A program made the translations under genes and the position numbers. The notes beneath the pieces are model-generated. The model saw only the letters and a list, made by a program, of their open reading frames with translations. It had not been told where the DNA came from and ran no database searches. Shown here piece after piece: positions 1 to 64,000 of a stretch of 64,000 nucleotides of DNA (the stretch's first letter is position 1; each line of letters starts with the position of its first letter). The stretch covers positions 84,000 through 147,999 of the forward strand of contig NZ_PDHM01000018.1 of assembly GCF_002573715.1 (NCBI RefSeq), given 5' to 3'. The stretch is from Paenibacillus sp. EZ-K15 (lineage in GTDB: Bacteria; Bacillota; Bacilli; Paenibacillales; Paenibacillaceae).

Positions 1-33
1 CCTTCTCGGTGCTGAAAATCGACCTTTTTGAAC
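1..33 (-). repeat. Edge-truncated copy of the 168-bp palindromic repeat
   Basis: Read on the minus strand, this stretch begins with GTTCAAAAAGGTC and continues through a TTTTCAGCACCGAGAAGG block. That matches the left end of the complete element at 17175-17342, with a few substitutions near the terminal repeat. The rest of the copy lies outside the window. It sits just downstream of the gene at 40-504. Confidence 0.75.
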
Positions 34-39
34 ACGCAC

Positions 40-504
40 TTACACGCTTTTTTCGCTGTCCAGGCCAAGCTTCACATACATTTCGCGAGAATAGCCCTGC
101 AGCTTTTGCTCTAACGCTTGAGCCTGGTCCTTAAATGCGGTCAGCTCCCGAATCATTCGGGAACGGCCAGCCGGACTGAACGTCTCATGAATCCGTTCTT
201 TGAAATAATCATGAACGATGTAGTTACGCTGCTTCCAGACTTCTTTTAATTGAAGTGTTTCTTCTTCGGAGAATGGAAAGTAATGCTGGATCTCGTGTAC
301 CAGTTGGCCCAGAGAGCTGCTTAATTTCCGATGATATAATTGGGTGAAATCTTCTTCTGAAGGCACATTCCCTTGGGAAAGCTTGATCAGCATCAACAGA
401 TTCGCGAGCTGCTGCTCAAGCGCCTGTGAATAATACACCGCTAATCCGAAATAGGCAAACAGCTCTTTGGAGTGGTCACTATCCATCAGTCGAGATTGTT
501 TCAT
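40..504 (-). CDS. HEPN-like hypothetical protein
   Basis: A 154-aa, mostly alpha-helical, soluble protein without signal peptide or membrane segment. About two thirds along it carries QRNYIVHDYF, which fits the R-N-x-x-x-H catalytic motif of HEPN nucleases such as HepT-type proteins; that family link is inferred from the motif and helical character only. The start ATG follows GAGGAGG at good spacing. No nucleotidyltransferase antitoxin partner is visible: upstream is an ABC permease 79 bp away, and downstream is a repeat copy and the window edge. It could be an RNase, or a HEPN-fold protein of unknown function. Real gene with high confidence, function uncertain. Confidence 0.8.
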   Translation of the reverse strand: MKQSRLMDSDHSKELFAYFGLAVYYSQALEQQLANLLMLIKLSQGNVPSEEDFTQLYHRKLSSSLGQLVHEIQHYFPFSEEETLQLKEVWKQRNYIVHDYFKERIHETFSPAGRSRMIRELTAFKDQAQALEQKLQGYSREMYVKLGLDSEKSV

Positions 505-583
505 GGTATCCTCCTCTAGTATTGGCTGTCTTTACCGTTTCTATTTGTGTATATCCCTATGGTAAAGGAAGATTCCTCCTACT

Positions 584-1312
584 TCAACCTACTTTTCGGA
601 TTATGCTTGCCGCATCCTTACGACAGGCCGTCCATAGATAAACAGCCAGCAAAATAAAGCTGTAAATGAACGTGTACGCAATCGTCATGAATAACACGAA
701 CTGGGAACGCTCGTCAGCATGAATGAACATGTCAATCATAACAGAGACAGGCGGCAGAACATAAGGAATCAATCTCAAATAAGCAAGATCATCCTGAACG
801 ATAGATTGCCCGGCTAAGGAAATAACGATAACGATTAACAGCCATCCTGCCGCTCTTCCCTGATTCTCCATAAAGCCAAACTGAAAAAATACGGACAGAG
901 AAATCCCGAGCAAGGACAATGCAACATGTCCTAGATAACCCAATGCAAACTGGGATAATGTAATCGGCTTATCAAACATTCCAAATACGATTGGATAAAG
1001 GACGGCAAATAAACTGAACAGGATAGATAGAAGCGTTACGGTTACATATTGGGCGGCATAATATCGTATGGCCTTCCCACTGTGAACGATCAGGAGCATC
1101 GTTTGACGCCCTTGATCATGATTGAGAAAGTTCAAACCAAGCCAAGCTGAGCCAACAAACAGAAATGCAGCCGTTACCGCATAACTGTCCATGATCGGGT
1201 TGGGCCGGTAGGAGTAGATAAACACCACCGATATCAACATGAAGGCAATCGGAGCGAAATATCGATAGGATCTCGTGTAACTAGCAAGCATGTAACGAAT
1301 CAATGATCCCAT
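584..1312 (-). CDS. ABC transporter permease
   Basis: A 242-aa integral membrane protein with about six hydrophobic helices, starting soon after residue 15 and ending near residue 230, and no recognisable extracellular domain. It resembles the small permeases of ABC-2-type exporters. Its ATG overlaps the stop codon of the upstream ATPase gene (TAATG), so the two are translationally coupled and presumably form one transporter. The substrate cannot be told from sequence; partners of this kind often export lipids, antibiotics or peptides, or protect against membrane stress. Confidence 0.8.
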   Translation of the reverse strand: MGSLIRYMLASYTRSYRYFAPIAFMLISVVFIYSYRPNPIMDSYAVTAAFLFVGSAWLGLNFLNHDQGRQTMLLIVHSGKAIRYYAAQYVTVTLLSILFSLFAVLYPIVFGMFDKPITLSQFALGYLGHVALSLLGISLSVFFQFGFMENQGRAAGWLLIVIVISLAGQSIVQDDLAYLRLIPYVLPPVSVMIDMFIHADERSQFVLFMTIAYTFIYSFILLAVYLWTACRKDAASIIRKVG

Positions 1313-2202
1313 TATGCTCCCTCACCTTCCATTGATTGACCGGGGCTTGGGTACACTTGCTCTGTCATCTCTCCGCTCCAGGGCTCCAGCCGTGTCAGCG
1401 ATCCGCCTGACTGTAAAATATCCAGCAGCATTTCATCCACAACCTGCCGCGACACGACCATCGATGTTGGATTACCTCTCGATATCCAGTAATGAAACCC
1501 TGAACGGCGTTCCAGTTCCAGCATTTTGTCCTGAGAAACACGCGAGAATTCCAGCTTCATCCGTCCCATCTCCGAACCGGTTTCCAGCATTCCGTCCCGT
1601 TCGATCCGTCCCCGGCGGAGCTGCGTTACACGGTCGGCCAGCGAAGCAATAAGCAACGGCTCGTGAACGGACATCACAATCGCTGTTCCTTGTCTTTTGA
1701 TTTCACTTAGAATGCCAATCATCTCCATTTGAGAAGCCTCGTCCAGTCCCGACAGAGGCTCATCCAGAACCAATAGATCGGGCTGACGAAGCAGGGCCTG
1801 CATGATGTTGACTTTTTGCAGCATCCCCTTGGAGCATAGGGTCATCTTCATGTCCTGCAGCTGAAACACGTTCAACATCGCATCTATTCGCTTTCCTGCT
1901 TCTTGCTTGTTCATACCCTGAATGGCGGCCATATGGCGCAAGTATTCAGAAGGACGAAATCGAAGCGCAGGAAATCGCTCCGGAACATATCCGACGCGAA
2001 GCGAGGATTCATATTCGACCCGGGATCCTTCCGATGGGTTAGCAAGCCCGGCTATTACATGCAGTAGGGTGCTCTTTCCAGCGCCGTTGCTTCCTGTAAC
2101 AGCAACGCATTCGGCTCGGGAAATGCTCCAGGTAATGTTATGTAAGACGGCGAATTTGCCGAAACGCTTGTGTACTCCGTTCAATTCCAGCAGCTCTTGC
2201 AA
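1312..2202 (-). CDS. ABC transporter ATP-binding protein
   Basis: ATPase subunit of about 296 aa. Walker A is GSNGAGKST near residue 40, Walker B is LLVLDEP with the following SGLDEA D-loop, and the usual LSGGQ signature is replaced by CSKGMLQ, a variant seen in ABC-2 exporter ATPases. A C-terminal extension of roughly 80 aa follows the nucleotide-binding domain. I place the start at a TTG nine bases after AGGAG; an in-frame TTG three codons earlier sits directly against the SD and is less likely. It is coupled to the permease gene by a one-base overlap. It powers export by the permease; the substrate is unknown. Confidence 0.85.
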   Translation of the reverse strand: MQELLELNGVHKRFGKFAVLHNITWSISRAECVAVTGSNGAGKSTLLHVIAGLANPSEGSRVEYESSLRVGYVPERFPALRFRPSEYLRHMAAIQGMNKQEAGKRIDAMLNVFQLQDMKMTLCSKGMLQKVNIMQALLRQPDLLVLDEPLSGLDEASQMEMIGILSEIKRQGTAIVMSVHEPLLIASLADRVTQLRRGRIERDGMLETGSEMGRMKLEFSRVSQDKMLELERRSGFHYWISRGNPTSMVVSRQVVDEMLLDILQSGGSLTRLEPWSGEMTEQVYPSPGQSMEGEGA

Positions 2203-2395
2203 ACATTTCAACTCCTGTTCACTTAATCTGGTGTTATATGTATTGTAGAGCTATTTTACCTGAAAGCACAACACTTCAAGCTCCATGAACAAAGGTGCGG
2301 TTATCTCACATAACACGAAAATCCAGCGTTTATTCCGGCTACGAGGCTATTATCAAAAAGCATCGGAGGTCACGGGCAGGAAGATAAAATAAGCA

Positions 2396-2417
2396 AAGGC
2401 GGCCTAATGGCCGCCTT
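2396..2417 (-). terminator. Rho-independent terminator, hairpin AAGGCGGCC/GGCCGCCTT
   Basis: A perfect 9-bp stem with a four-base loop lies 16 nt past the stop of the relic at 2433-2606, on the minus strand. It would end transcripts coming from the vWA lipoprotein gene. The T-tract on the minus side is interrupted (TTTGCTTATTTTATC). Confidence 0.65.
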
Positions 2418-2432
2418 GTTAATCATTCTTTC

Positions 2433-2606
2433 TTAACGTTCACCTTGGTCATAACCCTTTTCTGATTGACCCAATCCATTTACGCTGTCATCATCGCGCC
2501 CGTTGAACCTGCCACTTCAAACGATTCAATCTCTCCTGATCCGGCGCCTGCGTTTAGCGCAGCGCCTATGGCCTCTTCGGCATGACCTTTGGCTCACATG
2601 AGTCAC
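2433..2606 (-). pseudogene. Decayed small gene of about 57 codons, family unknown
   Basis: Two overlapping frames join into a protein-like string. One frame reads KGHAEEAIGAALNAGAGSG then EIESFEVAGSTG; the next reads RDDDSVNGLGQ then SEKGYDQGER and a TAA stop. One frameshift near 2505 and another near 2590, plus a TGA near the start, would be needed to make it continuous. The terminator hairpin right after the TAA supports a former gene. I do not recognise the family. It starts 13 bp after the vWA lipoprotein stop, so it may once have been the last gene of that operon. Confidence 0.4.
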
Positions 2607-2619
2607 ATTGCTTTAACCG

Positions 2620-4035
2620 CTAATTATTTTGCTTATTCTCCAGATCTTCGATATTCTTATCGCCTTCATTCTTGTAATCGTCATAAACCTGGTTTCCATT
2701 TTTAGTGACTTCGTCATATAAACGTCTCCCTGTATCACGAGCATAATTCCATGCGAAATTCTTACGATTAGTAACCTGCATCCAGATCTCACCGTGAGGG
2801 ATATCATTTCCGTATTTAGTTTCTAGAACCCGAAGGGCTGCTAGCAGATTATCATATTCTTTGTTCGCTAGAATTTGCATATCCATTTCTGTAGTATTGA
2901 TAGCTCCCTGCTTCCGTATGACTTGTGTATTTGCCTCTCCTTCTCCTTTTATTTGCCACGTCTTCCACTCGCCGAGTAATTTGATATACGCTTTATTGAG
3001 ATAATTTTTTAGTGATTCGTCATTATTTACAGAAGTGAACTCTCCACCTCCAGATGAAGCAACTTGTCGAAGCAATTTCTGTCCTTCGTTATCCACATCA
3101 AAGCCAATAATATTTACAACGGTCTTCACTTTGGATTGGTTGAGTTCTTTGGCAATCTGTACTGGATTACCTCCACATGTTTCAATTCCATCACTAACCA
3201 CATATACGACCGAATCGGTTGTCTCGGGATTAATATCTTGTTTTACAGATTCCAGAGCATTTGCAATGGGTGTCCATCCAGCTGGTTTTACGCCTTGTAG
3301 TGCCGTTTTCATTTGATTTGCCTGGTCACCTTGGCCATGAAATATTTCTTCTGTACTGTTACATGATACTTGTTTATCTTTCTGACTTCCTGTTCCTTTA
3401 TGTCCATATACCCGCAAAGATACTTCTGCATTTTCAGGTAATTTATCTGCGAAGATCTGTATAGCTTCTTTGGCAGAGTCCATTTTTGATTTGCCATTGA
3501 TCTGCGCTTTCATGCTGCCACTGGCATCAAGTAGGATCGAAATGTGTAATTTCCTACTTGCGGGTAATGTGATGTTTCCATTAGGTCGCTCAATATCCAC
3601 TTTAACTTCTGTGTCATATTCTTTGAAAGTGGTTATATAAGAGCGATAATCTTCAGCCAATAGAAGGAGAAGTTCTTCAGTATATTGATCAACAGTCAAG
3701 TCATTCGGTAATTGATCCACAGCTTCCTTAACTTTCTGTTCATCATAATTGGAACCGGCAAAACGTCCTGGTGGTTTCATTAATGTTTCTTCATCGGTCA
3801 AGGAAGTCTGAGGTTCACTTTGATTAGAGTCCGGTGGACTCTGAATTTCTGAGCTGGGTTCATTTTGATCTGAACCTGATGGGGTCTGAATGTTTGAAGG
3901 GTTCTTTTCTGGTTCAATACTTTGCGTAGAATCCGATGAGTCAGGAATTTTAAAAGCATTCTTATCTGTTTCATTACTGCAACCTGCAAGGAATAAGATT
4001 AACATCATAAAAATGAAGATAGATCTTCGAAACAT
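2620..4035 (-). CDS. vWA-domain lipoprotein
   Basis: A 471-aa secreted lipoprotein. The N-terminus is a classic type II signal peptide with the lipobox LAGC (Cys about residue 19), followed by a Ser/Pro/Glu/Gln-rich linker with repeated SPPDSNQSEP-like segments to about residue 85. The von Willebrand factor A domain begins near residue 163 with the MIDAS motif DASGS (about residue 171) and conserved VSDGIETCGG later. The C-terminal 110 aa are charged and helical. Start chosen at the ATG after AGAGGTGAG. Such proteins sit on the outer face of the membrane and bind partners through a metal ion; the ligand is unknown. Confidence 0.88.
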   Translation of the reverse strand: MFRRSIFIFMMLILFLAGCSNETDKNAFKIPDSSDSTQSIEPEKNPSNIQTPSGSDQNEPSSEIQSPPDSNQSEPQTSLTDEETLMKPPGRFAGSNYDEQKVKEAVDQLPNDLTVDQYTEELLLLLAEDYRSYITTFKEYDTEVKVDIERPNGNITLPASRKLHISILLDASGSMKAQINGKSKMDSAKEAIQIFADKLPENAEVSLRVYGHKGTGSQKDKQVSCNSTEEIFHGQGDQANQMKTALQGVKPAGWTPIANALESVKQDINPETTDSVVYVVSDGIETCGGNPVQIAKELNQSKVKTVVNIIGFDVDNEGQKLLRQVASSGGGEFTSVNNDESLKNYLNKAYIKLLGEWKTWQIKGEGEANTQVIRKQGAINTTEMDMQILANKEYDNLLAALRVLETKYGNDIPHGEIWMQVTNRKNFAWNYARDTGRRLYDEVTKNGNQVYDDYKNEGDKNIEDLENKQNN

Positions 4036-4045
4036 CAACTCACCT

Positions 4046-4177
4046 CTAATTAATAATCTTCTGATACATAAACAAATGATTATCCATCCATCCGGAGTTC
4101 ATTTGGATTACCGCTGCTTGCGAGATCATGCCAATGAATAGGCTGGTAAGGGAAATTTGGAACCCCCCCTCTCGTAT
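4046..4177 (-). CDS. Possible 43-aa peptide lacking a standard start codon
   Basis: An open frame ends with TAG only a few bases before the SD of the vWA lipoprotein gene, encoding REGGFQISLTSLFIGMIS and then QAAVIQMNSGWMDNHLF. A strong AAGGAGG lies at 4187-4193, but the in-frame codon at the right distance is ATA (4177-4175), not ATG/GTG/TTG. The nearest in-frame standard start is at 4273, upstream of that SD. There is also a run of seven G at 4163-4169, a possible frameshift hotspot. Either a gene with a mutated start, a near-cognate start, or a chance frame. Function not recognised. Confidence 0.3.
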   Translation of the reverse strand: MREGGFQISLTSLFIGMISQAAVIQMNSGWMDNHLFMYQKIIN

Positions 4178-4273
4178 TCGTACTTCCCTCCTTAATCTAA
4201 GTGTTGTTATAAGGACCCGAATCTCCTGTGTCTTTCCAAAATCATACACTACAATCAAGTAATTAACACCCAA

Positions 4274-4875
4274 TAATGGATAATCGAATAAATATTAGAC
4301 TTTCTTCCCATAACCATTGAACCATAAAGCGGACCCACCAGCTCTTATCGTAAATAAAGTGGTGAACTTTATCATGATATTCAAGATTCTTGATCGTAAT
4401 TTATAAAATCTTGATACTTCGTAATTAAATGCCGAATAGCCCTGTGCAACAACACTTGATATCGTTTAGCAGGTTAACCGTTTAAACAAGAACTTAATAT
4501 CATTTTTGCAATCCTCAGCACCTGTATAGAGCGTCTGCAAAGCCTCGATTTTGGCAAAGATGAGTACACTTCGATAGCAAAAATTGATTGAAAAAGCAAA
4601 AACAGCTCGTTCATCTGACGATGAACGAGCTGTTTTTGCTCCCCTACTACACTGCGGATTTGCCTTACCAAAATCAATATCTGAGCATAGCCACGAACTT
4701 TCACGAATTCCAAAGTGACCGGTTTCCTGCGCCAACATCCGCTTGAACATGTCTTTAGTGGACTTTGATAACGTCGGGTACTGTAGAAGTTGATCCAGAG
4801 CCACTTAGGGCGGTGGCTTCACAGATTATTAAACCGTATTTATTATTTATGTAGGTGAGGGTATCCTTTTCCCCT
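4274..4875. other. 602-bp AT-rich intergenic region
   Basis: No gene is supported. It holds a very strong hairpin at 4595-4640 and a weaker hairpin just past the ROK gene (AGCCAC/GTGGCT near 4798-4819). An open frame of 112 codons spanning 4466-4804 is read through the palindrome and has no family resemblance or good SD, so I do not call it. Confidence 0.6.
4595..4640. terminator. Perfect 21-bp-stem hairpin, likely bidirectional terminator
   Basis: AGCAAAAACAGCTCG... pairs perfectly over 21 bases with its complement around a four-base TGAC loop. The stem ends carry A-runs on one side and T-runs on the other, so it could terminate in both directions. It lies about 235 bp downstream of the ROK regulator gene. 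Confidence 0.6.
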
Positions 4876-6096
4876 CTAATCGCTTATTTCATCCAAGTAT
4901 TTTTCAAACACAATCGTCCCTGCGCCAACGATGCCCGCATGTTCTCCCAACTCGGAGGGCTGCAGCACCATTTTATTATGGAAGCTGGACAGGCTTCTGT
5001 TAAAGGATGTTTCTTTAACATGATTGAAGAAATCCGGGTAACAATTAGCCAGTACTCCGCCAAGGATGATGGTCTCCGGTGTAAGCAGATTTATGATATT
5101 GGCCAGGGATATACCGACATAACGTGCCGATTCGTGCAGTATATTGGCAGCCAATTGATCTCCAGCCAGCCCAGCATTGATTACATCAACTACATCCAGA
5201 CCATGATCATCGCCATTAAAATAAGAACTAAGAGAACTTGCAGCCCCACCTCCTAACTCCTCACCCACTCTGCGGACGATGGCAATCCCCGACGCAATCG
5301 CTTCAAGGCAGCCGTCATTACCGCAATTGCAGCGCGGACCGTCGATATCGATCGTACAGTGCCCAATCTCACCGGCTCCATAGGGATAACCTTGATATAT
5401 TTTCTGGTTGAAAATCAGTCCGCTCCCGATCCCGATATCCGCATCCACGTACACCAGATTGTTGAAATGCCGGCCGTTTCCATACCATAACTCACCGAGT
5501 GCCATTACGTTAGCGTCCTTCTCAACATGGGTTGGAAGCTCCGTATTCTCCTCGATCAGTTCCTTTAATCGTACTTGATGCAGACCGGGTAGATTGGGCG
5601 GAGACAGAATTTTGCCTTGAACCGGATCAAGCGGTCCGGGAGCTCCTACGCCGATGCCGATAATTTCGGACTCCAGGCCTGACTTGTCCAGTACAGCTTG
5701 TATCGTGGATATAATAATATTCACTACGCTGCCGCGATTGGCGCTATCTTCAAAGGAGCAACGTTCCTCCAACAACATTTTCCCTTGCAAATTAATGACT
5801 GCCGCCCGTACGGAGGATGCGCTAATATGAACTCCGACTGTGTACATATCGGCGGGATTCAACGAGATGAGCTTGGGCTTCCTGCCACGGCTGGATTCAT
5901 CATATAACCCGGCTTCAATGATTAATCGCTCCTTCATCAGCTCTTCCACCAGATTGTTAACGGCCGTAAACGTCAAGTTCATCTTGGCTGCGATTTCCGC
6001 TTTCGTTAAACTGCCGTAGTCACGTAGCAGCGCGATAATGCCGATACGATTCAGGTTCCGGACATGCCGATTGTTCTTACCAACTGAACTATTCAT
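4876..6096 (-). CDS. ROK-family transcriptional regulator (XylR/NagC type)
   Basis: A 406-aa protein with an N-terminal winged helix-turn-helix (about residues 15-65) fused to a ROK sugar-kinase-like domain. The ROK zinc motif CNCGNDGCLE is intact near residues 256-265 and GEIGH lies near 242. The ATP-site loop reads DIGIGSGLI. EKDAN near 192-196 replaces the END(A)N seen in glucokinases, but the Asp is kept, so sugar binding is likely. Such proteins repress sugar catabolic genes until a sugar binds. No sugar operon adjoins it, so the target is unknown; it could act on its own promoter or at a distance. Confidence 0.88.
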   Translation of the reverse strand: MNSSVGKNNRHVRNLNRIGIIALLRDYGSLTKAEIAAKMNLTFTAVNNLVEELMKERLIIEAGLYDESSRGRKPKLISLNPADMYTVGVHISASSVRAAVINLQGKMLLEERCSFEDSANRGSVVNIIISTIQAVLDKSGLESEIIGIGVGAPGPLDPVQGKILSPPNLPGLHQVRLKELIEENTELPTHVEKDANVMALGELWYGNGRHFNNLVYVDADIGIGSGLIFNQKIYQGYPYGAGEIGHCTIDIDGPRCNCGNDGCLEAIASGIAIVRRVGEELGGGAASSLSSYFNGDDHGLDVVDVINAGLAGDQLAANILHESARYVGISLANIINLLTPETIILGGVLANCYPDFFNHVKETSFNRSLSSFHNKMVLQPSELGEHAGIVGAGTIVFEKYLDEISD

Positions 6097-6420
6097 ATTA
6101 CAACCTCATTCTTTTACCTATAATTGAACTTGCCTTCTCACACATCTATCATAGGGGAAAATTCGGAGTTAGTAAAATTCCTCTAGGTGGTCTCGCAGAG
6201 AAAATGTCCTTGGAGTCTGGCCTGGAATCTTATGTACGCCGACCCCAAACCCGGCGAAGCCGGGCCAACAGAGAGGCTTGGAATCTGGCCAAAATTGCCG
6301 TTTTCCACGTTGAAGCGGATCAGTACACCGGACCTGAAGACACTTCACTCACAACCAAAAGCCTGATCTCCCGCTTCGGAAATCAGGCTTTGTTATATCG
6401 CACGATAGAGACTGGTTAAC
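6097..6420. other. 324-bp intergenic region
   Basis: Holds the upstream region of the ROK gene, a small perfect hairpin CCCGGC-GAA-GCCGGG at 6250-6264, and the terminator of the copper-storage gene at 6357-6391. A 71-codon plus-strand frame at 6204-6419 runs through the terminator and has no SD, so it is not called. Confidence 0.6.
6357..6391 (-). terminator. Terminator of the copper-storage-type gene
   Basis: On the minus strand AAAGCCTGAT ... ATCAGGCTTTT forms a stem around a GC-rich loop about 30 nt beyond the stop codon at 6421. Confidence 0.75.
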
Positions 6421-6759
6421 TTACATGTGATTTAGCATTTCGCGGCATGCTTCAGCACATTTCCGGCACGCCTCGGCACATTGTTTGCAGTGCTCGTGAT
6501 CATGCTTCCCGCATTCTTCCGCACAAGCCAGGCATGCCTTGATGCATAGTTCGCAAATTTCCTTAACGTAAGGACTTTTCCGTGACATGGCTTGAGCCGC
6601 AAACGCGCATATATCGGCACACTCTCTGTCGAGCGTTATACAATCGCGAAGCATGGCCAGTTCATATTCTTTCAGACAGGATACATAGCATACATTGCAA
6701 GCGTTCATACATTGGAGACATGCTTCAATACATTCTTTATATTTGAGTTCATTTAACAT
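6421..6759 (-). CDS. Cysteine-rich copper-storage-type protein (DUF326/Csp-like)
   Basis: A 112-aa, fully helical protein with 19 cysteines arranged mainly as CxxC and CxxxC on successive helix turns, for example CLQCMNACNVC and CKQCAEACRKC, plus a HDHEHC patch. This is the pattern of Csp-type four-helix bundles, which fill their core with Cu(I) thiolates (established for Csp1/Csp3; B. subtilis has the related YhjQ). No signal peptide, so a cytosolic Csp3-like store is likely. Start set at the ATG preceded by AAGGAGG; an upstream in-frame start has no SD. The His-rich COG0523 GTPase gene lies 127 bp upstream on the same strand. Confidence 0.85.
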   Translation of the reverse strand: MLNELKYKECIEACLQCMNACNVCYVSCLKEYELAMLRDCITLDRECADICAFAAQAMSRKSPYVKEICELCIKACLACAEECGKHDHEHCKQCAEACRKCAEACREMLNHM

Positions 6760-6886
6760 TGGGTAGATCCTCCTTGTAGTTATTACGCTATGCCTTTGTA
6801 TTAAACTTTGAACTGCCCTCTGAATCAAACATGGGCCAGAAAGCCCCCGTACAATTGCCCAAAAAATGATCAGGTAAGTCTGTGAC

Positions 6887-7939
6887 TTATGCCCGACTTA
6901 TCTTCCCTTCCAGCATTTCAAGCTGCTCTCGCAGCAGCGACTTCTGGAAGTGCTCCCCGATAAATACCACCACATCCGGTACTTGACCCTGGGGCGTAAT
7001 TTTCATAAAGTCGGATTCCCGGAAGGCGTACTGAAACAGAAACCGACTGTTGGTATCATTGAAGGTGAGGATGCCTTTAGCCCGGTACACATCCCTTGGC
7101 AGCCCAGCTATGAATCGCTCGAATTCCACACTGTTTACCGCATGGCTGAAATAGTAGGTGTAGGACATCACATGATCATGAGAATCGTGAGCATGTCCAT
7201 GGTCGTGGTTGTCGGCATGGTCATGGTTGTGCGCATGGTCATGTCTGTTGGCGTGCTCTTGCTTGTCTGTATGTACATGGACCTCCCTGTCCTCTCGATC
7301 ATGTACATGCGAGTGCTCATTCTGTCCATGTGGACCACCCTGCAGTAGATCTTCAAGATTCAAGTCGCAGCGCACCGCAGGAATAATCGGAGCATACGGA
7401 TTCCAGTGCTCAACCAGCTGCTGAATCGTCTCCTTGTCCTGATCGTTCACCAGGTCCATCTTATTGAGGACGAGCGCTGAGGCGGCGCGAATCTGCTCCT
7501 GCATCAAACGATACGTCTTCCCCTTCTGTTCTATGTTCAAATGCAGCAGATGCGCGGCATCCACGACGGTGATCAGTTTTTTTACATCGATTCTCATGTA
7601 TAAAGAAGCTTCCGCCGCTGCGTCCAGAATTTCCATCGGATTCGCGATCCCCGTCGCTTCAATGACGATGACATCCGGCTGTTCCCGCAAGATCAGCATC
7701 GCGATTTCAGATGATAAATCGGATCGAATGGTACAACAGATACAGCCGCTTAGCATCTCAGCCGTCGGTACCTCTTCACCGGCGACAAGGCCTTCAATGT
7801 TGACCTCGCCGATCTCGTTCATGACAATGGCCGGCCGTAAGCCCTGCTGCTTGAAGTAGGTAATGAGACGGCTAAGCAATGTCGTTTTTCCACTGCCAAG
7901 AAAACCTGATAAAATATAAATGGGTGTTACGTGCTCCAC
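6887..7939 (-). CDS. COG0523 / CobW-family GTPase metallochaperone with His-rich linker
   Basis: A 350-aa G3E-family P-loop GTPase. Walker A GSGKTT is near residues 15-20, the metal-binding CxCC motif (CICC) near 66-69, and the G4 motif NKMD near 158. A histidine-rich stretch of about 18 His lies between residues 210 and 260, before the CobW C-terminal domain. The family delivers zinc or other metals to target enzymes using GTP hydrolysis; a His-rich segment suggests zinc, nickel or cobalt binding (inference). GTG start eight bases after AAAGGAG. No Zur-type palindrome was recognised upstream. The cysteine-rich protein downstream suggests a metal-handling unit. Confidence 0.87.
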   Translation of the reverse strand: MEHVTPIYILSGFLGSGKTTLLSRLITYFKQQGLRPAIVMNEIGEVNIEGLVAGEEVPTAEMLSGCICCTIRSDLSSEIAMLILREQPDVIVIEATGIANPMEILDAAAEASLYMRIDVKKLITVVDAAHLLHLNIEQKGKTYRLMQEQIRAASALVLNKMDLVNDQDKETIQQLVEHWNPYAPIIPAVRCDLNLEDLLQGGPHGQNEHSHVHDREDREVHVHTDKQEHANRHDHAHNHDHADNHDHGHAHDSHDHVMSYTYYFSHAVNSVEFERFIAGLPRDVYRAKGILTFNDTNSRFLFQYAFRESDFMKITPQGQVPDVVVFIGEHFQKSLLREQLEMLEGKISRA

Positions 7940-8046
7940 GTTCCATACTCCTTTGCGTGCATCATGATTATGCTAGCGAGTGTACTACATTTCATCCGAC
8001 TACTGCAAGCTCACCACCATTAACTACAACAGGAGATGTCATTTCT

Positions 8047-8565
8047 ATGAATTCAACGCAAGAGCATAAACAGCAATCCCCCGCTTCCGTGAACTGTAAG
8101 GTGATTACCGTCTCGGACACGCGGACCAAGGACACGGATAAGAGCGGTAAACTGATGATCGGCTTGCTTGAAGAAGCCGGACATGTCGTTGTATCTTACA
8201 GCATTGTCCAGGACGACTACGAAACGATCCGTGAAACGATCTATTCCGCGGTCAGCAATCCGGAGATTGATGTCGTCCTATTAACCGGCGGAACAGGCAT
8301 ATCGAGCCGGGATACCACCTATGAAGCCGTATCTTCACTGCTTGATAAGGAACTCCCCGGATTCGGCGAGATCTTCCGCTTCCTAAGCTTTACCGAGGAT
8401 ATTGGGTCTGCAGCCATTTTGAGCCGCGCGATCGGCGGCACGTTAAGCCACACGGCCGTCTTCTCGATGCCAGGTTCGACCGGAGCCGTCAAGCTTGCGA
8501 TGAACCGGATTCTGCTGCCTGAGCTGCGGCACATCAAATATGAGCTGGATAAACACAAATCATAA
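8047..8565 (+). CDS. moaB: Molybdenum cofactor biosynthesis protein B (MoaB)
   Basis: A 172-aa single-domain MoaB/Mog-fold protein. It shows the family opening VITVSDTRTKDTDKSG near residue 17 and the molybdopterin-binding LLTGGTGISSRDTT near residue 80, then the AIGGTLSHTAVFSMPGSTGA region. Length matches MoaB (about 170 aa). In molybdenum cofactor synthesis these proteins adenylate molybdopterin. The start at 8047 follows CAGGAG; a longer frame upstream lacks an SD. It is divergent from the COG0523 gene with about 107 bp between them, and no other moa gene adjoins. Confidence 0.9.
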   Translation: MNSTQEHKQQSPASVNCKVITVSDTRTKDTDKSGKLMIGLLEEAGHVVVSYSIVQDDYETIRETIYSAVSNPEIDVVLLTGGTGISSRDTTYEAVSSLLDKELPGFGEIFRFLSFTEDIGSAAILSRAIGGTLSHTAVFSMPGSTGAVKLAMNRILLPELRHIKYELDKHKS

Positions 8566-8589
8566 TAACAGTGAATTTAACATGCTAAA

Positions 8590-8634
8590 GAGGGTGTCCC
8601 AAAAGATCTTAGATCTGGCGGGATGCCCCCTTTT
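8590..8634 (+). terminator. Likely moaB terminator / IS end hairpin
   Basis: AGGGTGTCCC pairs, with G-T wobbles, with GGGATGCCCCCT followed by TTTTTCT, about 25 nt past the moaB stop. Sequence also looks like an IS1182 end, so the terminator may have come with the element. Confidence 0.55.
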
Positions 8635-8797
8635 TCTGTTAGGAGACGCTCCGTGTACGAATCGTTCCTCCCATCGCTGTTGCCCCCAAATTTCTTGGAA
8701 CGGTTCTAAGCAAGGATGAAATTTGGGGACAAAGGCGACCGCTCTCGCTTGTCCGGAATCGTTTCGTCCTCTCCGCTAAGTTGTGCAGATCCCCCAC

Positions 8798-9107
8798 TTC
8801 AATTAGACATACGAAAAGAAACTGGACTTGGAGGACGACATTCCACCTCATCATCTTGTTCGCATCATTCATGAAGCGGTTTACCGCTTTTACGGCCGCC
8901 TATCCCGGTGGCGGACGAGACAGCTACCATCCCAAGATGCTCATCAAAGTCATCATTTACTCCTACACACAGCGAATCTATTTCTCTCGTCAGATCGCCA
9001 AAGCCGTCCATAACAAAGTGACCTAGGTCGGATGGCTTTCGCTTGCCCATAATCTACTCAAGCAAGCGACAAAGACCGAAAAGCAAGAAATGGCGGTGCA
9101 AGGATAA
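8798..9107 (+). pseudogene. IS1182-family transposase relic, internally deleted
   Basis: Three pieces of a transposase can be read. LDLEDDIPPHHLVRIIHEAVYRF in one frame is followed, after a frameshift near 8895, by AAYPGGGRDSYHPKM, then VIIYSYTQRIYFSRQIA, which is the recognisable N-terminal part of IS1182 transposases. An in-frame TAG near 9023 follows, then GWLSLAHNLLKQA, the usual C-terminal end of these proteins. The central catalytic region (roughly 300 codons) is missing, so the copy is dead. Confidence 0.75.
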
Positions 9108-9130
9108 CATCCTGAGCACCGCCATTTCTT
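9085..9130. terminator. Strong hairpin between transposase relic and lipoprotein gene
   Basis: AAGAAATGGCGGTGC and GCACCGCCATTTCTT form a perfect 15-bp stem, with a nested AGGAT-AAC-ATCCT in the loop. It overlaps the end of the transposase relic and lies about 80 bp past the convergent lipoprotein gene, so it may end transcripts from either side. Confidence 0.65.
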
Positions 9131-9207
9131 CATTTGACACATTTTTTATCTGACGAACCGCCAGTAAAGTGAGCAAATCTACTTATGGACAGCTCCTTCT
9201 CTCCATT

Positions 9208-9735
9208 CTAACTGCTGGCGCGTCGTTGATGTTTGGCGAGCAGGGAGGGCGCTATTTTTTTGACCTGGTCATAATAGTTATCCGTTTTGTCGCCCGTCGA
9301 CGTATATACGATGGACGTTTCCTTGTCGCTCATGATCAGGTTATGCCCGCCGGCCGCATTGGCATCCCCTTCTGTAACGCCGTATATCTCCTTGATCCCT
9401 TTTTCCCTGGCCGCTTGATCCTGATAGACATACACGGTAATAAACTGGCTTGCATCATAATTGATCCGGTATTGATACGTGATGTTGCCTACGTTGTCCT
9501 CCGCATAGGTTTCATTGGTCAGCGGCATGCCCACCTGATTGAATGAGGCCTGGAGATCCTCAAGGAATTTTCCATTCATGCCCCGCCCCGATATCCGGGC
9601 CTCCCTGGAACCTTCCTCGTAAGCCCTCATGTTATATAGACGCATCTCGTCCTTGGCCACCTGCCTGGAGCAGCCAACCGATATGGCAAGAATGGAACAA
9701 AGCAATAAAGCGGTAACGATTCTGCGGTAATTCAT
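9208..9735 (-). CDS. Small lipoprotein of unknown function
   Basis: A 175-aa protein with a lipoprotein signal peptide: positively charged start, hydrophobic core LLLCSILAI and lipobox SVGC with Cys near residue 22. The mature part is hydrophilic, with aromatic-rich strands (YQYRINYDASQFITVYVY) and a GDANAAGGHNLI segment; it resembles small DUF lipoproteins of Paenibacillus, but I do not recognise the family. ATG start after AAGGGTGAG; an in-frame GTG two codons earlier is the alternative. It appears monocistronic. Confidence 0.75.
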   Translation of the reverse strand: MNYRRIVTALLLCSILAISVGCSRQVAKDEMRLYNMRAYEEGSREARISGRGMNGKFLEDLQASFNQVGMPLTNETYAEDNVGNITYQYRINYDASQFITVYVYQDQAAREKGIKEIYGVTEGDANAAGGHNLIMSDKETSIVYTSTGDKTDNYYDQVKKIAPSLLAKHQRRASS

Positions 9736-9822
9736 GTTCACTCACCCTTCCTTAGGTGTCAGAGGTTGCCTTCCCTTAGAATGCCTGTGGATGAGGAACA
9801 TTATGCGAAATCAAGCCAATTA

Positions 9823-10821
9823 TTATAGAGCGATGACGCTTCTTCCAACCGCCCCGCCCTGCAGAATGGTGTTCAGCACTTCAGGCAGATCGTGTAGACC
9901 GTATTCTGTAATTCCTTCTTGAAGCACGGATGCCGGCTTCCATTCATCGGCCAGCTTCGACCATACCGATCGGCGGTAGGCCATAGGACAATACACCGAA
10001 TCGATTCCGAGAAGATTGATCCCCCTAAGAATAAACGGAAACACCGTCGAATCAAAAGCACCGCCGCCCGTCATGCCGGAAACGGCGACGCTCCCGCCGT
10101 ATTTCACGCCTTTCAGCAGTGAACCCAATTGGTTTCCACCGACCGGATCTACCACCGCTGCCCATCGCTCGGCAGAGATGGCCCCCTTGGAGGATGCCGC
10201 AGCCTCTTCCCTGGATATCACTTCATGGGCTCCCAGCTTTAAGAGCCAGTCCCTCTGACTTGATTTACCTGTGGATGCTGTTACGCTATAGCCTAATTGA
10301 CTGAGGATGGAGACCGCGAAGCTGCCCACGCCCCCTGTTGCCCCCGTAACTAGAACGGCCCCCTGTTCCTGTCGCAGTCCATTCCGTATCAAGGCCTCTA
10401 TCGATAATGCAGCCGTAAAACCTGCGGTTCCGATAGCCATCGCATCACGCGGGGACAAACCCTGCGGCAACGGGACGAGCCATTCTCCCTTAACCCGTGC
10501 GTACTGGCTGAACCCCCCTTCATGAGATACCCCTAATTCATAACCGGTACAGAGAACGCCATCGCCTTCCTTGTAATCAGCATGAGCGGAATGCACAACC
10601 GTCCCTGCCAGATCAATACCCGGAATGAACGGGTACCGGCGGACAATTTTCCCCTCCGGTATGCTGGCTAGACCGTCTTTATAGTTGACCCCGCTGTATA
10701 ATACCCGCACAATAACGTCACCTTCGGGCAGCTGCTTCAAACTCATGTTCTCCACACTGCCGCGAACCCCTTGCTCATCTTGACGCAGCACGTAGGCCTG
10801 AAATTCGGTTTCGTTGTCCAC
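9823..10821 (-). CDS. AcuI/YhdH-type NADPH quinone oxidoreductase (acrylyl-CoA reductase family)
   Basis: A 332-aa zinc-independent medium-chain dehydrogenase/reductase. The N-terminal GroES-like domain has SGVNYKDGLA and FIPGIDLAGTV; the Rossmann site is GATGGVGSFAVSIL near residue 150; a family-typical SVAVSGMTGG follows near 245. These enzymes reduce acrylyl-CoA or quinone-like compounds with NADPH. The start is a GTG eight bases after AAGGAG; an in-frame GTG three codons earlier lies inside that SD. Stands alone; neighbours give no pathway hint. Confidence 0.88.
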   Translation of the reverse strand: MDNETEFQAYVLRQDEQGVRGSVENMSLKQLPEGDVIVRVLYSGVNYKDGLASIPEGKIVRRYPFIPGIDLAGTVVHSAHADYKEGDGVLCTGYELGVSHEGGFSQYARVKGEWLVPLPQGLSPRDAMAIGTAGFTAALSIEALIRNGLRQEQGAVLVTGATGGVGSFAVSILSQLGYSVTASTGKSSQRDWLLKLGAHEVISREEAAASSKGAISAERWAAVVDPVGGNQLGSLLKGVKYGGSVAVSGMTGGGAFDSTVFPFILRGINLLGIDSVYCPMAYRRSVWSKLADEWKPASVLQEGITEYGLHDLPEVLNTILQGGAVGRSVIAL

Positions 10822-11033
10822 ATATATCACTCCTTGGGTTAGTTTAGGTGCTGTAAAGCAATCTGGATCTGCACTATGAATATGTCGAAGCTTTATACAT
10901 GCTCTCGGAATATGGCGACTTATGCGCTTTCCCGAGAAATGATCCAGTATCGTCCTTTATAATCAGAATTATGTTATTATGGAAAAAGAATACTTTCATA
11001 AAAAAATTATCAGCAGGAGTTGAAATCCACGTT

Positions 11034-11834
11034 ATGACTCATTTTGATCATGGATCTAAACGTAGATCCTACCGCTTCTCGTTCTTGCTCACTCTGGTGA
11101 CGCTACTTCTGTTACCGGTCATCTATAAACCGATCAGCCAGGTTTTTGGATTCCTTGGGATACACACACAATCAGGGGGCATTGCCGGCTCGTTTCTCGT
11201 TTTCTTTCTAAGCTTGGGTCTCGTTCTAACGCTGTTTAGACTAGTCTTCTGGGTTTTCCCTTTAATTACCCGGCCTGGTCTCAAAGTGTACGTACTAATC
11301 GGCCTCCTCTTCATTTTGATAACAGGGATCTACGAATACACAAGCACACACCGCTCGATCGAAGCGGCGGTATTCAACGAGAAACATGCTTTTATTGAAG
11401 CACCTTTCAGCATTGATCATGCTGAAATCATACAATCCGAATTAACCTCTGAGAAGGCTTATTCTTTCGTGGTGACATCTAGACTGGGACTACAATTATC
11501 CACCTATACCAAAGGATGGTTCGGATGGAATATGTCCGCCGTATCTACATTATACCCTTCTGCCGAGAATCCCTCTTCTCCGTCCGTATTCTCGGAGACA
11601 AGCATGGATTCATCACTCGTATTTGGCCTGTATAGAAGCACAGAACCCATTCAGATTCATGTAAATGGTCAGCCGGCACATACCATACCCTACCAACAAC
11701 TGAGGCCAGATGTCAGTGAAGATTTGTACATGTGGTATTACGAACGCCAGCCCGACATGCTAGAGAACAAGGACAAGGTTCATCTCACCGCGCGTGACGT
11801 CAACGGAAGTATAGTGGATCGACTTGAACTGTAG
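11034..11834 (+). CDS. Hypothetical membrane protein
   Basis: About 266 aa. Three hydrophobic helices fill the first 110 residues (FSFLLTLVTLLLLPVIY, GGIAGSFLVFFLSLGLVL and VYVLIGLLFILITGIYEY), followed by a long, probably extracytoplasmic C-terminal domain rich in Ser, Thr and Tyr. Start set at ATG 11034; AGGAG lies 14 bases upstream, which is rather far. An in-frame ATG at about 10971 (MLLWKKN) has no SD. Family not recognised. It points away from the reductase gene and ends at a terminator shared with pncB. Confidence 0.65.
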   Translation: MTHFDHGSKRRSYRFSFLLTLVTLLLLPVIYKPISQVFGFLGIHTQSGGIAGSFLVFFLSLGLVLTLFRLVFWVFPLITRPGLKVYVLIGLLFILITGIYEYTSTHRSIEAAVFNEKHAFIEAPFSIDHAEIIQSELTSEKAYSFVVTSRLGLQLSTYTKGWFGWNMSAVSTLYPSAENPSSPSVFSETSMDSSLVFGLYRSTEPIQIHVNGQPAHTIPYQQLRPDVSEDLYMWYYERQPDMLENKDKVHLTARDVNGSIVDRLEL

Positions 11835-11842
11835 CCGAGTAC

Positions 11843-11894
11843 AAAAAGACGCCCCTTCTCCTGCCAAGCGGCAAGATTGGGAAAGCGTCTTTTT
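11843..11894. terminator. Bidirectional terminator
   Basis: AAAAAGACGC and GCGTCTTTTT flank a loop containing a second small hairpin (TGCC-AAGC-GGCA). It lies between the converging membrane-protein gene and pncB and has A- and T-runs suited to both directions. Confidence 0.8.
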
Positions 11895-11913
11895 CATTGC
11901 TGTATTTTATAAC

Positions 11914-13368
11914 CTACTCTTCATGCTGTTCCATGAACTCGGCCATCATCCGCTGTTTCACTTCCCAGACCTCTTCACTCAGATTAACGCGGTATATTTC
12001 CGGATTCAGCTTCCGCAGATACTCCGGCCAGAACTGATCCAGCTGAGCATCATGATAGCTGCGAATTTCTTCAAGCTTCGGTAGCTCATACACCAGTTCG
12101 CCATTCATGAACACCGGTTCAAGCATGGACACCGCTTCAAAGTTCTTCACGTTTTTGCGCATATAAGGATGCAGCGGATTAAACAGCTTCAGCTTGCCGT
12201 TTTCCGGCGGCATCTCTTCTTCCGGGAAGCAGATGTAATCGGCTATCGCTTTGCCACTTCCCTTGGATATGATGCGGTATACTTCTTTTTTGCCTGGTGT
12301 GGATACTTTTTCGGGGTTGCCCGAGATTTTGAGAGTCGGCACCATCTTGCCGTCAACTTCCCGCTCCACGAGCTTATAGACGCCTCCAAGCGCAGGCTGG
12401 TCGGCTGCCGTGATCAATTGGGTACCAACTCCCCAAGTATCCACTTTAGCCCCCTGTGCCTTGAGATCCAGAATCGTTCCTTCATCCAGATCATTGGATG
12501 CCACGATGCCGACGTAATGAAGACCAGCCTCATCCAGCATCTTCCGTGCCTGAATCGACAGATAGGCCAAATCCCCGCTGTCCAGACGAATAGCATTCAT
12601 CCGCTTCCCTTGAGCCTCCAGCTTCTTCGCTGTTACAATGGCATGGGGAATCCCGCTCTTTAACGTATCAAAGGTATCCACCAGCAGCGTCACTTGATCC
12701 GGCATCACCTCGGCAAAAATATCAAAGGCCTCCTGCTCACTCCGGAAGGTCTGCACCCAGGAATGCGCGTGCGTACCTTTCGTCGGGATTCCGAACTTCT
12801 CGCCAGCCAGCATATTCGATGTGGCATGGAAACCGGCCAGATACGCAGCACGCGCGCCCCAAACCGCCGCATCCGCTTCCTGTGCACGTCTTGTGCCAAA
12901 CTCCAGCAAGGTATCGCCGCTGGCAACCTGACGGATACGGGACGCTTTGGTGGCGATCAAGGTTTGAAAGTTCATGAAGTTCAAGAGTGCCGTTTCAACC
13001 AGCTGTGTTTCAAAAATGGTGCCTTCAACTCGAATGAGCGGTTCATTCGGGAATACCAGCGCCCCCTCTTTCATGGAATGAATATTCCCTTGAAAACGGA
13101 ACCGGCGAAGCTCCTCCAGAAATTCAGGTTTATACTTCTCTTCCTGTTTTGCCAAATATGCGATATCATCCTCCGTGAAACGCAAGGATTCAATATAATG
13201 TATAATCCGTTCAAGACCGGCAAAAACCGCGTATCCGTTACCGAATGGCAGCTTGCGGAAATACGCCTCAAACACCGCACGCGTACGATGAGAGCCATTA
13301 ATCCAGTGAGCGTACATCATGTTGATCTGGTATTTGTCCGTATGTAGTGCTAATCCTGCTGTCAGCAT
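11914..13368 (-). CDS. pncB: Nicotinate phosphoribosyltransferase
   Basis: A 484-aa enzyme of the NAPRTase family, making nicotinate mononucleotide from nicotinate and PRPP in the Preiss-Handler route to NAD. It starts with the family motif LHTDKYQINMMYAHW; later come EFGTRRAQEADAAVWGARAAY, the PRPP-site region RLDSGDLAYLS and GVGTQLITAADQPALGGVYK. The likely start is the ATG nine bases after GGAGG (13368); an ATG three codons earlier abuts the SD. It lies 58 bp after pncA and closes the Nudix-pncA-pncB operon, ending at the bidirectional hairpin. Confidence 0.95.
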   Translation of the reverse strand: MLTAGLALHTDKYQINMMYAHWINGSHRTRAVFEAYFRKLPFGNGYAVFAGLERIIHYIESLRFTEDDIAYLAKQEEKYKPEFLEELRRFRFQGNIHSMKEGALVFPNEPLIRVEGTIFETQLVETALLNFMNFQTLIATKASRIRQVASGDTLLEFGTRRAQEADAAVWGARAAYLAGFHATSNMLAGEKFGIPTKGTHAHSWVQTFRSEQEAFDIFAEVMPDQVTLLVDTFDTLKSGIPHAIVTAKKLEAQGKRMNAIRLDSGDLAYLSIQARKMLDEAGLHYVGIVASNDLDEGTILDLKAQGAKVDTWGVGTQLITAADQPALGGVYKLVEREVDGKMVPTLKISGNPEKVSTPGKKEVYRIISKGSGKAIADYICFPEEEMPPENGKLKLFNPLHPYMRKNVKNFEAVSMLEPVFMNGELVYELPKLEEIRSYHDAQLDQFWPEYLRKLNPEIYRVNLSEEVWEVKQRMMAEFMEQHEE

Positions 13369-13425
13369 CACGATCATCCTCCACTGTTACCCGGTTCATC
13401 TAGGCTTCCGGGTGGTTCAAGCTGT

Positions 13426-13983
13426 CTATTGATTAAGAAGTTCCTTGCTTCGCACGACCGATGCCCCGAGACTACCTTGAAAGTGACTTAAAGCCCACTT
13501 GTGTCCCTCCGGATTAAAGCTCGCGACGGCATCTTCATAAACCGTAATCCGGTATCCGTAATTATAAGCATCCACTGCAGTATGCAGCACGCAGATGTCG
13601 GTGCACACTCCGACGAGATCGACTTCGGTAATCCCGCGTTCCCGCAGCTTCTGGTTCAGATCCGTACCGCAAAATGCGCTGTACCTCGTTTTGTCCATCC
13701 AATAAATAGCGTCCTTGCGTTCCTCATATACCTGCTGAAGTTCACCGTATAATTCCCGCCCCCGGGTTCCCCGAATGTTATGGGGAGGAAACAGCTTGGT
13801 TTCGGGATGATAAGCATCATTGTGCTCATGCAGGTCCACGGCCATTACAACAAAATCACCACGATCGCTGTATGACTTGGTTAGCTCCGCGATTGTGTTC
13901 TGAATGTCGATGGCGGGTTCGCCTACGGGCAGATTACCATCCACGAAATCATTCGTGAAATCTATCACGATCAAGGCTTTCAT
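13426..13983 (-). CDS. pncA: Nicotinamidase
   Basis: A 185-aa isochorismatase-fold hydrolase that deamidates nicotinamide to nicotinate. The catalytic triad can be placed: Asp in IVIDFTNDFVDG (about residue 7), Lys in WMDKTRYSAFCGT (near 98) and Cys in LVGVCTDICVLHTA (near 132). Metal-site residues are supplied by DLHEHNDAYH near residue 50. ATG start after GAGGAG. It feeds nicotinate to pncB directly downstream, and the Nudix-HTH regulator gene lies 68 bp upstream on the same strand. Confidence 0.94.
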   Translation of the reverse strand: MKALIVIDFTNDFVDGNLPVGEPAIDIQNTIAELTKSYSDRGDFVVMAVDLHEHNDAYHPETKLFPPHNIRGTRGRELYGELQQVYEERKDAIYWMDKTRYSAFCGTDLNQKLRERGITEVDLVGVCTDICVLHTAVDAYNYGYRITVYEDAVASFNPEGHKWALSHFQGSLGASVVRSKELLNQ

Positions 13984-14051
13984 CTGACACACTCCTCTTC
14001 AACATGATTAATGTGATCGATAAAATAACAGCGGGTGAATCCATTCCATTC

Positions 14052-14825
14052 CTACGTATAAATCGATAGCAGTGGTGCATGATCCGTAAAACGATACAAT
14101 TGGGCCGGCCGTTGGGAATATTGATTGGAATTTAGCGGCTTGCCGTTCTCATCCCGGGCTTCTTCCAGTATCCCCTGCCTGCTGCGGGTCGATGTGATTT
14201 TGCGGATAAAATTGGGCTCGTTGAACTCGGGCACGACGGTCTGAATGACCTGATACAACTCACTCAGTGTAAAATGCTCCGGTAAAAACTGCCGCGCAAT
14301 CGTCGTTTGCAGCATTTGCTGCTGAATCTTGCGGTACGCATCCATAATGATATCCCTGTGGTCAAAAGCAAGCTCCAGCTCCTCCAGAGCTTCCGCTACA
14401 GTAAACAGACCCACCTCTTCCGCATCATCGGCAGCCTGGCGGTGCTCCAGCATCCATTCTTCTACCAGCGCATAGAATGCATGGCTGATGATCCAACCCC
14501 TTGGATCCCGTCCCGGTGCGCTGTACACGCCCAAGTACTCCAAGTGACCGCCGTCCACCCCGGTCTCTTCTTTCAGTTCCCGTTTGGCGGCATCGTAAAT
14601 AGACTCACTCTCACGGCAAAATCCGCCGGGGAGTGCCCACATCCCCGCACATGGCCATGATCTACGCCTGATCAGCATCACCTTAAGCTCACGTATGGGC
14701 AATGTCTTGGTGAAGGTTTTCCGTTCCCGCTTCGTCAAGGTAAACATCACGATATCGGCGGGTACACCATCCGGTGTTCTGTATTTCTTGGCACTGCTCT
14801 CTGGCGCCTGTTCGCGATCCGTCAT
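14052..14825 (-). CDS. NrtR-like Nudix/winged-helix regulator
   Basis: About 257 aa: an N-terminal Nudix domain and a C-terminal winged helix (FTLSELYQVIQTVVPEF near residue 185, then NFIRKI and TSTRSRQG). This is the architecture of NrtR, the ADP-ribose-responsive repressor of NAD genes. The Nudix box is complete (G-x5-E-x7-REL-x-EE-x-GV, around residues 85-107), so hydrolase activity may be kept. It is first in an operon with pncA and pncB, which fits control of NAD salvage. I take ATG 14825, which has GGTG six bases ahead; ATG 14837 without SD is the alternative. Confidence 0.85.
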   Translation of the reverse strand: MTDREQAPESSAKKYRTPDGVPADIVMFTLTKRERKTFTKTLPIRELKVMLIRRRSWPCAGMWALPGGFCRESESIYDAAKRELKEETGVDGGHLEYLGVYSAPGRDPRGWIISHAFYALVEEWMLEHRQAADDAEEVGLFTVAEALEELELAFDHRDIIMDAYRKIQQQMLQTTIARQFLPEHFTLSELYQVIQTVVPEFNEPNFIRKITSTRSRQGILEEARDENGKPLNSNQYSQRPAQLYRFTDHAPLLSIYT

Positions 14826-14850
14826 TTCCATCACCATAACTATTATTTTG

Positions 14851-14886
14851 ATAATTTCATTATGACATATTTAAAGATGATGTCAA
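14851..14886 (-). promoter_or_regulatory. Promoter and palindromic operator of the NAD-salvage operon
   Basis: On the minus strand TTGACA (14886-14881), a 16-bp spacer and CATAAT (14864-14859) form a good sigma-A promoter. A palindrome ATAAT-TTC-ATTAT at 14851-14863 covers the -10 and the start region, where a repressor would block it. Autoregulation by the Nudix-HTH protein is an inference. Confidence 0.7.
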
Positions 14887-14968
14887 GGATTTCCTGACCT
14901 CATCCTCTTTATAAGTGTACTATGCCCTATTCATTCTCATTCTGTGCATAGTGTAACAAGAATAGAAA

Positions 14969-14991
14969 AGGTGCGGAACCATTCCGCACCT
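14969..14991 (-). terminator. Terminator after the ymcA-like gene
   Basis: AGGTGCGGAA/TTCCGCACCT, a perfect 10-bp stem with a three-base loop, nine bases past the stop on the minus strand and followed by TTTTCTATT. Confidence 0.8.
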
Positions 14992-14999
14992 CGTTTCAT

Positions 15000-15449
15000 C
15001 TATCCGCAGCTGCTTGGCGGCGTATCTTTTCCTGTTTCCACATTCACTTTTTCCGAAACGGTATCATGAATCACGGATACGACCAGCTGAAGAAGATAAT
15101 TAATATCGCTTTGACTTTGCTGGAATTCCATCACGAGCGGAATACCGTCAATCTCCTCTTGCAGTTCCTCGATCTCCCGTTCGATTTTGGCAACCATATC
15201 CTTGTTCTGGAACGTTTCAAAGGCTACGATTTCTTTTTGCTTTTTCTTAATGGTTTTGATCAGGTTTTGAACCCGTTCGTGGTTCTGGATCTTCTCTTCG
15301 GCCTGCTTAAACATCTGAACTTCTTCACTGGTGGATATTAATTCAGCCAGCTCGCCCGCTTTTGCTAAAATATCGTCACGTATAATCAATTCACGAGTGT
15401 TGTAAGTTGACATACCGTATGTGTTCGTACGAACATGATCATGTGCCAA
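15000..15449 (-). CDS. ymcA: YlbF/YmcA-family regulator (RicA-like)
   Basis: A 149-aa helical, coiled-coil protein of the YlbF/YmcA family with the AGELAELISTSEEVQ start and the ENHERVQNLIK-like core. It lies directly downstream of miaB, as ymcA does in B. subtilis, where YmcA (RicA) with YlbF (RicF) and YaaT (RicT) forms a complex that controls biofilm, competence, sporulation and RNase Y-dependent mRNA processing. A C-terminal Cys (PSSCG) is suited to the Fe-S cluster described for that complex. TTG start nine bases after GGAG. RNase Y is encoded 5 kb away in the same block. Confidence 0.8.
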   Translation of the reverse strand: MAHDHVRTNTYGMSTYNTRELIIRDDILAKAGELAELISTSEEVQMFKQAEEKIQNHERVQNLIKTIKKKQKEIVAFETFQNKDMVAKIEREIEELQEEIDGIPLVMEFQQSQSDINYLLQLVVSVIHDTVSEKVNVETGKDTPPSSCG

Positions 15450-15549
15450 GGTTCATCGCTCCAATTCTTCATCATCTATATGGGAATATGCAGCACCAGC
15501 CGGATTCTGCTCGCGGCCCAATGCTGCATTTGAATGCTGTGCTTCTCTA

Positions 15550-17109
15550 TTATACCGCATCCGAGGCAGGAATCGTGTCCGGGATCATATCCCCTTTGAT
15601 ATACCAGGTCTTCGTATCCGTAATTCGGACATTCACGAAGCTGCCTATGAGATCCGCTGAGCCTTCGAAATGAACCAGCTTATTCGTGCGTGTGCGTCCC
15701 GACAGCATGGAATCATTGTTCTTGCTGACACCTTCTACAAGGACCTCCACCGTAGCGCCAAGCAGCCTGTCATTGCTCTGGCGGCTGTACTCACTAATGG
15801 CTGCATTCAGACGTTGAAGCCGCTCGCTCTTGACCTCCATCGGTACATTATCCTCCATCACTGCAGCCGGTGTTCCTTGGCGAGGAGAATAGATGAACGT
15901 ATAAGCAGCATCATAACCTACTTCTCGCACAAGAGACAGCGTCTCCTCAAACTGCTCATCGGTCTCACCGGGGAACCCGACAATAATGTCGGTGGTAAAC
16001 GCTACATTGGGAATTGCCTTCTTAATTTTATGGGCCAGTTCCAAATACGTCTCGCGTGTATATTTGCGGCTCATTTTTTTGAGCACTTCGGAGCTGCCCG
16101 ACTGTACCGGCAGATGAATATGCTCGACCAGGTTGCCACCCTTCGCCAGCACTTCGATCAGATGATCGTCGAAATCCCTTGGATGGGATGTCGTGAAGCG
16201 AATACGTGGGATATCGATCTTGTGAATATCATCCATCAGATCGCCGAAACGGTACTCGATATCTTCAAAATCCTTGCCGTAGGCGTTCACGTTCTGACCG
16301 AGCAGCGTAATTTCCTTATACCCTTGCCGGGCCAATTCACGAACCTCAGCAATGACATCCTCCGGACGCCGGCTGCGTTCCTTGCCGCGGGTGTATGGAA
16401 CGATGCAATATGTACAGAATTTATCACAGCCGTACATAATGTTGACCCAGCCGCGGAGCCCTTCTCTCTTCTTCGGAAGATTCTCAACAATGTCCCCCTC
16501 CTTGGACCACACTTCAACCACCATTTCCTTGCTGAAGAGCGCTTCCTGAATAAGGTGAGGCAGACGATGTACGTTGTGCGTACCAAAGATCAAGTCCACG
16601 AAGCCATGCTTTTGGAGAATTCGATTAACAACCGATTCTTCCTGCGACATACAGCCGCAAACCCCAAGCAGCATATCCGGCTTTTCGATCTTCAAATGCT
16701 TCAGGTGGCCGAGTTCGCCAAACACTTTGTCCTCCGCATTTTCACGAATGGCACATGTATTGAGCAAAATGATGTCCGCCTGCTTCCGATCCTCGGTTGC
16801 CTGGTAGCCCATCTGCTCCAGCAATCCCTTAATCGTCTCGGAATCATGCTCATTCATCTGACATCCGAACGTATACACAATATAATGCTTGCCAGCTCCG
16901 ATGCTTCGGAACTCTTCCGGCAGCTCGGTATCATACAATACTTCGACACTCTGCTTGCCGCGCTGTTTTTCCTGTCTATGATTAGGCTCCGAAAGGATGT
17001 TGATTTCCCGGCCATTGATGCGAATTCTCTTCCCGTGTTCATCTTCCGAGAGAACTTTGGCTCCTGAAAAATCAAAATACTTGGAGTAGTCCTTACTTTC
17101 TTTGGACAT
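15550..17109 (-). CDS. miaB: tRNA-2-methylthio-N6-dimethylallyladenosine synthase
   Basis: A 519-aa radical-SAM methylthiotransferase that modifies A37 of tRNAs reading UNN codons. The N-terminal UPF0004 domain has the auxiliary cluster cysteines in TFGCQMN (about 83), [10 protein letters not shown] (119) and CGCMS (about 153). The radical-SAM motif CDKFCTYC is at 228-235, and a C-terminal TRAM domain ends the protein. The first 70 residues are a non-conserved extension, as in B. subtilis YmcB. ATG start 9 bases after GGAG. Confidence 0.95.
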
Positions 17110-17174
17110 GCTTGGTCACTCCTTAGATCCGCAAAATCTTTGGTTTACATGACAAAATATCTTAAATAGTACGT

Positions 17175-17342
17175 GTTCAAAAAGTCAGGTTTTCAGCACC
17201 GAGAAGGTTGGATGAAGCTAGGGACTGAGGAGCGGAGCGTAGGCAAAACCTACGTGAGCACCGGAAGGCCCGGCTGAATTCAATATTCGATGTCGATTAA
17301 GCTTCATGTGCTGCTTCGTGATCAAAAGATGACTTTTTGAAC
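17175..17342. repeat. 168-bp MITE-like palindromic repeat
   Basis: Perfect 13-bp terminal inverted repeats GTTCAAAAAGTCA/TGACTTTTTGAAC bound it. Inside are ATGAAGCT/AGCTTCAT arms and a central CGTAGG-CAAAA-CCTACG hairpin, so the whole element can fold into one long imperfect hairpin. It has no coding capacity. A second, partly visible copy ends the window at 1-33. It looks like a MITE or repetitive extragenic palindrome; I could not identify a clear target-site duplication. Confidence 0.8.
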
Positions 17343-17488
17343 TACCTCTAATAGGCACTATTTTAAATTATATCATGATCTTAAAACCTAAGCTACCACC
17401 CTGGCGTTATTGAGGCTAAACCTTAACAGATGAACTTTCTCCTTCAAATTGGCTTCCCGAAACATTAAACCCTTGGGAAATTTCAAAA

Positions 17489-17525
17489 AAGAGCCTGAAA
17501 TCGAAGTGAATCGACTCAGGCTCTT
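17489..17525 (-). terminator. Terminator of pduL
   Basis: AAGAGCCTGA ... TCAGGCTCTT hairpin followed on the minus strand by TTTTTTG, about 75 nt past the stop of pduL. Confidence 0.8.
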
Positions 17526-17600
17526 CCAGCTGTGATCGCTTAACAGCAGCACATGCGTGACACATACAGTATGTTCATAAAGGTTTACTGAAGCTATGGA

Positions 17601-18173
17601 TTAATCAATAATTTCAGCAGTGTCTCCGGTTTTGGCGCCAGCAGCGTTAGCTTCATCGGTATCGATGTGCATGTCGAGCGCAAAATTATCGGATACACGG
17701 GCAATGACGTTCTCCAGTACAAGACCGCGTTCGCCGCCTAAGCGTACCTTCAGCAGATCCTTGTCTTTAATCCCCCATTGATCCGCATCGGACGTATGGA
17801 AGTGAATGTGACGAGCAGCTACGATAACACCTTCGTCCACCGTTACTTCGCCTGCCGGGCCTTTAATCGTGATACCCGGGGTACCGGTAATGTTTCCGGA
17901 TTCGCGTACGGGTGCTTTCACACCGATGGCGAAGGAATCCGTGCGGGAAATTTCCAGCTGGGTAGCAGGACGTGCAGGTCCCAAAATTCTTACTTTATCG
18001 AATTGTCCCTTCGTTCCAATGACCGCTACCGTTTCGTTGGCTGCGAATTGTCCTGGTTGGGACAATGGTTTGAACTCTGTAAGCTGATATCCAGGGCCGA
18101 ACAAAGCCTCAATATGCTCTTGGGTTAAATGAATATGGCGGGCGGATACACCCACAGGTACAGTTTTACTCAT
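17601..18173 (-). CDS. pduL: Phosphate propanoyltransferase (PduL family)
   Basis: A 190-aa PduL-type phosphotransacylase, interconverting acyl-CoA and acyl phosphate. The two metal-binding His motifs are present: VSARHIHLTQEH near residue 10 and VAARHIHFHTSDA near residue 125, plus the LGPARPATQLEISRTD repeat unit. No N-terminal encapsulation peptide precedes the domain, so it is probably a cytosolic, housekeeping-type enzyme (acetyl or propionyl phosphate formation). ATG start nine bases after AAGGAG; earlier in-frame ATGs lack an SD. No microcompartment genes are near. Confidence 0.92.
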   Translation of the reverse strand: MSKTVPVGVSARHIHLTQEHIEALFGPGYQLTEFKPLSQPGQFAANETVAVIGTKGQFDKVRILGPARPATQLEISRTDSFAIGVKAPVRESGNITGTPGITIKGPAGEVTVDEGVIVAARHIHFHTSDADQWGIKDKDLLKVRLGGERGLVLENVIARVSDNFALDMHIDTDEANAAGAKTGDTAEIID

Positions 18174-18248
18174 CTGTCTCACTCCTTGTTTTTCTCTATA
18201 TGCTGTACATGCCATCACCTATTATACTCTCTATTACCCAAAAATAAA

Positions 18249-18276
18249 AAGGCAACCCGGGTGATTCAGGCCGCCT
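18249..18276 (-). terminator. Terminator of the dipeptidase gene
   Basis: Minus-strand AAGGCGGCC pairs with GGGTTGCCTT (two G-T pairs) and is followed by TTTTTATTTT. Confidence 0.65.
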
Positions 18277-18351
18277 TCTTCCGTTTCTCGAGCAATCTGC
18301 AACAGGATTGTCAAAGTTATCCTCGAATCATAGTCGTTATGCGAAAGTTTA

Positions 18352-19320
18352 CTACGCTCGGGCTGACATTGAAGGTAAATTCTGCTCAAGAAAATGGAGG
18401 GTATACTCCGACATCCAGCCCTTGACCATCGATTCAGGATAATGTTTAAGCAGCAGCTCCTGAAAATCCGGATACCGGCCCGGATGCTCAAGTCCGGCAA
18501 CCCATTGATCAATCCCGTCGAAATCCGAACCAAACATGATGTGCTTCTCTCCGCCCAGCTCACAAATCTTCTCGATATGCGGCAATACGTCCTCCGGCTT
18601 GACACGCTCCACTCCGCTGCGGATAAACCAGGGCACAAACGTGATTCCGATCATCCCGTTTAGCGCGATTAATGCCCGTATCTGTTCATCATTCAAATTC
18701 CGGGGATGCTGGCAGACGGAGTACGCATTGGAATGCGAGGCAATGATGGGCCCTTTGGTCAACTCCGCGAGCTCCCAGAAGCCAGCTTGGGACAGATGGG
18801 ACACATCCAGAATGATACCTGTCGAATTGCATAGCTCCACCAGTTGACGCCCCCGTTCTGTGAATCCCCCATTTCGCTGCTCCAATGCTCCATCTGCAGC
18901 CCAGTTCGCATAATTCCAGGTAATCCCCATAAAACGAACGCCCATCTCAAACAAGAGCTGGACGTAATACAGATTCCCCTCCAGCCCGTCAACGCCTTCC
19001 AGCGACAGAACGCCGTACCGTCCATTCTTCCGTTGTACGATCTCTTGGACTTGCTCCCGCCAGAGCAGGGGCTTCAGATGACCCGGTTTAACAATGCGGC
19101 TGCGGTAAGTATCGATTTGTGCCAGCACCCGTTCAAAGGAGGGTCTCCCCCATTTCTCCGATAAAAAAACAGCGAACACCTGAAGAGCCAGATCACCCTC
19201 CTCCATGCGCTGCAGCGTTACATCCAAATGCGGGTCATCCACAAAGGAAGCTTGGGAATCTTCCCACATTTTGCTCAAAACATCACAGTGAAAATCAACC
19301 GTCCGCATCGCGCCGTTCAT
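18352..19320 (-). CDS. Membrane-dipeptidase-family metallopeptidase (M19)
   Basis: A 322-aa peptidase M19 / renal dipeptidase-like zinc enzyme. Metal ligands appear in order: DFHCDV near residue 10, SLEGVDGLEG near 125, ILDVSHLSQAG near 172, IIASHSNA near 193, and the closing GSDFDGID near 265. The family hydrolyses dipeptides, including D-amino-acid-containing ones, and could recycle wall peptides. No signal peptide. AAGGGAG directly abuts the ATG at 19320; a second ATG at 19308 lies 12 bases after it, so the start is uncertain. It is inserted between pduL and spoVS, unlike in B. subtilis. Confidence 0.88.
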   Translation of the reverse strand: MNGAMRTVDFHCDVLSKMWEDSQASFVDDPHLDVTLQRMEEGDLALQVFAVFLSEKWGRPSFERVLAQIDTYRSRIVKPGHLKPLLWREQVQEIVQRKNGRYGVLSLEGVDGLEGNLYYVQLLFEMGVRFMGITWNYANWAADGALEQRNGGFTERGRQLVELCNSTGIILDVSHLSQAGFWELAELTKGPIIASHSNAYSVCQHPRNLNDEQIRALIALNGMIGITFVPWFIRSGVERVKPEDVLPHIEKICELGGEKHIMFGSDFDGIDQWVAGLEHPGRYPDFQELLLKHYPESMVKGWMSEYTLHFLEQNLPSMSARA

Positions 19321-19347
19321 CTCCCTTCTAAACTTGTCACAGCAAAA

Positions 19348-19379
19348 AGCCTGTTTACACCAAGGAGAGTAAACAGGCT
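19348..19379 (-). terminator. Terminator of spoVS
   Basis: AGCCTGTTTAC/GTAAACAGGCT, perfect 11-bp stem, followed by TTTTTGCTG on the minus strand, 21 nt beyond the spoVS stop. Confidence 0.85.
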
Positions 19380-19399
19380 AATACCTCAACATTCGAAAT

Positions 19400-19660
19400 T
19401 TATCTAGGTTCTACGATCAATTTAATTGCCGTCCGGTCTTCGCCATCAATCACAATATCCGTAAAAGCAGGGATACAAATCAAATCCACCCCGCTCGGTG
19501 CTACAAATCCCCGGGCAATCGCTACCGCTTTAATGGCCTGGTTCAGTGCTCCCGCCCCAATCGCTTGCAGTTCCGCCCCGCCGCGCTCCCTAAGAACTCC
19601 AGCGAGCGCCCCTGCAACTGAATTAGGATTGGATTTTGCTGAAACTTTTAATACTTCCAT
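19400..19660 (-). CDS. spoVS: Stage V sporulation protein S
   Basis: An 86-aa Alba-like protein, highly conserved in spore formers: MEVLKVSAKSNPNSVAGALA at the N-terminus and IDLICIPAFTDI-like (VDLICIPAFTDIVI) near residue 60. In B. subtilis loss of SpoVS blocks sporulation at stage V; it probably binds nucleic acid. Strong SD AGGGGAGG ahead of the ATG. A sigma-H promoter match lies upstream, consistent with known sigma-H dependence. It follows rny and ymdB as in B. subtilis. Confidence 0.95.
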   Translation of the reverse strand: MEVLKVSAKSNPNSVAGALAGVLRERGGAELQAIGAGALNQAIKAVAIARGFVAPSGVDLICIPAFTDIVIDGEDRTAIKLIVEPR

Positions 19661-19715
19661 GGTAAGTACCTCCCCTGGGAATGTTGAGTGATGGTTTGCT
19701 TCCGCTTACTAGATG

Positions 19716-19744
19716 TTATTCGTGAGAGGGGAAAAAATTCCTGC
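19716..19744 (-). promoter_or_regulatory. Sigma-H promoter of spoVS
   Basis: On the minus strand the -35 GCAGGAATT (19744-19736) fits RNAGGAWWW exactly. An 11-bp spacer leads to CACGAATAA (19724-19716), which matches RNNGAATWW except its first base. It ends about 55 bp before the spoVS start codon. Confidence 0.7.
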
Positions 19745-19789
19745 TTTTTACCATCCGTTCCTAATTTAATTAAACGGATTCCGCCTTTT

Positions 19790-20593
19790 TTAATCCATCC
19801 GCCATTCGTCTTCGTACATGCGGATTTTTTGTATCTTCCGTGCTCTTCCCGTTTCCTCATCCATATCCACGCACACGGCATGGAACTGCCATTTGCCTTC
19901 GTCGACCTGGAAACGAGCAGGAAGCTGGGTCTTGAACTTATACATTACCGCATCACGCTGCATGCCGAGGATGCCTTCCTTGGAGCCCACCATGCCGGTA
20001 TCCGTAATGTAAGCCGTTCCTCCCGGCAGTATGGTATCGTCATTGCTTTGCACGTGCGTGTGCGTTCCGACCACCATCGAGGCGCGGCCTTCCAGATGCC
20101 ATCCCATAGCAATCTTCTCCGAGGTCGCCTCTGCATGGAAGTCCACCAGAATGCACTTCGTCTTCTGGAGAAGTTCATCCACAATGTCATCGGCTGCACG
20201 AAACGGGCAATCGATCGCTGGCAGGAATGTTCGTCCCTGTAGATTCACAATCGCTAGCTGTTTGCCGTTCGCTTTGATGATCGTGTATCCGCGGCCCGGT
20301 GTGCCGGGCGGAAAGTTTGCCGGACGAATCATGCGAGGCTCATCATCGATAAACTCAAAAATATCCTTGTTATCCCACGTGTGGTTTCCCAAGGTGATGC
20401 CATGAATGCCCCAATTAAAAAATTCATTGGCTATGGCCGAGGTAATGCCGCGTCCTGAAGCTGCATTCTCCCCATTGGCAATAATGATGTGCGGATTATA
20501 TTTGGACTTCAGCTCCGGAAGGGAAGCCTTCAAAGCTTTACGACCTGTACTGCCGACAATGTCTCCGATGAATAATACGTTGATGTCAATCAC
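19790..20593 (-). CDS. ymdB: YmdB metallophosphoesterase (2',3'-cyclic nucleotide phosphodiesterase)
   Basis: About 267 aa, TIGR00282 family. Metal ligands: NVLFIGDIVG at the start, NGENAASGRGIT near 40, GNHTWDNK near 70, VDFHAEATSEK near 150, and GTHTHVQSND near 178. In B. subtilis YmdB is a phosphodiesterase that influences biofilm/motility choice and lies between rny and spoVS, as here. The start is odd: AAGGAG is followed at eight bases by ATC (20584), where homologues have Met. The only standard in-frame codon nearby is GTG at 20593, overlapping the SD. I give GTG as the conservative start. Confidence 0.92.
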   Translation of the reverse strand: MIDINVLFIGDIVGSTGRKALKASLPELKSKYNPHIIIANGENAASGRGITSAIANEFFNWGIHGITLGNHTWDNKDIFEFIDDEPRMIRPANFPPGTPGRGYTIIKANGKQLAIVNLQGRTFLPAIDCPFRAADDIVDELLQKTKCILVDFHAEATSEKIAMGWHLEGRASMVVGTHTHVQSNDDTILPGGTAYITDTGMVGSKEGILGMQRDAVMYKFKTQLPARFQVDEGKWQFHAVCVDMDEETGRARKIQKIRMYEDEWRMD

Positions 20594-20679
20594 TCCTTCA
20601 GGGATGCTTGTCCTGATTCCCGGCAAGACCGTTCCCGATTCATAAATGTCCGAACTGTATTTTCGGAAATTTCAAAGAT

Positions 20680-20708
20680 AAAAAGTGGCCGGATTGCGGC
20701 CACTTTTT
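20680..20708 (-). terminator. Terminator of rny
   Basis: AAAAAGTGGCCG/CGGCCACTTTTT, a perfect 12-bp stem with five-base loop, 12 nt past the rny stop. Confidence 0.85.
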
Positions 20709-20720
20709 AAGGTCCAAACT

Positions 20721-22262
20721 CTATTTTGCGTAATCCACCGCTCGGGTTTCCCGGATAACGGTGACTTTGATATGACCCGGATAATCCAGTTCATTCTCAA
20801 TCGTTTTGGTAATGTCGCGTGCCAAGCGGAATGCTTCGGCATCGTCGATTTTCTCAGGCTGTACCATGACACGAACTTCACGTCCTGCTTGAATGGCATA
20901 GGATTTCTCAACGCCTTCAAAGGATTCGGAAATTTCTTCGAGCTTCTCAAGACGACGGATATACGTCTCAAGCGTCTCTCTGCGTGCTCCCGGTCTGGCA
21001 GCAGACAATGCGTCAGCTGCGCCAACCAGCATGGCAATAACCGAAGTTGCTTCACAATCACCGTGATGAGAGGCAATGCTGTTGATAACCACCGGATGTT
21101 CCTTATACTTCTTCGCCAGCTCCACGCCGATTTCAACGTGCGATCCTTCCACTTCATGATCCAGCGCTTTACCGATGTCATGCAACAGTCCTGCCCGTTT
21201 CGCAAGCACGATGTCTTCGCCCAATTCGCCGGCCATCAGCCCAGTCAAATAGGCCACTTCCATGGAGTGTTTCAACACATTTTGTCCATAGCTTGTACGG
21301 AATTTCAGTCGACCCAGAATTTTGATCAAATCTGGATGCAAACCGTGAACGCCAACCTCGAAGGTGGCTTGTTCTCCATACTCGCGAATGCGTTCGTCCA
21401 CTTCTTTGCGGGATTTCTCCACCATTTCTTCGATACGAGCCGGATGAATCCGTCCGTCTGCCACGAGCTTTTCCAAAGCTGTACGGGCAATTTCACGGCG
21501 AATCGGATCAAAACCGGAGAGAATAACAGCTTCCGGAGTATCATCGATAATAAGGTCAATCCCTGTAAGGGTCTCAAGCGCACGAATGTTTCGGCCTTCA
21601 CGTCCGATAATCCGGCCCTTCATTTCTTCATTCGGCAAGGTGACTACAGATACCGTGGTCTCAGCTACGTGATCAGCCGCACAGCGTTGAATAGCCAGCG
21701 TGATGATCTCGCGTGATTTCTTATCTGCCTCTTCCTTCGCCTGCTGCTCGATTTCTTTAATCATCTGAGCGGTTTCATGACGAACTTCCTGCTCAACATT
21801 ACTGAGAATGATGCTGCGGGCATCCTCCATCGTGAGGTTGGAGATGCGCTCCAGTTCTGTCGTTTGTTTCTTGTAAATGGCATCGATTTGCTGCTGGGTC
21901 TCTTCTATTCGTTTCTCTTTGTTCGCCACTTGTTCTTCTTTACGTTCCAAAGATTCTATTTTTTTATCCAGCGACTCTTCCTTTTGCAACAATCTGCGCT
22001 CCTGCCGTTGAATTTCATTCCGGCGCTCACGAGTGTCTTTTTCAGCTTCGGCTCTGATTTTATGAACTTCGTCTTTAGCTTCAAGAACCGTTTCTTTCTT
22101 CAATGCTTCTGCTTCCTTCTTCGCACTTTCTACGATCTGCAAAGCGGCATGCTCGGCACTGGAAATTTTAGCTTCTGCAAGGGATTTGCGAATAAAATAA
22201 CCGAACCCAAAGAATATAGCGGCTACAACGAGAACGATTATGATCCACCAAATGGAATCCAT
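20721..22262 (-). CDS. rny: Ribonuclease Y
   Basis: A 513-aa membrane-anchored endoribonuclease that starts mRNA decay in Firmicutes. Order of domains: N-terminal transmembrane helix ([19 protein letters not shown]), long charged coiled coil to about residue 200, KH domain with [15 protein letters not shown] near 220, then the HD domain with [19 protein letters not shown] near 355. ATG follows a strong GAGGAGGTGATC. It may act with the YmcA-type protein encoded at 15.0 kb (known for the B. subtilis Ric complex). Confidence 0.97.
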
Positions 22263-22621
22263 CTGATCACCTCCTCGTTGGTTCCTCCAAGGCATTCCTT
22301 GGGAAATGTGCAATTGTCAGGTTACTCATTCATACATAAAATTTTCCGGCAGTGGAAGCTGCCGTCCATACTGCGAACGCCGTATCACGTACGCAAATTC
22401 CGCCTTAACCAGCGGAATACATTTCACTATGAATTGGCGATTTAAGAATCTTTCACAAAGTAGTCACTTTTTTGGAAGGAAAAAGGATTCTAATTTATGA
22501 TAAAAAGATTCATATTTATTTTAGTATTTATAAAAAGATATTGTCAAGGGAAAGCAATGGGTAAACGTCAGTTTCATCCAACGAAACCATTTCTTTCACG
22601 AAAAAGTGCCCAATTTGCCCT
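22263..22621. other. 359-bp intergenic region upstream of rny
   Basis: No gene. It holds a sigma-A promoter candidate (22518-22547) that would give a leader of about 250 nt for rny, and AT-rich DNA. An imperfect inverted repeat AAGAATC/GGATTCT spans about 22443-22494 in that leader. Confidence 0.6.
22518..22547 (-). promoter_or_regulatory. Sigma-A promoter candidate for rny
   Basis: Minus-strand TTGACA (22547-22542), 18-bp spacer, TAAAAT (22523-22518). Confidence 0.6.
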
Positions 22622-23359
22622 TTATTCGAAATCTTCCAGCCCCTCGTCCCACTCGCCCTGTTGCTGATCCTCATCGACCAGAAGTTTGAGTACCTGACGC
22701 ACTTGCTCCCCGCCGAAGCCCCTACGCATTAAATATGCTCCCGTTTTACGTTTGCGATCCAGCATCTCCCCATGGGTTTGCTGCCATTTTTTCCGTCCCA
22801 CGGCGAGCGCGCTCTCCAATTCGGCATCTGCACTGATCTCGCCCAATGCCTCGGAGATCAGCTCCGTGCCGATTCCCTTCTGTCTCAGTTCCTGCTTGAC
22901 CCACAGCCGTCCCTTCTTATGGCTGGTCATTCGCTGCTCTGTCCACATCTTGGCGTATAACGCGTCATCAATCAGCTTGTCCTTCTCCAGGCGCTCCAGC
23001 GTCGTCTCCACGCTGCTCGGCTCGAAACCTTTTTGCTGCAGTCGCTGGGTAACCTCCTTGGCTGTTCTTGGCTTCCTAGCCAGATGATTCAGCGCCTCTA
23101 CGTAAGCCCGCTGTCGCTCGTCGGCCACGATAATTTCTTCCAGCTCTTCCTTGCGAAAAACATTTCCCTTGAACATCCGGTATTTCAGCATTACATCTTC
23201 ATGAACGGTCATGAGGTACGGACCAAACGCGATTTGGTATCGGTGTTTGGGCTTTTTCAGCATTTCGACTGACGTTACAACCAAATCCTCGTGAGCCGGG
23301 AAATGCTCAATACCTGATGATTCTGCCTGCTCCGACATTTCTTTATTCTCTTCTTCCAT
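22622..23359 (-). CDS. recX: Regulatory protein RecX
   Basis: A 245-aa RecX-family protein made of repeated three-helix units: ALNHLARKPRTAKEVTQRL near 92, DKLIDDALYAKMWTEQR near 130, KKGRLWVKQELRQKGIG near 150 and TGAYLMRRGFGGEQV near 210. The extra 85 N-terminal residues are typical of Firmicute RecX. It binds RecA filaments and modulates strand exchange. It lies 140 bp downstream of recA on the same strand. Good SD GAGAGGAG before the ATG. Confidence 0.93.
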   Translation of the reverse strand: MEEENKEMSEQAESSGIEHFPAHEDLVVTSVEMLKKPKHRYQIAFGPYLMTVHEDVMLKYRMFKGNVFRKEELEEIIVADERQRAYVEALNHLARKPRTAKEVTQRLQQKGFEPSSVETTLERLEKDKLIDDALYAKMWTEQRMTSHKKGRLWVKQELRQKGIGTELISEALGEISADAELESALAVGRKKWQQTHGEMLDRKRKTGAYLMRRGFGGEQVRQVLKLLVDEDQQQGEWDEGLEDFE

Positions 23360-23433
23360 ATGTCGCTCCTCTCACTGCCGCACCATCCTGAGTAAAATAA
23401 CCAAGACTGACTCTCAAGTCTGGTAAATGCAAA

Positions 23434-23471
23434 GAAGACCGTCTGGCGTTACAAACACCGGACAGTCCTCA
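23434..23471 (-). terminator. Imperfect hairpin between recA and recX
   Basis: GGACTGTCCGG and GCCAGACGGTCTTC pair with mismatches around a TGTTTGTAAC loop, about 28 nt after recA. It could attenuate read-through into recX rather than fully stop it. Confidence 0.5.
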
Positions 23472-23498
23472 ACACTGTAATCGTTAACCAGCAATTTA

Positions 23499-24560
23499 CT
23501 ACTCTACTTTAAACAACTCTTGCTCTTCTATTTCCTCTTGTTCCTTATCCTTCTCGGAAGGCTCAGGAACAGCCGTAGTCAGATTGCTCGCTTCACGGAT
23601 TTTGTTCTCGATAACACTAGCGATCTCCGGATTCTCCTTCAAGAATTGCTTCGCATTCTCACGTCCTTGGCCAAGACGGTCACCTGCATAAGAATACCAT
23701 GCACCACTCTTATCCACGATATCGAGGTCCGTTCCGATATCGATTAGGCTTCCCTCTCTAGAGATGCCTTCACCGTACATAATATCAAGCTCAGCCTGTT
23801 TGAAAGGTGGCGCTACCTTGTTCTTAACAACCTTAATCCGTGTGCGGTTACCCACCACATCGTTCCCCATCTTGATGCTCTCAATTCGACGCACGTCCAA
23901 ACGAACCGTCGAGTAGAACTTCAGAGCACGTCCGCCTGGAGTCGTCTCAGGGTTACCAAACATAACACCAACCTTCTCACGAAGCTGGTTGATAAAGATG
24001 GCAATCGTTTTCGATTTATTAATAGCACCCGACAATTTACGAAGAGCCTGGGACATCAGACGAGCTTGCAGACCTACGTGGGAGTCACCCATGTCGCCTT
24101 CAATTTCAGCTTTTGGTACAAGCGCAGCAACCGAGTCAATAACGATGACATCAACTGCACCACTGCGTACCAGAGCTTCCGCAATTTCCAGCGCCTGCTC
24201 ACCCGTGTCCGGTTGGGAGAGCAGCAATTCATCAATATTAACGCCCAGTTTGCTTGCATACGATGGATCCAGAGCATGCTCGGCATCGATAAATGCAGCC
24301 TGTCCACCAGCTCTCTGAACCTCCGCAATAGCATGGAGGGCTACTGTTGTTTTACCGGAGGATTCCGGTCCATACACTTCAATAATCCGGCCTCTAGGCA
24401 AGCCGCCGGTTCCTAAAGCTATATCCAATGCCAACGATCCGCTCGGCACAATCTCAACTTGCATGTGGGTGGATTCACCCAGTTTCATGATGGAACCTTT
24501 TCCGAACTGTTTCTCTATCTGACGAAGCGCCATTTCCAGCGCAGCACGACGATCTGACAA
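23499..24560 (-). CDS. recA: Recombinase RecA
   Basis: A 353-aa RecA: Walker [10 protein letters not shown] near residue 66, Walker [15 protein letters not shown] near 140, L1 [19 protein letters not shown]2 [19 protein letters not shown] near 195, and a C-terminal acidic tail ending in QELFKVE. It drives homologous repair and LexA self-cleavage. The start is ambiguous: TTG 24560 gives the family-typical [14 protein letters not shown], while GTG 24569 lies only two bases after GAAGGG. A sigma-A promoter and a LexA box lie upstream. Confidence 0.97.
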
Positions 24561-24592
24561 TTGTTCCACAACCCTTCACTGTTGATAGTCAT

Positions 24593-24644
24593 ATCATACC
24601 TTGTTTTGACACGTTTGCCAAGCTTTTTTTCGAACATACATTCG
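24593..24644 (-). promoter_or_regulatory. recA promoter with LexA (SOS) box
   Basis: Minus-strand TTGGCA (24621-24616), 17-bp spacer and TATGAT (24598-24593) form a sigma-A promoter. CGAACATACATTCG at 24631-24644 differs by one base from the palindromic Firmicute LexA box CGAAC-N4-GTTCG and lies about nine bases upstream of the -35. Confidence 0.8.
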
Positions 24645-24700
24645 TTTTTTTTATTCAACGCCCCTTCCGGTATATGCTCCATACCCTATGTATAAAGAAC

Positions 24701-24739
24701 AAGAACCGTGGCAACATCATTCGATATGCCACGGTTCTT
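24701..24739 (-). terminator. Terminator of cinA
   Basis: AAGAACCGTGGCA/TGCCACGGTTCTT, a perfect 13-bp stem, about 110 nt past the cinA stop and followed by TGTTC on the minus side. Confidence 0.7.
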
Positions 24740-24847
24740 CCGTATTTCCCATTATACTTGGAACTGTTCATTAATTCAAGAAGAGGCACCAAGCAAGGTG
24801 TAAATTATTTACTTTTTTTGAAAAGCGGATCTCTCTATTCTGCAAAA

Positions 24848-26110
24848 TTAATCCTGTTTGGAGGCATCAAGACGCTGCCAAAGCCGGTAGAGCAGCGCCT
24901 TCGTTGCACGGAGCCGGATCGTCTCACGGTTACCCTGGAGGTGCAGCTCATGCACTTCTGTTTCTTTTCCCCGTTGAGACAATCCGATGTAAACAAGACC
25001 TATAGGCTTACGTTCAGCGTACCCTGGACCTGCTACGCCCGTTACCGATAAACCAAAGTCGCTGTCGGTTACCATCCGGACATGATCCGCAAGCGCTTCG
25101 GCAACCTCCGCGCTGACGGCTCCCGGCGCATCATCCCCCTCAAGCAGCGCATGCGGGATATGCACAAGCTTCTCCTTGATCTGGTTGGTATAACAGACGA
25201 TCCCGCCAAGGAACATCGATGCGCTGCCGGGGATGGAGGTCAGCGTCTCCGCTACAAGGCCTCCCGTGCAGCTCTCCGCGGCGCTCAGCGTCCAGCTATG
25301 ATCTGCCATCATATCCACGATAACCTTCTCAATGGGCACATCCTCGTTAGCATACATAAACTCAGGGCCTCTCTCCTGGATCCGGGCTTCCAGTTCATTC
25401 AACCGGACCATCGCCTCAGCCTCGCTTGCGGCCTTCGTGGAGATTCGGACGGTGACCTCCCCTTCCTTGGCATACAATGCAATCGTCGGATCGGTCTGGG
25501 CCGTAATCAGGTCTTCCAGGCGCTTATCAAGCGCGGACTCCCCGATGCCTGCGAATTTGAGCATCTTCGAATAGATGGGAAGCTCTCCCGTAAGTACATG
25601 CTGCAGAAGCCAAGGCTTGGCCTCCTGCTCAAACATCGGCATCAGTTCTTTCGGCGGTCCCGGCAACACAATATAATGAGTGCCTTCATACGATACCGCG
25701 TTCCCGACGGCGAGGCCTGTTTCGTTCGGAAGCGGAGTCCCTCCCTCGATAGCCAGGGCCTGGCGCCGATTGTTCTCGGTCATTACGGATCCCCGTTCTT
25801 GGAAGAAACGTTCAATCCGGTCCATAGCCATCCGATCAATATGCAATGAACGATTCAGAAAGGATGCGAGCGCATCCTTCGTCAGGTCATCCTGTGTGGG
25901 GCCCAGGCCGCCGGACAGAAGCACGATATCGGCTCTGCTGCTGGACAGCTGCAAGGTCTCCTTGAGCCTCTCCATGTTATCCCCGACAACGGTTTGATAG
26001 TACACATCGATTCCCATTGAAGCAAGCTGTCTGGACAAGTACTGTGCATTGGTATTCACAATCTGTCCAAGGAGAAGTTCGGTTCCAACTGCAATGATTT
26101 CTGCTTTCAT
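24848..26110 (-). CDS. cinA: CinA family protein (nicotinamide-nucleotide amidase)
   Basis: A 420-aa two-domain CinA. The N-terminal MoaB-like domain has AEIIAVGTELLLGQIVNTN and LLSGGLGPTQDDLTKD near 64; the C-terminal PncC deamidase domain has LSAAESCTGGLVAETLT near 262 and SVTGVAGPGY near 358. Known activities are ADP-ribose pyrophosphatase and NMN deamidase, so it links to the NAD salvage operon at 12-15 kb; in some bacteria it is competence- or damage-linked. The cinA-recA order is as in B. subtilis. SD AGGAGG before ATG. Confidence 0.95.
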   Translation of the reverse strand: MKAEIIAVGTELLLGQIVNTNAQYLSRQLASMGIDVYYQTVVGDNMERLKETLQLSSSRADIVLLSGGLGPTQDDLTKDALASFLNRSLHIDRMAMDRIERFFQERGSVMTENNRRQALAIEGGTPLPNETGLAVGNAVSYEGTHYIVLPGPPKELMPMFEQEAKPWLLQHVLTGELPIYSKMLKFAGIGESALDKRLEDLITAQTDPTIALYAKEGEVTVRISTKAASEAEAMVRLNELEARIQERGPEFMYANEDVPIEKVIVDMMADHSWTLSAAESCTGGLVAETLTSIPGSASMFLGGIVCYTNQIKEKLVHIPHALLEGDDAPGAVSAEVAEALADHVRMVTDSDFGLSVTGVAGPGYAERKPIGLVYIGLSQRGKETEVHELHLQGNRETIRLRATKALLYRLWQRLDASKQD

Positions 26111-26186
26111 GATTCGTCGATCCTCCTGTATCTTCTATCTCTTCACTATTCGCCGTCACTAATTTCTTACCCAGCGGAAGAAAAAA

Positions 26187-26208
26187 GCAATAGGATAGCT
26201 CCTATTGC
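26187..26208 (-). terminator. Terminator of pgsA
   Basis: GCAATAGGA/TCCTATTGC stem with a four-base loop, then TTTTTTCTTCC on the minus strand; it starts three bases past the pgsA stop. Confidence 0.8.
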
Positions 26209-26210
26209 CG

Positions 26211-26798
26211 TTATGCCCCGGTACCTTTAAGAAGATGCCTGTTCTGGACAAAATATTCGATTCCCGAATAGATCGTAATTATCGCGGCAGCCCAGATTGC
26301 AATGACATCAAACGGAATTCCCAAGAATACAAACGGGAAATTATTAATCAGAAGCGCGACAATCGCCACAATCTGAATCACCGTCTTGATTTTTCCTGAT
26401 TGACCTGCTGCAACGACGGAACCTTCCAGGAGCGCAATTTGTCTCAAGCCAGTAACCGCGAATTCTCTGCTGATAATGACAACAGCAATCCATGATTCAC
26501 ATTTCCCCATCTCCACAAGCGATATGAGGATAGCTGCCACCAGCAGTTTGTCCGCGAGCGGATCCATAAGTTTACCCAGGTTTGTCACCATATTGTTTTT
26601 CCGGGCCAAATACCCGTCAATCCCATCCGTGCTTGCAGCAAGTATGAATATCAAAGCCGCAATCAATTGGTTATAGGGCAGGACAAAATCATTCCATACA
26701 ATAGGAGCCGGATAAAAATCAAAATCCACCAGCAGAAAAATCATCATGACAGGGATCAAGCAAATGCGGGCCAACGTGATACGATTGGGTAAATTCAT
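26211..26798 (-). CDS. pgsA: CDP-diacylglycerol--glycerol-3-phosphate 3-phosphatidyltransferase
   Basis: A 195-aa membrane enzyme that makes phosphatidylglycerol phosphate, the first step to phosphatidylglycerol and cardiolipin. The CDP-alcohol phosphotransferase motif DG-x2-AR-x8-G-x3-D-x3-D is complete in STDGIDGYLARKNNMV and GKLMDPLADK (residues 60-85). About five or six hydrophobic segments. The ATG eight bases after AAGGGAGG is chosen; a longer frame lacks an SD. It lies between rodZ/ymf genes and cinA, as in B. subtilis. Confidence 0.95.
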   Translation of the reverse strand: MNLPNRITLARICLIPVMMIFLLVDFDFYPAPIVWNDFVLPYNQLIAALIFILAASTDGIDGYLARKNNMVTNLGKLMDPLADKLLVAAILISLVEMGKCESWIAVVIISREFAVTGLRQIALLEGSVVAAGQSGKIKTVIQIVAIVALLINNFPFVFLGIPFDVIAIWAAAIITIYSGIEYFVQNRHLLKGTGA

Positions 26799-26980
26799 GG
26801 GGCAACCTCCCTTGCAACGGGTTGTCTTGATAATTCGGCAGACCCCGCGACTGTTATCCATCTGTACTTCAAAAGGGTCGCTCTTCCCAAGAGCCTAAAG
26901 GGTTTGAAGCGTGAAGCGCTGTCTGTCATATTCATCCCCCAGTGATCTATGTATACGTTAATCCTTATATATCGTTTTTT

Positions 26981-27010
26981 AGTATAATATTTCCGTTGAC
27001 GCCCTGTCAA
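26981..27010 (-). promoter_or_regulatory. Sigma-A promoter candidate for pgsA
   Basis: Minus-strand TTGACA (27010-27005), 18-bp spacer, TATACT (26986-26981), giving a leader of roughly 175 nt before pgsA. Confidence 0.65.
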
Positions 27011-27056
27011 AAGAAACAACCTGTCCATCCAATCCTACGTGAGCCTGTGACGGCGT

Positions 27057-27548
27057 TTATTTAAAATTGGTGAACTGCAGGTCCAGAGAAAGATCCGCTT
27101 TGCGAAGCAGCTGCATGATCTGTTGAAGATCGTCCTTGTTTTTTCCGGTTACCCGAATTTGGTCACCTTGAATCTGACTCTTGACCTTCAGCTTGGAATC
27201 ACGGATCAATATATTGATCTTTTTCGAATTTTCCTGATCGATTCCTTGCTTTAAGGTCAAACGCTGGCGAACGGTACCCATGGAAGCCGGCTCGATCTTG
27301 CTGTACTCCACATTTTTCAGCGACAAGCCCCGTTTCACCATCTTGGTTTGCAAAATATCAATAACGGCGTTGAGTTTATACTCGTCATCGGATGCAATGA
27401 CCAGTGCGTCCTTGTCCAGCTTCAAGCTGCTCTTGCTGCCCTTGAAGTCAAAACGGTTCTCAATCTCCCGCTCCGCCTGATTAACCGCATTACTAAGTTC
27501 CTGCATATCCATTTTGGATACGATATCAAATGAATTTTCTGAAGCCAT
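27057..27548 (-). CDS. yajQ: YajQ-family nucleotide-binding protein
   Basis: A 163-aa YajQ/DUF520 protein: NSFDIVSKMDMQELSNAVNQ at the start, ENRFDFKGSKSSL near 31, SLKNVEYSKIEPASMGT near 78 and a final LQFTNFK. Family members bind cyclic di-GMP or ATP/GTP, and in some bacteria act as effectors; the role here is unknown. Good SD AAAGGAAGG before ATG. It stands alone between pgsA and the 57-aa membrane protein gene. Confidence 0.92.
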   Translation of the reverse strand: MASENSFDIVSKMDMQELSNAVNQAEREIENRFDFKGSKSSLKLDKDALVIASDDEYKLNAVIDILQTKMVKRGLSLKNVEYSKIEPASMGTVRQRLTLKQGIDQENSKKINILIRDSKLKVKSQIQGDQIRVTGKNKDDLQQIMQLLRKADLSLDLQFTNFK

Positions 27549-27648
27549 GGTGAATCCTTCCTTTCATTAACGATAATGCTTCTATTATAGGTAAAACATA
27601 GAGACAAGTCTAATCCCATAAAGGATCAGCGGGTGGATCTGGAACGAA

Positions 27649-27690
27649 AAAGACTCCGCTTATCGCCAACACCCGGCGAAAACGAAGTCT
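27649..27690 (-). terminator. Terminator of the 57-aa membrane protein gene
   Basis: Minus-strand AGACTTCGTTTTCGCC pairs with GGCGATAAGCGGAGTCT around GGGTGTT, then TTTTTCG; it starts seven bases past the stop. Confidence 0.75.
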
Positions 27691-27696
27691 GCTCCT

Positions 27697-27870
27697 TCAA
27701 CTGCTCGCTTTCTCATCATGCACCGGACGGCGGAACATGCTCAATATACCAAGCAAAATATGTGCCAGTCCAAAGCCTAATATGCCATATCCCCAGTCGC
27801 TTGGAATCAAATAATAGCCCAAGAGGCTGACGATGACGCCTAATCCGAATATAATCCAGTTGACCGTCAC
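27697..27870 (-). CDS. Small two-helix membrane protein, 57 aa
   Basis: A GTG start at 27870, seven bases after GAGGTG, opens a 57-codon frame. The product reads VTVNWIIFGLGVIVSLLGYY, then LIPSDWGYGILGFGLAHILL and GILSMFRRPVHDEKASS. It has two hydrophobic helices joined by a short IPSDWGYG turn and a charged cytoplasmic tail. A rho-independent terminator follows directly. It lies between rodZ and yajQ and is separated from rodZ by a 28-bp palindrome. Family not named; small proteins of this kind often modify membrane complexes. The SD, codon pattern and terminator support a real gene that length cut-offs would miss. Confidence 0.8.
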   Translation of the reverse strand: MTVNWIIFGLGVIVSLLGYYLIPSDWGYGILGFGLAHILLGILSMFRRPVHDEKASS

Positions 27871-27897
27871 AGAGCAACACCTCTTCCAGGAAGCGAA

Positions 27898-27925
27898 ATA
27901 ACAGCATGCAGCTGCATGCTGTTAT
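27898..27925. repeat. Perfect 28-bp palindrome
   Basis: ATAACAGCATGCAG joined to its exact complement with no loop, 22 bp past the rodZ stop. On the minus strand it may act as a terminator (a weak TTTCGCTTCC tail follows) or processing site between rodZ and the small membrane protein gene. Confidence 0.65.
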
Positions 27926-27946
27926 GATGGCCTAGAGGTCAGACAA

Positions 27947-28939
27947 TTATTCTACATCCGTGGTGCCTGTAGAGTCAGTAGTACTGGTATCCGTAGTCCC
28001 TGTGGAACCATCTGCCGGCTCCAGCAAGATACGCGACGTTGATTTCCCATCTGTTACAGGCTGGCCGCCAACCGTAATGGTGGTTGCAGCGGAATTCCCC
28101 GATTTCACGTAGAGTCCCTGGCTATCCAGGTCAAAGCTGAGCGCAGCACCATTCTCAAGCATTTGGAAAGCCAGCTTCTCCCCGGAGGTATTGTAACCAC
28201 GATACACTTCTACCCAGCTCTTTCCGTCGCTCGTTGCCACAATTTCAACCTTCACAGACGAGCCTGATACCTTAAATACGGTGTTCTTGCCTTCCGTCCG
28301 GTCCTGCGTCACCGTAGTTGCTCCAGGCGTTGTATTCCCTGGTTCATCGATGTCCGTGCCATCTGTTCCATCCGTTGCGTCTGTTCCTTCACCGTCTGTG
28401 CCTTCGTTACCTGTACCGTCCGTGGCGTTATCGCCGCCCTGCGCTCCGTCACCTGGCGTGGCGGGATCCGTATTGCCAGAATCTTCCGGCTTTTGGGCTT
28501 GATCCGTCTGCGTCTGGTCATTATTGCTTACCTGAGGTTCATCCTTAGGCTCATTCGAATTGATTGCCACCAAATAAATGACAACAACGATCAGAATCGG
28601 GAATGTCCACATCAGCAGAGTAGGCAGCCATTTCATGTTCCGTTCGGCTGAAGGTCTGGTGGCACGTTTTTGAATAACCGGCTCCATGGTCGCTTCCGGT
28701 TCGGATTTAGGCACATCCTGTTTATGGCCTTCAAGCAGTTCGTCCGGGTCAATCCCCACCGCTTCCGCATAGGTTTTGATGAATGCCCGCACGTAAAAAC
28801 TGCCGGGAAGTACTTTGTAATCCCCTGCCTCGATGGCTTCCAAGTATCGCTTGCGTATTTTTGTCATTTCCTGCACATCATCAAGGCTCATCCCTTTTTG
28901 TAGACGCGCCTCCCTCAATTGCTGTCCCAGTTCGGACAT
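27947..28939 (-). CDS. rodZ: Cytoskeletal protein RodZ (YmfM)
   Basis: A 330-aa bitopic protein. The N-terminal HTH domain (GQQLREARLQKGMSLDDVQ to about residue 75) is followed by a basic linker, one transmembrane helix near 107-127 (PTLLMWTFPILIVVVIYLV), a low-complexity Asp/Gly/Thr/Asn linker (about 135-215), and a DUF4115 beta domain. RodZ links MreB to the cell-wall elongation machinery. The tail is again Thr/Ser/Gly-rich. Strong SD GGAGGTGATGGC. It follows ymfK as in B. subtilis. Confidence 0.9.
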   Translation of the reverse strand: MSELGQQLREARLQKGMSLDDVQEMTKIRKRYLEAIEAGDYKVLPGSFYVRAFIKTYAEAVGIDPDELLEGHKQDVPKSEPEATMEPVIQKRATRPSAERNMKWLPTLLMWTFPILIVVVIYLVAINSNEPKDEPQVSNNDQTQTDQAQKPEDSGNTDPATPGDGAQGGDNATDGTGNEGTDGEGTDATDGTDGTDIDEPGNTTPGATTVTQDRTEGKNTVFKVSGSSVKVEIVATSDGKSWVEVYRGYNTSGEKLAFQMLENGAALSFDLDSQGLYVKSGNSAATTITVGGQPVTDGKSTSRILLEPADGSTGTTDTSTTDSTGTTDVE

Positions 28940-28986
28940 GCCATCACCTCCTACTTTAGAATTTCGTGGTCAAAGTCAAAAAAATA

Positions 28987-29754
28987 TTATAAATCGTCAC
29001 TATAAGAGCCCGTGAACGTATCATAAACGATTTCCTCTTCCGGATTGTTTCGCAATTCGATTATAATGTCGAAATCATCATAGGAATATTCGGATTCGCG
29101 AACAAAAATATCCGGATGCTCGATCACCTTCGTGCTCCCCATCCCCATAATATCCTGCAGGAGCTGATAGTGGCGCTCATTCGATCGGATCGTGCTGACA
29201 ATCCCGTCAATGATGAAAACGTTGTTCGAGTTCATCTCGTCCTCAGAGAGTTGACTGCGAATGGTTTGGCGGAGCAGCGTAGAGGAAACAAACGTCCAGC
29301 GCTTCATAGCGCAGACACTGCCAGCGATAATGGACTCGGTTTTGCCGACGCGAGGCATTCCGCGAAGACCGATGACCTGATTACCTTCCCTTTTGAACAA
29401 TTCACCCAAAAAATCAACAAGTAAACCGAGCTCATCACGCGTAAAACGAAACGTTTTACGATCATCCGAGTCCCGGTCAATATATCGTCCATGTCGGACA
29501 GCCAAAATATCCACCAGTTTTGGGGGTCTCAAGGCTGTTACCGTAATATTTTTCATTTTGTTTAACATTTTGCCCATCAGGATAATTTTTTCTTCATCAT
29601 CCGTTTCCAGCAGCATCCCGCGAGTTTGGCCTTCAACGCCATTAATTGTTAGGATATTCACTTCGAGCATACCGAGCACAGAAGCAATATCACCGAGCAA
29701 GCCAGGCCGGTTCTTATGTATCTTGTATTCCATGTACCATTGATTCGATTCCAC
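28987..29754 (-). CDS. ymfK: YmfK-like protein (DUF3388, ACT-like plus P-loop)
   Basis: About 255 aa. An ACT-like N-terminal domain (NRPGLLGDIASVLGMLEVNI near residue 15) leads to a P-loop segment IGLRGMPRVGKTESIIAGS near 130 and an Asp/Glu-rich C-terminus. The function of this conserved Bacillales protein is unknown. The start is set at GTG, five bases after AAAGAGGTG, which gives the family-like VESNQWYMEYKIHKNRPGLL. A TTG 14 codons upstream has only a weak SD. Part of the ymfF-H-I-J-K-rodZ cluster. Confidence 0.85.
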   Translation of the reverse strand: MESNQWYMEYKIHKNRPGLLGDIASVLGMLEVNILTINGVEGQTRGMLLETDDEEKIILMGKMLNKMKNITVTALRPPKLVDILAVRHGRYIDRDSDDRKTFRFTRDELGLLVDFLGELFKREGNQVIGLRGMPRVGKTESIIAGSVCAMKRWTFVSSTLLRQTIRSQLSEDEMNSNNVFIIDGIVSTIRSNERHYQLLQDIMGMGSTKVIEHPDIFVRESEYSYDDFDIIIELRNNPEEEIVYDTFTGSYSDDL

Positions 29755-29920
29755 AAAGACACCTCTTTGCACTTCTTTTCCATCAATATTCGACAAATTC
29801 CAGCGAAAATTGCACGCAAAAACAGGTCAAATGAAAAATGGGTCACGTTAATGATATATAAAATAAAAATGAAAGGCAAGTATTAACGATGACATGAAAA
29901 TTACATTCTTTTTTCTTGAC

Positions 29921-29949
29921 AAAAAGCCCCCGTTGGCGGGGGGCTTTTT
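29921..29949 (-). terminator. Terminator of ymfJ
   Basis: AAAAAGCCCCCG/CGGGGGGCTTTTT with a short loop, nine bases past the stop, followed by GTCAAG on the minus strand. Confidence 0.85.
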
Positions 29950-29958
29950 GCAAGAGGG

Positions 29959-30213
29959 TTATGCGTTGTTCTTGGCCAGTTTCACCATCAGACGCGCGAT
30001 AACGTGGCGTTCTTCCTCGTTACCTACATCCCACAATTCTTTCAGTGCCCGGTTGGATGAGTTTTGCGGATCAACCTTCTCATCAAGGAAATCACCGATC
30101 TCATAAGCCAGCTGAGAAATGGTGTCTTCACTCATACCCGCTTTCTCGGCTTGAACGACACGATCGCCCAGGAATTTCTTCCAGGAATCAAAGTTTTTGA
30201 TTACGGATGACAT
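29959..30213 (-). CDS. ymfJ: YmfJ-like protein (DUF3243)
   Basis: An 84-aa acidic helical protein of the DUF3243 family: SVIKNFDSWKKFLGDRVVQA near the start, then MSEDTISQLAYEIGDFL. Length matches B. subtilis YmfJ (85 aa). Function unknown. SD AAAAGGAGG ahead of ATG; strong terminator follows. Confidence 0.88.
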   Translation of the reverse strand: MSSVIKNFDSWKKFLGDRVVQAEKAGMSEDTISQLAYEIGDFLDEKVDPQNSSNRALKELWDVGNEEERHVIARLMVKLAKNNA

Positions 30214-30322
30214 GAGTTAAATCCTCCTTTTGCGTGGTGGCAATTCAGATTTAAAGTAACAATAGTAATATGTCCCCGTAACCAATACCTTATGAGTGGT
30301 GAATTGCACCACGAACTTACGA

Positions 30323-31093
30323 TCAGGTCACCCAGCCGCCATTCGGGCTGATCACTTGCCCGGTAATGTATCCCGACTCGGGCAGCGCCAGAAAATACAC
30401 CAGTGATGAAATCTCATCCGGCTGCGCCAATCTGCCGACCGGAATTTCATCCTCCAGCATGCGGATCTCATCCGATTCCAGATGCCCCAGCATGGACGTA
30501 TCCACCGCGCCGGGTGCAACGGCGTTCACCGTCACGCCTGATGGGGCAAGCTCCTTCGCAAGGGCCTTCGTAAAGGCGTTAACGCCGCCCTTGCTTGTTG
30601 AATACAATACCTCGCAGGAGGCACCCGATAAACCCCAGATCGAGGACACATTGATAATCCTGCCAAACCGCTGAGAGATCATACGCCCCATAAACGCCTG
30701 GGAACACAGAAACATCCCTCTCAGGTTAATGGACATCAAAGTGTCCCACTCCTCTTCCGTCACGTCAGACAGAAGCCCATAATGGGACACCCCGGCGTTG
30801 TTTACCAGGATATCGGGCTCCATATCATGACTCTGCAGCTTCTCTTTCATGCGCAATATCTGCTCTTTGTCGCGAAGGTCCGCAGATACGGTTAATACCT
30901 TTGCTCCATAGGCCATACAGCGACGGGCAACTTCATTGGCCGCTTCATGCGAATTCATGTAGTGAATAACCACATTCATGCGTACCGAGGCAAAGCGCTC
31001 GGCAACAGCCGCACCAATGCCTCTGCTCGCACCGGTGATCAGCACCGTCATTTCCCCGATCGGTTTCAGTTCTCTTCCCATGTCTTGCTTCAT
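30323..31093 (-). CDS. ymfI: SDR-family oxidoreductase (YmfI/FabG-like)
   Basis: A 256-aa short-chain dehydrogenase. Cofactor motif TGASRGIGAAVAERF near residue 20, NNAGVSHYG near 95, catalytic Ser in INVSSIWGLSG near 147 and YSTSKGG (Tyr-x3-Lys) near 161; NAVAPGAVDTSM follows. Closest in type to 3-oxoacyl-ACP reductases. The ATG at 31093 overlaps the ymfH stop (TAATG), so translation is coupled; earlier in-frame starts lie inside ymfH. Confidence 0.9.
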   Translation of the reverse strand: MKQDMGRELKPIGEMTVLITGASRGIGAAVAERFASVRMNVVIHYMNSHEAANEVARRCMAYGAKVLTVSADLRDKEQILRMKEKLQSHDMEPDILVNNAGVSHYGLLSDVTEEEWDTLMSINLRGMFLCSQAFMGRMISQRFGRIINVSSIWGLSGASCEVLYSTSKGGVNAFTKALAKELAPSGVTVNAVAPGAVDTSMLGHLESDEIRMLEDEIPVGRLAQPDEISSLVYFLALPESGYITGQVISPNGGWVT

Positions 31094-32373
31094 TACGGAC
31101 TCACAACGATCGATACGGCCAATTGATCCCAATCGACATGCTCCTGCAGGCGGCGGTTTACATCATCAATGGTAATAGATTCATAAACCGAAAGAACCTT
31201 GAAGAAATCCACCCCGCGGAATTGATAGCGAGTGAATTCATGAGCAATGTTTTCCGGGGAATTGAGCATACGCAAGTATCCGCCCATTTTCTTTTTGCGG
31301 GCACGTTCAAAGTCGGAGACCTGAAATCCGGTTGCCTTTAGCTTATCCACCTCAGTGCGGATGCGCTCCAGCAGTTGATCCGGATCCTTTGTATCTCCGC
31401 CAACCGCAGAGAACGCATACTGTGGTGAACTGTTATACTCATGGCCGAAGCTGTCGGAAATCAAATCTTCGTCATATAGCTGCTGATACAATTCCGTACT
31501 GGATCCGAACAGGAGATCCATCATCAGCTTCGTTGTCAAATCGCGTCGCAGCTGCTCCTCGGCCGTTAAGCCGACCTGCTTCTCCTTGAAGCCGAACAGG
31601 CATTTCGGCAGCGATACAGCCAGGCGGCTCTCTCTCCGCTTCTCTTCAACTCCCTGCGGCTCTTGATCGAATAAACGCTCAATGGAGCCTTGCTTCTCAT
31701 ACGATTTCGCGGCTTGATTCGAACGGATCAGGTTCATCGTTTCTACAGGATCTACGCCACCCACCACGAACAGCAGCATGTTGCTCGGGTGATAAAACGC
31801 ATTGTAGCACGTATACAGATCTTCCTTCGTAATCGTCCCGATGGATTCAACCGTACCGGCAATATCAATATGCACCGGATGCACCTTATACATCGCTTCG
31901 ATAAGACCGAAGTATACGCGCCAATCCGGATTGTCCTGGTACATGTTGATTTCCTGCCCGATAATCCCTTTTTCCTTCTCCACGTTCTGATCGGTAAAAT
32001 AAGGGTTCTGCACGAAATTGATCAGTGTCTCCAAATTTTCATGGATGTTCTCCGTGGCAGAAAAGAGATATACGGTCTGGTCAAAGCTTGTAAAGGCATT
32101 CGCCGAGGCACCGTTCGAGGCAAACTTGGCAAAAATGTCGCCTTCCGGCTCCTCAAACATTTTGTGCTCGAGAAAATGCGCAATGCCATCAGGAACGCGA
32201 GTTTCGGACTCGCCTTCGACCTTGAAATGGTTATCCACCGAACCGTATTTGGTTGCGAAGGTCGCATAAGTTTTCTGGAAGCCGGGTTTAGGCAGCACGT
32301 ACACGTGCAGCCCGTTATCCATCACTTCGTAATACAGCGTTTCCTGCAGGTTGTCATAATGAATGCTCTCCAC
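31093..32373 (-). CDS. ymfH: M16 zinc peptidase, active subunit (YmfH)
   Basis: A 426-aa M16-family (insulinase-like) peptidase with the inverted zinc motif HFLEH in DGIAHFLEHKMFE near residue 66, and a downstream Glu in VEKEKGIIGQEINM near 143. It pairs with the non-catalytic YmfF, like the AlbE/AlbF and other two-gene M16 processing proteases that mature or clear peptides. GTG start eight bases after GGAGG, three bases downstream of the ymfF stop. Confidence 0.92.
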   Translation of the reverse strand: MESIHYDNLQETLYYEVMDNGLHVYVLPKPGFQKTYATFATKYGSVDNHFKVEGESETRVPDGIAHFLEHKMFEEPEGDIFAKFASNGASANAFTSFDQTVYLFSATENIHENLETLINFVQNPYFTDQNVEKEKGIIGQEINMYQDNPDWRVYFGLIEAMYKVHPVHIDIAGTVESIGTITKEDLYTCYNAFYHPSNMLLFVVGGVDPVETMNLIRSNQAAKSYEKQGSIERLFDQEPQGVEEKRRESRLAVSLPKCLFGFKEKQVGLTAEEQLRRDLTTKLMMDLLFGSSTELYQQLYDEDLISDSFGHEYNSSPQYAFSAVGGDTKDPDQLLERIRTEVDKLKATGFQVSDFERARKKKMGGYLRMLNSPENIAHEFTRYQFRGVDFFKVLSVYESITIDDVNRRLQEHVDWDQLAVSIVVSP

Positions 32374-32376
32374 CGG

Positions 32377-33657
32377 CTATTCCTCCTTTTGACCTTTCAG
32401 GAAATAGATCGTATCCAGCGAAAATGCCGCAGCCGCCTGCTTCACATCATCCGCTGTAATGCCTTCCACCTGCTGCAGCAGCTCATCCGGCGTACGTTCC
32501 CGGCCTGACAGCGTTCGATTGAAGTCATAGGCAATCATCTCAAAGGCCGAATCCTGCATTTCCTTAATTACGTTGCGAATCATCGCTTTCGTTTGGGTCA
32601 TTTCGATATCCGTAATGGCACCCTTGGCCATGTCATCAAGCTGCTGGCGAATAATTTGGACGGCCTTCTCAAAATTTTGAACTTCGATGCCGGACTGAAT
32701 GGTAGCAATCCCTTTATGGCCGTCATATCGGGACGACGCGTAATACGCCAGACTTTCCTTCTCCCTCACGTTAACGAACAGCTTTGAATGTGGGTAACTT
32801 CCCAAAATCCCGTTATACATGAGCGCAGCGGCATACTCATCATCGCCGTAAGTAATCGTGCTTCTCAGGCCCATGTTTAGCTTGCCTTGATTAATGTCCA
32901 GCTTCTCCACAACCGTCTGCGTCTCGCTCGCGACCGTTCGTGTGGTGGAAGGGACATAATCCTTACTTCTGGTTCGGTTCAGTTTAAAATGCTCCTCTAC
33001 GAGCTTTTTCACCTCATCCAAACTCGTATCGCCAACCACATACAGATCCAGAACAGATTCATTAAGCCAATTCTGATAGGACTCATACAAGCCTTCCGGC
33101 GTGATACCGTCAAGATCCTTCCGTTCTCCTAACGGATGCAATCGATACGGTTCGTTCTTGCACATGACCTCAATGCAGCGCTCCGCGGCGTAACGAATCT
33201 TATCATTGACGATGGACTCCAGCTTCTTGCGGACCGTGTCACGCTCGGTCTGTACATAAGATTTGCGGAATGCGCCATTCTCTAGCACAGGCTGGGTGAA
33301 AGCCTCACCCAAAAAAGCAAATGAAGAGCGCAGCAGGCTCTCCGGACTCTTAACAAAAGAGTCATTGATCGTATCCATGCGAAAGTGCACGATCTGATAA
33401 TCGCCACGCTTATACACATCAAATCCAAATCCGGCGCCATATAACTGCTCCAGCTGCTCACGGAATGCTCTTGTTTCCGGGTATGAAACGGTTCCTCTGC
33501 GCAGCACAAAAGGTGTAAGCGCGGTCGAGGTCACGGTTTCTTCTGCTAACGGACTTCCGGCGTAAAGCGATATCGCAAATGTCTTGAATCGGTTGGTCGG
33601 CAACACGTGAATTCGTATTCCTCCGGCCATACCGTGTTCAAATTCCGTTTTCGTCAA
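32377..33657 (-). CDS. ymfF: M16 peptidase-like protein, inactive subunit (YmfF)
   Basis: A 426-aa M16-fold protein without an HxxEH motif; the equivalent region reads STALTPFVLRRGT near residue 44. It keeps the R/Y-bearing C-terminal half (SLAYYASSRYDGHKGIATIQSG near 310) used for substrate binding in heterodimeric M16 enzymes. It is the natural partner of the adjacent catalytic YmfH. TTG start; SD is weak (GGGGAT). Confidence 0.9.
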   Translation of the reverse strand: MTKTEFEHGMAGGIRIHVLPTNRFKTFAISLYAGSPLAEETVTSTALTPFVLRRGTVSYPETRAFREQLEQLYGAGFGFDVYKRGDYQIVHFRMDTINDSFVKSPESLLRSSFAFLGEAFTQPVLENGAFRKSYVQTERDTVRKKLESIVNDKIRYAAERCIEVMCKNEPYRLHPLGERKDLDGITPEGLYESYQNWLNESVLDLYVVGDTSLDEVKKLVEEHFKLNRTRSKDYVPSTTRTVASETQTVVEKLDINQGKLNMGLRSTITYGDDEYAAALMYNGILGSYPHSKLFVNVREKESLAYYASSRYDGHKGIATIQSGIEVQNFEKAVQIIRQQLDDMAKGAITDIEMTQTKAMIRNVIKEMQDSAFEMIAYDFNRTLSGRERTPDELLQQVEGITADDVKQAAAAFSLDTIYFLKGQKEE

Positions 33658-33743
33658 GGTCCATATCCCCTTACATCATGGATTGTCGTTGCCATAATTT
33701 ACTTCATAGATAACTTTCATTCTAACCCATTGCAAAGTGAAGA

Positions 33744-33770
33744 AGCAACCGAAGACAGGCCCCGGTTGCT
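33744..33770 (-). terminator. Possible terminator of sleB
   Basis: AGCAACCG/CGGTTGCT stem, eight pairs, 13 nt past the sleB stop; the T-tract is poor (TCTTCACTTTG). Confidence 0.55.
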
Positions 33771-33782
33771 GTTGTTTGCGGC

Positions 33783-34595
33783 TTACATACAGAAGATATG
33801 TTGACCGATGGTTTTGACTTGAGGGCGGGTCCATATCCATGGCGAGGTCGCTGTTTTCGGATTAAAGTAATACAGACAGCCCCCTGTCGGATCCCAGCCA
33901 TTTAGCGCCTGCTCTACGGCTTTCCGCGCCTGCTCGTTCGGCTCAAGCCATATTTGACCGTCAGCCACCGCGGTAAAGGCTCTCGGCTCAAATATAACCC
34001 CATGCGGCGAGTTAGGGAAGCTTGGAGATTTCACCCGATTGATAATAACCGCCGCTACGGCAACCTGCCCTTCGAACGGTTCTCCGCGCGCTTCACCATA
34101 AACGGCATTCGCCATGATCCTTAAATCGTTGTCTGAAAGTCCCATTGTATTCGAAGAGGCTAAGTTGTTATTGCCGCCTTCCTTGTTGGATGTACCGCCG
34201 CCCGCACCGGCCGCTGCTCCGCCCCCACCTTCATGAAGCTTCGGAGCGGTCGGACGGAAATCCTTGGTTGCATTATACAGTTTAAGCTTGACCTTCGGAC
34301 CTACGACACCGTCCACCTTCATGCCAAACTCCGATTGGAACCATTTAACGGCTCCTTGAGTTTTGGAGCCAAATACGCTATCGATTTTGCCATGATAAAA
34401 GCCCAGGTGTTTCAGACGGCCTTGCAGCTCATACACATCTTCGCCGGTAGAACCAAATTTAATGGTCTGCTGGCTAAAGGTTGGCAAAGCTTCCTGAAGA
34501 TTCGAATGATCTGCTTTAAGGCCTCCCTGAGCGAAGACAACGGCAGATAACAGGATCGCAATGCTGATCAGAATCCAGATTCTTGAGTTTTTCAT
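33783..34595 (-). CDS. sleB: Spore cortex-lytic enzyme SleB
   Basis: A 270-aa exported germination enzyme. A signal peptide (IWILISIAILLSAVVFAQG) is followed by a peptidoglycan-binding type 1 domain (FGSTGEDVYELQGRLKHLGF near 47), a Gly/Ala-rich hinge near 125, and the C-terminal SleB/Hydrolase_2 domain with NAVYGEARGEPFEGQVAVAAV near 162 (the Glu is the lytic residue) and the closing WDPTGGCLYYFNP. It degrades muramic-delta-lactam cortex during germination. SD is AAAGG at 11 bases. A sigma-G promoter match lies just upstream. No ypeB follows. Confidence 0.93.
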   Translation of the reverse strand: MKNSRIWILISIAILLSAVVFAQGGLKADHSNLQEALPTFSQQTIKFGSTGEDVYELQGRLKHLGFYHGKIDSVFGSKTQGAVKWFQSEFGMKVDGVVGPKVKLKLYNATKDFRPTAPKLHEGGGGAAAGAGGGTSNKEGGNNNLASSNTMGLSDNDLRIMANAVYGEARGEPFEGQVAVAAVIINRVKSPSFPNSPHGVIFEPRAFTAVADGQIWLEPNEQARKAVEQALNGWDPTGGCLYYFNPKTATSPWIWTRPQVKTIGQHIFCM

Positions 34596-34641
34596 GCTGC
34601 GCTCTACCTTTCTCTTGTGGTTTAACAAGCCTCGCTACCGT

Positions 34642-34671
34642 TATTATGACAAGCCTGCCAGTTTCCTATGC
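34642..34671 (-). promoter_or_regulatory. Sigma-G promoter of sleB
   Basis: Minus-strand GCATA (34671-34667), exactly 18 bp, then CATAATA (34648-34642), a full match to forespore sigma-G promoters (GHATR-N18-CATNNTA), 46 bp before the sleB start. Consistent with known forespore expression of sleB. Confidence 0.8.
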
Positions 34672-34724
34672 ACCTGTTCGGCGAGAGGAGCGAACGAAGA
34701 CGGCACATCATTGAAACACAAAGA

Positions 34725-34749
34725 GAGCTGTTCCTCTAAGGAACAGCTC
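34725..34749 (-). terminator. Terminator of the galacturonate operon
   Basis: GAGCTGTTCC/GGAACAGCTC, a perfect 10-bp stem, about 38 nt past the GH105 stop on the minus strand, then TCTTTGTGTTT. Confidence 0.75.
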
Positions 34750-34787
34750 CTTGTCGTTCGGAGTATAGTTAACGATCCTGCACGGAT

Positions 34788-35900
34788 TTATTCAGATGTT
34801 CTGCCAAGTTCTACACACGCCATGACCAACGCTCCAACCCCATGAAGATCATTCTCGCACTGCTGCCTTTCCACATAGTGCTTATAATCGCCGACACCTG
34901 TCCCGATGCAGATTTTAGGCATAACCAGATGCCCCTGATCATTCATATATACAGATTGGGCCAGGCCATTATATCCGTGTCTTGCGTGCGAGATCAGGGA
35001 AGAATCCAGGTAACCGAGACGGATTCCTTTAGCTAAGGTATATATGAAGAGACTGGAGCATGAGGTTTCCAGCCAATTGTCCTCCCGGCCCCCTTTATCT
35101 ATAACCTGATACCACAGCCCGGTCAGTGGATCCTGATAACGCACCAGCGCCTCACTTAATTCACGGAGCACGACAGCCAGTTCTTCCCTCGCCGGATGAT
35201 CCTCAGGCAGTAAATCAAGGAATTCCACGATCGACAGCGCATACCAGCCTAACGCGCGTCCCCAAAATTCCGGGGATTGTCTGCTAACCGGATCTGCCCA
35301 AGGCATCGTTCTGCTCTCGTCCCAAGCATGATAAAATAACCCGGTTGCCTGGTCCTTGGTATGGGAACGCATCAGCCTCTCCTGGAACAGCACCTCGTCA
35401 AATAAATGCGGCTCGTTATACTGCTGCGCATATTTCATCGTGAACACGCCACCCATATACAAGCCGTCCAGCCACATCTGATAAGGGTAGCGATCCTTAT
35501 GCCAGTATCCTCCATCCGTGGTCCGATTCAGCGTAGATAACAGACGGAGCAGTTTATCCGCGGCAGCCCTGTACCGATGTTCGGGACATACGGCATCCAG
35601 CTCCATCAGGAGTTGGCCCGCTTGAACGGAATCCAGCTCCCCCCGCTCCAGCAGCAGATTCCCGTTGGAATCCACCAGATGATCGACATAACCCTTTACG
35701 TAATCCAAAAACTTTGACTCACCGCTAAATTTCCACAATTGAGACATGCCGACCAGAAATACGCCCTGATGGTAATGCCACCGCCCTGCAGGCGGCAGCT
35801 GCTCTGGCGAATATGTTTCCATGATCGATTGACAAGCCTTGGTGCCAAGTTCTAGGGGTGATAAGGTTAACGGTCCTTGCTGCTGAATAGGATTGGACAT
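34788..35900 (-). CDS. Unsaturated rhamnogalacturonyl hydrolase (GH105)
   Basis: A 370-aa (alpha/alpha)6-barrel protein of the YteR/YesR type. Key segments: WHYHQGVFLVGMSQLW near 43, GGYWHKDRYPYQMWLDGLYMG near 130 (the Asp is the likely catalytic acid), and GRALGWYALSIVEFLDLLPE near 215. These cytosolic enzymes remove the unsaturated uronic acid left by pectin lyases. No signal peptide. ATG after GAGGAGG; an earlier in-frame start lacks an SD. Last gene of a uxaC-uxaB-uxaA operon, so it supplies uronic acids to that pathway. Confidence 0.88.
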   Translation of the reverse strand: MSNPIQQQGPLTLSPLELGTKACQSIMETYSPEQLPPAGRWHYHQGVFLVGMSQLWKFSGESKFLDYVKGYVDHLVDSNGNLLLERGELDSVQAGQLLMELDAVCPEHRYRAAADKLLRLLSTLNRTTDGGYWHKDRYPYQMWLDGLYMGGVFTMKYAQQYNEPHLFDEVLFQERLMRSHTKDQATGLFYHAWDESRTMPWADPVSRQSPEFWGRALGWYALSIVEFLDLLPEDHPAREELAVVLRELSEALVRYQDPLTGLWYQVIDKGGREDNWLETSCSSLFIYTLAKGIRLGYLDSSLISHARHGYNGLAQSVYMNDQGHLVMPKICIGTGVGDYKHYVERQQCENDLHGVGALVMACVELGRTSE

Positions 35901-35945
35901 ATGTGCTCCTCCTCTTTTTTCTATACATCGTTCCAACAACTCATG

Positions 35946-37460
35946 CTATAAAATGACGCCATCCTTAAAAATGGATATTTCCCGGAAGCCATTGCGTTCA
36001 TTTCTCGTCTGTTCAATGCCCGAGGCTAATTGGACCATACGATTCATGAGTTCCTCATGGAGGTCATCCATGCTTTTACCTTCCAGCAAAGCACCTGCAT
36101 TAAAATCAATCCAATGCTTTTTGCGAGCGGCCAGTTCGGAATTGGTCGCGATTTTGACGGTGGGGACCGGGCCGCCAAACGGCGTCCCCCTGCCCGTCGT
36201 GAACAGCACGAGATGGGCGCCAGCTGCAGCCAAGGCCGTAACCGATACGAGATCATTGCCTGGCGCTTCGATCAGATTTAACCCCGGCTTCGTTGATCTC
36301 ACGCCGTAACGGAGTACATCGGATACCGTGGCATTTCCCCCTTTTTGAGTGCACCCCAGCGATTTCTCCTCCAGGGTTGTGATGCCACCGTCTTTATTCC
36401 CGGGAGAAGGATTTTCATAGATTTCCTGTCCGTGCGATACGAAATATTGCTTAAAATTGTTAATCAGCACCGTAATATCCTTAAACACCTGTTCGTCGGC
36501 TGCCCGGTCCATCAGGATCGTTTCGGCTCCGAACATCTCCGGCACCTCCGTCAGCAGAGCTGTGCCACCATGAGCGGTGATGGTATCTGCAATGCGGCCC
36601 GCCAGCGGATTGGCTGTAATGCCCGACAGACCGTCCGAGCCCCCGCATTTCAGTCCGACCTTCAGTTTGGAGAGAGGAACTTCCGTTCGTTTGAAAGTCT
36701 CGGCATATTCCACAAGCTCGGATATGAGGGACATGCCCTCCTCCAATTCATCCTCCATATCCTGAGCCCGCATATATTTGATGCGTTTCCCATCCTGCTC
36801 TCCAATCATGGCCTGCATCTGATCGATCTGATTGTTCTCGCAGCCAAGCCCGATAATAAGCACGCCTGCTGCATTGCCATGGTGGGCCAGGGATGAGAGC
36901 AGACGCTGGGTATGGCTTAGATCGTCTCCAAGCTGCGAGCAGCCGTAGGGATGCGGGAAGTGATAAACTCCATCAATGCCTCTCCCTTGAAACTGCTGGC
37001 CAGCCATGCGCGCTAACAGCTCGCAGGTTTTGTTAATGCAGCCGACGGTGTTGATGATCCAAATTTCGTTGCGGATCCCAACCTCACCGCTCGGTCTGAT
37101 ATATCCATGGAACGTCGGGGATTCCATAACAGTTGGTGAATCTTGAGGCGCTGCTTTTGGATTAGGCTTATACTGGTACTCCACTTCACCGGATAGTCCG
37201 GTTTTCAAATTGTGAGTATGGATCCATCGTCCCGGCAAAATGACTTCCTTCGCCAGTCCGATCGAATAACCGAATTTTAAAACATGGCTGCCCGGCTCTA
37301 TCAATCGAAGAGCCACCTTGTGACCTTTGGGCACGTTCTCGGTTACCTCGATCGCATGCTCCTTCCCGTTCAGAAGCCCGATGGCATGTTCTCCTGCTGA
37401 CAAAGGACGAAGCGCGATGCCTACATCATCCTTGTTGTGAAGTATGACGATGTCGCTCAT
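35946..37460 (-). CDS. uxaA: Altronate dehydratase
   Basis: A 504-aa UxaA: an N-terminal SAF-like domain (GEHAIGLLNGKEHAIEV, GHKVALRLIEPGSHVLKFGY), then the large catalytic domain with GYIRPSGEVGIRNEIWIINT near 118, YGCSQLGDD near 172 and KCGGSDGLSGITANP near 270. It turns D-altronate into 2-keto-3-deoxygluconate using iron/manganese. Its ATG overlaps the uxaB stop (ATGA), so the two are coupled. No kdgK or kdgA follows in this window, so later steps are encoded elsewhere. Confidence 0.95.
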   Translation of the reverse strand: MSDIVILHNKDDVGIALRPLSAGEHAIGLLNGKEHAIEVTENVPKGHKVALRLIEPGSHVLKFGYSIGLAKEVILPGRWIHTHNLKTGLSGEVEYQYKPNPKAAPQDSPTVMESPTFHGYIRPSGEVGIRNEIWIINTVGCINKTCELLARMAGQQFQGRGIDGVYHFPHPYGCSQLGDDLSHTQRLLSSLAHHGNAAGVLIIGLGCENNQIDQMQAMIGEQDGKRIKYMRAQDMEDELEEGMSLISELVEYAETFKRTEVPLSKLKVGLKCGGSDGLSGITANPLAGRIADTITAHGGTALLTEVPEMFGAETILMDRAADEQVFKDITVLINNFKQYFVSHGQEIYENPSPGNKDGGITTLEEKSLGCTQKGGNATVSDVLRYGVRSTKPGLNLIEAPGNDLVSVTALAAAGAHLVLFTTGRGTPFGGPVPTVKIATNSELAARKKHWIDFNAGALLEGKSMDDLHEELMNRMVQLASGIEQTRNERNGFREISIFKDGVIL

Positions 37461-38968
37461 GTCTCGATCAGCTCCATTTCTTCGATATAGCTGCTTACAA
37501 CTTCATGAAGATTGGATATCTGGTTCAAATCCTCGCCCCATAAAGCCTGATTGCCAAGAATGGATGCCACAAGCTGACGTATACTCCATTCCCCGCCTTC
37601 TACCTTTTGCCACGCTTGACAAAATGTCATCAGGCTGTCTGGATCATCTCTTAACAGCATCTGTTTACCATCAAGACACGTTCCGTTCCACTGCCCCTCG
37701 ATCGATTTGGCATGATACAGACGGATCAAGGAGGCCAATCCCCGAGTCATAAGGCTTGGGAGCGTGTTGTGCGAACTGACATATTCCTTTAAGCTTGGCA
37801 AAAGTCTCACCTTGAACTTGGAGATGCTGTTCATGGCAATATCCTGGAGATTGTGCCGAAGAAAGGGATTGCGGAATCGCTCCCATACAGATATGGCATA
37901 TGCTGTAACCTCTTCCAACGGGAGAGGCACCAAGGGGACGATCTCTTGCAACATTGCGTCGCGAATGTCTTTTCCCCATTCCGTGCTTTCTGCGATCTCT
38001 TTCACTTCAGTGAAACCATGAAGCAAACCGATGGAAGCCATCAGCGTATGCGTTCCATTCAATATTCTTACCTTTCTCACTTGATACGGGGTCAGATCGG
38101 GTACCCACCTTACCTGGAGACCCGCTGACTGCAGGGGCAGCCTGGACTCCAAGGACGGGTCGCCCTCAATAGCCCAGAAATAATAGGGCTCCGCCGTGTT
38201 CAACAATCGGTCTTCATAACCCCATTGGTCAAAATAGCGCTCAGCCTCTTCCGGATAACCGGTTACGATCCGGTCCACAAGTGAGTTCAGAAACAGGTTG
38301 CACTCCTCGATCCAGCTCCGAAAAGACGACGAAAGCCCCCAATCCTCTGCATGCCGCAGCACAATCGAGCGCAAGATGTCCCCGTTTCGTTCCAGCAGCT
38401 CGCATGGGAGGATCAACAGGCCCTTGTCCGGCGAGCCTTCATAACACTCATAACGCCGATATAAAAGCATGGTCAGCTTTGCGGGGAATGACATCGGTGG
38501 TTCCGACGGATTCCAGTCACTGTGCTGATAATCAAGACCAGCTTCCGTTGTATTGGAGACTACGATCTCCAGGGAATCCAGCTCGGCTATCCTTAAGAAA
38601 TTCTCCCATTCCGCATAAGGATCTATGATCTTTGAGAACACCGGGATCCACCGTTCTTCTTCAATCTTCCGTCCATCCTGCATACCTCGGGTCAGCAAAC
38701 CGTAAATCCCTTCCTGCTCTCGAAGCTGCTCCAGCTTACGTCGTCCCCCTGGTCTTGGCTGACTGACGGCAACGCTCCCTTGAAATAACCCCTGCCGGTT
38801 GCATTCATAGATCATCCAATCGAAGAACCCCCTAAGAAAGTTGCCCTCGCCGATTTGAAGCACCTTAACGGGGTAATTCAACATTTCCAAGTGGTTCTGC
38901 TGTTGTAATTGTAAAAAATCCCGTCCTATCAACTTCAGCGCTCGGCCACGGTCTGTCTCTGCATCCAT
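37457..38968 (-). CDS. uxaB: Tagaturonate reductase (altronate oxidoreductase)
   Basis: A 503-aa member of the mannitol dehydrogenase superfamily. The NAD-binding site is VLQIGEGNFLRGFFDWMIYE near residue 37; the C-terminal domain has RKVRILNGTHTLMASIGLLHG near 317 (Lys/Asn/His active-site set). It reduces D-tagaturonate to D-altronate. ATG 38968 lies eight bases after the uxaC stop with AAGGGAG overlapping the uxaC end; a longer in-frame extension inside uxaC is rejected. Length equals typical UxaB (about 480-500). Confidence 0.93.
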   Translation of the reverse strand: MDAETDRGRALKLIGRDFLQLQQQNHLEMLNYPVKVLQIGEGNFLRGFFDWMIYECNRQGLFQGSVAVSQPRPGGRRKLEQLREQEGIYGLLTRGMQDGRKIEEERWIPVFSKIIDPYAEWENFLRIAELDSLEIVVSNTTEAGLDYQHSDWNPSEPPMSFPAKLTMLLYRRYECYEGSPDKGLLILPCELLERNGDILRSIVLRHAEDWGLSSSFRSWIEECNLFLNSLVDRIVTGYPEEAERYFDQWGYEDRLLNTAEPYYFWAIEGDPSLESRLPLQSAGLQVRWVPDLTPYQVRKVRILNGTHTLMASIGLLHGFTEVKEIAESTEWGKDIRDAMLQEIVPLVPLPLEEVTAYAISVWERFRNPFLRHNLQDIAMNSISKFKVRLLPSLKEYVSSHNTLPSLMTRGLASLIRLYHAKSIEGQWNGTCLDGKQMLLRDDPDSLMTFCQAWQKVEGGEWSIRQLVASILGNQALWGEDLNQISNLHEVVSSYIEEMELIET

Positions 38969-38976
38969 GATCTGAT

Positions 38977-40404
38977 CTATCTCCCTTCCATCCGGCCAAA
39001 TCGGAAGTAACTCTCTGCGTTGTTGTAACAAATATCCTGTACAATTCCCCCGAGCCATGGAAGATCTTCCGGCGCTTCTCCCCGTGTAACCCAATCTCCG
39101 AGGAGATTGCACAGAATCCGCCGGAAATACTCATGACGGGTATAGGATAAGAAACTTCTGGAGTCGGTCAGCATGCCGACAAATCGGCTTAACAGCCCCA
39201 TATTGCCGAGTTTGCTCATCTGGTCGACCATACCGTCCTTGGTATCATTGAACCACCAAGCGGATCCGAACTGGATTTTACCCGGAATGCCGTCGCCTTG
39301 AAAACTGCCGATAAGTGCTGCGAGAATATCGTTATCGCTTGGGTTAAGCGAATAAAGAATCGTTCTCGGAAGTGCCCGCTCTTGATCAAGCCGATCCATC
39401 AACTTCACGAGCGGTACCGCGATTGGACTATCGTGAATCGAATCATAACCGGTATCCGGGCCCAATTCTCGGAACATCCGGGTGTTATTGTTGCGCTGGG
39501 CATTAATATGAAATTGCATGACCCAGCCGAGTTTCGCGTAGATTTGGCCGAGATAAAGCAGCGTATACGTTTTGAATTGTTCCTCCTCCTGACGGGAAAC
39601 CCGCTCCCCTTGAAGCGCTTTCAGGAATATGTCAGCCGCTTGCTTCTCCGTAACCTCTTGATAGGGCACATAATCCAGCGCATGATCGGATACCCGGCCG
39701 CCAACCGAATGGAAAAACTCAGCCCGCTGCTCAAGTGCCTTCAGGAATACCGAATAATCCGTAATCTCCATCTGACTTCGGTCCGCCAACAATTTCACCC
39801 AGGGCAGGAACGTCTCCCGGTTAATCTCCAGTCCCTTATCCGGACGGAATGAGGGGAGCATCTGAAATCCGGTATCGCCTTCCTCCGCCAACTTGATATG
39901 ATATTCCAGGTTATCCGTCGGATCATCTGTCGTACAGACGACTTTCACACGGCTTGAAACGATCAATCCCCGGGTTGTCAAATCATGTTCCTGCAGTCGC
40001 TTGTTTGCCGCTTCCCATATCTGCGGAGCATTCTGTTCATGAATGATATCCCTAATGCCAAACAGTCTTTGCAGCTCCAGATGAGACCAATGGAATAACG
40101 GATTGCCGATCGTCATCGGAACGGTGCGCGTCCAAGCCAAGAAGCGGTCATAATCGCTCACTCCCGGGCCGCCCGTGATGTATGCCTCTTCCACTCCAGC
40201 GGCTCGCATTGCCCGCCATTTATAGTGATCGCCGTTAATCCACGCTTCGGTCAAGTTCTCAAACCGGTGATTGTCATAGATCATTTTCGGACTCAGATGA
40301 CAGTGGTAGTCGATGATTGGCATGTCTTTTGCATAATCGTGGTATAAGGTACGCGCAGTCTCGTTGTTGAGCAAAAAATGTTCATCCATAAAAGGTCTCA
40401 TCAT
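38977..40404 (-). CDS. uxaC: Uronate isomerase
   Basis: A 475-aa amidohydrolase-fold isomerase that converts galacturonate to tagaturonate (or glucuronate to fructuronate). Motifs: PIIDYHCHLSPKMI near 30 (metal-binding HxH), FHWSHLELQRLFG near 105, and the C-terminal TDSRSFLSYTRHEYFRRILC near 437. First gene of the operon, divergent from the AraC regulator over 191 bp. Start is one of two adjacent ATGs (40404 or 40401) with GGCGGTG just ahead; the GTG/ATG further up is less well placed. Confidence 0.94.
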   Translation of the reverse strand: MMRPFMDEHFLLNNETARTLYHDYAKDMPIIDYHCHLSPKMIYDNHRFENLTEAWINGDHYKWRAMRAAGVEEAYITGGPGVSDYDRFLAWTRTVPMTIGNPLFHWSHLELQRLFGIRDIIHEQNAPQIWEAANKRLQEHDLTTRGLIVSSRVKVVCTTDDPTDNLEYHIKLAEEGDTGFQMLPSFRPDKGLEINRETFLPWVKLLADRSQMEITDYSVFLKALEQRAEFFHSVGGRVSDHALDYVPYQEVTEKQAADIFLKALQGERVSRQEEEQFKTYTLLYLGQIYAKLGWVMQFHINAQRNNNTRMFRELGPDTGYDSIHDSPIAVPLVKLMDRLDQERALPRTILYSLNPSDNDILAALIGSFQGDGIPGKIQFGSAWWFNDTKDGMVDQMSKLGNMGLLSRFVGMLTDSRSFLSYTRHEYFRRILCNLLGDWVTRGEAPEDLPWLGGIVQDICYNNAESYFRFGRMEGR

Positions 40405-40511
40405 AACACCGCCCATTTCTGTAGATTATCTACTATGTTACGGCATCATCAGTTGGATTTCTTCACGTTTATTGCGAAATTGAAGGATTATTCAACATAT
40501 CTTGCTTTGTT

Positions 40512-40540
40512 TTGGTTAATAGAAGTTGCTACAATATAAC
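40512..40540 (+). promoter_or_regulatory. Sigma-A promoter candidate for the AraC regulator
   Basis: TTGGTT, 17 bp, TATAAC, ending about 55 bp before the regulator start. The divergent uxaC promoter must lie in the same 190-bp region; a TTGAAT-N16-AATAAA candidate on the minus strand is weaker, as expected for an activator-dependent promoter. Confidence 0.55.
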
Positions 40541-40595
40541 TGAAGAACTGGAATAGACCTGATCATGAAGGAATTGAAACGAAACGGGGGCGATT

Positions 40596-41456
40596 ATGAT
40601 ATCCAGCGATACCCATACCGTAACCTACGGAGAAGAAGAAGGGGAATTTTACTACCATCGCATTCATCGCACAAAGCCCTTTGAACGAAATAACCATTAT
40701 CATGGAACCTATGAAATCTACTATCTGGTTTCAGGCGAGCGCAATTATTTTATCAAAGAAAAATTGTACACCATTCGGGCGGGAGACCTCATTCTCATCA
40801 ATAAATTCGACGTTCATAAAACCTCGGGTCAAGGCGATCCGGAGCATGAACGTATCGTCATTAATTTTAGCGATTCTTTTCTGGGGAAAGGCCACCCCTT
40901 GCTGGCATCCGGATTGCTGAGCATGTTTAATCAGGATACGCCGCTGTTGCGTTTAACCGTTCCAGAGCAAGCAATCATCATGCAAATTTTGAATAAAATG
41001 GCCGATGAAATCAGCGAAGGCTCCGCTTCGTACGAATACATGCTGCAGGTACTGCTTACGGAGTTATTAATTAAAATCTCTCGGTTAACCCATTCCGCCT
41101 CGCTGCCTGCTCACACCTCCATGAATCCACTCCATCAGAAAATCACGGACGTCGTTAAGTTTATTCACGCCCATTACGCAGACAAAATCACGCTGCAGCA
41201 ATTATCTGAAACCTTCTACATCAGCCCGTTCTACCTGTCCCGGATATTCAAAGAAATTACGGGCTTTACGATCATTAACTATCTGAACCTCACCCGCATT
41301 CGCGAGGCACAGCGCCTTCTGACGGATACGGACCTGAAAATCGTGGACATCGCCGAATCGATCGGCTTTGAAAGCCTGACGCATTTTGACCGAACCTTTA
41401 AGAAACTTATGAAAATGACGGCGAGCAAATACCGCAAAAGGCACAGTATCCCGTGA
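40596..41456 (+). CDS. AraC-family regulator of galacturonate genes
   Basis: A 286-aa protein with an N-terminal cupin sensor domain (NNHYHGTYEIYYLVSGERNYF near residue 32) and a C-terminal double helix-turn-helix (ITLQQLSETFYISPFYLSRIF near 203; IVDIAESIGFESLTHFDRTFKKL near 249). It is divergent from uxaC-uxaB-uxaA-GH105, which points to a uronate-responsive activator of that operon (inference from position). SD GGGGG at seven bases before ATG. Confidence 0.9.
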   Translation: MISSDTHTVTYGEEEGEFYYHRIHRTKPFERNNHYHGTYEIYYLVSGERNYFIKEKLYTIRAGDLILINKFDVHKTSGQGDPEHERIVINFSDSFLGKGHPLLASGLLSMFNQDTPLLRLTVPEQAIIMQILNKMADEISEGSASYEYMLQVLLTELLIKISRLTHSASLPAHTSMNPLHQKITDVVKFIHAHYADKITLQQLSETFYISPFYLSRIFKEITGFTIINYLNLTRIREAQRLLTDTDLKIVDIAESIGFESLTHFDRTFKKLMKMTASKYRKRHSIP

Positions 41457-41462
41457 ACCAAC

Positions 41463-41510
41463 AAAAAAGGAAGCGATCAACCCAAAATTCTGGTTGTTCG
41501 CTTCCTTTTT
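41463..41510. terminator. Bidirectional terminator
   Basis: AAAAAGGAAGCGA and TCGCTTCCTTTTT, extended inward by CAACC/GGTTG, lie between the converging AraC gene and ftsK. A- and T-runs on both sides suit both genes. Confidence 0.85.
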
Positions 41511-41533
41511 CTGAAGTTAAGGGATTGACTCCC

Positions 41534-44179
41534 TTAACTGATTCGATTCTGCTGTTGTTGGTATTGCTCCATAGACATCAGCACTTCCCGCGGTTTGCTT
41601 CCCTCGTAAGGTCCGATAATCCCGCGTGCCTCCATGGAATCAATAAGACGCGCTGCACGGGTATAGCCTACGCGCATTCTCCGCTGCAGCAGCGATACGG
41701 ACGCTTGCTTCGCTTCCAGTACGATGGTCACCGCCTGCTCATACAGCTCATCCAATTCTTCTTCATCCGAATTCGACGATTCCTCTATCTCAGGCACTAA
41801 CGACTCATCATATTCCGCCTGCCCTTGATCCCGGACAAAATCCACAATGTTCTCGACTTCATGATCACTCATGAAGGCTCCCTGCACCCGGATCGGCTTG
41901 GAGGAACCCATCGGCATAAACAGCATATCCCCGCGGCCAAGCAGCTTCTCTGCTCCCGCCATATCCAGAATCGTTCGGGAATCGACCTGCGAAGATACAC
42001 CAAAGGCAATACGCGACGGAATGTTTGCTTTAATGACTCCGGTAATAACGTCGACCGACGGACGCTGCGTCGCAATGATCAAGTGAATCCCGGCTGCACG
42101 GGCCATTTGGGCCAGACGCGTGATCGCGTCTTCCACATCGTTGGCTGCAACCATCATCAAATCGGCCAGCTCGTCCACGATCACGACGATATAAGGCAAT
42201 ACTGCCGGCAGATTATCCTTCATCAGATTGTTGTAGCCTTCAATATTTCTCGTCCCGGATTTGGAGAACAGCTCATACCGTTTCTCCATCTCTACTACGA
42301 TTTTCTTAAGTGCCAAGGATGCCCGCTTCGGATCCGTTACCACCGGTGCCATCAAATGCGGAATTCCGTTGTAGACATTGAGCTCGACCATCTTCGGATC
42401 GACCATCAGAAACTTAACCTCATCCGGCTTCGCTTTATACAGAATGCTGGTAATGATGCCGTTGATACATACGGATTTACCCGAACCCGTTGCACCTGCA
42501 ACAAGAAGATGGGGCATGCGTGCCAAATTACCGACAATCGTCTGGCCTGAAATATCACGGCCAAATGCAATTGACAGCTTCGATTCCGCTTCTTGGAACG
42601 TCGGCGTCTCCATAACCTCTCTCATCGTAACCAGTGATACTTCGTTGTTCGGCACTTCGATCCCGATGGCTGATTTGCCGGGAATCGGCGCTTCCATCCG
42701 AATATCCTTGGCCGCAAGCGCGAGTGCAATATCATCGGTCAGATTGACGATCCGGCTGACCTTAACCCCGATGTCCGGCTGAATTTCGTAGCGGGTTACC
42801 GACGGCCCCCGGACAACCTCCAGCACCTTGGCCCGAACGCCAAAACTTTCCAGCGTCGCCTCCAGCTTGCGCGCTGTCTGCATATAATCATTCTGGTCTC
42901 CACCCTTACCGCCGTTATTCGGTTTGGATAGCAGCCGGAATGGAGGCAGCTTGTACGGCTTGGGTGGCGGAGCCGGAGGTGCTGCCGGTGCCGTTCCCTC
43001 CTGCCCCTCATTACCTGCAGCAGCAGCTCCATTCAACTCGTCATTCGACGCTTCAAGGCTACCACCGATGGGCTCAGGACTTGCTGCCATGTTCCCCGAA
43101 GGGTCCTCTTGTGCCGAAGGTATCACCGCTTCGTGATCGTCGTACTCGTCATCCAGGCGCCCTTCTTGTTTCACTTGCTCGAAGAAATCACGAATAATCG
43201 GCGAGGAAGGCACGGATTCTGCTGCAGGAGTAATAACATCCGCTCCCTCCTCCGGTTGAACCGGACTGTTGAACAGGACGACCTCCCCTTTCTCCTTAGC
43301 GCCATGCCCGTTGCCAACGGTAAATACCGGAGCCGCCTCATCCGCAGCATCCCCAGCCTCTTCCACTGCTTCGTTCCGTTTGTTGCCTTTGGAACCGAAC
43401 AGCTGGAAGAATTGCGGCGCTTTGCGGCGCGGCAGCCTCATGCTCTCCATATCATCCATATCATCTTCATCTAGATCTTCCGGCAGCTGCATGCGTTGTT
43501 CCTTCGCACTTGATTTTGCCGCAGCTCTTGATTTGGTCTGCTGGCTGTTCACTTTTTTCTGAATCCGTTCTCCAGCCTTTACAACCCTCACGCGGAACAT
43601 CCGCATTAAATCAACATAGGACAAATTGGTAATCAGCATGAAGCTGATTACTAGCATGACAATCACAATCAACTTTGCCCCTATGCTGCCAAACAGCATT
43701 AACAGAAAGGCAAACTGCAACGCTCCAATGTAACCGCCGCTGATGTCTCTGCCCATGACGGGATGATGTCCATCATCTGCCCCGGCATGAAGGAGCTCGC
43801 CTTGCAAATCACTATGTATCTGGCTCATCGCATTTGACGCATTCAATTGTCCAATCGGGGCCAGCTTCGACTCCAAACCTGCAATGCTGCTCATTAAAGT
43901 GAGCGATAATACCAAGAGAAGGACACCGGTGCGTCTGCTGTTCCACCGTTTGGGCCATTTCCGGTGAATCATCACCATTAACCCGTAATAGATGCCGATT
44001 AGGGGGATGATAAAATAATATTTGCCCAGCAGATATCCCGACATCTTGGACAGGGAACGCCCTACCGGTGCTTCTCCGGATAATGCGATGACCGAAAGTG
44101 TCATCAATACAATCCCATAAATTTCATACTTCAATACGGCTGCAAAGGCTGCCTTCTTCTTTCTTTTCCGCTTTGCCAA
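41534..44179 (-). CDS. ftsK: DNA translocase FtsK/SpoIIIE
   Basis: An 881-aa DNA pump. Four N-terminal membrane helices (about residues 18-190) are followed by an acidic, Pro/Ala-rich linker to about 395, the alpha/beta RecA-like motor with Walker [16 protein letters not shown] near 555 and Walker [15 protein letters not shown] near 665, and the C-terminal gamma winged helix ([20 protein letters not shown]). It moves chromosome DNA through the septum. I place the start at TTG 44179, six bases after GGGGGTG. The ATG at 44200 lies directly beside a TATAAT box (44201-44206), so transcripts probably begin after it. Confidence 0.93.
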
Positions 44180-44200
44180 AAGTGTCACCCCCGAATCCAT

Positions 44201-44206
44201 ATTATA
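44201..44206 (-). promoter_or_regulatory. Perfect -10 box upstream of ftsK
   Basis: Minus-strand TATAAT, extended by a TATGC just upstream, directly before the ATG at 44200. No good -35 is seen 16-18 bp upstream. It argues for the TTG start of ftsK at 44179. Confidence 0.5.
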
Positions 44207-44240
44207 GCATAATATTCGGTGGCGTACCTATGTTCTGTTT

Positions 44241-44483
44241 TCAGCCTTTAGCCTCATTTTCTACCGTCGGAATATAGCGAATCATTGCCCCCGGAGCGTA
44301 GCGTGGATTCAAGTAATCTTGAAGTCCGCAATCCAATAAACGGACAATTTTCGCCTGATCCTCTGCCATAGGTTCAACTTCCATTAGTATTCCTTCAACC
44401 CGAACTTCCCTGGATGTGACGGCTGCCTGTTCCCCTTGCAGCATCTCGATCGGATCCAATGGCATGACGCTGTACCATATCAT
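44241..44483 (-). CDS. ylzJ: YlzJ-like protein
   Basis: An 80-aa conserved Bacillales protein of unknown function: [17 protein letters not shown] at the start, [18 protein letters not shown] mid-way, [12 protein letters not shown] near the end. Its ATG overlaps the tepA stop (ATGA). The tepA-ylzJ-ftsK order is the same in B. subtilis. Confidence 0.88.
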
Positions 44484-45256
44484 TGCGTAATCCCTCCAGG
44501 GCTTATCGTTTTACGTTCTTCAATCATGCTGTTCAAACGGCTTAATGCCTGCCCAATGCCCCCCACTTCGTTCATAAGGCCATATTTGACGGCGTCTGTA
44601 CCTGAAACCGCGGTACCGATATCCCTGTTCAATTCACCGGTTTTGAACATCAGATCCTTAAACAGTTCCTCCGTTATCCTCGAATGGCTCGTTACAAAGC
44701 GTACGACACGTTCCTGCATTTTCTCCATGTATTCAAAGGTTTGCGGCACGCCAATGACCAACCCGCTCATGCGTATCGGGTGAATGGTCATCGTCGCGCT
44801 CTCCGCGATGATCGAGTGATCTGCTGCTACAGCGATAGGGACGCCGATACTGTGCCCGCCTCCAATGACTACCGTTACGGTCGGTTTGCTGAGCGATGCA
44901 ATCATCTCGGCAATGGCAAGTCCGGCTTCAACGTCGCCGCCAACGGTATTGAGAATGATCAAGAGTCCTTCGATCCGCGGATTTTGCTCAGCTGCCACAA
45001 GCTGTGGAATCATATGCTCATATTTGGTGGTTTTATTTTGCGGTGGAAGCACGATATGTCCCTCGATTTGTCCAATGATGGTCATGCAAAAAACGTTGGA
45101 TTCCCCGCCGTTAGGCAGTCCCGTCTGTCCCAGCTGCTGTATCGTTTCCGTTACGGCCGCTTTCTTGCCTTCCTCGGTGGGCACGACCGGAGGCGCTTCC
45201 GTCTCGCCAGTCCATCCTGCTCTTCTGTTGCCGGTAGTCCATTGATCTTTCTCCAT
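44480..45256 (-). CDS. tepA: Translocation-enhancing protein TepA (ClpP-like)
   Basis: A 258-aa ClpP-fold serine protease-like protein. The ClpP core is visible as [19 protein letters not shown] near 107, the Ser in [16 protein letters not shown] near 135, and the His in [13 protein letters not shown] near 158. B. subtilis TepA was reported to aid protein translocation and may digest signal peptides; unlike ClpP it does not need a Clp ATPase. The first 50 residues are a variable extension. SD is weak (AGGGA). Confidence 0.9.
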
Positions 45257-45442
45257 CGCGCATCCCTGCCTTCATCTTAATGTCTAGCTGCTGCAATCAA
45301 CACATAGCTAACCCTTAGTATGGCAAATGACGGGATCATTTTATGCTTATATGGTACATTCAGCTTGGGATCGGAATAGCAGCAACCAAAAAAACTCCTG
45401 CCGAAATCATTCGGGAGAAGTATAAGGATCAACCTATAAAAA

Positions 45443-45490
45443 GCCCCTCTTTCGCGGGAACCGTCCAATTATTACCTGCGAAAAAGGGGC
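45443..45490 (-). terminator. Terminator of the RNase J gene
   Basis: GCCCCTTTTTCGCAGG pairs with CCCGCGAAAGAGGGGC on the minus strand around an AT-rich loop, then TTTTTATAGG; 34 nt past the stop. Confidence 0.8.
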
Positions 45491-45523
45491 GACTGTGTGC
45501 CTGATTTATTTTATTATCTTGTA

Positions 45524-47203
45524 TCAGACTTCCATAATGATCGGCAAGATCATCGGTCTGCGACGTGTTTGTTCATACAAGAAGCGTCCCAAAGCGTCTT
45601 TTACGCTGGTTTTCAGTGACGCCCACTCATTCACGTTTTCACTCATCAGCTTCTGAAGCGTGCTGGAAACGATACGGTTCGCTTCATCCAGAAGCCCTTC
45701 GGATTCCCGTACGTATACGAATCCACGCGAAATAATATCAGGACCGGATACGATGGAACCGTTTTGCTTGCTCAAGGTAACGACAACGACCAGAATTCCG
45801 TCCTGGGACAGAAGCTTGCGGTCGCGCAATACGATGTTTCCTACGTCACCAACGCCAAGTCCGTCAATCAGAACATTACCAGCGGTTACTTTGCCGGCTT
45901 TGCGGGCCGAGCCACCTTGGATTTCCACAATTTCACCGATATCGGTAATAAAAATGTTGTCCGGATCAACACCAACGGACTCTGCAAGCAGAGCGTGACG
46001 GCGCTGCATCCGGTATTCGCCATGGACAGGGATGAAAAATTGCGGTTTCATCAGATTCAGCATCAGCTTGAGTTCTTCCTGACTGCCGTGACCCGATACG
46101 TGGACACCCGAATTGGATCCGCTATAAATCACGTCTGCTCCAAGGCGGAACAACTCATCAATCGTACGTCCCACATATTTTTCATTGCCTGGAACCGGTG
46201 TCGCTGCAATGATGACCGTATCCCCTGGCAGAATGTCCACCTTGCGGTGAGTGGAACGTGCCATGCGTGTGAGCGCTGACATCGGCTCTCCCTGACTGCC
46301 TGTACACAATACGACAACCCGGTCGGCTGCCATTTTGTTAACCTCTTCAGGTTCGATCAGCATGCCGTCCGGAATGTGCAAATATCCAAGCTCAGCGGCA
46401 ATGGACACCACATTGACCATGCTTCTTCCGATAACCGTTATTTTGCGGCCCGTGGATTCGGCTGCATTAACAACCTGCTGAATCCGGTGCACGTTCGATG
46501 CAAACGTTGCAACAACCACCCGCTGCTCGGCTTTGCGGAAAATATCTTCCAGCACGATGCCCACGTTTTTCTCGGAAGGCGTGAAGCCTGGTCTCTCTGC
46601 GTTCGTACTATCTGACAGAAGAGCCAATACTCCCTTGCTTCCGATCTCAGCCATACGCTGCAGATCCGCATATTGGTCATTTACCGGAGTATGGTCGAAC
46701 TTAAAGTCACCCGTATGCACAACATTGCCTTCCGGTGTTTCGATACAGATCCCTACGGAATCCGGGATACTGTGATTGGTCTTGAAGAAGGTCGCTTTCA
46801 GTGTGTTTCCGAGTTGTACTTCCGAATCCGCATGGATCAGAATCCGTTTCGTCTCACCCAGCAAATTCGCTTCTCTGAGCTTGTTTTCCACTAATCCGAG
46901 CGTCAATTTCGTTCCGTACACAGGAACATTCAAGTGTTTCAATACGTAAGGGAGGCCGCCGATATGGTCCTCGTGACCGTGAGTCAGCAAAATCGCTCTC
47001 ACTTTGTCGCGATTCTCCGTTAAATAGCTAATATCAGGAATAACAATATCAATCCCAAGCATATCTTCTTCCGGGAACTTCAATCCCGCATCCACGACAA
47101 CGATGTCATTGGCATATTGAATGACATACATGTTCTTCCCGATCTCACCGACGCCGCCCAAGGCAAAAATCGATAGTTTATCGTTGCTTATTTTCTTAGA
47201 CAA
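45524..47203 (-). CDS. rnjB: Ribonuclease J
   Basis: A 559-aa metallo-beta-lactamase/beta-CASP RNase with 5'-exo and endonuclease activity. The zinc motif HGHEDH is at residues 75-80, with HTGDFKFD near 163 and the beta-CASP GSQGEPMSALTR near 295; VSGHGSQEELKLML near 365 completes the site. The intact motif argues for an active enzyme. Gene symbol follows position (between dapA and tepA, as B. subtilis rnjB); by sequence it could equally be the J1 type. ATG start with GGAGGGTTAG ahead. Confidence 0.93.
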   Translation of the reverse strand: MSKKISNDKLSIFALGGVGEIGKNMYVIQYANDIVVVDAGLKFPEEDMLGIDIVIPDISYLTENRDKVRAILLTHGHEDHIGGLPYVLKHLNVPVYGTKLTLGLVENKLREANLLGETKRILIHADSEVQLGNTLKATFFKTNHSIPDSVGICIETPEGNVVHTGDFKFDHTPVNDQYADLQRMAEIGSKGVLALLSDSTNAERPGFTPSEKNVGIVLEDIFRKAEQRVVVATFASNVHRIQQVVNAAESTGRKITVIGRSMVNVVSIAAELGYLHIPDGMLIEPEEVNKMAADRVVVLCTGSQGEPMSALTRMARSTHRKVDILPGDTVIIAATPVPGNEKYVGRTIDELFRLGADVIYSGSNSGVHVSGHGSQEELKLMLNLMKPQFFIPVHGEYRMQRRHALLAESVGVDPDNIFITDIGEIVEIQGGSARKAGKVTAGNVLIDGLGVGDVGNIVLRDRKLLSQDGILVVVVTLSKQNGSIVSGPDIISRGFVYVRESEGLLDEANRIVSSTLQKLMSENVNEWASLKTSVKDALGRFLYEQTRRRPMILPIIMEV

Positions 47204-47377
47204 ATGTATCTAACCCTCCTATAGTTTTGGACGTCGTACCATTGTTATATTAAATTTCAAAAAAATACCGCACCCAGTCACTTGAATTCATTATACATGA
47301 TGAAAAAGTGAAAACACAAGTCAACCACCTTCGTGAGCCATAGGATACCCAGAAACAGAAGGGTTTAAAACGAAGAA

Positions 47378-47408
47378 AAGCCACTGCCTTCATTGAAGGC
47401 AATGGCTT
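47378..47408 (-). terminator. Terminator of dapA
   Basis: AAGCCACTGCCTT/AAGGCAATGGCTT, 13-bp stem with one mismatch, 20 nt past the dapA stop and followed by TTCTTCG. Confidence 0.8.
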
Positions 47409-47428
47409 AGGTTTGGTAGGTGCGCAGC

Positions 47429-48310
47429 TTACAAGGAAGACAGCATATTACGGATAAATGCAGCCTCGTTCTCACTAGGAGAAACGAGCGGCAGACGAAC
47501 GCCGCCGACCTGATAGCCCCGCTCATGCAGAGCTAATTTAACCGCCGCCGGGTTTGGAAGCGGGTCAGGACATTCAAACAGGCCCTTGAACAACGTGAAC
47601 AAGGATTGATGCAGCTTGGCGGCTTCCTTCACGTTTCCTTCCACATAGGCGTGGATCATATCCTTCATGCGGGCGCCAGCGATATGGCTGGCCACGCTTA
47701 CGATTCCGTAAGCACCTACGGCCAGAGCAGGCAGTGCTGAGGAATCGTCGCCGGAATAAACGATGAACCCGTCCGGAGCACCTGTGGCAATGGCGGTGAC
47801 CTGATCAATCGAAGCACATTCCTTCGTCGCAACGATGTTCGGTAATTGAGCCAGACGCAGGGTGGTAGCCGTGCTTAGGCTGATGCCCGTCCGTCCAGGC
47901 ACATTGTACAGCATGATAGGTAGAGAAGTTGCCTCAGCGATCGCCTTAAAATGCTGGTAGAGCCCTTCCTGGTTCGGCTTATTGTAGTACGGAGCGACAA
48001 GCAAAATGCCATCGACGCCGCAGCTTTCCGCTTTTTTCGTCAATTCTGCAGAATGTGCCGTATCGTTGCTGCCGGTACCTGCGATAATCTTGCTTCGTCC
48101 ACCTGCCTGCTTCACTGCGAACTTAAACAATTCAAGCTTCTCGTCTTCGCTAAGCGTTGGGGATTCGCCCGTCGTTCCTGCAATGACCAGGGAGTCCGAT
48201 TTCTGTTCGACAATCAGGTACTCAATCAATCTCGCAGTCTCGTCCCAATTGATCTCGTTATTCTGATTAAATGGGGTTACCATAGCCGTAATCAATCTTC
48301 CGAAATCCAC
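47429..48310 (-). CDS. dapA: 4-hydroxy-tetrahydrodipicolinate synthase
   Basis: A 293-aa (beta/alpha)8 aldolase condensing pyruvate with aspartate semialdehyde, first committed step to diaminopimelate and dipicolinate. Motifs: AGTTGESPTLSEDEK near 43 (Thr-Thr pair), YYNKPNQEGLYQHF near 107, LYNVPGRTGISL near 133 and the Schiff-base Lys in ATKECASIDQ near 161. GTG start after AAGGAGG. Downstream of dapG, upstream of the RNase J gene. Its substrate must come from an asd gene outside this window, since the local asd is a relic. Confidence 0.96.
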   Translation of the reverse strand: MDFGRLITAMVTPFNQNNEINWDETARLIEYLIVEQKSDSLVIAGTTGESPTLSEDEKLELFKFAVKQAGGRSKIIAGTGSNDTAHSAELTKKAESCGVDGILLVAPYYNKPNQEGLYQHFKAIAEATSLPIMLYNVPGRTGISLSTATTLRLAQLPNIVATKECASIDQVTAIATGAPDGFIVYSGDDSSALPALAVGAYGIVSVASHIAGARMKDMIHAYVEGNVKEAAKLHQSLFTLFKGLFECPDPLPNPAAVKLALHERGYQVGGVRLPLVSPSENEAAFIRNMLSSL

Positions 48311-48413
48311 AATGATTCCTCCTTAAAGCTCTCCCAAACAGGCAAGCTTCCTTCGTAAGTAATCTTATATATAGTATTTCCTATCAAACGATTAACGAAC
48401 AGACTCTAAGGTA

Positions 48414-49628
48414 TTATCGGTGAAGTTCAAATTTGTGATGCAATGCGCGCAGCGCTTGAGCCATATCTTCCTTCTTCACAAGCACCCAGATCGTTGTGTT
48501 CGAATCTGCCGATTGCAGAATCGGAATATCGTGCTCGCTCAAGGATTCTACGATTTTGGCCATGATGCCCGGAACCCCGTTGATGCCGCCGCCAATAACG
48601 GATACCTTCGCACAGCCGGACAAGCTTTTTGGTTTCAAATCCAGGCTCTGCAGCACTTCAATCGCCTTCTCCGAGTCGCTGTCAAACACCGTATAAAGGA
48701 CTCCTGTAGGGGTAACATTAATAAAGTCCACGCTAATGGAATGCTCTGCCATCGATTTGAAAACCTTCAGTTGAAGACCTTCCGTGCGATCGCATTCCAC
48801 TGAGATTTGCGTAATATTGCTTACATAAGCAACTCCCGTCACAAAGCGGTCCACAATTCCGGATTGTATATCTCTGAAGCCTTCCGGCTGGGTAACCAGT
48901 GTCCCCTCATTATCCGAGAAGGTTGACCGCACTCTGACCGGAATTTGGGATTGCATAGCAATCTCAACTGCTCTAGGATGAATGACCTTGGCACCTTGAT
49001 GAGCCATATTGCAAATCTCCGTATAACTTACATAACTGAGCGCTTTCGCATCCTCGACGATGCGGGGATCCGCCGTAAGAATGCCGTTGACATCCGTGTA
49101 GATATCAACCATTTCGGCGCGAAGCGCGGCTCCAAGCGCGGTGGCTGAGGTATCGCTTCCGCCCCTGCCCAGCGTCGTGAAGTCACCCGAATCGGTCTGC
49201 CCCTGGAAACCAGTGACGATAACAACTTGGTGAGACTCCAACTCTTTCAAAACCCGTTCAGGTTTTACGTCCTTAATGCGTGCATTTCCGAAGTGATCGT
49301 CTGTAAGAAATCCGGCTTGGGCACCCGTCAACACCGTCGCGGTTATCCCTTCATGCTGAAGGAGACTGCATAGCGTTGTGGCTGAGATAATCTCACCGCA
49401 GCAGAGCAGTAAATCCCGCTCTCTGTCTGGAAGCGCGTTTCCGCTCTGACCGATCCAATCCAGAAGAGTATCTGTAGCGTAAGGCTCCCCGCGGCGTCCC
49501 ATAGCCGATACGACCACGACCAATTGGTAGTGATTAGCCAGTTCGCGCTGGATGTGCCCAATAACATGGGTTCTTGCTTGCGGTGTAGACAACGAGGTTC
49601 CGCCGAATTTTTGAACTAAGATGCGCAT
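48414..49628 (-). CDS. dapG: Aspartate kinase I, diaminopimelate-sensitive type
   Basis: A 404-aa aspartokinase phosphorylating aspartate. Kinase motifs: VQKFGGTSLS at the start, TTLGRGGSDTSATALGAAL near 152 and TDVNGILTADPRIV near 178. Two C-terminal ACT domains start with VECDRTEGLQLKVF near 275 and SVIGGGINGVPGIMAKI near 345. Position between dpaB and dapA matches B. subtilis dapG, whose enzyme is inhibited by meso-diaminopimelate. It starts 70 bp after the asd relic. Confidence 0.95.
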   Translation of the reverse strand: MRILVQKFGGTSLSTPQARTHVIGHIQRELANHYQLVVVVSAMGRRGEPYATDTLLDWIGQSGNALPDRERDLLLCCGEIISATTLCSLLQHEGITATVLTGAQAGFLTDDHFGNARIKDVKPERVLKELESHQVVIVTGFQGQTDSGDFTTLGRGGSDTSATALGAALRAEMVDIYTDVNGILTADPRIVEDAKALSYVSYTEICNMAHQGAKVIHPRAVEIAMQSQIPVRVRSTFSDNEGTLVTQPEGFRDIQSGIVDRFVTGVAYVSNITQISVECDRTEGLQLKVFKSMAEHSISVDFINVTPTGVLYTVFDSDSEKAIEVLQSLDLKPKSLSGCAKVSVIGGGINGVPGIMAKIVESLSEHDIPILQSADSNTTIWVLVKKEDMAQALRALHHKFELHR

Positions 49629-49698
49629 AAAATATTCCTCCGTTTATATATGCCCAGGAGACGTAAATTTCGGGCCGACCGATTGAAACGGCCGGCTA

Positions 49699-49893
49699 CT
49701 AAGCCTGGCCGTTCCGTTTGTTAACGATGATTTCTGCGATTAGCACGGCATTCCATGCTGCACCCGTCAGAAGATGATCTGAAACGATCCACATGTTAAG
49801 TCCGCGCTGATGTCCCTCCAGCAGCTTGGGAATCTGTTGCCCGACTGCGCCAGTTGCTCCAACAAAGGCCACATTATAATAATGCTCCGTCAT
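49699..49893 (-). pseudogene. asd: Aspartate-semialdehyde dehydrogenase relic with large in-frame deletion
   Basis: The 64-codon frame starts with NVAFVGATGAVGQQIPKLLE, the NADP-binding N-terminus of Asd, and then jumps to GLNMWIVSDHLLTGAAWNAV and IAEIIVNKRN, the C-terminal end of Asd. About 270-280 codons between them, including the catalytic Cys segment, are missing; the junction is near 49822-49833 (EGHQ). No stop or frameshift interrupts it. It has AAGGGG 11 bases before the ATG and sits exactly where asd lies in B. subtilis (dpaB-asd-dapG). It cannot be a dehydrogenase. Confidence 0.88.
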
Positions 49894-49975
49894 CTGGCTA
49901 AATTCCCCTTCATGAATGAAACTGCAGCTGTAACTTTTCTATGTTGCCCTTATTGATCAAAAGGCTTTATCGCGG

Positions 49976-50566
49976 TTAATGCGAATATTCAACGATCATC
50001 GGCTGCAGCTGCTTCCCTTCCAGTGCCGCATAACACGCTTCCGGAATCAAATCCATTTTGGCGACAAGCGAGTTAGGCTTCTGCTGCGGATTATCCTGTC
50101 CGTAAGGAACAAAATAAATATTTTTCGTTACAAGCAGCTTCGCGATATTCGCCGCATTCAGTCCAAGGCCATCATTCGTTGAAATCGCCAGAACCAGCGG
50201 TCTGCAATTTCTCATCTGTGCCTTGGCTGCCATTAACACAGGGCTGTCAGTCATCGCATTGGCCAGCTTGCTGGTCGTGTTTCCCGTACATGGGGCGATA
50301 ACCAGAACGTCAAGAAGCTTGGATGGGCCTAGCGGTTCCGCCTCCACAATTGTAGAAATAATATCATTCCCGGTTATATCTTTCAACTGTTTCTGCCAAT
50401 TCTCCGATGTGCCGAATCGGGTATCCGTTGTCATGATAGTGCTGGACACAATCGGCACCACATTCGCTCCACCATCTTTGAACCGCTGGATCTGCGGCAT
50501 CACTTCTTCAAGCGTGCAGTGCGATCCTGTCAGGGCATAACCCACTGTTATTCCATTCCAATTCAT
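49976..50566 (-). CDS. dpaB: Dipicolinate synthase subunit B
   Basis: A 196-aa flavoprotein-like subunit (SpoVFB). Motifs: ITVGYALTGSHCTLEEVMPQ at the start, VIAPCTGNTTSKLANAMTDS near 90 and VLAISTNDGLGLNAANIAKL near 128, the Rossmann-like flavodoxin fold of the DFP/FMN type. With DpaA it oxidises dihydrodipicolinate to dipicolinate in the mother cell. It starts on the base right after the dpaA stop, with SD GGGGGG inside dpaA. Confidence 0.95.
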   Translation of the reverse strand: MNWNGITVGYALTGSHCTLEEVMPQIQRFKDGGANVVPIVSSTIMTTDTRFGTSENWQKQLKDITGNDIISTIVEAEPLGPSKLLDVLVIAPCTGNTTSKLANAMTDSPVLMAAKAQMRNCRPLVLAISTNDGLGLNAANIAKLLVTKNIYFVPYGQDNPQQKPNSLVAKMDLIPEACYAALEGKQLQPMIVEYSH

Positions 50567-51463
50567 CTACGCATCCCCCCGAATCTTGATTTCTTCAGAA
50601 ATCAGCTCCACCAGCGTATTGGCCATAATGATGCCGGCTGTTTTAGGAGCCACGATTCCGGGTAGTCCGGGTGCGAGCATGGCTTTGATGCCCCGTTTTT
50701 CAGCATAGCGAAAATCGCATCCACCGGGTGCGGAGGCAAGGTCGATGATGACAGCCTCCCGTGGCATTTTCGAGATGATTTGTGCTGTGACTATCATAGT
50801 TGGAATCGTGTTAAAAAGCAAGTCAATATCCGACACATAAGAACTCAGATCCCTTACCAGGAAGGGCTTCCAGCCCATTTCCTCCGCTCTGGCATAGTGC
50901 TCCGATTTACGTACGCCCATCCGAATTTTGGCACCCAGGCCTTGCAGGCTGCGCGCCATGGTGAACCCTGTCCGTCCCATGCCAAGCACCATGCTGGTTG
51001 ATCCGTGAATCGTAAAATCCGTGTTTTGGATCGCCATCATCAGTGCACCTTCCGCTGTCGGAATGGAATTATAGATGGCTACATCGTCCCTCTCCAAAAT
51101 CTCTACCAGCTTGATCTTATATTTGTCACATAGCGAGCGCAAATAGGGCTTCGCCATGCCTGTATAGATCACTCCATGTCCTGGCATCGCTGCGATATGC
51201 TCCTCCTGCAGTCGCAATGGCCCCTCTGAGAACAGCGCGCTGACACGTCCCTCATCATCACATCCCACGACAGGCAGGATCAGAGCATCGGCATTCGATA
51301 ACAGCTCTGGCGTGAGCGGCTCGCGAGTCACTCCCTGAAAAGAATCCTGCAGTTTCTCAAACCCGGCGATCATGACGGAGGCATCCATCTCAGCGCATTT
51401 TCGTATGACTTCAATTTGCCTTGCGTCTCCACCTACAAAGACGGTCCGGACTCCAGTCAGCAT
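50567..51463 (-). CDS. dpaA: Dipicolinate synthase subunit A
   Basis: A 298-aa NAD(P)-binding subunit (SpoVFA). The N-terminal part holds VFVGGDARQIEVIRKCAE, the Rossmann motif is VLGMGRTGFTMARSLQGLGA near 157, and the C-terminal part has IDLASAPGGCDFRYAEKRGI near 235. With DpaB it makes dipicolinic acid, the major spore-core solute. SD AAAGGAG at 11 bases. A sigma-K promoter match upstream fits mother-cell expression. Confidence 0.95.
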   Translation of the reverse strand: MLTGVRTVFVGGDARQIEVIRKCAEMDASVMIAGFEKLQDSFQGVTREPLTPELLSNADALILPVVGCDDEGRVSALFSEGPLRLQEEHIAAMPGHGVIYTGMAKPYLRSLCDKYKIKLVEILERDDVAIYNSIPTAEGALMMAIQNTDFTIHGSTSMVLGMGRTGFTMARSLQGLGAKIRMGVRKSEHYARAEEMGWKPFLVRDLSSYVSDIDLLFNTIPTMIVTAQIISKMPREAVIIDLASAPGGCDFRYAEKRGIKAMLAPGLPGIVAPKTAGIIMANTLVELISEEIKIRGDA

Positions 51464-51501
51464 GGAAGGCCTCGCTCCTTTCTTCTAACCAACGTATAAA
51501 C

Positions 51502-51530
51502 CATCTTATGCCGTCGCCTATAGGGTGGTG
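51502..51530 (-). promoter_or_regulatory. Sigma-K promoter of dpaA-dpaB
   Basis: Minus-strand CACC (51530-51527), 16 bp, then CATAAGATG (51510-51502). This matches sigma-K promoters (AC-N16/17-CATANNNTA) except for the last base, and lies 39 bp before dpaA. Confidence 0.6.
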
Positions 51531-51627
51531 AGCGCATTTCAATTAAACTACCGCCTTAACGCAATAAATAACACTATAGATGGCGAGTCGGATCCGAAGC
51601 CATTTTGCATGGACGCTAACGCAAAAA

Positions 51628-51655
51628 ACACCGCCCGGCTAGGCCGGAGCGGTGT
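51628..51655 (-). terminator. Terminator of dut
   Basis: ACACCGC/GCGGTGT with inner CGGC/GCCG pairs and TTTTTTGCG on the minus strand, about 50 nt past dut. Confidence 0.8.
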
Positions 51656-51704
51656 GCTTGGTAAAACTATGATGATGATGCCCATAAATTATCTATAATA
51701 TAGA

Positions 51705-52151
51705 TTACTTGCCGGTATGACCGAATCCGCCTGCACCCCGTACGGTATCGGACAACTCGTCAACTTCCATGAATTCTACCGCCGGGACGGTTTTGAACAC
51801 CATCTGGGCAATGCGTTCATTACGCTCAATTGCAAATGGCTCTTGTCCCAAATTCACCAGCAGCACCTTCACTTCCCCGCGATAATCAGCATCAATCGTG
51901 CCTGGAGAATTCAAGCAGGTAATACCATGTTTGTAGGCCAGTCCGCTGCGCGGACGGATTTGAGCTTCAAGCTCGGCTGGCATGGCAATCGCAAAACCGG
52001 TCGGGATTAATTTGCGTTCGCCCGGGTTCAATACCACCGGCTCATGAACCGCCGCGTGCAGATCAAAACCTGCGGCTAGTTCGGACATTTTTATGGGAAG
52101 TTTCACATCTTCATTACCTGGCAATCTATTGATTTGAACGTAGTGCAACAA
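51705..52151 (-). CDS. dut: dUTP diphosphatase
   Basis: A 148-aa trimeric dUTPase with all five motifs: AAGFDLHAA near 30, [12 protein letters not shown] near 70, [14 protein letters not shown] near 84, [10 protein letters not shown] near 117 and the C-terminal [10 protein letters not shown]. It keeps uracil out of DNA. AGGAGG lies one base before ATG 52157, which is too close; the in-frame TTG at 52151 has seven-base spacing and is preferred. The gene overlaps the end of mlpA by about 26 bp. It is an extra gene at a position where B. subtilis has ymxH. Confidence 0.92.
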
Positions 52152-53394
52152 ATTCATTCCTCCTAAGTACATTCAGTGCTTTATCTGAAGTTCCTACCAT
52201 CGCTAGTGCATATGGAGTCCCGAACATGCGGTCAAGAACCGCGTCGACATCCTTCATGTCCACCTGTTCAATCCGCTTAATAATTTCATCCAGGCTGAAA
52301 TGGCGACCCAGCATTAATTCGTTCTTACCCAAGCGATTCATGCGGCTGCTCGTGCTCTCCAGACTCAGAATGAGACTGCCCTTCAGTTGTTCCTTCCCTT
52401 TGCGCAGCTCTTCCTCCGTCATCCCGTTCTGTGCCAGATCCTGCAGCATTTCCGTGGTCAGCTGAAGGACTTCCTTTGTCTGCTTGGGCGCTGTGCCCGC
52501 ATAGATGGTGAACATTCCGTTATCTGCGTGCGAACTATGATATGAGTATACCGAATAAGCCAGTCCGCGCTTCTCCCGGATTTCCTGAAACAAGCGTGAA
52601 CTCATGCCGCCACCAATGGCGTTATTCAAGAGTACCATTGCATACTGAAGCTCGTCTCCGATGGAGCAGCCGGGAAACGACATGCAGATATGATTCTGCT
52701 CTGTTTTCTTCTTACGGAACTGAACACCATCCAAAAAGGCAGGCACGGCCAGCAGTTCGGAGCTGCCGTGATTGGCAAAGCCGCCAAAATGACGCTCCAA
52801 TAACTCAATCGCATCCTCATTAATGTTGCCTGCCAGAGCGATCACTGTATTCTCAATGGTATAGTGTTTGTCCATGTAAGCTCTCAGCGCTTGCGAATCC
52901 ATCGATTCAAGCCGTTCCTTTGTGCCGAGAATCGGATATGCCAGCGGATGATCGCCGTACGCCGATAACGACATCAGGTCATGGACCAGATCATCCGGTG
53001 TATCCTCATACATCGCGATCTCTTCCAGAATGACATTCTTCTCCTTGGCTAACTCGCCCGCATCCAGCTTGGAGTTGAAGAACATGTCGGACAGCACGTC
53101 AACCGCAATCGGAAAATGCTCATCGAGCACCTTGGCGTAATAACACGTATATTCCTTGGACGTAAAAGCGTTGACGTTGCCGCCGATAGCATCAAATTCT
53201 TCAGCAATCGCACGGGCGTCAAAACGCTCCGTCCCTTTGAACATCATGTGCTCTATAAAATGCGTTATCCCGTTGATGTCCTCCGATTCATTGCGGGATC
53301 CGGTCTTCACCCAAATACCGAATGAAACCGAACGACTTGTCGGGATTTGCTCCATAACCACTCTTAGGCCGTTAGACAATTGTATTTTTTTCAC
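52126..53394 (-). CDS. mlpA: M16-family zinc peptidase MlpA (YmxG)
   Basis: A 422-aa mitochondrial-processing-peptidase-like enzyme. The inverted zinc motif HFIEH is in [14 protein letters not shown] near 50, with the third ligand Glu in [18 protein letters not shown] near 122. The C-terminal half carries [17 protein letters not shown] near 285. In B. subtilis MlpA affects aprE expression. GTG start five bases after AGGGGGG; an upstream in-frame start has no SD. Overlaps dut. Confidence 0.92.
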
Positions 53395-53485
53395 GAGGGC
53401 CCCCCTAACTGTTCCATCCAGGCTCACTTTAGCTGATTACCAGCCTCATGCCATCCATTCATTCTATCAAACTTTACCATGCCGC

Positions 53486-54478
53486 TCAACTTCCCTTCGG
53501 CATAATTCGCTCAGGAGAAAGCGTCTGGCTCACGGTTCCGATTTCCAGCCCTTTGGCCCGTATTCCGTCAATCATTCCCTTTAACGCCCGGGACGAGGAA
53601 TCGGTGGGATGCATCAAAATCAGAAAACCCGGCTCCACCTTCGTGGAGATTTTCTGAACGACCGCATCCGGTGCAGGATGCTTCCAATCGACCGTATCGA
53701 GCGTCCACAGGACCGTCTTCAATCCCCTTGCCTGGGCGATGGATACGGTCTGCTGATTGAAATCGCCGGAAGGCGGCGCAAACCATTTGTTCTCCACACC
53801 GAGGCTTTCTTTGAGCAGATCCTGCGTCTTCGCGATTTCCAGCTCCGCCCGATCTCTGCTGAGACGGCTCATATTCGGATGCGTATAGGCATGATTCTCC
53901 ACCTCATGACCTCGTTTCAGAATTTCGCCGGCAAGCTCCGGGTTCTTCTTCAACCAGCTCCCATCCAGGAAAAAGGTCGTCTTCACGTTCTCCGCATCCA
54001 GCGTGTTCAGCATCGGCACCAGAAATTCATTCCCCCAGGCCACGTTAATCATCAACGATACCATCGGCTTGTTGGGGTTGCCCCGATAAATCGGTTGCTC
54101 TCCAAGATCATTAAGCGTTACTTTGGCCGGAATTTGCCGGTATACGTAAGGAATGGCCTCTCCGGCTTTTCGCTTTTTCGACGATGCGGCTTGGTATGTA
54201 GCTTCAATATCGATTTCAAGTCCATTATAACCGGGAATCGCTTTCCACACGGAGTCCACCCTGGCATCCACCGGCTCAATGCGTGACTTCGCCGCGGCGG
54301 TTTCGATTTGACTCAATAAATCCAGGTCGACTGCCTTCTCCGAACCAGTAACGAGTTGCACCTCCGGTTTATTCTGTAGTCCCGAAACATATCCCCAGGC
54401 CCCGCTGAACACGGCAACAGCCGATACCAGTGCGGCACCGGTAAGCAGCACAGCCATCTTTTTTCCATTCACGGGCAT
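53486..54478 (-). CDS. ylxY: YlxY-type polysaccharide deacetylase-like protein
   Basis: A 330-aa exported or membrane-anchored protein (N-terminal helix VLLTGAALVSAVAVFSGAW). The NodB domain covers about 135-320. The usual metal-binding TFDDGP is replaced by MINVAWGNEF, while HAYTHPNM and the PPSGDFNQQT and HPTDSSSRAL segments remain, so normal deacetylase activity is doubtful. The same change is typical of YlxY proteins as I recall them. ATG after GGGAGG; a GTG two codons earlier overlaps the SD. Lies between pnp and mlpA as in B. subtilis. Confidence 0.9.
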   Translation of the reverse strand: MPVNGKKMAVLLTGAALVSAVAVFSGAWGYVSGLQNKPEVQLVTGSEKAVDLDLLSQIETAAAKSRIEPVDARVDSVWKAIPGYNGLEIDIEATYQAASSKKRKAGEAIPYVYRQIPAKVTLNDLGEQPIYRGNPNKPMVSLMINVAWGNEFLVPMLNTLDAENVKTTFFLDGSWLKKNPELAGEILKRGHEVENHAYTHPNMSRLSRDRAELEIAKTQDLLKESLGVENKWFAPPSGDFNQQTVSIAQARGLKTVLWTLDTVDWKHPAPDAVVQKISTKVEPGFLILMHPTDSSSRALKGMIDGIRAKGLEIGTVSQTLSPERIMPKGS

Positions 54479-54623
54479 ATCCACCCTCCCCTTGAAAAGC
54501 TTTGTCCCATTTTATGTAGGTTCAGGAGGAAATATGTGCCTCAAAGTGGGCCTATGCCGTGAAGCCTATTGTAGATGCTTGTCCAAGACTAGAGGAATCC
54601 CATGGGCAAAAAAGATTAAAAAA

Positions 54624-54650
54624 AGAGCCAGAATGATAGGTTCTGCCTCT
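54624..54650 (-). terminator. Terminator of pnp
   Basis: Minus-strand AGAGGCAGAA/TTCTGGCTCT stem with one mismatch, followed by TTTTTTTAATC. Confidence 0.8.
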
Positions 54651-54691
54651 TTTCCTTGTATCTATATGCTGTTAAACAAACAAAGCGCGGA

Positions 54692-56797
54692 TTAAGATCC
54701 GCTCTTGTTTGTTTCCGCAGTCAAAACCGCTTTGCGAGACAGGTTAATCCGTCCCTGCTGGTCGATTTCGGTAACCTTCACGGTAATGACGTCACCGATG
54801 GCAACCACGTCCTCTACCTTCGCTACGCGCTCAGTTGAGAGCTGGGAGATATGAACAAGCCCGTCTTTGTTAGGCAGGATTTCAACGAATGCACCGAATT
54901 TCTCAATCCGTTTGACAGTACCTGTATAGATTTCGCCAACAGCTACCTCACGGACGATGCCTTCGATAATCGAAAGAGCTTTTTTGTTCATCTCATCGTT
55001 GGCAGATGCAATGAACACGCGGCCGTCTTGTTCGATATCGATCTTCACGCCGGTTTCCTCGATGATTTTGTTAATGATCTTGCCGCCGGCACCGATCACA
55101 TCGCGAATTTTGTCCGGGTTGATCTGCATCGTAATAATCTTAGGCGCATATTGGGACAACGTTTCTCTTGGCTTTTGAATGGCTTCTGCCATTTTTCCAA
55201 GGATATGCATGCGTCCTTCTTTTGCCTGCTGCAGTGCTTCCTGCAAAATCGCGCGGTCAATACCGTCAATTTTGATATCCATTTGAATGGCGGTAACCCC
55301 GTCAGGTGTCCCTGCCACTTTGAAGTCCATGTCGCCGAGATGATCTTCCATCCCTTGAATATCTGTCAAGATGGAAACATGATCTCCGTCTTTAATCAAG
55401 CCCATCGCCACGCCGGCTACAGGTGCTTTGATCGGCACCCCTGCATCCATCATAGCAAGTGTGCTTGCACAAATACTCGCTTGGGAGGTCGAACCATTCG
55501 ACTCAATTACTTCGGACACGAGGCGAATCGTGTACGGGAATTCCACTTCATTCGGAATAACCTTCGACAATGCACGTTCACCAAGTGCACCATGACCAAT
55601 TTCACGACGGCCTGGAGCGCGAAGCGGACGAGCTTCCCCTACGCTGAACGGCGGGAAGTTGTAATGGTGCATGAAACGCTTGGTCTCTTCCAGATCGATT
55701 CCATCGAGAATCTGTACATCACCTAGAGCACCTAGTGTACATACGCTAAGAGCCTGGGTTTGTCCACGTGTGAACAGACCGGAACCATGCGTTCTAGGCA
55801 GCAGACTGGTATCGCAATCGATAGGACGGATCTCAGACAGACCACGACCGTCCGGACGAACCTTGTCATGCGTGATCAAACGCCGAACTTCTTCCTTCAC
55901 GATATCGTGAAGCACTTCTTTAACATCCTTCAACAACTCAGGTGTCTCGATATACTTCTCTTCAAATACGGTGTATGCTTCATCATTGATAGCGTCAATC
56001 GCATCCTGGCGAGCATGTTTCTCCTCAATGCGAACGGCTTCAACAAGACGAGCTTCGGCGAAATCACGCACTTCACGATTCACCGTTTCATTGACCGCAT
56101 GAAGTTTAACCGCCATTTTCTCTTTACCGCAAGCGGCTACGAGTTCTTCGATCTTGGCTACAATTTTCTTGATTTCCTCATGCCCGAACATAATCGCTTC
56201 CAGCATGACTTCCTCAGGAACTTCGTTCGCTTCGGCTTCAACCATCATGATTGCATCTTTGGTACCTGAAACAACAAGATAGATGTCACTTGCTTCCTGC
56301 TGCGCAATATTCGGATTCACCACAAAATTGCCATCAACACGCCCTACGGCTACGCCGCCGATCGGACCGTTAAAAGGCACATCCGAGATGCTCAAGGCAG
56401 CGGAAGTACCGATCATGGCCGCGATTTCCGGCTCGCAATCCTGATCTACGCTCATCACGAGATTCAGAACCTGTACATCATTACGGAATCCTTCAGGGAA
56501 CAACGGACGAATCGGACGGTCTGTCAGACGGCTGGCAAGAATCGCTTTCTCGCTTGGTCTGCCTTCGCGTTTGATGAATCCACCCGGAATTTTACCGACT
56601 GCGTACAAACGCTCCTCATAGTTGACCGTCAATGGAAAGAAATCCAAATCCTTCGGTTCACTGGAAGCTGTCACTGTACACAGGACTGCCGTTTCGCCGT
56701 AACGAACCATCACAGCCGCATTTGCCTGCTTCGCAAGGCGCCCTGTTTCGAATACGAGGGGTCTTCCGCCAAGCTGCATTTCAACACGTGTTTCCAT
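54692..56797 (-). CDS. pnp: Polyribonucleotide nucleotidyltransferase (PNPase)
   Basis: A 701-aa 3'-exoribonuclease. Two RNase PH domains ([19 protein letters not shown] start; second core with [14 protein letters not shown] near 365 and [17 protein letters not shown] near 430), then a KH domain ([20 protein letters not shown] near 560) and an S1 domain ([20 protein letters not shown] near 620). ATG after GAGGAGGG; in-frame codons upstream lack an SD. Follows rpsO with a 408-bp leader that holds a large inverted repeat. Confidence 0.97.
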
Positions 56798-57043
56798 GTA
56801 ATCCCTCCTCATGGGGATAAATTTTTTTTGAAATCTTCTTCTACCATCAGCATGTCTTTTGCAAAACGCTGTCCACATTTCCTAACCAGAGCCATCCAAA
56901 CGGTCGAAATCGCAAACCTATGTACAGGAACAACCCGAACCGTATAGAACATTCTCCGTATAGATTGCCCCTGGTTATACCATTAAGCGAAATTTAGCGA
57001 ACAGACCACGCCTACAATCTATAAAGAATCTATATTAAGATAA

Positions 57044-57093
57044 CCCCACAAAGTGGAGTTTAGGCTATGAAGCGTACGCAGTACTTTGTGGGG
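57044..57093 (-). promoter_or_regulatory. Inverted repeat in the pnp leader
   Basis: CCCCACAAAGT and ACTTTGTGGGG are exact 11-bp arms 28 bp apart, with a CGTACG palindrome between them. There is no T-run after it on the minus strand, so it is not a simple terminator. In E. coli pnp a leader stem is cut by RNase III for autoregulation; a similar role here is only a suggestion. Confidence 0.5.
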
Positions 57094-57131
57094 AAGCTCG
57101 AAAACGGTAAATTGTACAATACTTAGAAAAG

Positions 57132-57181
57132 AGCCCGGCTGCGCCGCTGTCGTTCCAAGAAGGACAGTGGACAACCAGGCT
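57132..57181 (-). terminator. Terminator of rpsO
   Basis: AGCCTGGTTGTCCACTGTC pairs with GACAGCGGCGCAGCCGGGCT on the minus strand (some mismatches), then CTTTTCTAAG; 25 nt past the rpsO stop. Confidence 0.75.
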
Positions 57182-57205
57182 GTTTTCGGCACATCTTATG
57201 GATGA

Positions 57206-57475
57206 TTAGCGACGCAATCCAAGCTTCTCGATCAAAGCACTGTAACGTTTAACATCCTTGTTTTTCAAGTATGCAAGCAACTTACGGCGTTGGCCGACCA
57301 TTTTCAACAATCCACGACGGGAATGATGATCCTTCTTGTGTGTACGCAAGTGGTCAGTCAAATTCGTAATGTTTTCCGTTAGGATAGCGATTTGCACCTC
57401 TGGAGATCCTGTATCGGACTCATGAGTTTTGTGCTCGTCAATCAGTTGTTGTTTACGTTCTTGAGTTAATGCCAT
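57206..57475 (-). CDS. rpsO: 30S ribosomal protein S15
   Basis: An 89-aa S15: [35 protein letters not shown] and [20 protein letters not shown]. It binds 16S rRNA early in 30S assembly. ATG after GGGAGGTG; length exactly that of bacterial S15. Confidence 0.98.
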
Positions 57476-57640
57476 CCTGTTCACCTCCCTCATTATAATC
57501 GCCGTTGGCCCAGGTACCGACGGTGAGATCGAACATCCAAGCCAAGGTTAAAATCGCCCAATCTTCAGGCGACCTCTAAGAGTATAGCATACTTTACCTG
57601 AAAAAGAAAATCCGTTTGCGAACAATTTGTCCCAAAACGT

Positions 57641-58594
57641 TTATTCACTGACTTCTAATATTTTGCGAGCCTCGACGGCATCTCGCTGAATCCATTCCAC
57701 AAGCTCCTGAACCGATTCGAATTTATGCTCCTTGCGGATATATTGAACGATATCCACCGTCATGGTCTGATCATACAGATCCCCTTCAAAATCAAACAGA
57801 TGCACCTCAAAAATAGGCTCTGTGATCCCTTCATGGAACGTTGGTTTCACGCCGATGTTCATCACGCCCGGAATCCAGTCGTGATGCTTATCTGTGCGTG
57901 CCCGAACGGCATAGACGCCTAATGCAGGTACCACGAACGGATCCGTCAATTCCAGGTTAGCGGTAGGAAAACCGATCTTTCTTCCCCGCTTCTCCCCATG
58001 AATGACCGTGCCGCGGATATGATAATTCCGTCCGAACCAGCGGTTCGCATCCGACAGCTGTCCCGTTTTCAAGGCAATCCGTATGGATGAACTTCCTACC
58101 TTCTCGCCATCTACCAAGAATGGCGGAACCGTAACGACAGACATCCGGTCTTCACCGAGTTCCTGAAGTTTGACTGCGTCACCGGCGCCTTTATGGCCGA
58201 AACGGAAATCAAACCCGACCACCGCTGTTTGAAGATTCAAGGGAAACAGCATCTCTTCAACAAATGTTTCCGGACTCACCTGGGAGAACTCCTTATTGAA
58301 CTCGACAACGTACAAAATATCGATGCCCATCTCCTCAAGCAGCTGCTGCTTGTCAGGCTGAGGCGTCAGATATCCCTCATAGCTCCCTTTACCAATCACG
58401 TCTTTCGGATGAGGATAAAAGGTAATGAGGGCAGCCGGCACTCCATTCTCCCGCGCAATATTGACAGCGGTCGAAAGCACGCTGGCATGTCCCAGGTGAA
58501 GACCGTCGAACTGGCCGATTGCAGCTACCTTCGGCTCGGCAGCTTCTCGTACGATATCAGAAGATACAGGATAAGATAAAGAAACAATCCTCAT
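57641..58594 (-). CDS. ribF: Bifunctional riboflavin kinase/FAD synthetase
   Basis: A 317-aa two-domain enzyme. The N-terminal FAD synthetase domain has AIGQFDGLHLGHASVL near 26 and VVGFDFRFGHKGAGD near 117; the C-terminal kinase domain has GRKIGFPTANLEL near 203 and GVMNIGVKPTFHEG near 240. It converts riboflavin to FMN and FAD. Named ribC in B. subtilis. GGAGGTGAG precedes ATG. Between truB and rpsO, as usual. Confidence 0.96.
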   Translation of the reverse strand: MRIVSLSYPVSSDIVREAAEPKVAAIGQFDGLHLGHASVLSTAVNIARENGVPAALITFYPHPKDVIGKGSYEGYLTPQPDKQQLLEEMGIDILYVVEFNKEFSQVSPETFVEEMLFPLNLQTAVVGFDFRFGHKGAGDAVKLQELGEDRMSVVTVPPFLVDGEKVGSSSIRIALKTGQLSDANRWFGRNYHIRGTVIHGEKRGRKIGFPTANLELTDPFVVPALGVYAVRARTDKHHDWIPGVMNIGVKPTFHEGITEPIFEVHLFDFEGDLYDQTMTVDIVQYIRKEHKFESVQELVEWIQRDAVEARKILEVSE

Positions 58595-58629
58595 GATTAC
58601 TCACCTCCACTCACTAAATCCAGTCATGC

Positions 58630-59541
58630 TTAGGAAAATACTTTCACAGGAACGATAGCCCCTGTCTCCTCTTGCCGCTGATAGATTCCCAGAAAGTTTT
58701 CCTTTATATCATACAAGCGAATAGGCTCCGAGCTGTCAACAGGTGGTTCTACCGCTCTCGAGGACAATCGCTGTCCCTGCAGGGCAGCATCCGTTTTCTC
58801 TTCAGAAACCGTATGCTTCGGCAGATAATCAATCGCTTGATCCACGGGAATAAGCCGGGTGTGCAGCGTTTCATCCATCATGAACTGCTCAATTTGCTCC
58901 AGGGTTAAGCACTGCTCCTCCGTGATTCCCGCCGATACAGTGCGTACCAACTTAACCATGACAGACGGCACGCCGAGTTTCCTCCCGATATCCACGCAAA
59001 GCGTGCGGATGTATGTACCTTTGGAGCACAATACTCGAAAAGAAATTTCCGTATAATCCCCTTCAGCATCAAAATCCGTCATTTCGATTTCATGAATCGT
59101 TACGGTCCGGCTCTTGCGCTCCACGGTCTTACCTTCTCTGGCAAGCTCGTATAATCGTTTACCATTGATTTTGACAGCGGAAAACATGGGTGGGATCTGA
59201 GAAATCTGGCCTGTAAAAGATTGCAGCGCTTCAAGCGCCTCTTCTCTGGTCACATGAACATCATCTGCCGTCTCTACCACTTGCCCGGTGATATCCTCGG
59301 TATCCGTCGAATATCCAAGGCGGAGGACCGCGTGATACTCTTTAGGCAGTTCCTGCAGGTATTCCACTACTCGCGTGGCTCTCCCCAGGCATAACGGAAG
59401 CACGCCTGTTACTTCGGGGTCCAGCGTACCCGTATGTCCAATTCGCTTCATGCGAACCATTCCCCGAACCTTCGCCACCACATCGTGTGATGTCCAGCCT
59501 GCCGGTTTGTGAACGGCCAAGATGCCTTCTAATTGCGTCAT
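58630..59541 (-). CDS. truB: tRNA pseudouridine-55 synthase
   Basis: A 303-aa Tru[21 protein letters not shown] at the start, the catalytic Asp in [19 protein letters not shown] near 40, and [19 protein letters not shown] near 168. It makes pseudouridine 55 in the T-loop of tRNAs. The ATG overlaps the nrnA stop (ATGA). Confidence 0.97.
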
Positions 59542-60515
59542 AGCTTTAATCTCACCTGCTCTACTACTCTAGGGATGATGTCATGAAGGGAGCCTTCAAT
59601 GCTGCAGCCGGCTGCCCGAACATGGCCGCCTCCTCCAAATATCTGGGCTAATGCCGCAACATCCACTTTTCCGGCTGAACGCAAACTCGCCTTGACCATT
59701 CCGGATTTCAGTGACTTGAATAGAATCCCGACTTCAACTCCCTGAATGTTTCGGGGGTAATTCACAATCCCTTCCAGATCCTCGCTAACGGCGCCGCATG
59801 ATTCCATAAACTCAGGCGTTACGTATACCCAGGCTATTTTACCATCATCCGACACACTTAACGTATTTAATGCCTGAACCAGCACTTTCATCTGTGGAAG
59901 CGTCATTTCCTCTAGTAACGTTTCCGCAATTTCGGGTCCGTTCACGCCGTAGGACAACAGATCGGAAGCGATGCTCATAACCTTGGGCGATGTATTCGAG
60001 TACCGAAAACCGCCGGTATCCGTTAGCAATCCCGTATAAATCGCCGTTGCAATATCGGCATCCCAGTCCACTTCAAACAAATTCAGCAAATCATAAAGGA
60101 TTTCTGCGGTTGCTGCCGCATCCGGCACGACCAGGTTGACGGCTCCATAACGATCATTTGTTGGATGATGGTCAATATTAACGATGCTTGCCTGATCGGC
60201 AAATACCTGTTTCGTATAGCCTACTCTAGCAAAATCCGCACAATCCACACAAATGACGTGAGAGAACGTTCTTCCTGGCTGCTGTTCAGACAGATTGAGA
60301 ATGTCTTCTGCATGCCACAACATTTTCATGCGTTTTGGAATGGGCCCCTCATTGATCATCGTGAATTTCTTGCCCAGACATGAGAGAAGCCAGCCCACCG
60401 CAAGGGTGGAACTGACTGCATCTCCATCGGGCTGAACATGCGACACAACCAAATAATCATCGTGCTCCAGCAGGAATGATTTCACCTGCTGCAGCTCTTG
60501 TTCATAGGTCTGCAT
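59538..60515 (-). CDS. nrnA: Bifunctional oligoribonuclease/PAP phosphatase NrnA
   Basis: A 325-aa DHH/DHHA1 phosphoesterase. Motifs: VVSHVQPDGDAVSSTLA near 24, VICVDCADFARVG near 87, the DHH signature NIDHHPTNDRYG near 113, and GGGGHVRAAGCSIEG in DHHA1 near 298. It degrades nano-RNAs and 3'-phosphoadenosine 5'-phosphate. SD AAAGGAGAGGG. Between rbfA and truB, the usual Firmicute order. Confidence 0.95.
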   Translation of the reverse strand: MQTYEQELQQVKSFLLEHDDYLVVSHVQPDGDAVSSTLAVGWLLSCLGKKFTMINEGPIPKRMKMLWHAEDILNLSEQQPGRTFSHVICVDCADFARVGYTKQVFADQASIVNIDHHPTNDRYGAVNLVVPDAAATAEILYDLLNLFEVDWDADIATAIYTGLLTDTGGFRYSNTSPKVMSIASDLLSYGVNGPEIAETLLEEMTLPQMKVLVQALNTLSVSDDGKIAWVYVTPEFMESCGAVSEDLEGIVNYPRNIQGVEVGILFKSLKSGMVKASLRSAGKVDVAALAQIFGGGGHVRAAGCSIEGSLHDIIPRVVEQVRLKL

Positions 60516-60545
60516 TCGCCCTCTCCTTTATAAAAACGAACTACT

Positions 60546-60899
60546 CTATTTCTCTTCGTGATCCACGATTTCGGTCAGCAGCTTTTCAATATGGCTGCCA
60601 TACGCAATGGAATCATCGAATTTGAAGATCAGCTCCGGCACATGCCGGAGTCGGATCCGCTTGCCCAGCTCGGAGCGGAGAAAGCCGCTTGCCTTCTCCA
60701 ACCCTTTTAAGGAAGCTGCCTTCTGCTCGTCGTCGCCGAGCACGCTCAGGTATACCTTCGCTTGAGACAGGTCATTTGTAACATCAACACCGGTCACAGT
60801 AATGAAACCGATTCTTGGGTCTTTCATCTCCGTTTGGATCAGTTGGCTGAGCTCTTTTTTAATCTGCTCGCCTACGCGCCCAGTTCTGATTTTTGCCAT
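60546..60899 (-). CDS. rbfA: Ribosome-binding factor A
   Basis: A 117-aa KH-fold protein: [20 protein letters not shown] near 7, [20 protein letters not shown] near 28 and [15 protein letters not shown] near 85. It assists late 16S rRNA/30S maturation. SD GAGGTGATC before ATG; 19 bp after infB. Confidence 0.96.
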
Positions 60900-60918
60900 G
60901 GTCTGATCACCTCATTCG

Positions 60919-63585
60919 TTAGCGCTCTACCGTCTCCATGATGAAGGCTTCGATTACGTCTCCTTCTTTGACGTCGCTATAGCTTACCAAGGTAATACCA
61001 CACTCATAACCTTGTGCCACTTCTTTAGCGTCATCTTTAAAGCGCTTGAGGGAATCGATCTTGCCTTCATGAACGACAATGCCGTCACGGATCAAGCGAG
61101 CTTCTGCGTTACGCGTAATTTTACCGGATGTCACCATACATCCTGCAATCGTACCCACTTTGCTCACTTTAAAGGTGTTGCGGACTTCCGCATGACCGAT
61201 CACGGTTTCTTTGTACTCCGGATCGAGCATCCCCTTCATAGCTTGCTCAATTTCCTCGATTACATTATATATTACACGGTGCAGACGAATATCAACCTTT
61301 TCCTGCTCGGCGGTTTGTTTCGCTTGGACGTCCGGACGAACGTTAAAGCCGATAACAATCGCGTTGGAGGCAGCTGCCAAAATAATATCGGACTCCGTGA
61401 TCGCCCCGGCACCGCTGTGGAGAATTTTGACGCGAACGCCTTCCACTTCGATTTTGTTCAAGGAACCTTTCAGTGCCTCAACAGAACCTTGTACGTCACC
61501 TTTGATAATCACGTTAAGATCTTTGATCTCGCCGTCCTTAATGTGTTGGAACAGGTCATCCAGCGTCACGCGAGTATTCGTGTTCAACTCGGATTGACGA
61601 TGGGTAATCGCACGCTTATCAGCGATATTACGCGCTTTACGCTCATCCTCAAACACCATAAACGGATCGCCGGCACCTGGAACTTCAGTCAAACCGGTAA
61701 TTTCAACTGGTGTTGAAGGACCCGCTTCTTTTAATCGACGGCCTTTATCGTTCACCATCGCACGAATACGTCCAAAGCAGTTGCCTGCTACGAAGGCGTC
61801 GCCCACTTTCAATGTACCATGCTGAACGAGAATGCGTGCTACCGGACCTCTGCCTTTATCCAGCTCAGCCTCAATAACGGTACCGCGTGCGCGTTTGTCA
61901 GGATTTGCTTTGTATTCATTCACTTCTGCTACCAGAAGGATCATTTCAAGCAAGTCTTCCAGACCCATCCGCTGTTTCGCCGAAACGTTAACAAAGATGG
62001 TATCTCCGCCCCACTCTTCAGGCACTAACTCGTATTCCGTCAATTCTTGTTTAACTTTATCCGGGTTAGCATCCGGTTTATCGATTTTGTTCACGGCAAC
62101 GATGATCGGCAAACCTGCTGCTTTGGCATGGTTAATCGCTTCGACTGTCTGTGGCATTACGCCGTCGTCAGCCGCAACCACGATGATCGTCATGTCCGTT
62201 ACTTGTGCACCACGGGCACGCATGGCTGTAAACGCTTCGTGACCCGGTGTATCCAGGAACGTAATCTTCTTGTTATTGATCTCGACTTGGTAAGCACCGA
62301 TATGCTGCGTAATACCGCCAGCTTCGCCACTAGATACGTTCGCGGAACGGATCGCATCAAGCAGCGTCGTTTTACCGTGGTCGACGTGACCCATAATAGT
62401 AACGACTGGTGGACGCTCTTTCAGTTCTTCAGGAGCATCGTTTTCTTCAACGGTCTCAAAACGATCTTCCTCTACCGGAATTTTCACTTCGACTTCTACA
62501 CCGAATTCACCAGCGAGCAATAGAATCGTATCGATATCCAGCTCCTGGTTGATGGTGGCCATCACGCCGAGGAAAATCAGCTTCTTGATGACTTCGGAAG
62601 CGTCCTTATGAAGCAGCTTCGCCGTTTCACCGACGGTCATGTTCCCACGGACGATAATTTTCTTCGGCGTGTTGTCGATTTTCTCGCGAGGCGGCTGCTG
62701 ATTATATTGATTCCGGCCGCGGTTGTTCTTTCCACCGCGATTGTTGCCACGGAATCCTCCCTGACGGTTGTCATCAAAACGCTTGGAGTCTGAACGATTG
62801 TTATTGTTGTTTCTGGAATTGCGGTTCTGGCCATTGCTGTTATTGCTATTGTTATTGTTGGATCCTGAGAAACCGCCTCCGGTTCCACCCGGCTTGCTCT
62901 GAGGACGCGCTCCGCCTTGGTTGTTGCTGCCCTGCGGACGCGTTCCACCTTGATTATTGCCTTGCGGACGTGCGCCGCCTTGACCTCCGCCCTGAGGACG
63001 TGATCCGGTCTGCGTGCTGCCGCCTGGTCTGGATGATTGGCTACGATTGTTCTGCTGACTTCCTTGTGCGGAGCCAGACTGATTTCTTCGGGTATCCTGC
63101 CCACCTTGGGGACGCTGGGAACCTGAAGTGTTCTGAGTGTTTTGATTCGTTCTACTATTCATACCTACCTGCTTTTCCTGTTGTTTTTTGGGCTGGCTTT
63201 GACCTTGTTGTCCTGGTGCTCTCTGTCCTGAATTACGCATACCGTCCTGCCCATTACGGTTGCCTTCGGCACTTACACTAGCGGAAGTGCCTTCTGTTTT
63301 TGCATTGGATACAGTCGCAGCCACATTGGCTCCGGAAACCGCTGGTTTACGGTTCTCGGTTCGGGAAGCGTCACCACTATCCCGCTTGGCTGCTGCATTC
63401 GATTTGATATCTTTGAAAAACTGCTCTACCTTGGACACCGTATCGTTTTCCATTACGCTCATATGGTTATTGACCGGAATGTTCAAACGTTTGAGGATCG
63501 TGATAATTTCTTTACTGCTCATGTTCAACGATTTAGCATATTCGTATACTCGAAGTTTATTGTCTTTGTTTTCCTGTTTACTCAA
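60919..63585 (-). CDS. infB: Translation initiation factor IF-2
   Basis: An 888-aa GTPase that brings fMet-tRNA to the 30S subunit. After an N-terminal helical IF2N domain ([19 protein letters not shown]) comes a very long Gly/Asn/Gln/Arg/Ser-rich linker (about 70-300). A second IF2N module ([20 protein letters not shown]), the G domain with [14 protein letters not shown] near 397, [15 protein letters not shown] near 445 and NKIDK near 500, and domains II-IV follow. TTG start seven bases after GGAGGTG, overlapping the ylxQ end by eight bases. Confidence 0.97.
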
Positions 63586-63904
63586 TATACTCCACCTCCG
63601 ACATTGTCTCCATTTTCTTGGAGATCATTTCTGCGAATCCTTGATCCGTAACTGCCAGCACAACCCGCTCGGGTTTACCTATACTTGTGCCCAGACTTTC
63701 CCGGTCAAATCCGATTACCAGAGGGATATTGTAAGAACCGCATTTATCGCGGAACTTCTTTTTTGTATTAACTGAGGCGTCACCCGCCAGAATAACCAAT
63801 TTTGCTTCAGAAGACCGGATGGCTTTGAGCACGATCTCATCCCCGGTAACCACCTTACCTGCCCTCATGGCCAGGCCGAGCTGAGAAAGCGCCCTATTCA
63901 TCAT
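63578..63904 (-). CDS. ylxQ: L7Ae-family ribosomal-like protein YlxQ
   Basis: A 108-aa L7Ae/L30e-fold RNA-binding protein: [19 protein letters not shown] near the start, [20 protein letters not shown] mid-way. Probably a K-turn RNA binder associated with ribosomes; exact role unknown. Starts at one of two adjacent ATGs (63904/63901), overlapping the ylxR end by 11 bases and the infB start by eight, as in the nusA-infB operon of other Firmicutes. Confidence 0.92.
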
Positions 63905-64000
63905 CGGCAGCACTCTCTTTTGCAGCCAGGAATTCATCTTCCACCTTGATGAAATCCTGTGCCAACTGTTCATAGATCTCAGGCTTCACATGTTGTTTCA
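63894..64000 (-). CDS. ylxR: YlxR-family RNA-binding protein, 3' end only
   Basis: The last 35 codons are visible, ending [34 protein letters not shown] and TAG. The HVKPEIYEQLA stretch matches the C-terminal part of YlxR (RnpM, reported to bind RNase P RNA), and the order ylxR-ylxQ-infB supports the call. The rest lies beyond base 64000. Confidence 0.8.
   Translation of the reverse strand, partial: KQHVKPEIYEQLAQDFIKVEDEFLAAKESAADDE

What the first reader, a model, noticed from the sequence alone, without database searches (positions are those of the whole stretch)
49699..49893. asd locus reduced to a 64-codon in-frame fusion of its two ends
Exactly between dpaB and dapG, where Bacillus carries asd, only the first ~20 and last ~38 codons of aspartate-semialdehyde dehydrogenase remain, joined in frame with no stop. 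The middle (catalytic Cys, most of the NADP and substrate sites) is gone. The pathway on both sides (dapG, dapA, dpaAB) is intact, so Asd must be supplied by another gene. The frame stays open with an SD, so a mini-peptide may be made; that could be recent decay, or retention to keep operon translation coupling.
Basis: partly seen in the sequence, partly recalled or inferred. Interest (0 to 1): 0.75.

Follow-up and report, generated by a model that had tools for sequence, protein, structure and literature searches.

The report
Fossil of a displaced asd gene
In this Paenibacillus the usual copy of an essential amino-acid and cell-wall gene has been cut down to a dead 64-codon stub, apparently because a differently built, separately regulated version elsewhere in the genome does the job, and related species show the same replacement at other stages of decay.

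Summary
Between dpaB and dapG lies a 64-codon ORF made of codons 1-26 and 311-348 of a bacterial-type Asd; 852 bp, including the catalytic centre, are missing. It is not an assembly collapse: a second, single-contig genome of the same species has the same junction. It looks like a pseudogene, not a mini-protein: between these genomes 7 of 12 substitutions are nonsynonymous (omega 0.43, against 0-0.12 in four flanking genes), and no other of 100 genus genomes matches the stub in one piece. An intact 361-aa archaeal/fungal-branch Asd lies on another contig behind a T-box leader whose inferred specifier is AAA (Lys). Of 100 genus genomes 82 have only this type, 11 only the operonic type, 6 both, 1 only a frameshifted operonic copy. 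On a dpaB+dapG tree the operonic gene was lost 16 times if it cannot be regained; remnants differ in footprint. In the window's subclade the one piece of asd kept by all 11 asd-less genomes is a hairpin over its stop codon (no compensatory changes). This is a well-preserved case of gene displacement; the stub itself is ordinary decay.

The parts
49699..49893 (-). asd_B pseudogene: 64-codon in-frame fusion of the two ends of aspartate-semialdehyde dehydrogenase
49816..49893 (-). remaining 5' end of asd_B, codons 1-26
   Evidence: alignment to intact asd of G032/G066
49699..49815 (-). remaining 3' end of asd_B, codons 311-348 and stop
   Evidence: alignment to intact asd of G032/G066
49815..49816 (-). 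deletion junction (852 bp missing), 1-base overlap G
   Evidence: shared with G070
49685..49715 (-). 13-pair hairpin over the asd stop codon, seen in 17 of 17 genomes of the subclade with or without asd; no compensatory double changes
48414..49628 (-). dapG, aspartate kinase, intact
49976..50566 (-). dpaB, dipicolinate synthase subunit B, intact
50567..51463 (-). dpaA, dipicolinate synthase subunit A, intact
47429..48310 (-). dapA, intact

Best explanation
The stub is a pseudogene left by displacement of an essential gene. The operonic, bacterial-type asd (asd_B, TIGR01296) became redundant once the genome also carried an archaeal/fungal-branch asd (asd_EA, TIGR00978) at another locus, in this lineage behind a T-box leader that probably senses lysine charging. 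An 852-bp deletion that happened to be in frame then removed 284 codons in the common stem of G000 and G070 (or passed between them by recombination), while G032 and G066 kept the gene. Shown: deletion, replacement gene, T-box match, shared junction, relaxed evolution, graded remnants elsewhere. Inferred: that redundancy permitted the loss, that the T-box specifier is AAA/Lys, and that asd_EA supplies all Asd flux, also in sporulation.
For: Intact asd_EA in G000, closest by sequence to solved Asd chains of which 3hsk and 1ys4 are named as fungal and archaeal. T-box at 97.5 bits (gathering 93) just upstream. Genus, 100 genomes: asd_EA only 82, both 6, asd_B only 11, frameshifted asd_B only 1 (G062). 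Family, 295 genomes: asd_EA over cut-off 192, asd_B 141; by my reading of the two tables both in 41 and neither in 3, which agrees with the tallies. Same junction in G070. Stub omega 0.43 with 7 nonsynonymous: 5 synonymous against 8.5: 41.5 pooled over dapG, dpaB, dpaA and dapA of the same pair; Fisher p 0.005-0.008 with rounded counts. Asd_B remnants by tblastn in 10 of the 82 asd_EA-only genomes, with different footprints. 16 loss-only events on the dpaB+dapG tree. Broken or partial asd_B copies between dpaB and dapG also in five genomes of other genera that have asd_EA.
Against: The frame is open in both genomes and start and spacing are kept. The stub's omega is below 1, though not distinguishable from neutral (p 0.17; only 12 substitutions). 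Sixteen losses assumes asd_B at the root, no regain, and a midpoint-rooted two-gene tree with some weak nodes (G062's frameshifted copy counted as present); unordered parsimony on 51 genomes needs 9 changes. The asd_EA tree puts G000 outside G070+G032+G066 (96/94), against the operon tree that joins G000 with G070 (100/100), so genes have moved within this complex. The route of asd_EA between clades is unresolved (one clade not rejected, p-AU 0.285 and 0.409). No expression data.
Confidence: 0.92

Rival explanations
1. The 64-codon frame is a maintained small protein with a new or leftover function.
For: ATG start, upstream purine-rich stretch and an open frame in two genomes of the species.
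Against: 7 of 64 residues differ between the two copies, against 2 of 404 in dapG (99.5% identity); omega 0.43, significantly laxer than flanking genes. Twelve random substitutions leave the frame open in 48% of simulations. None of the other 98 genomes searched matches it in one piece.
Confidence: 0.04
2. The stub is kept because translating through it couples dpaB to dapG or protects the operon mRNA from polarity.
For: It stays in frame, and dpaB is followed by dapG in 100 of 100 genomes.
Against: 82 nt and 70 nt of untranslated spacer on either side; 46 of 100 genomes have a gap of 97-220 nt, too short for such a stub with spacers; the eight other remnants translated show stops in all three frames or frame shifts between their Asd-like parts.
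Confidence: 0.05
3. The hairpin over the asd stop codon is a functional RNA element (processing, stability or partial termination before dapG), and this is why the 3' end of asd persists. Compatible with the pseudogene reading.
For: 17 of 17 genomes of the subclade keep it, 96.4% of 220 cells paired against 17-50% when slid; in the 7 most eroded genomes the 5' arm keeps 86/98 positions against 93/161 in the asd codons just before it; it is the only asd part matched in all 11 asd-less genomes of the subclade.
Against: No pair changes on both sides and the covariation score does not exceed shuffles; I see no such hairpin in folds from the other two clades; no Rfam match; no terminator-like site on the gene strand, while on the opposite strand the hairpin does score as terminator-like, at a rate close to shuffles.
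Confidence: 0.5
4. Assembly collapse or sequencing artefact.
For: None found.
Against: Same junction in a second, single-contig genome at 96% identity.
Confidence: 0.01

Closest known systems
Bacterial-type aspartate-semialdehyde dehydrogenase, asd_B (TIGR01296 / PRK14874), in the dpaA-dpaB-asd-dapG-dapA operon
   Same: Position, flanking genes, and both ends of the sequence.
   Different: 284 central codons are absent; it cannot be an enzyme.
Archaeal/fungal-branch aspartate-semialdehyde dehydrogenase, asd_EA (TIGR00978)
   Same: The intact 361-aa gene elsewhere in the genome passes the cut-off and is nearest by sequence to solved archaeal and fungal Asd chains.
   Different: Found in a bacterium of a family where 141 of 295 genomes carry asd_B over its cut-off; here behind a T-box leader, away from the dap operon.
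Non-orthologous gene displacement with a pseudogene at the old site (general concept, recalled)
   Same: Old copy decays in place while an enzyme of another branch carries the function.
   Different: Several stages are preserved in one genus, with dpaB-dapG adjacency kept in 100 of 100 genomes.
T-box leader (RF00230)
   Same: Score over gathering upstream of asd_EA in 22 of 26 loci of clades 1a and 1b examined.
   Different: Stands before a stand-alone archaeal/fungal-type asd; no listed title or abstract in my paper searches reports this.
Lysine riboswitch (L box) operons containing asd
   Same: Lysine-responsive RNA control of operons with asd is described in other Firmicutes (PMC5584792, passages seen).
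   Different: Here a T-box, not an L box.

Membership tests
asd_B (TIGR01296), as a working member | Sequence related to the family | tested here: met
   43.4 bits, E 2.2e-11
asd_B (TIGR01296), as a working member | Score over the curated cut-off / full length | tested here: not met
   43.4 against 324.2 bits; profile positions 309-338 of 339
asd_B (TIGR01296), as a working member | Catalytic Cys region (PNCS; motif recalled) | tested here: not met
   the motif, present in the intact G032 protein, lies inside the deleted codons 27-310
asd_B pseudogene | Same locus as the intact gene in relatives | tested here: met
   dpaB then dapG in 100 of 100 genomes, with a full asd_B between them in 17
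asd_B pseudogene | Relaxed constraint | tested here: met
   omega 0.43 against 0-0.12 in flanking genes; p 0.005-0.008
Maintained small protein | Purifying selection on the peptide | tested here: not met
   7 of 12 substitutions nonsynonymous; not distinguishable from neutral, p 0.17; few sites, so weak selection is not excluded
asd_EA (TIGR00978), the replacing gene | Score over the curated cut-off | tested here: met
   344.4 against 301.2 bits, positions 1-341 of 342
asd_EA (TIGR00978), the replacing gene | Asd activity; tetramer typical of the branch | not testable with these tools
   branch features seen in passages of PMC4751538
T-box leader (RF00230) | Score over gathering | tested here: met
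   97.5 against 93 bits in G000
T-box leader (RF00230) | Specifier codon for a defined amino acid | tested here: inconclusive
   AAA at the inferred specifier position in 26 of 26 loci of clades 1a/1b (23 by pattern; 3 by reading); the position is inferred from the Rfam consensus and from recall

The most novel reading that the evidence does not exclude
A stand-alone, lysine-T-box-controlled archaeal/fungal-type Asd repeatedly takes over from the operonic Asd in Paenibacillus, so that Asd becomes the lysine-responsive valve of the aspartate pathway, while a stem-loop at the erased gene's 3' end is kept by selection as an RNA boundary element in front of dapG.
Probability: 0.3. Interest if true: 0.55.

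Novelty: new member of a known kind. Interest (0 to 1): 0.38.

Why it matters
asd is essential for diaminopimelate, lysine, threonine and methionine (established knowledge), and Asd is discussed as a drug target (PMC9385607, passages seen). In this genus two different branches of the enzyme replace each other, with intact, half-erased and fully erased copies at one fixed site. That makes the order of events in gene displacement, and what survives of a dead gene inside a live operon, directly testable.

Tried and rejected
Rejected: assembly collapse (same junction in G070). Rejected: coupling or peptide retention (above). Not shown: horizontal movement of asd_EA between clades 1a and 1b. EA proteins are closer between these clades (mean identity 0.889) than dpaB+dapG (0.817) and the EA tree mixes them, but the AU test does not reject one clade (p 0.285 for 1a, 0.409 for 1b). 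Not shown: covariation in the hairpin. Rfam found nothing at the window locus, 47300-51700. Promoter-like and terminator-like scans near the stub give counts close to shuffled ones (2 found against 1.4 expected each). The plasmid collection gave only two partial matches, under dpaB. A shared neighbour (nhaC-like gene downstream of asd_EA) is present in only 9 of 58 EA loci, so synteny does not settle the gene's history. Paper searches with aspartate-semialdehyde dehydrogenase plus Paenibacillus, non-orthologous, T-box, or archaeal+fungal+bacterial+family, and with aspartate semialdehyde dehydrogenase+horizontal gene transfer+asd, dipicolinate synthase+asd+dapG+operon, T-box+lysine+Paenibacillus+specifier, T-box+lysine+asd+lysC, and Paenibacillus+asd+dapG: no listed title or start of abstract reports this displacement; of the listed papers only three were opened, and of PMC9385607, PMC5584792 and PMC4751538 I saw passages only.

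Full report
OBSERVATION. The ORF at 49699-49893 (-) is real. It has 64 codons and lies between dpaB and dapG. Profile searches place its C-terminal half on the end of asd_B (TIGR01296 positions 309-338 of 339; 43.4 bits) and its N-terminal part on the start of Asd models. Against the intact gene of G032/G066 it keeps codons 1-26 and 311-348; 852 bp are missing, with a one-base overlap at the junction at 49815/49816. In a search of 100 genomes of the genus, 24 match some part of the 347-bp stretch and 2 match it in one piece, G000 and G070. G070 is marked as the same species and is a single contig. In G032, G066, G096 and G004 the two halves are separated by the length of an intact asd. An assembly collapse is therefore very unlikely.

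WHO MAKES ASD. G000 holds a complete 361-aa Asd on contig C12. It passes TIGR00978 (344.4 bits, cut-off 301.2). Its best solved relatives include 3hsk and 1ys4, named as a fungal and an archaeal Asd in PMC4751538 (passages seen). The other gene of G000 with the C-terminal Semialdhyde_dhC domain (contig C20) I take to be argC, from its sequence and its argJ-like neighbour (recalled signatures). A third, weak NAD-domain match (31.2 bits, 279-aa frame) on C5, outside the window, was not studied. A T-box leader lies about 200-460 nt upstream of the asd_EA start codon.

HOW COMMON. In 100 genomes of the genus, asd_B passes its cut-off in 17 and asd_EA in 88: 82 EA only, 6 both (G015, G016, G072, G096, G032, G066), 11 B only. 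G062 has only a frameshifted asd_B; it is 98% complete with 10% contamination, so this may be a sequence error. In 295 genomes of the family (drawn evenly, some of them in this genus), EA passes in 192 and B in 141. From the best E-values in the two tables I count 41 with both and 3 with neither, which agrees with the tallies. The three are G114 (89% complete), G347 (85% complete; EA E 3.5e-74) and G350 (EA E 1.8e-78). Some B copies counted over the cut-off are broken: G179 and G302 hold a stop, G112 is split in two frames.

STAGES OF DECAY. dpaB is followed by dapG in 100 of 100 genomes (in G029, G044 and G063 the dapG match starts with a partial piece). The gap is 1112-1242 bp in the 17 genomes with asd_B over its cut-off and 97-696 bp in 73 of 82 EA-only genomes; the other 9 hold a second dpaA-like gene there (1111-1259 bp). 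Asd_B remnants are detected by tblastn (E up to 1e-3) in 10 of 82 EA-only genomes: G000, G070, G024, G033, G014, G036, G011, G003, G012, G079. In the window's subclade the parts matched by blastn differ (coordinates of the G032 gap, asd at 83-1129): G000/G070 1-160 and 1012-1199; G033 714-891 and 1054-1199; G024 593-1197; G052 890-929 and 1087-1197; G063 1107-1198; G028/G031 1091-1196; G010 54-76 and 1115-1198; G020 738-785, 1115-1143 and 1183-1195; G014 1041-1153. Five broken or partial copies in other genera (G179, G256, G270, G302, G322), all in genomes with asd_EA, lie between dpaB and dapG too.

HOW MANY LOSSES. On a midpoint-rooted dpaB+dapG tree, with asd_B at the root and no regain, 16 losses are needed (G062 counted as having the gene; some nodes are weak, for instance 0.497 for the node that places G024). 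Unordered parsimony on a 51-genome subset needs 9 changes. In the operon tree G000, G070, G032 and G066 form one clade (100/100) and G000+G070 another (100/100); G032+G066 as a pair is weak (92/27). So the deletion belongs to the G000/G070 stem. One result cuts across this: the asd_EA tree places G000 outside G070+G032+G066 (96/94). Genes have evidently been exchanged within this complex, and the shared junction could have spread by recombination instead of common descent.

IS THE STUB USED. Between G000 and G070 it has 12 substitutions, 7 nonsynonymous: dN 0.050, dS 0.115, omega 0.43. The same pair gives 0.039 (dapG), 0.104 (dpaB), 0 (dpaA) and 0.117 (dapA); intact asd between G032 and G066 gives 0.088. 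The contrast with the flanks is significant (p 0.005-0.008 with rounded counts); the stub alone cannot be told from neutral (p 0.17). Twelve random substitutions leave the frame open in 48% of simulations, so the open frame needs no special explanation. The 82-nt and 70-nt spacers argue against translational coupling.

WHAT IS KEPT. A 13-pair hairpin covers the asd stop codon (49685-49715). It appears in the individual folds of 17 of 17 genomes of the subclade, 11 of them without asd and one (G062) with a frameshifted asd. 96.4% of 220 cells pair, against 17-50% for slid versions; no pair changes on both sides, and the covariation score does not exceed shuffles. In the 7 most eroded genomes its 5' arm keeps 86 of 98 consensus positions, while the asd codons just before it keep 93 of 161 and the 27 columns after the hairpin 114 of 182. 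In the folds from the other two clades I see no equivalent. It looks conserved as RNA, but covariation does not prove it.

REGULATION OF THE REPLACEMENT. I examined 58 of the 88 asd_EA loci. A T-box passes gathering in 22 of 26 loci of clades 1a+1b and in 0 of 32 loci of clade 2. The motif GGTGGTACC lies within 700 nt upstream in 26 of 26 and 0 of 32. The triplet at the inferred specifier position is AAA in 26 of 26: 23 by pattern and 3 by reading the sequence. The base before it varies. This points to lysine, by inference.

VERDICT. The finding is a true pseudogene, shared by both genomes held for the species, and one frame of a long film of gene displacement. The stub is ordinary; the genus-wide pattern and the T-box on the replacing gene are the parts worth following.

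Noticed in passing
dpaB-dapG gap of G006 (L064), G040 (L065), G093 (L063), G029 (L067), G089 (L061), G008 (L055), G041 (L056), G059 (L054), G056 (L112): In these nine genomes the slot between dpaB and dapG, where asd was, holds a second dpaA-like gene of 297-314 aa. The four checked (G006, G008, G056, G059) also keep dpaA upstream of dpaB.
   Followed up: partly
L133:2535-2799 (G000 contig C12), outside the window: T-box leader with inferred Lys (AAA) specifier upstream of the archaeal/fungal-type asd; found in clades 1a/1b, not upstream of the 32 clade-2 homologues examined.
   Followed up: partly
window:49629-49660 (-): A CTCC...GGAG stem may cover the dapG Shine-Dalgarno; its four pairs form in 16-17 of 17 genomes of the subclade, with changes to G-U only.
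   Followed up: no
window:49873-49900 (-): A promoter-like match (TAGCCA, 16 nt, TATAAT) overlaps the first codons of the stub; the scan finds no more such sites than shuffles do.
   Followed up: no
L067: asd_EA of G000, G070, G032, G066 (L133-L136): The asd_EA tree joins G070 with G032/G066 and leaves G000 outside (96/94), against the operon tree (G000+G070 100/100), which suggests gene exchange within the complex.
   Followed up: no
L045 (G062): The only Asd of this genome is an asd_B split by a frameshift; likely a sequence error, as asd is essential.
   Followed up: no
L041 (G063, Paenibacillus sp. JCM 10914): dapG is read as two overlapping ORFs of 238 and 183 aa, suggesting a frameshift or sequence error.
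   Followed up: no
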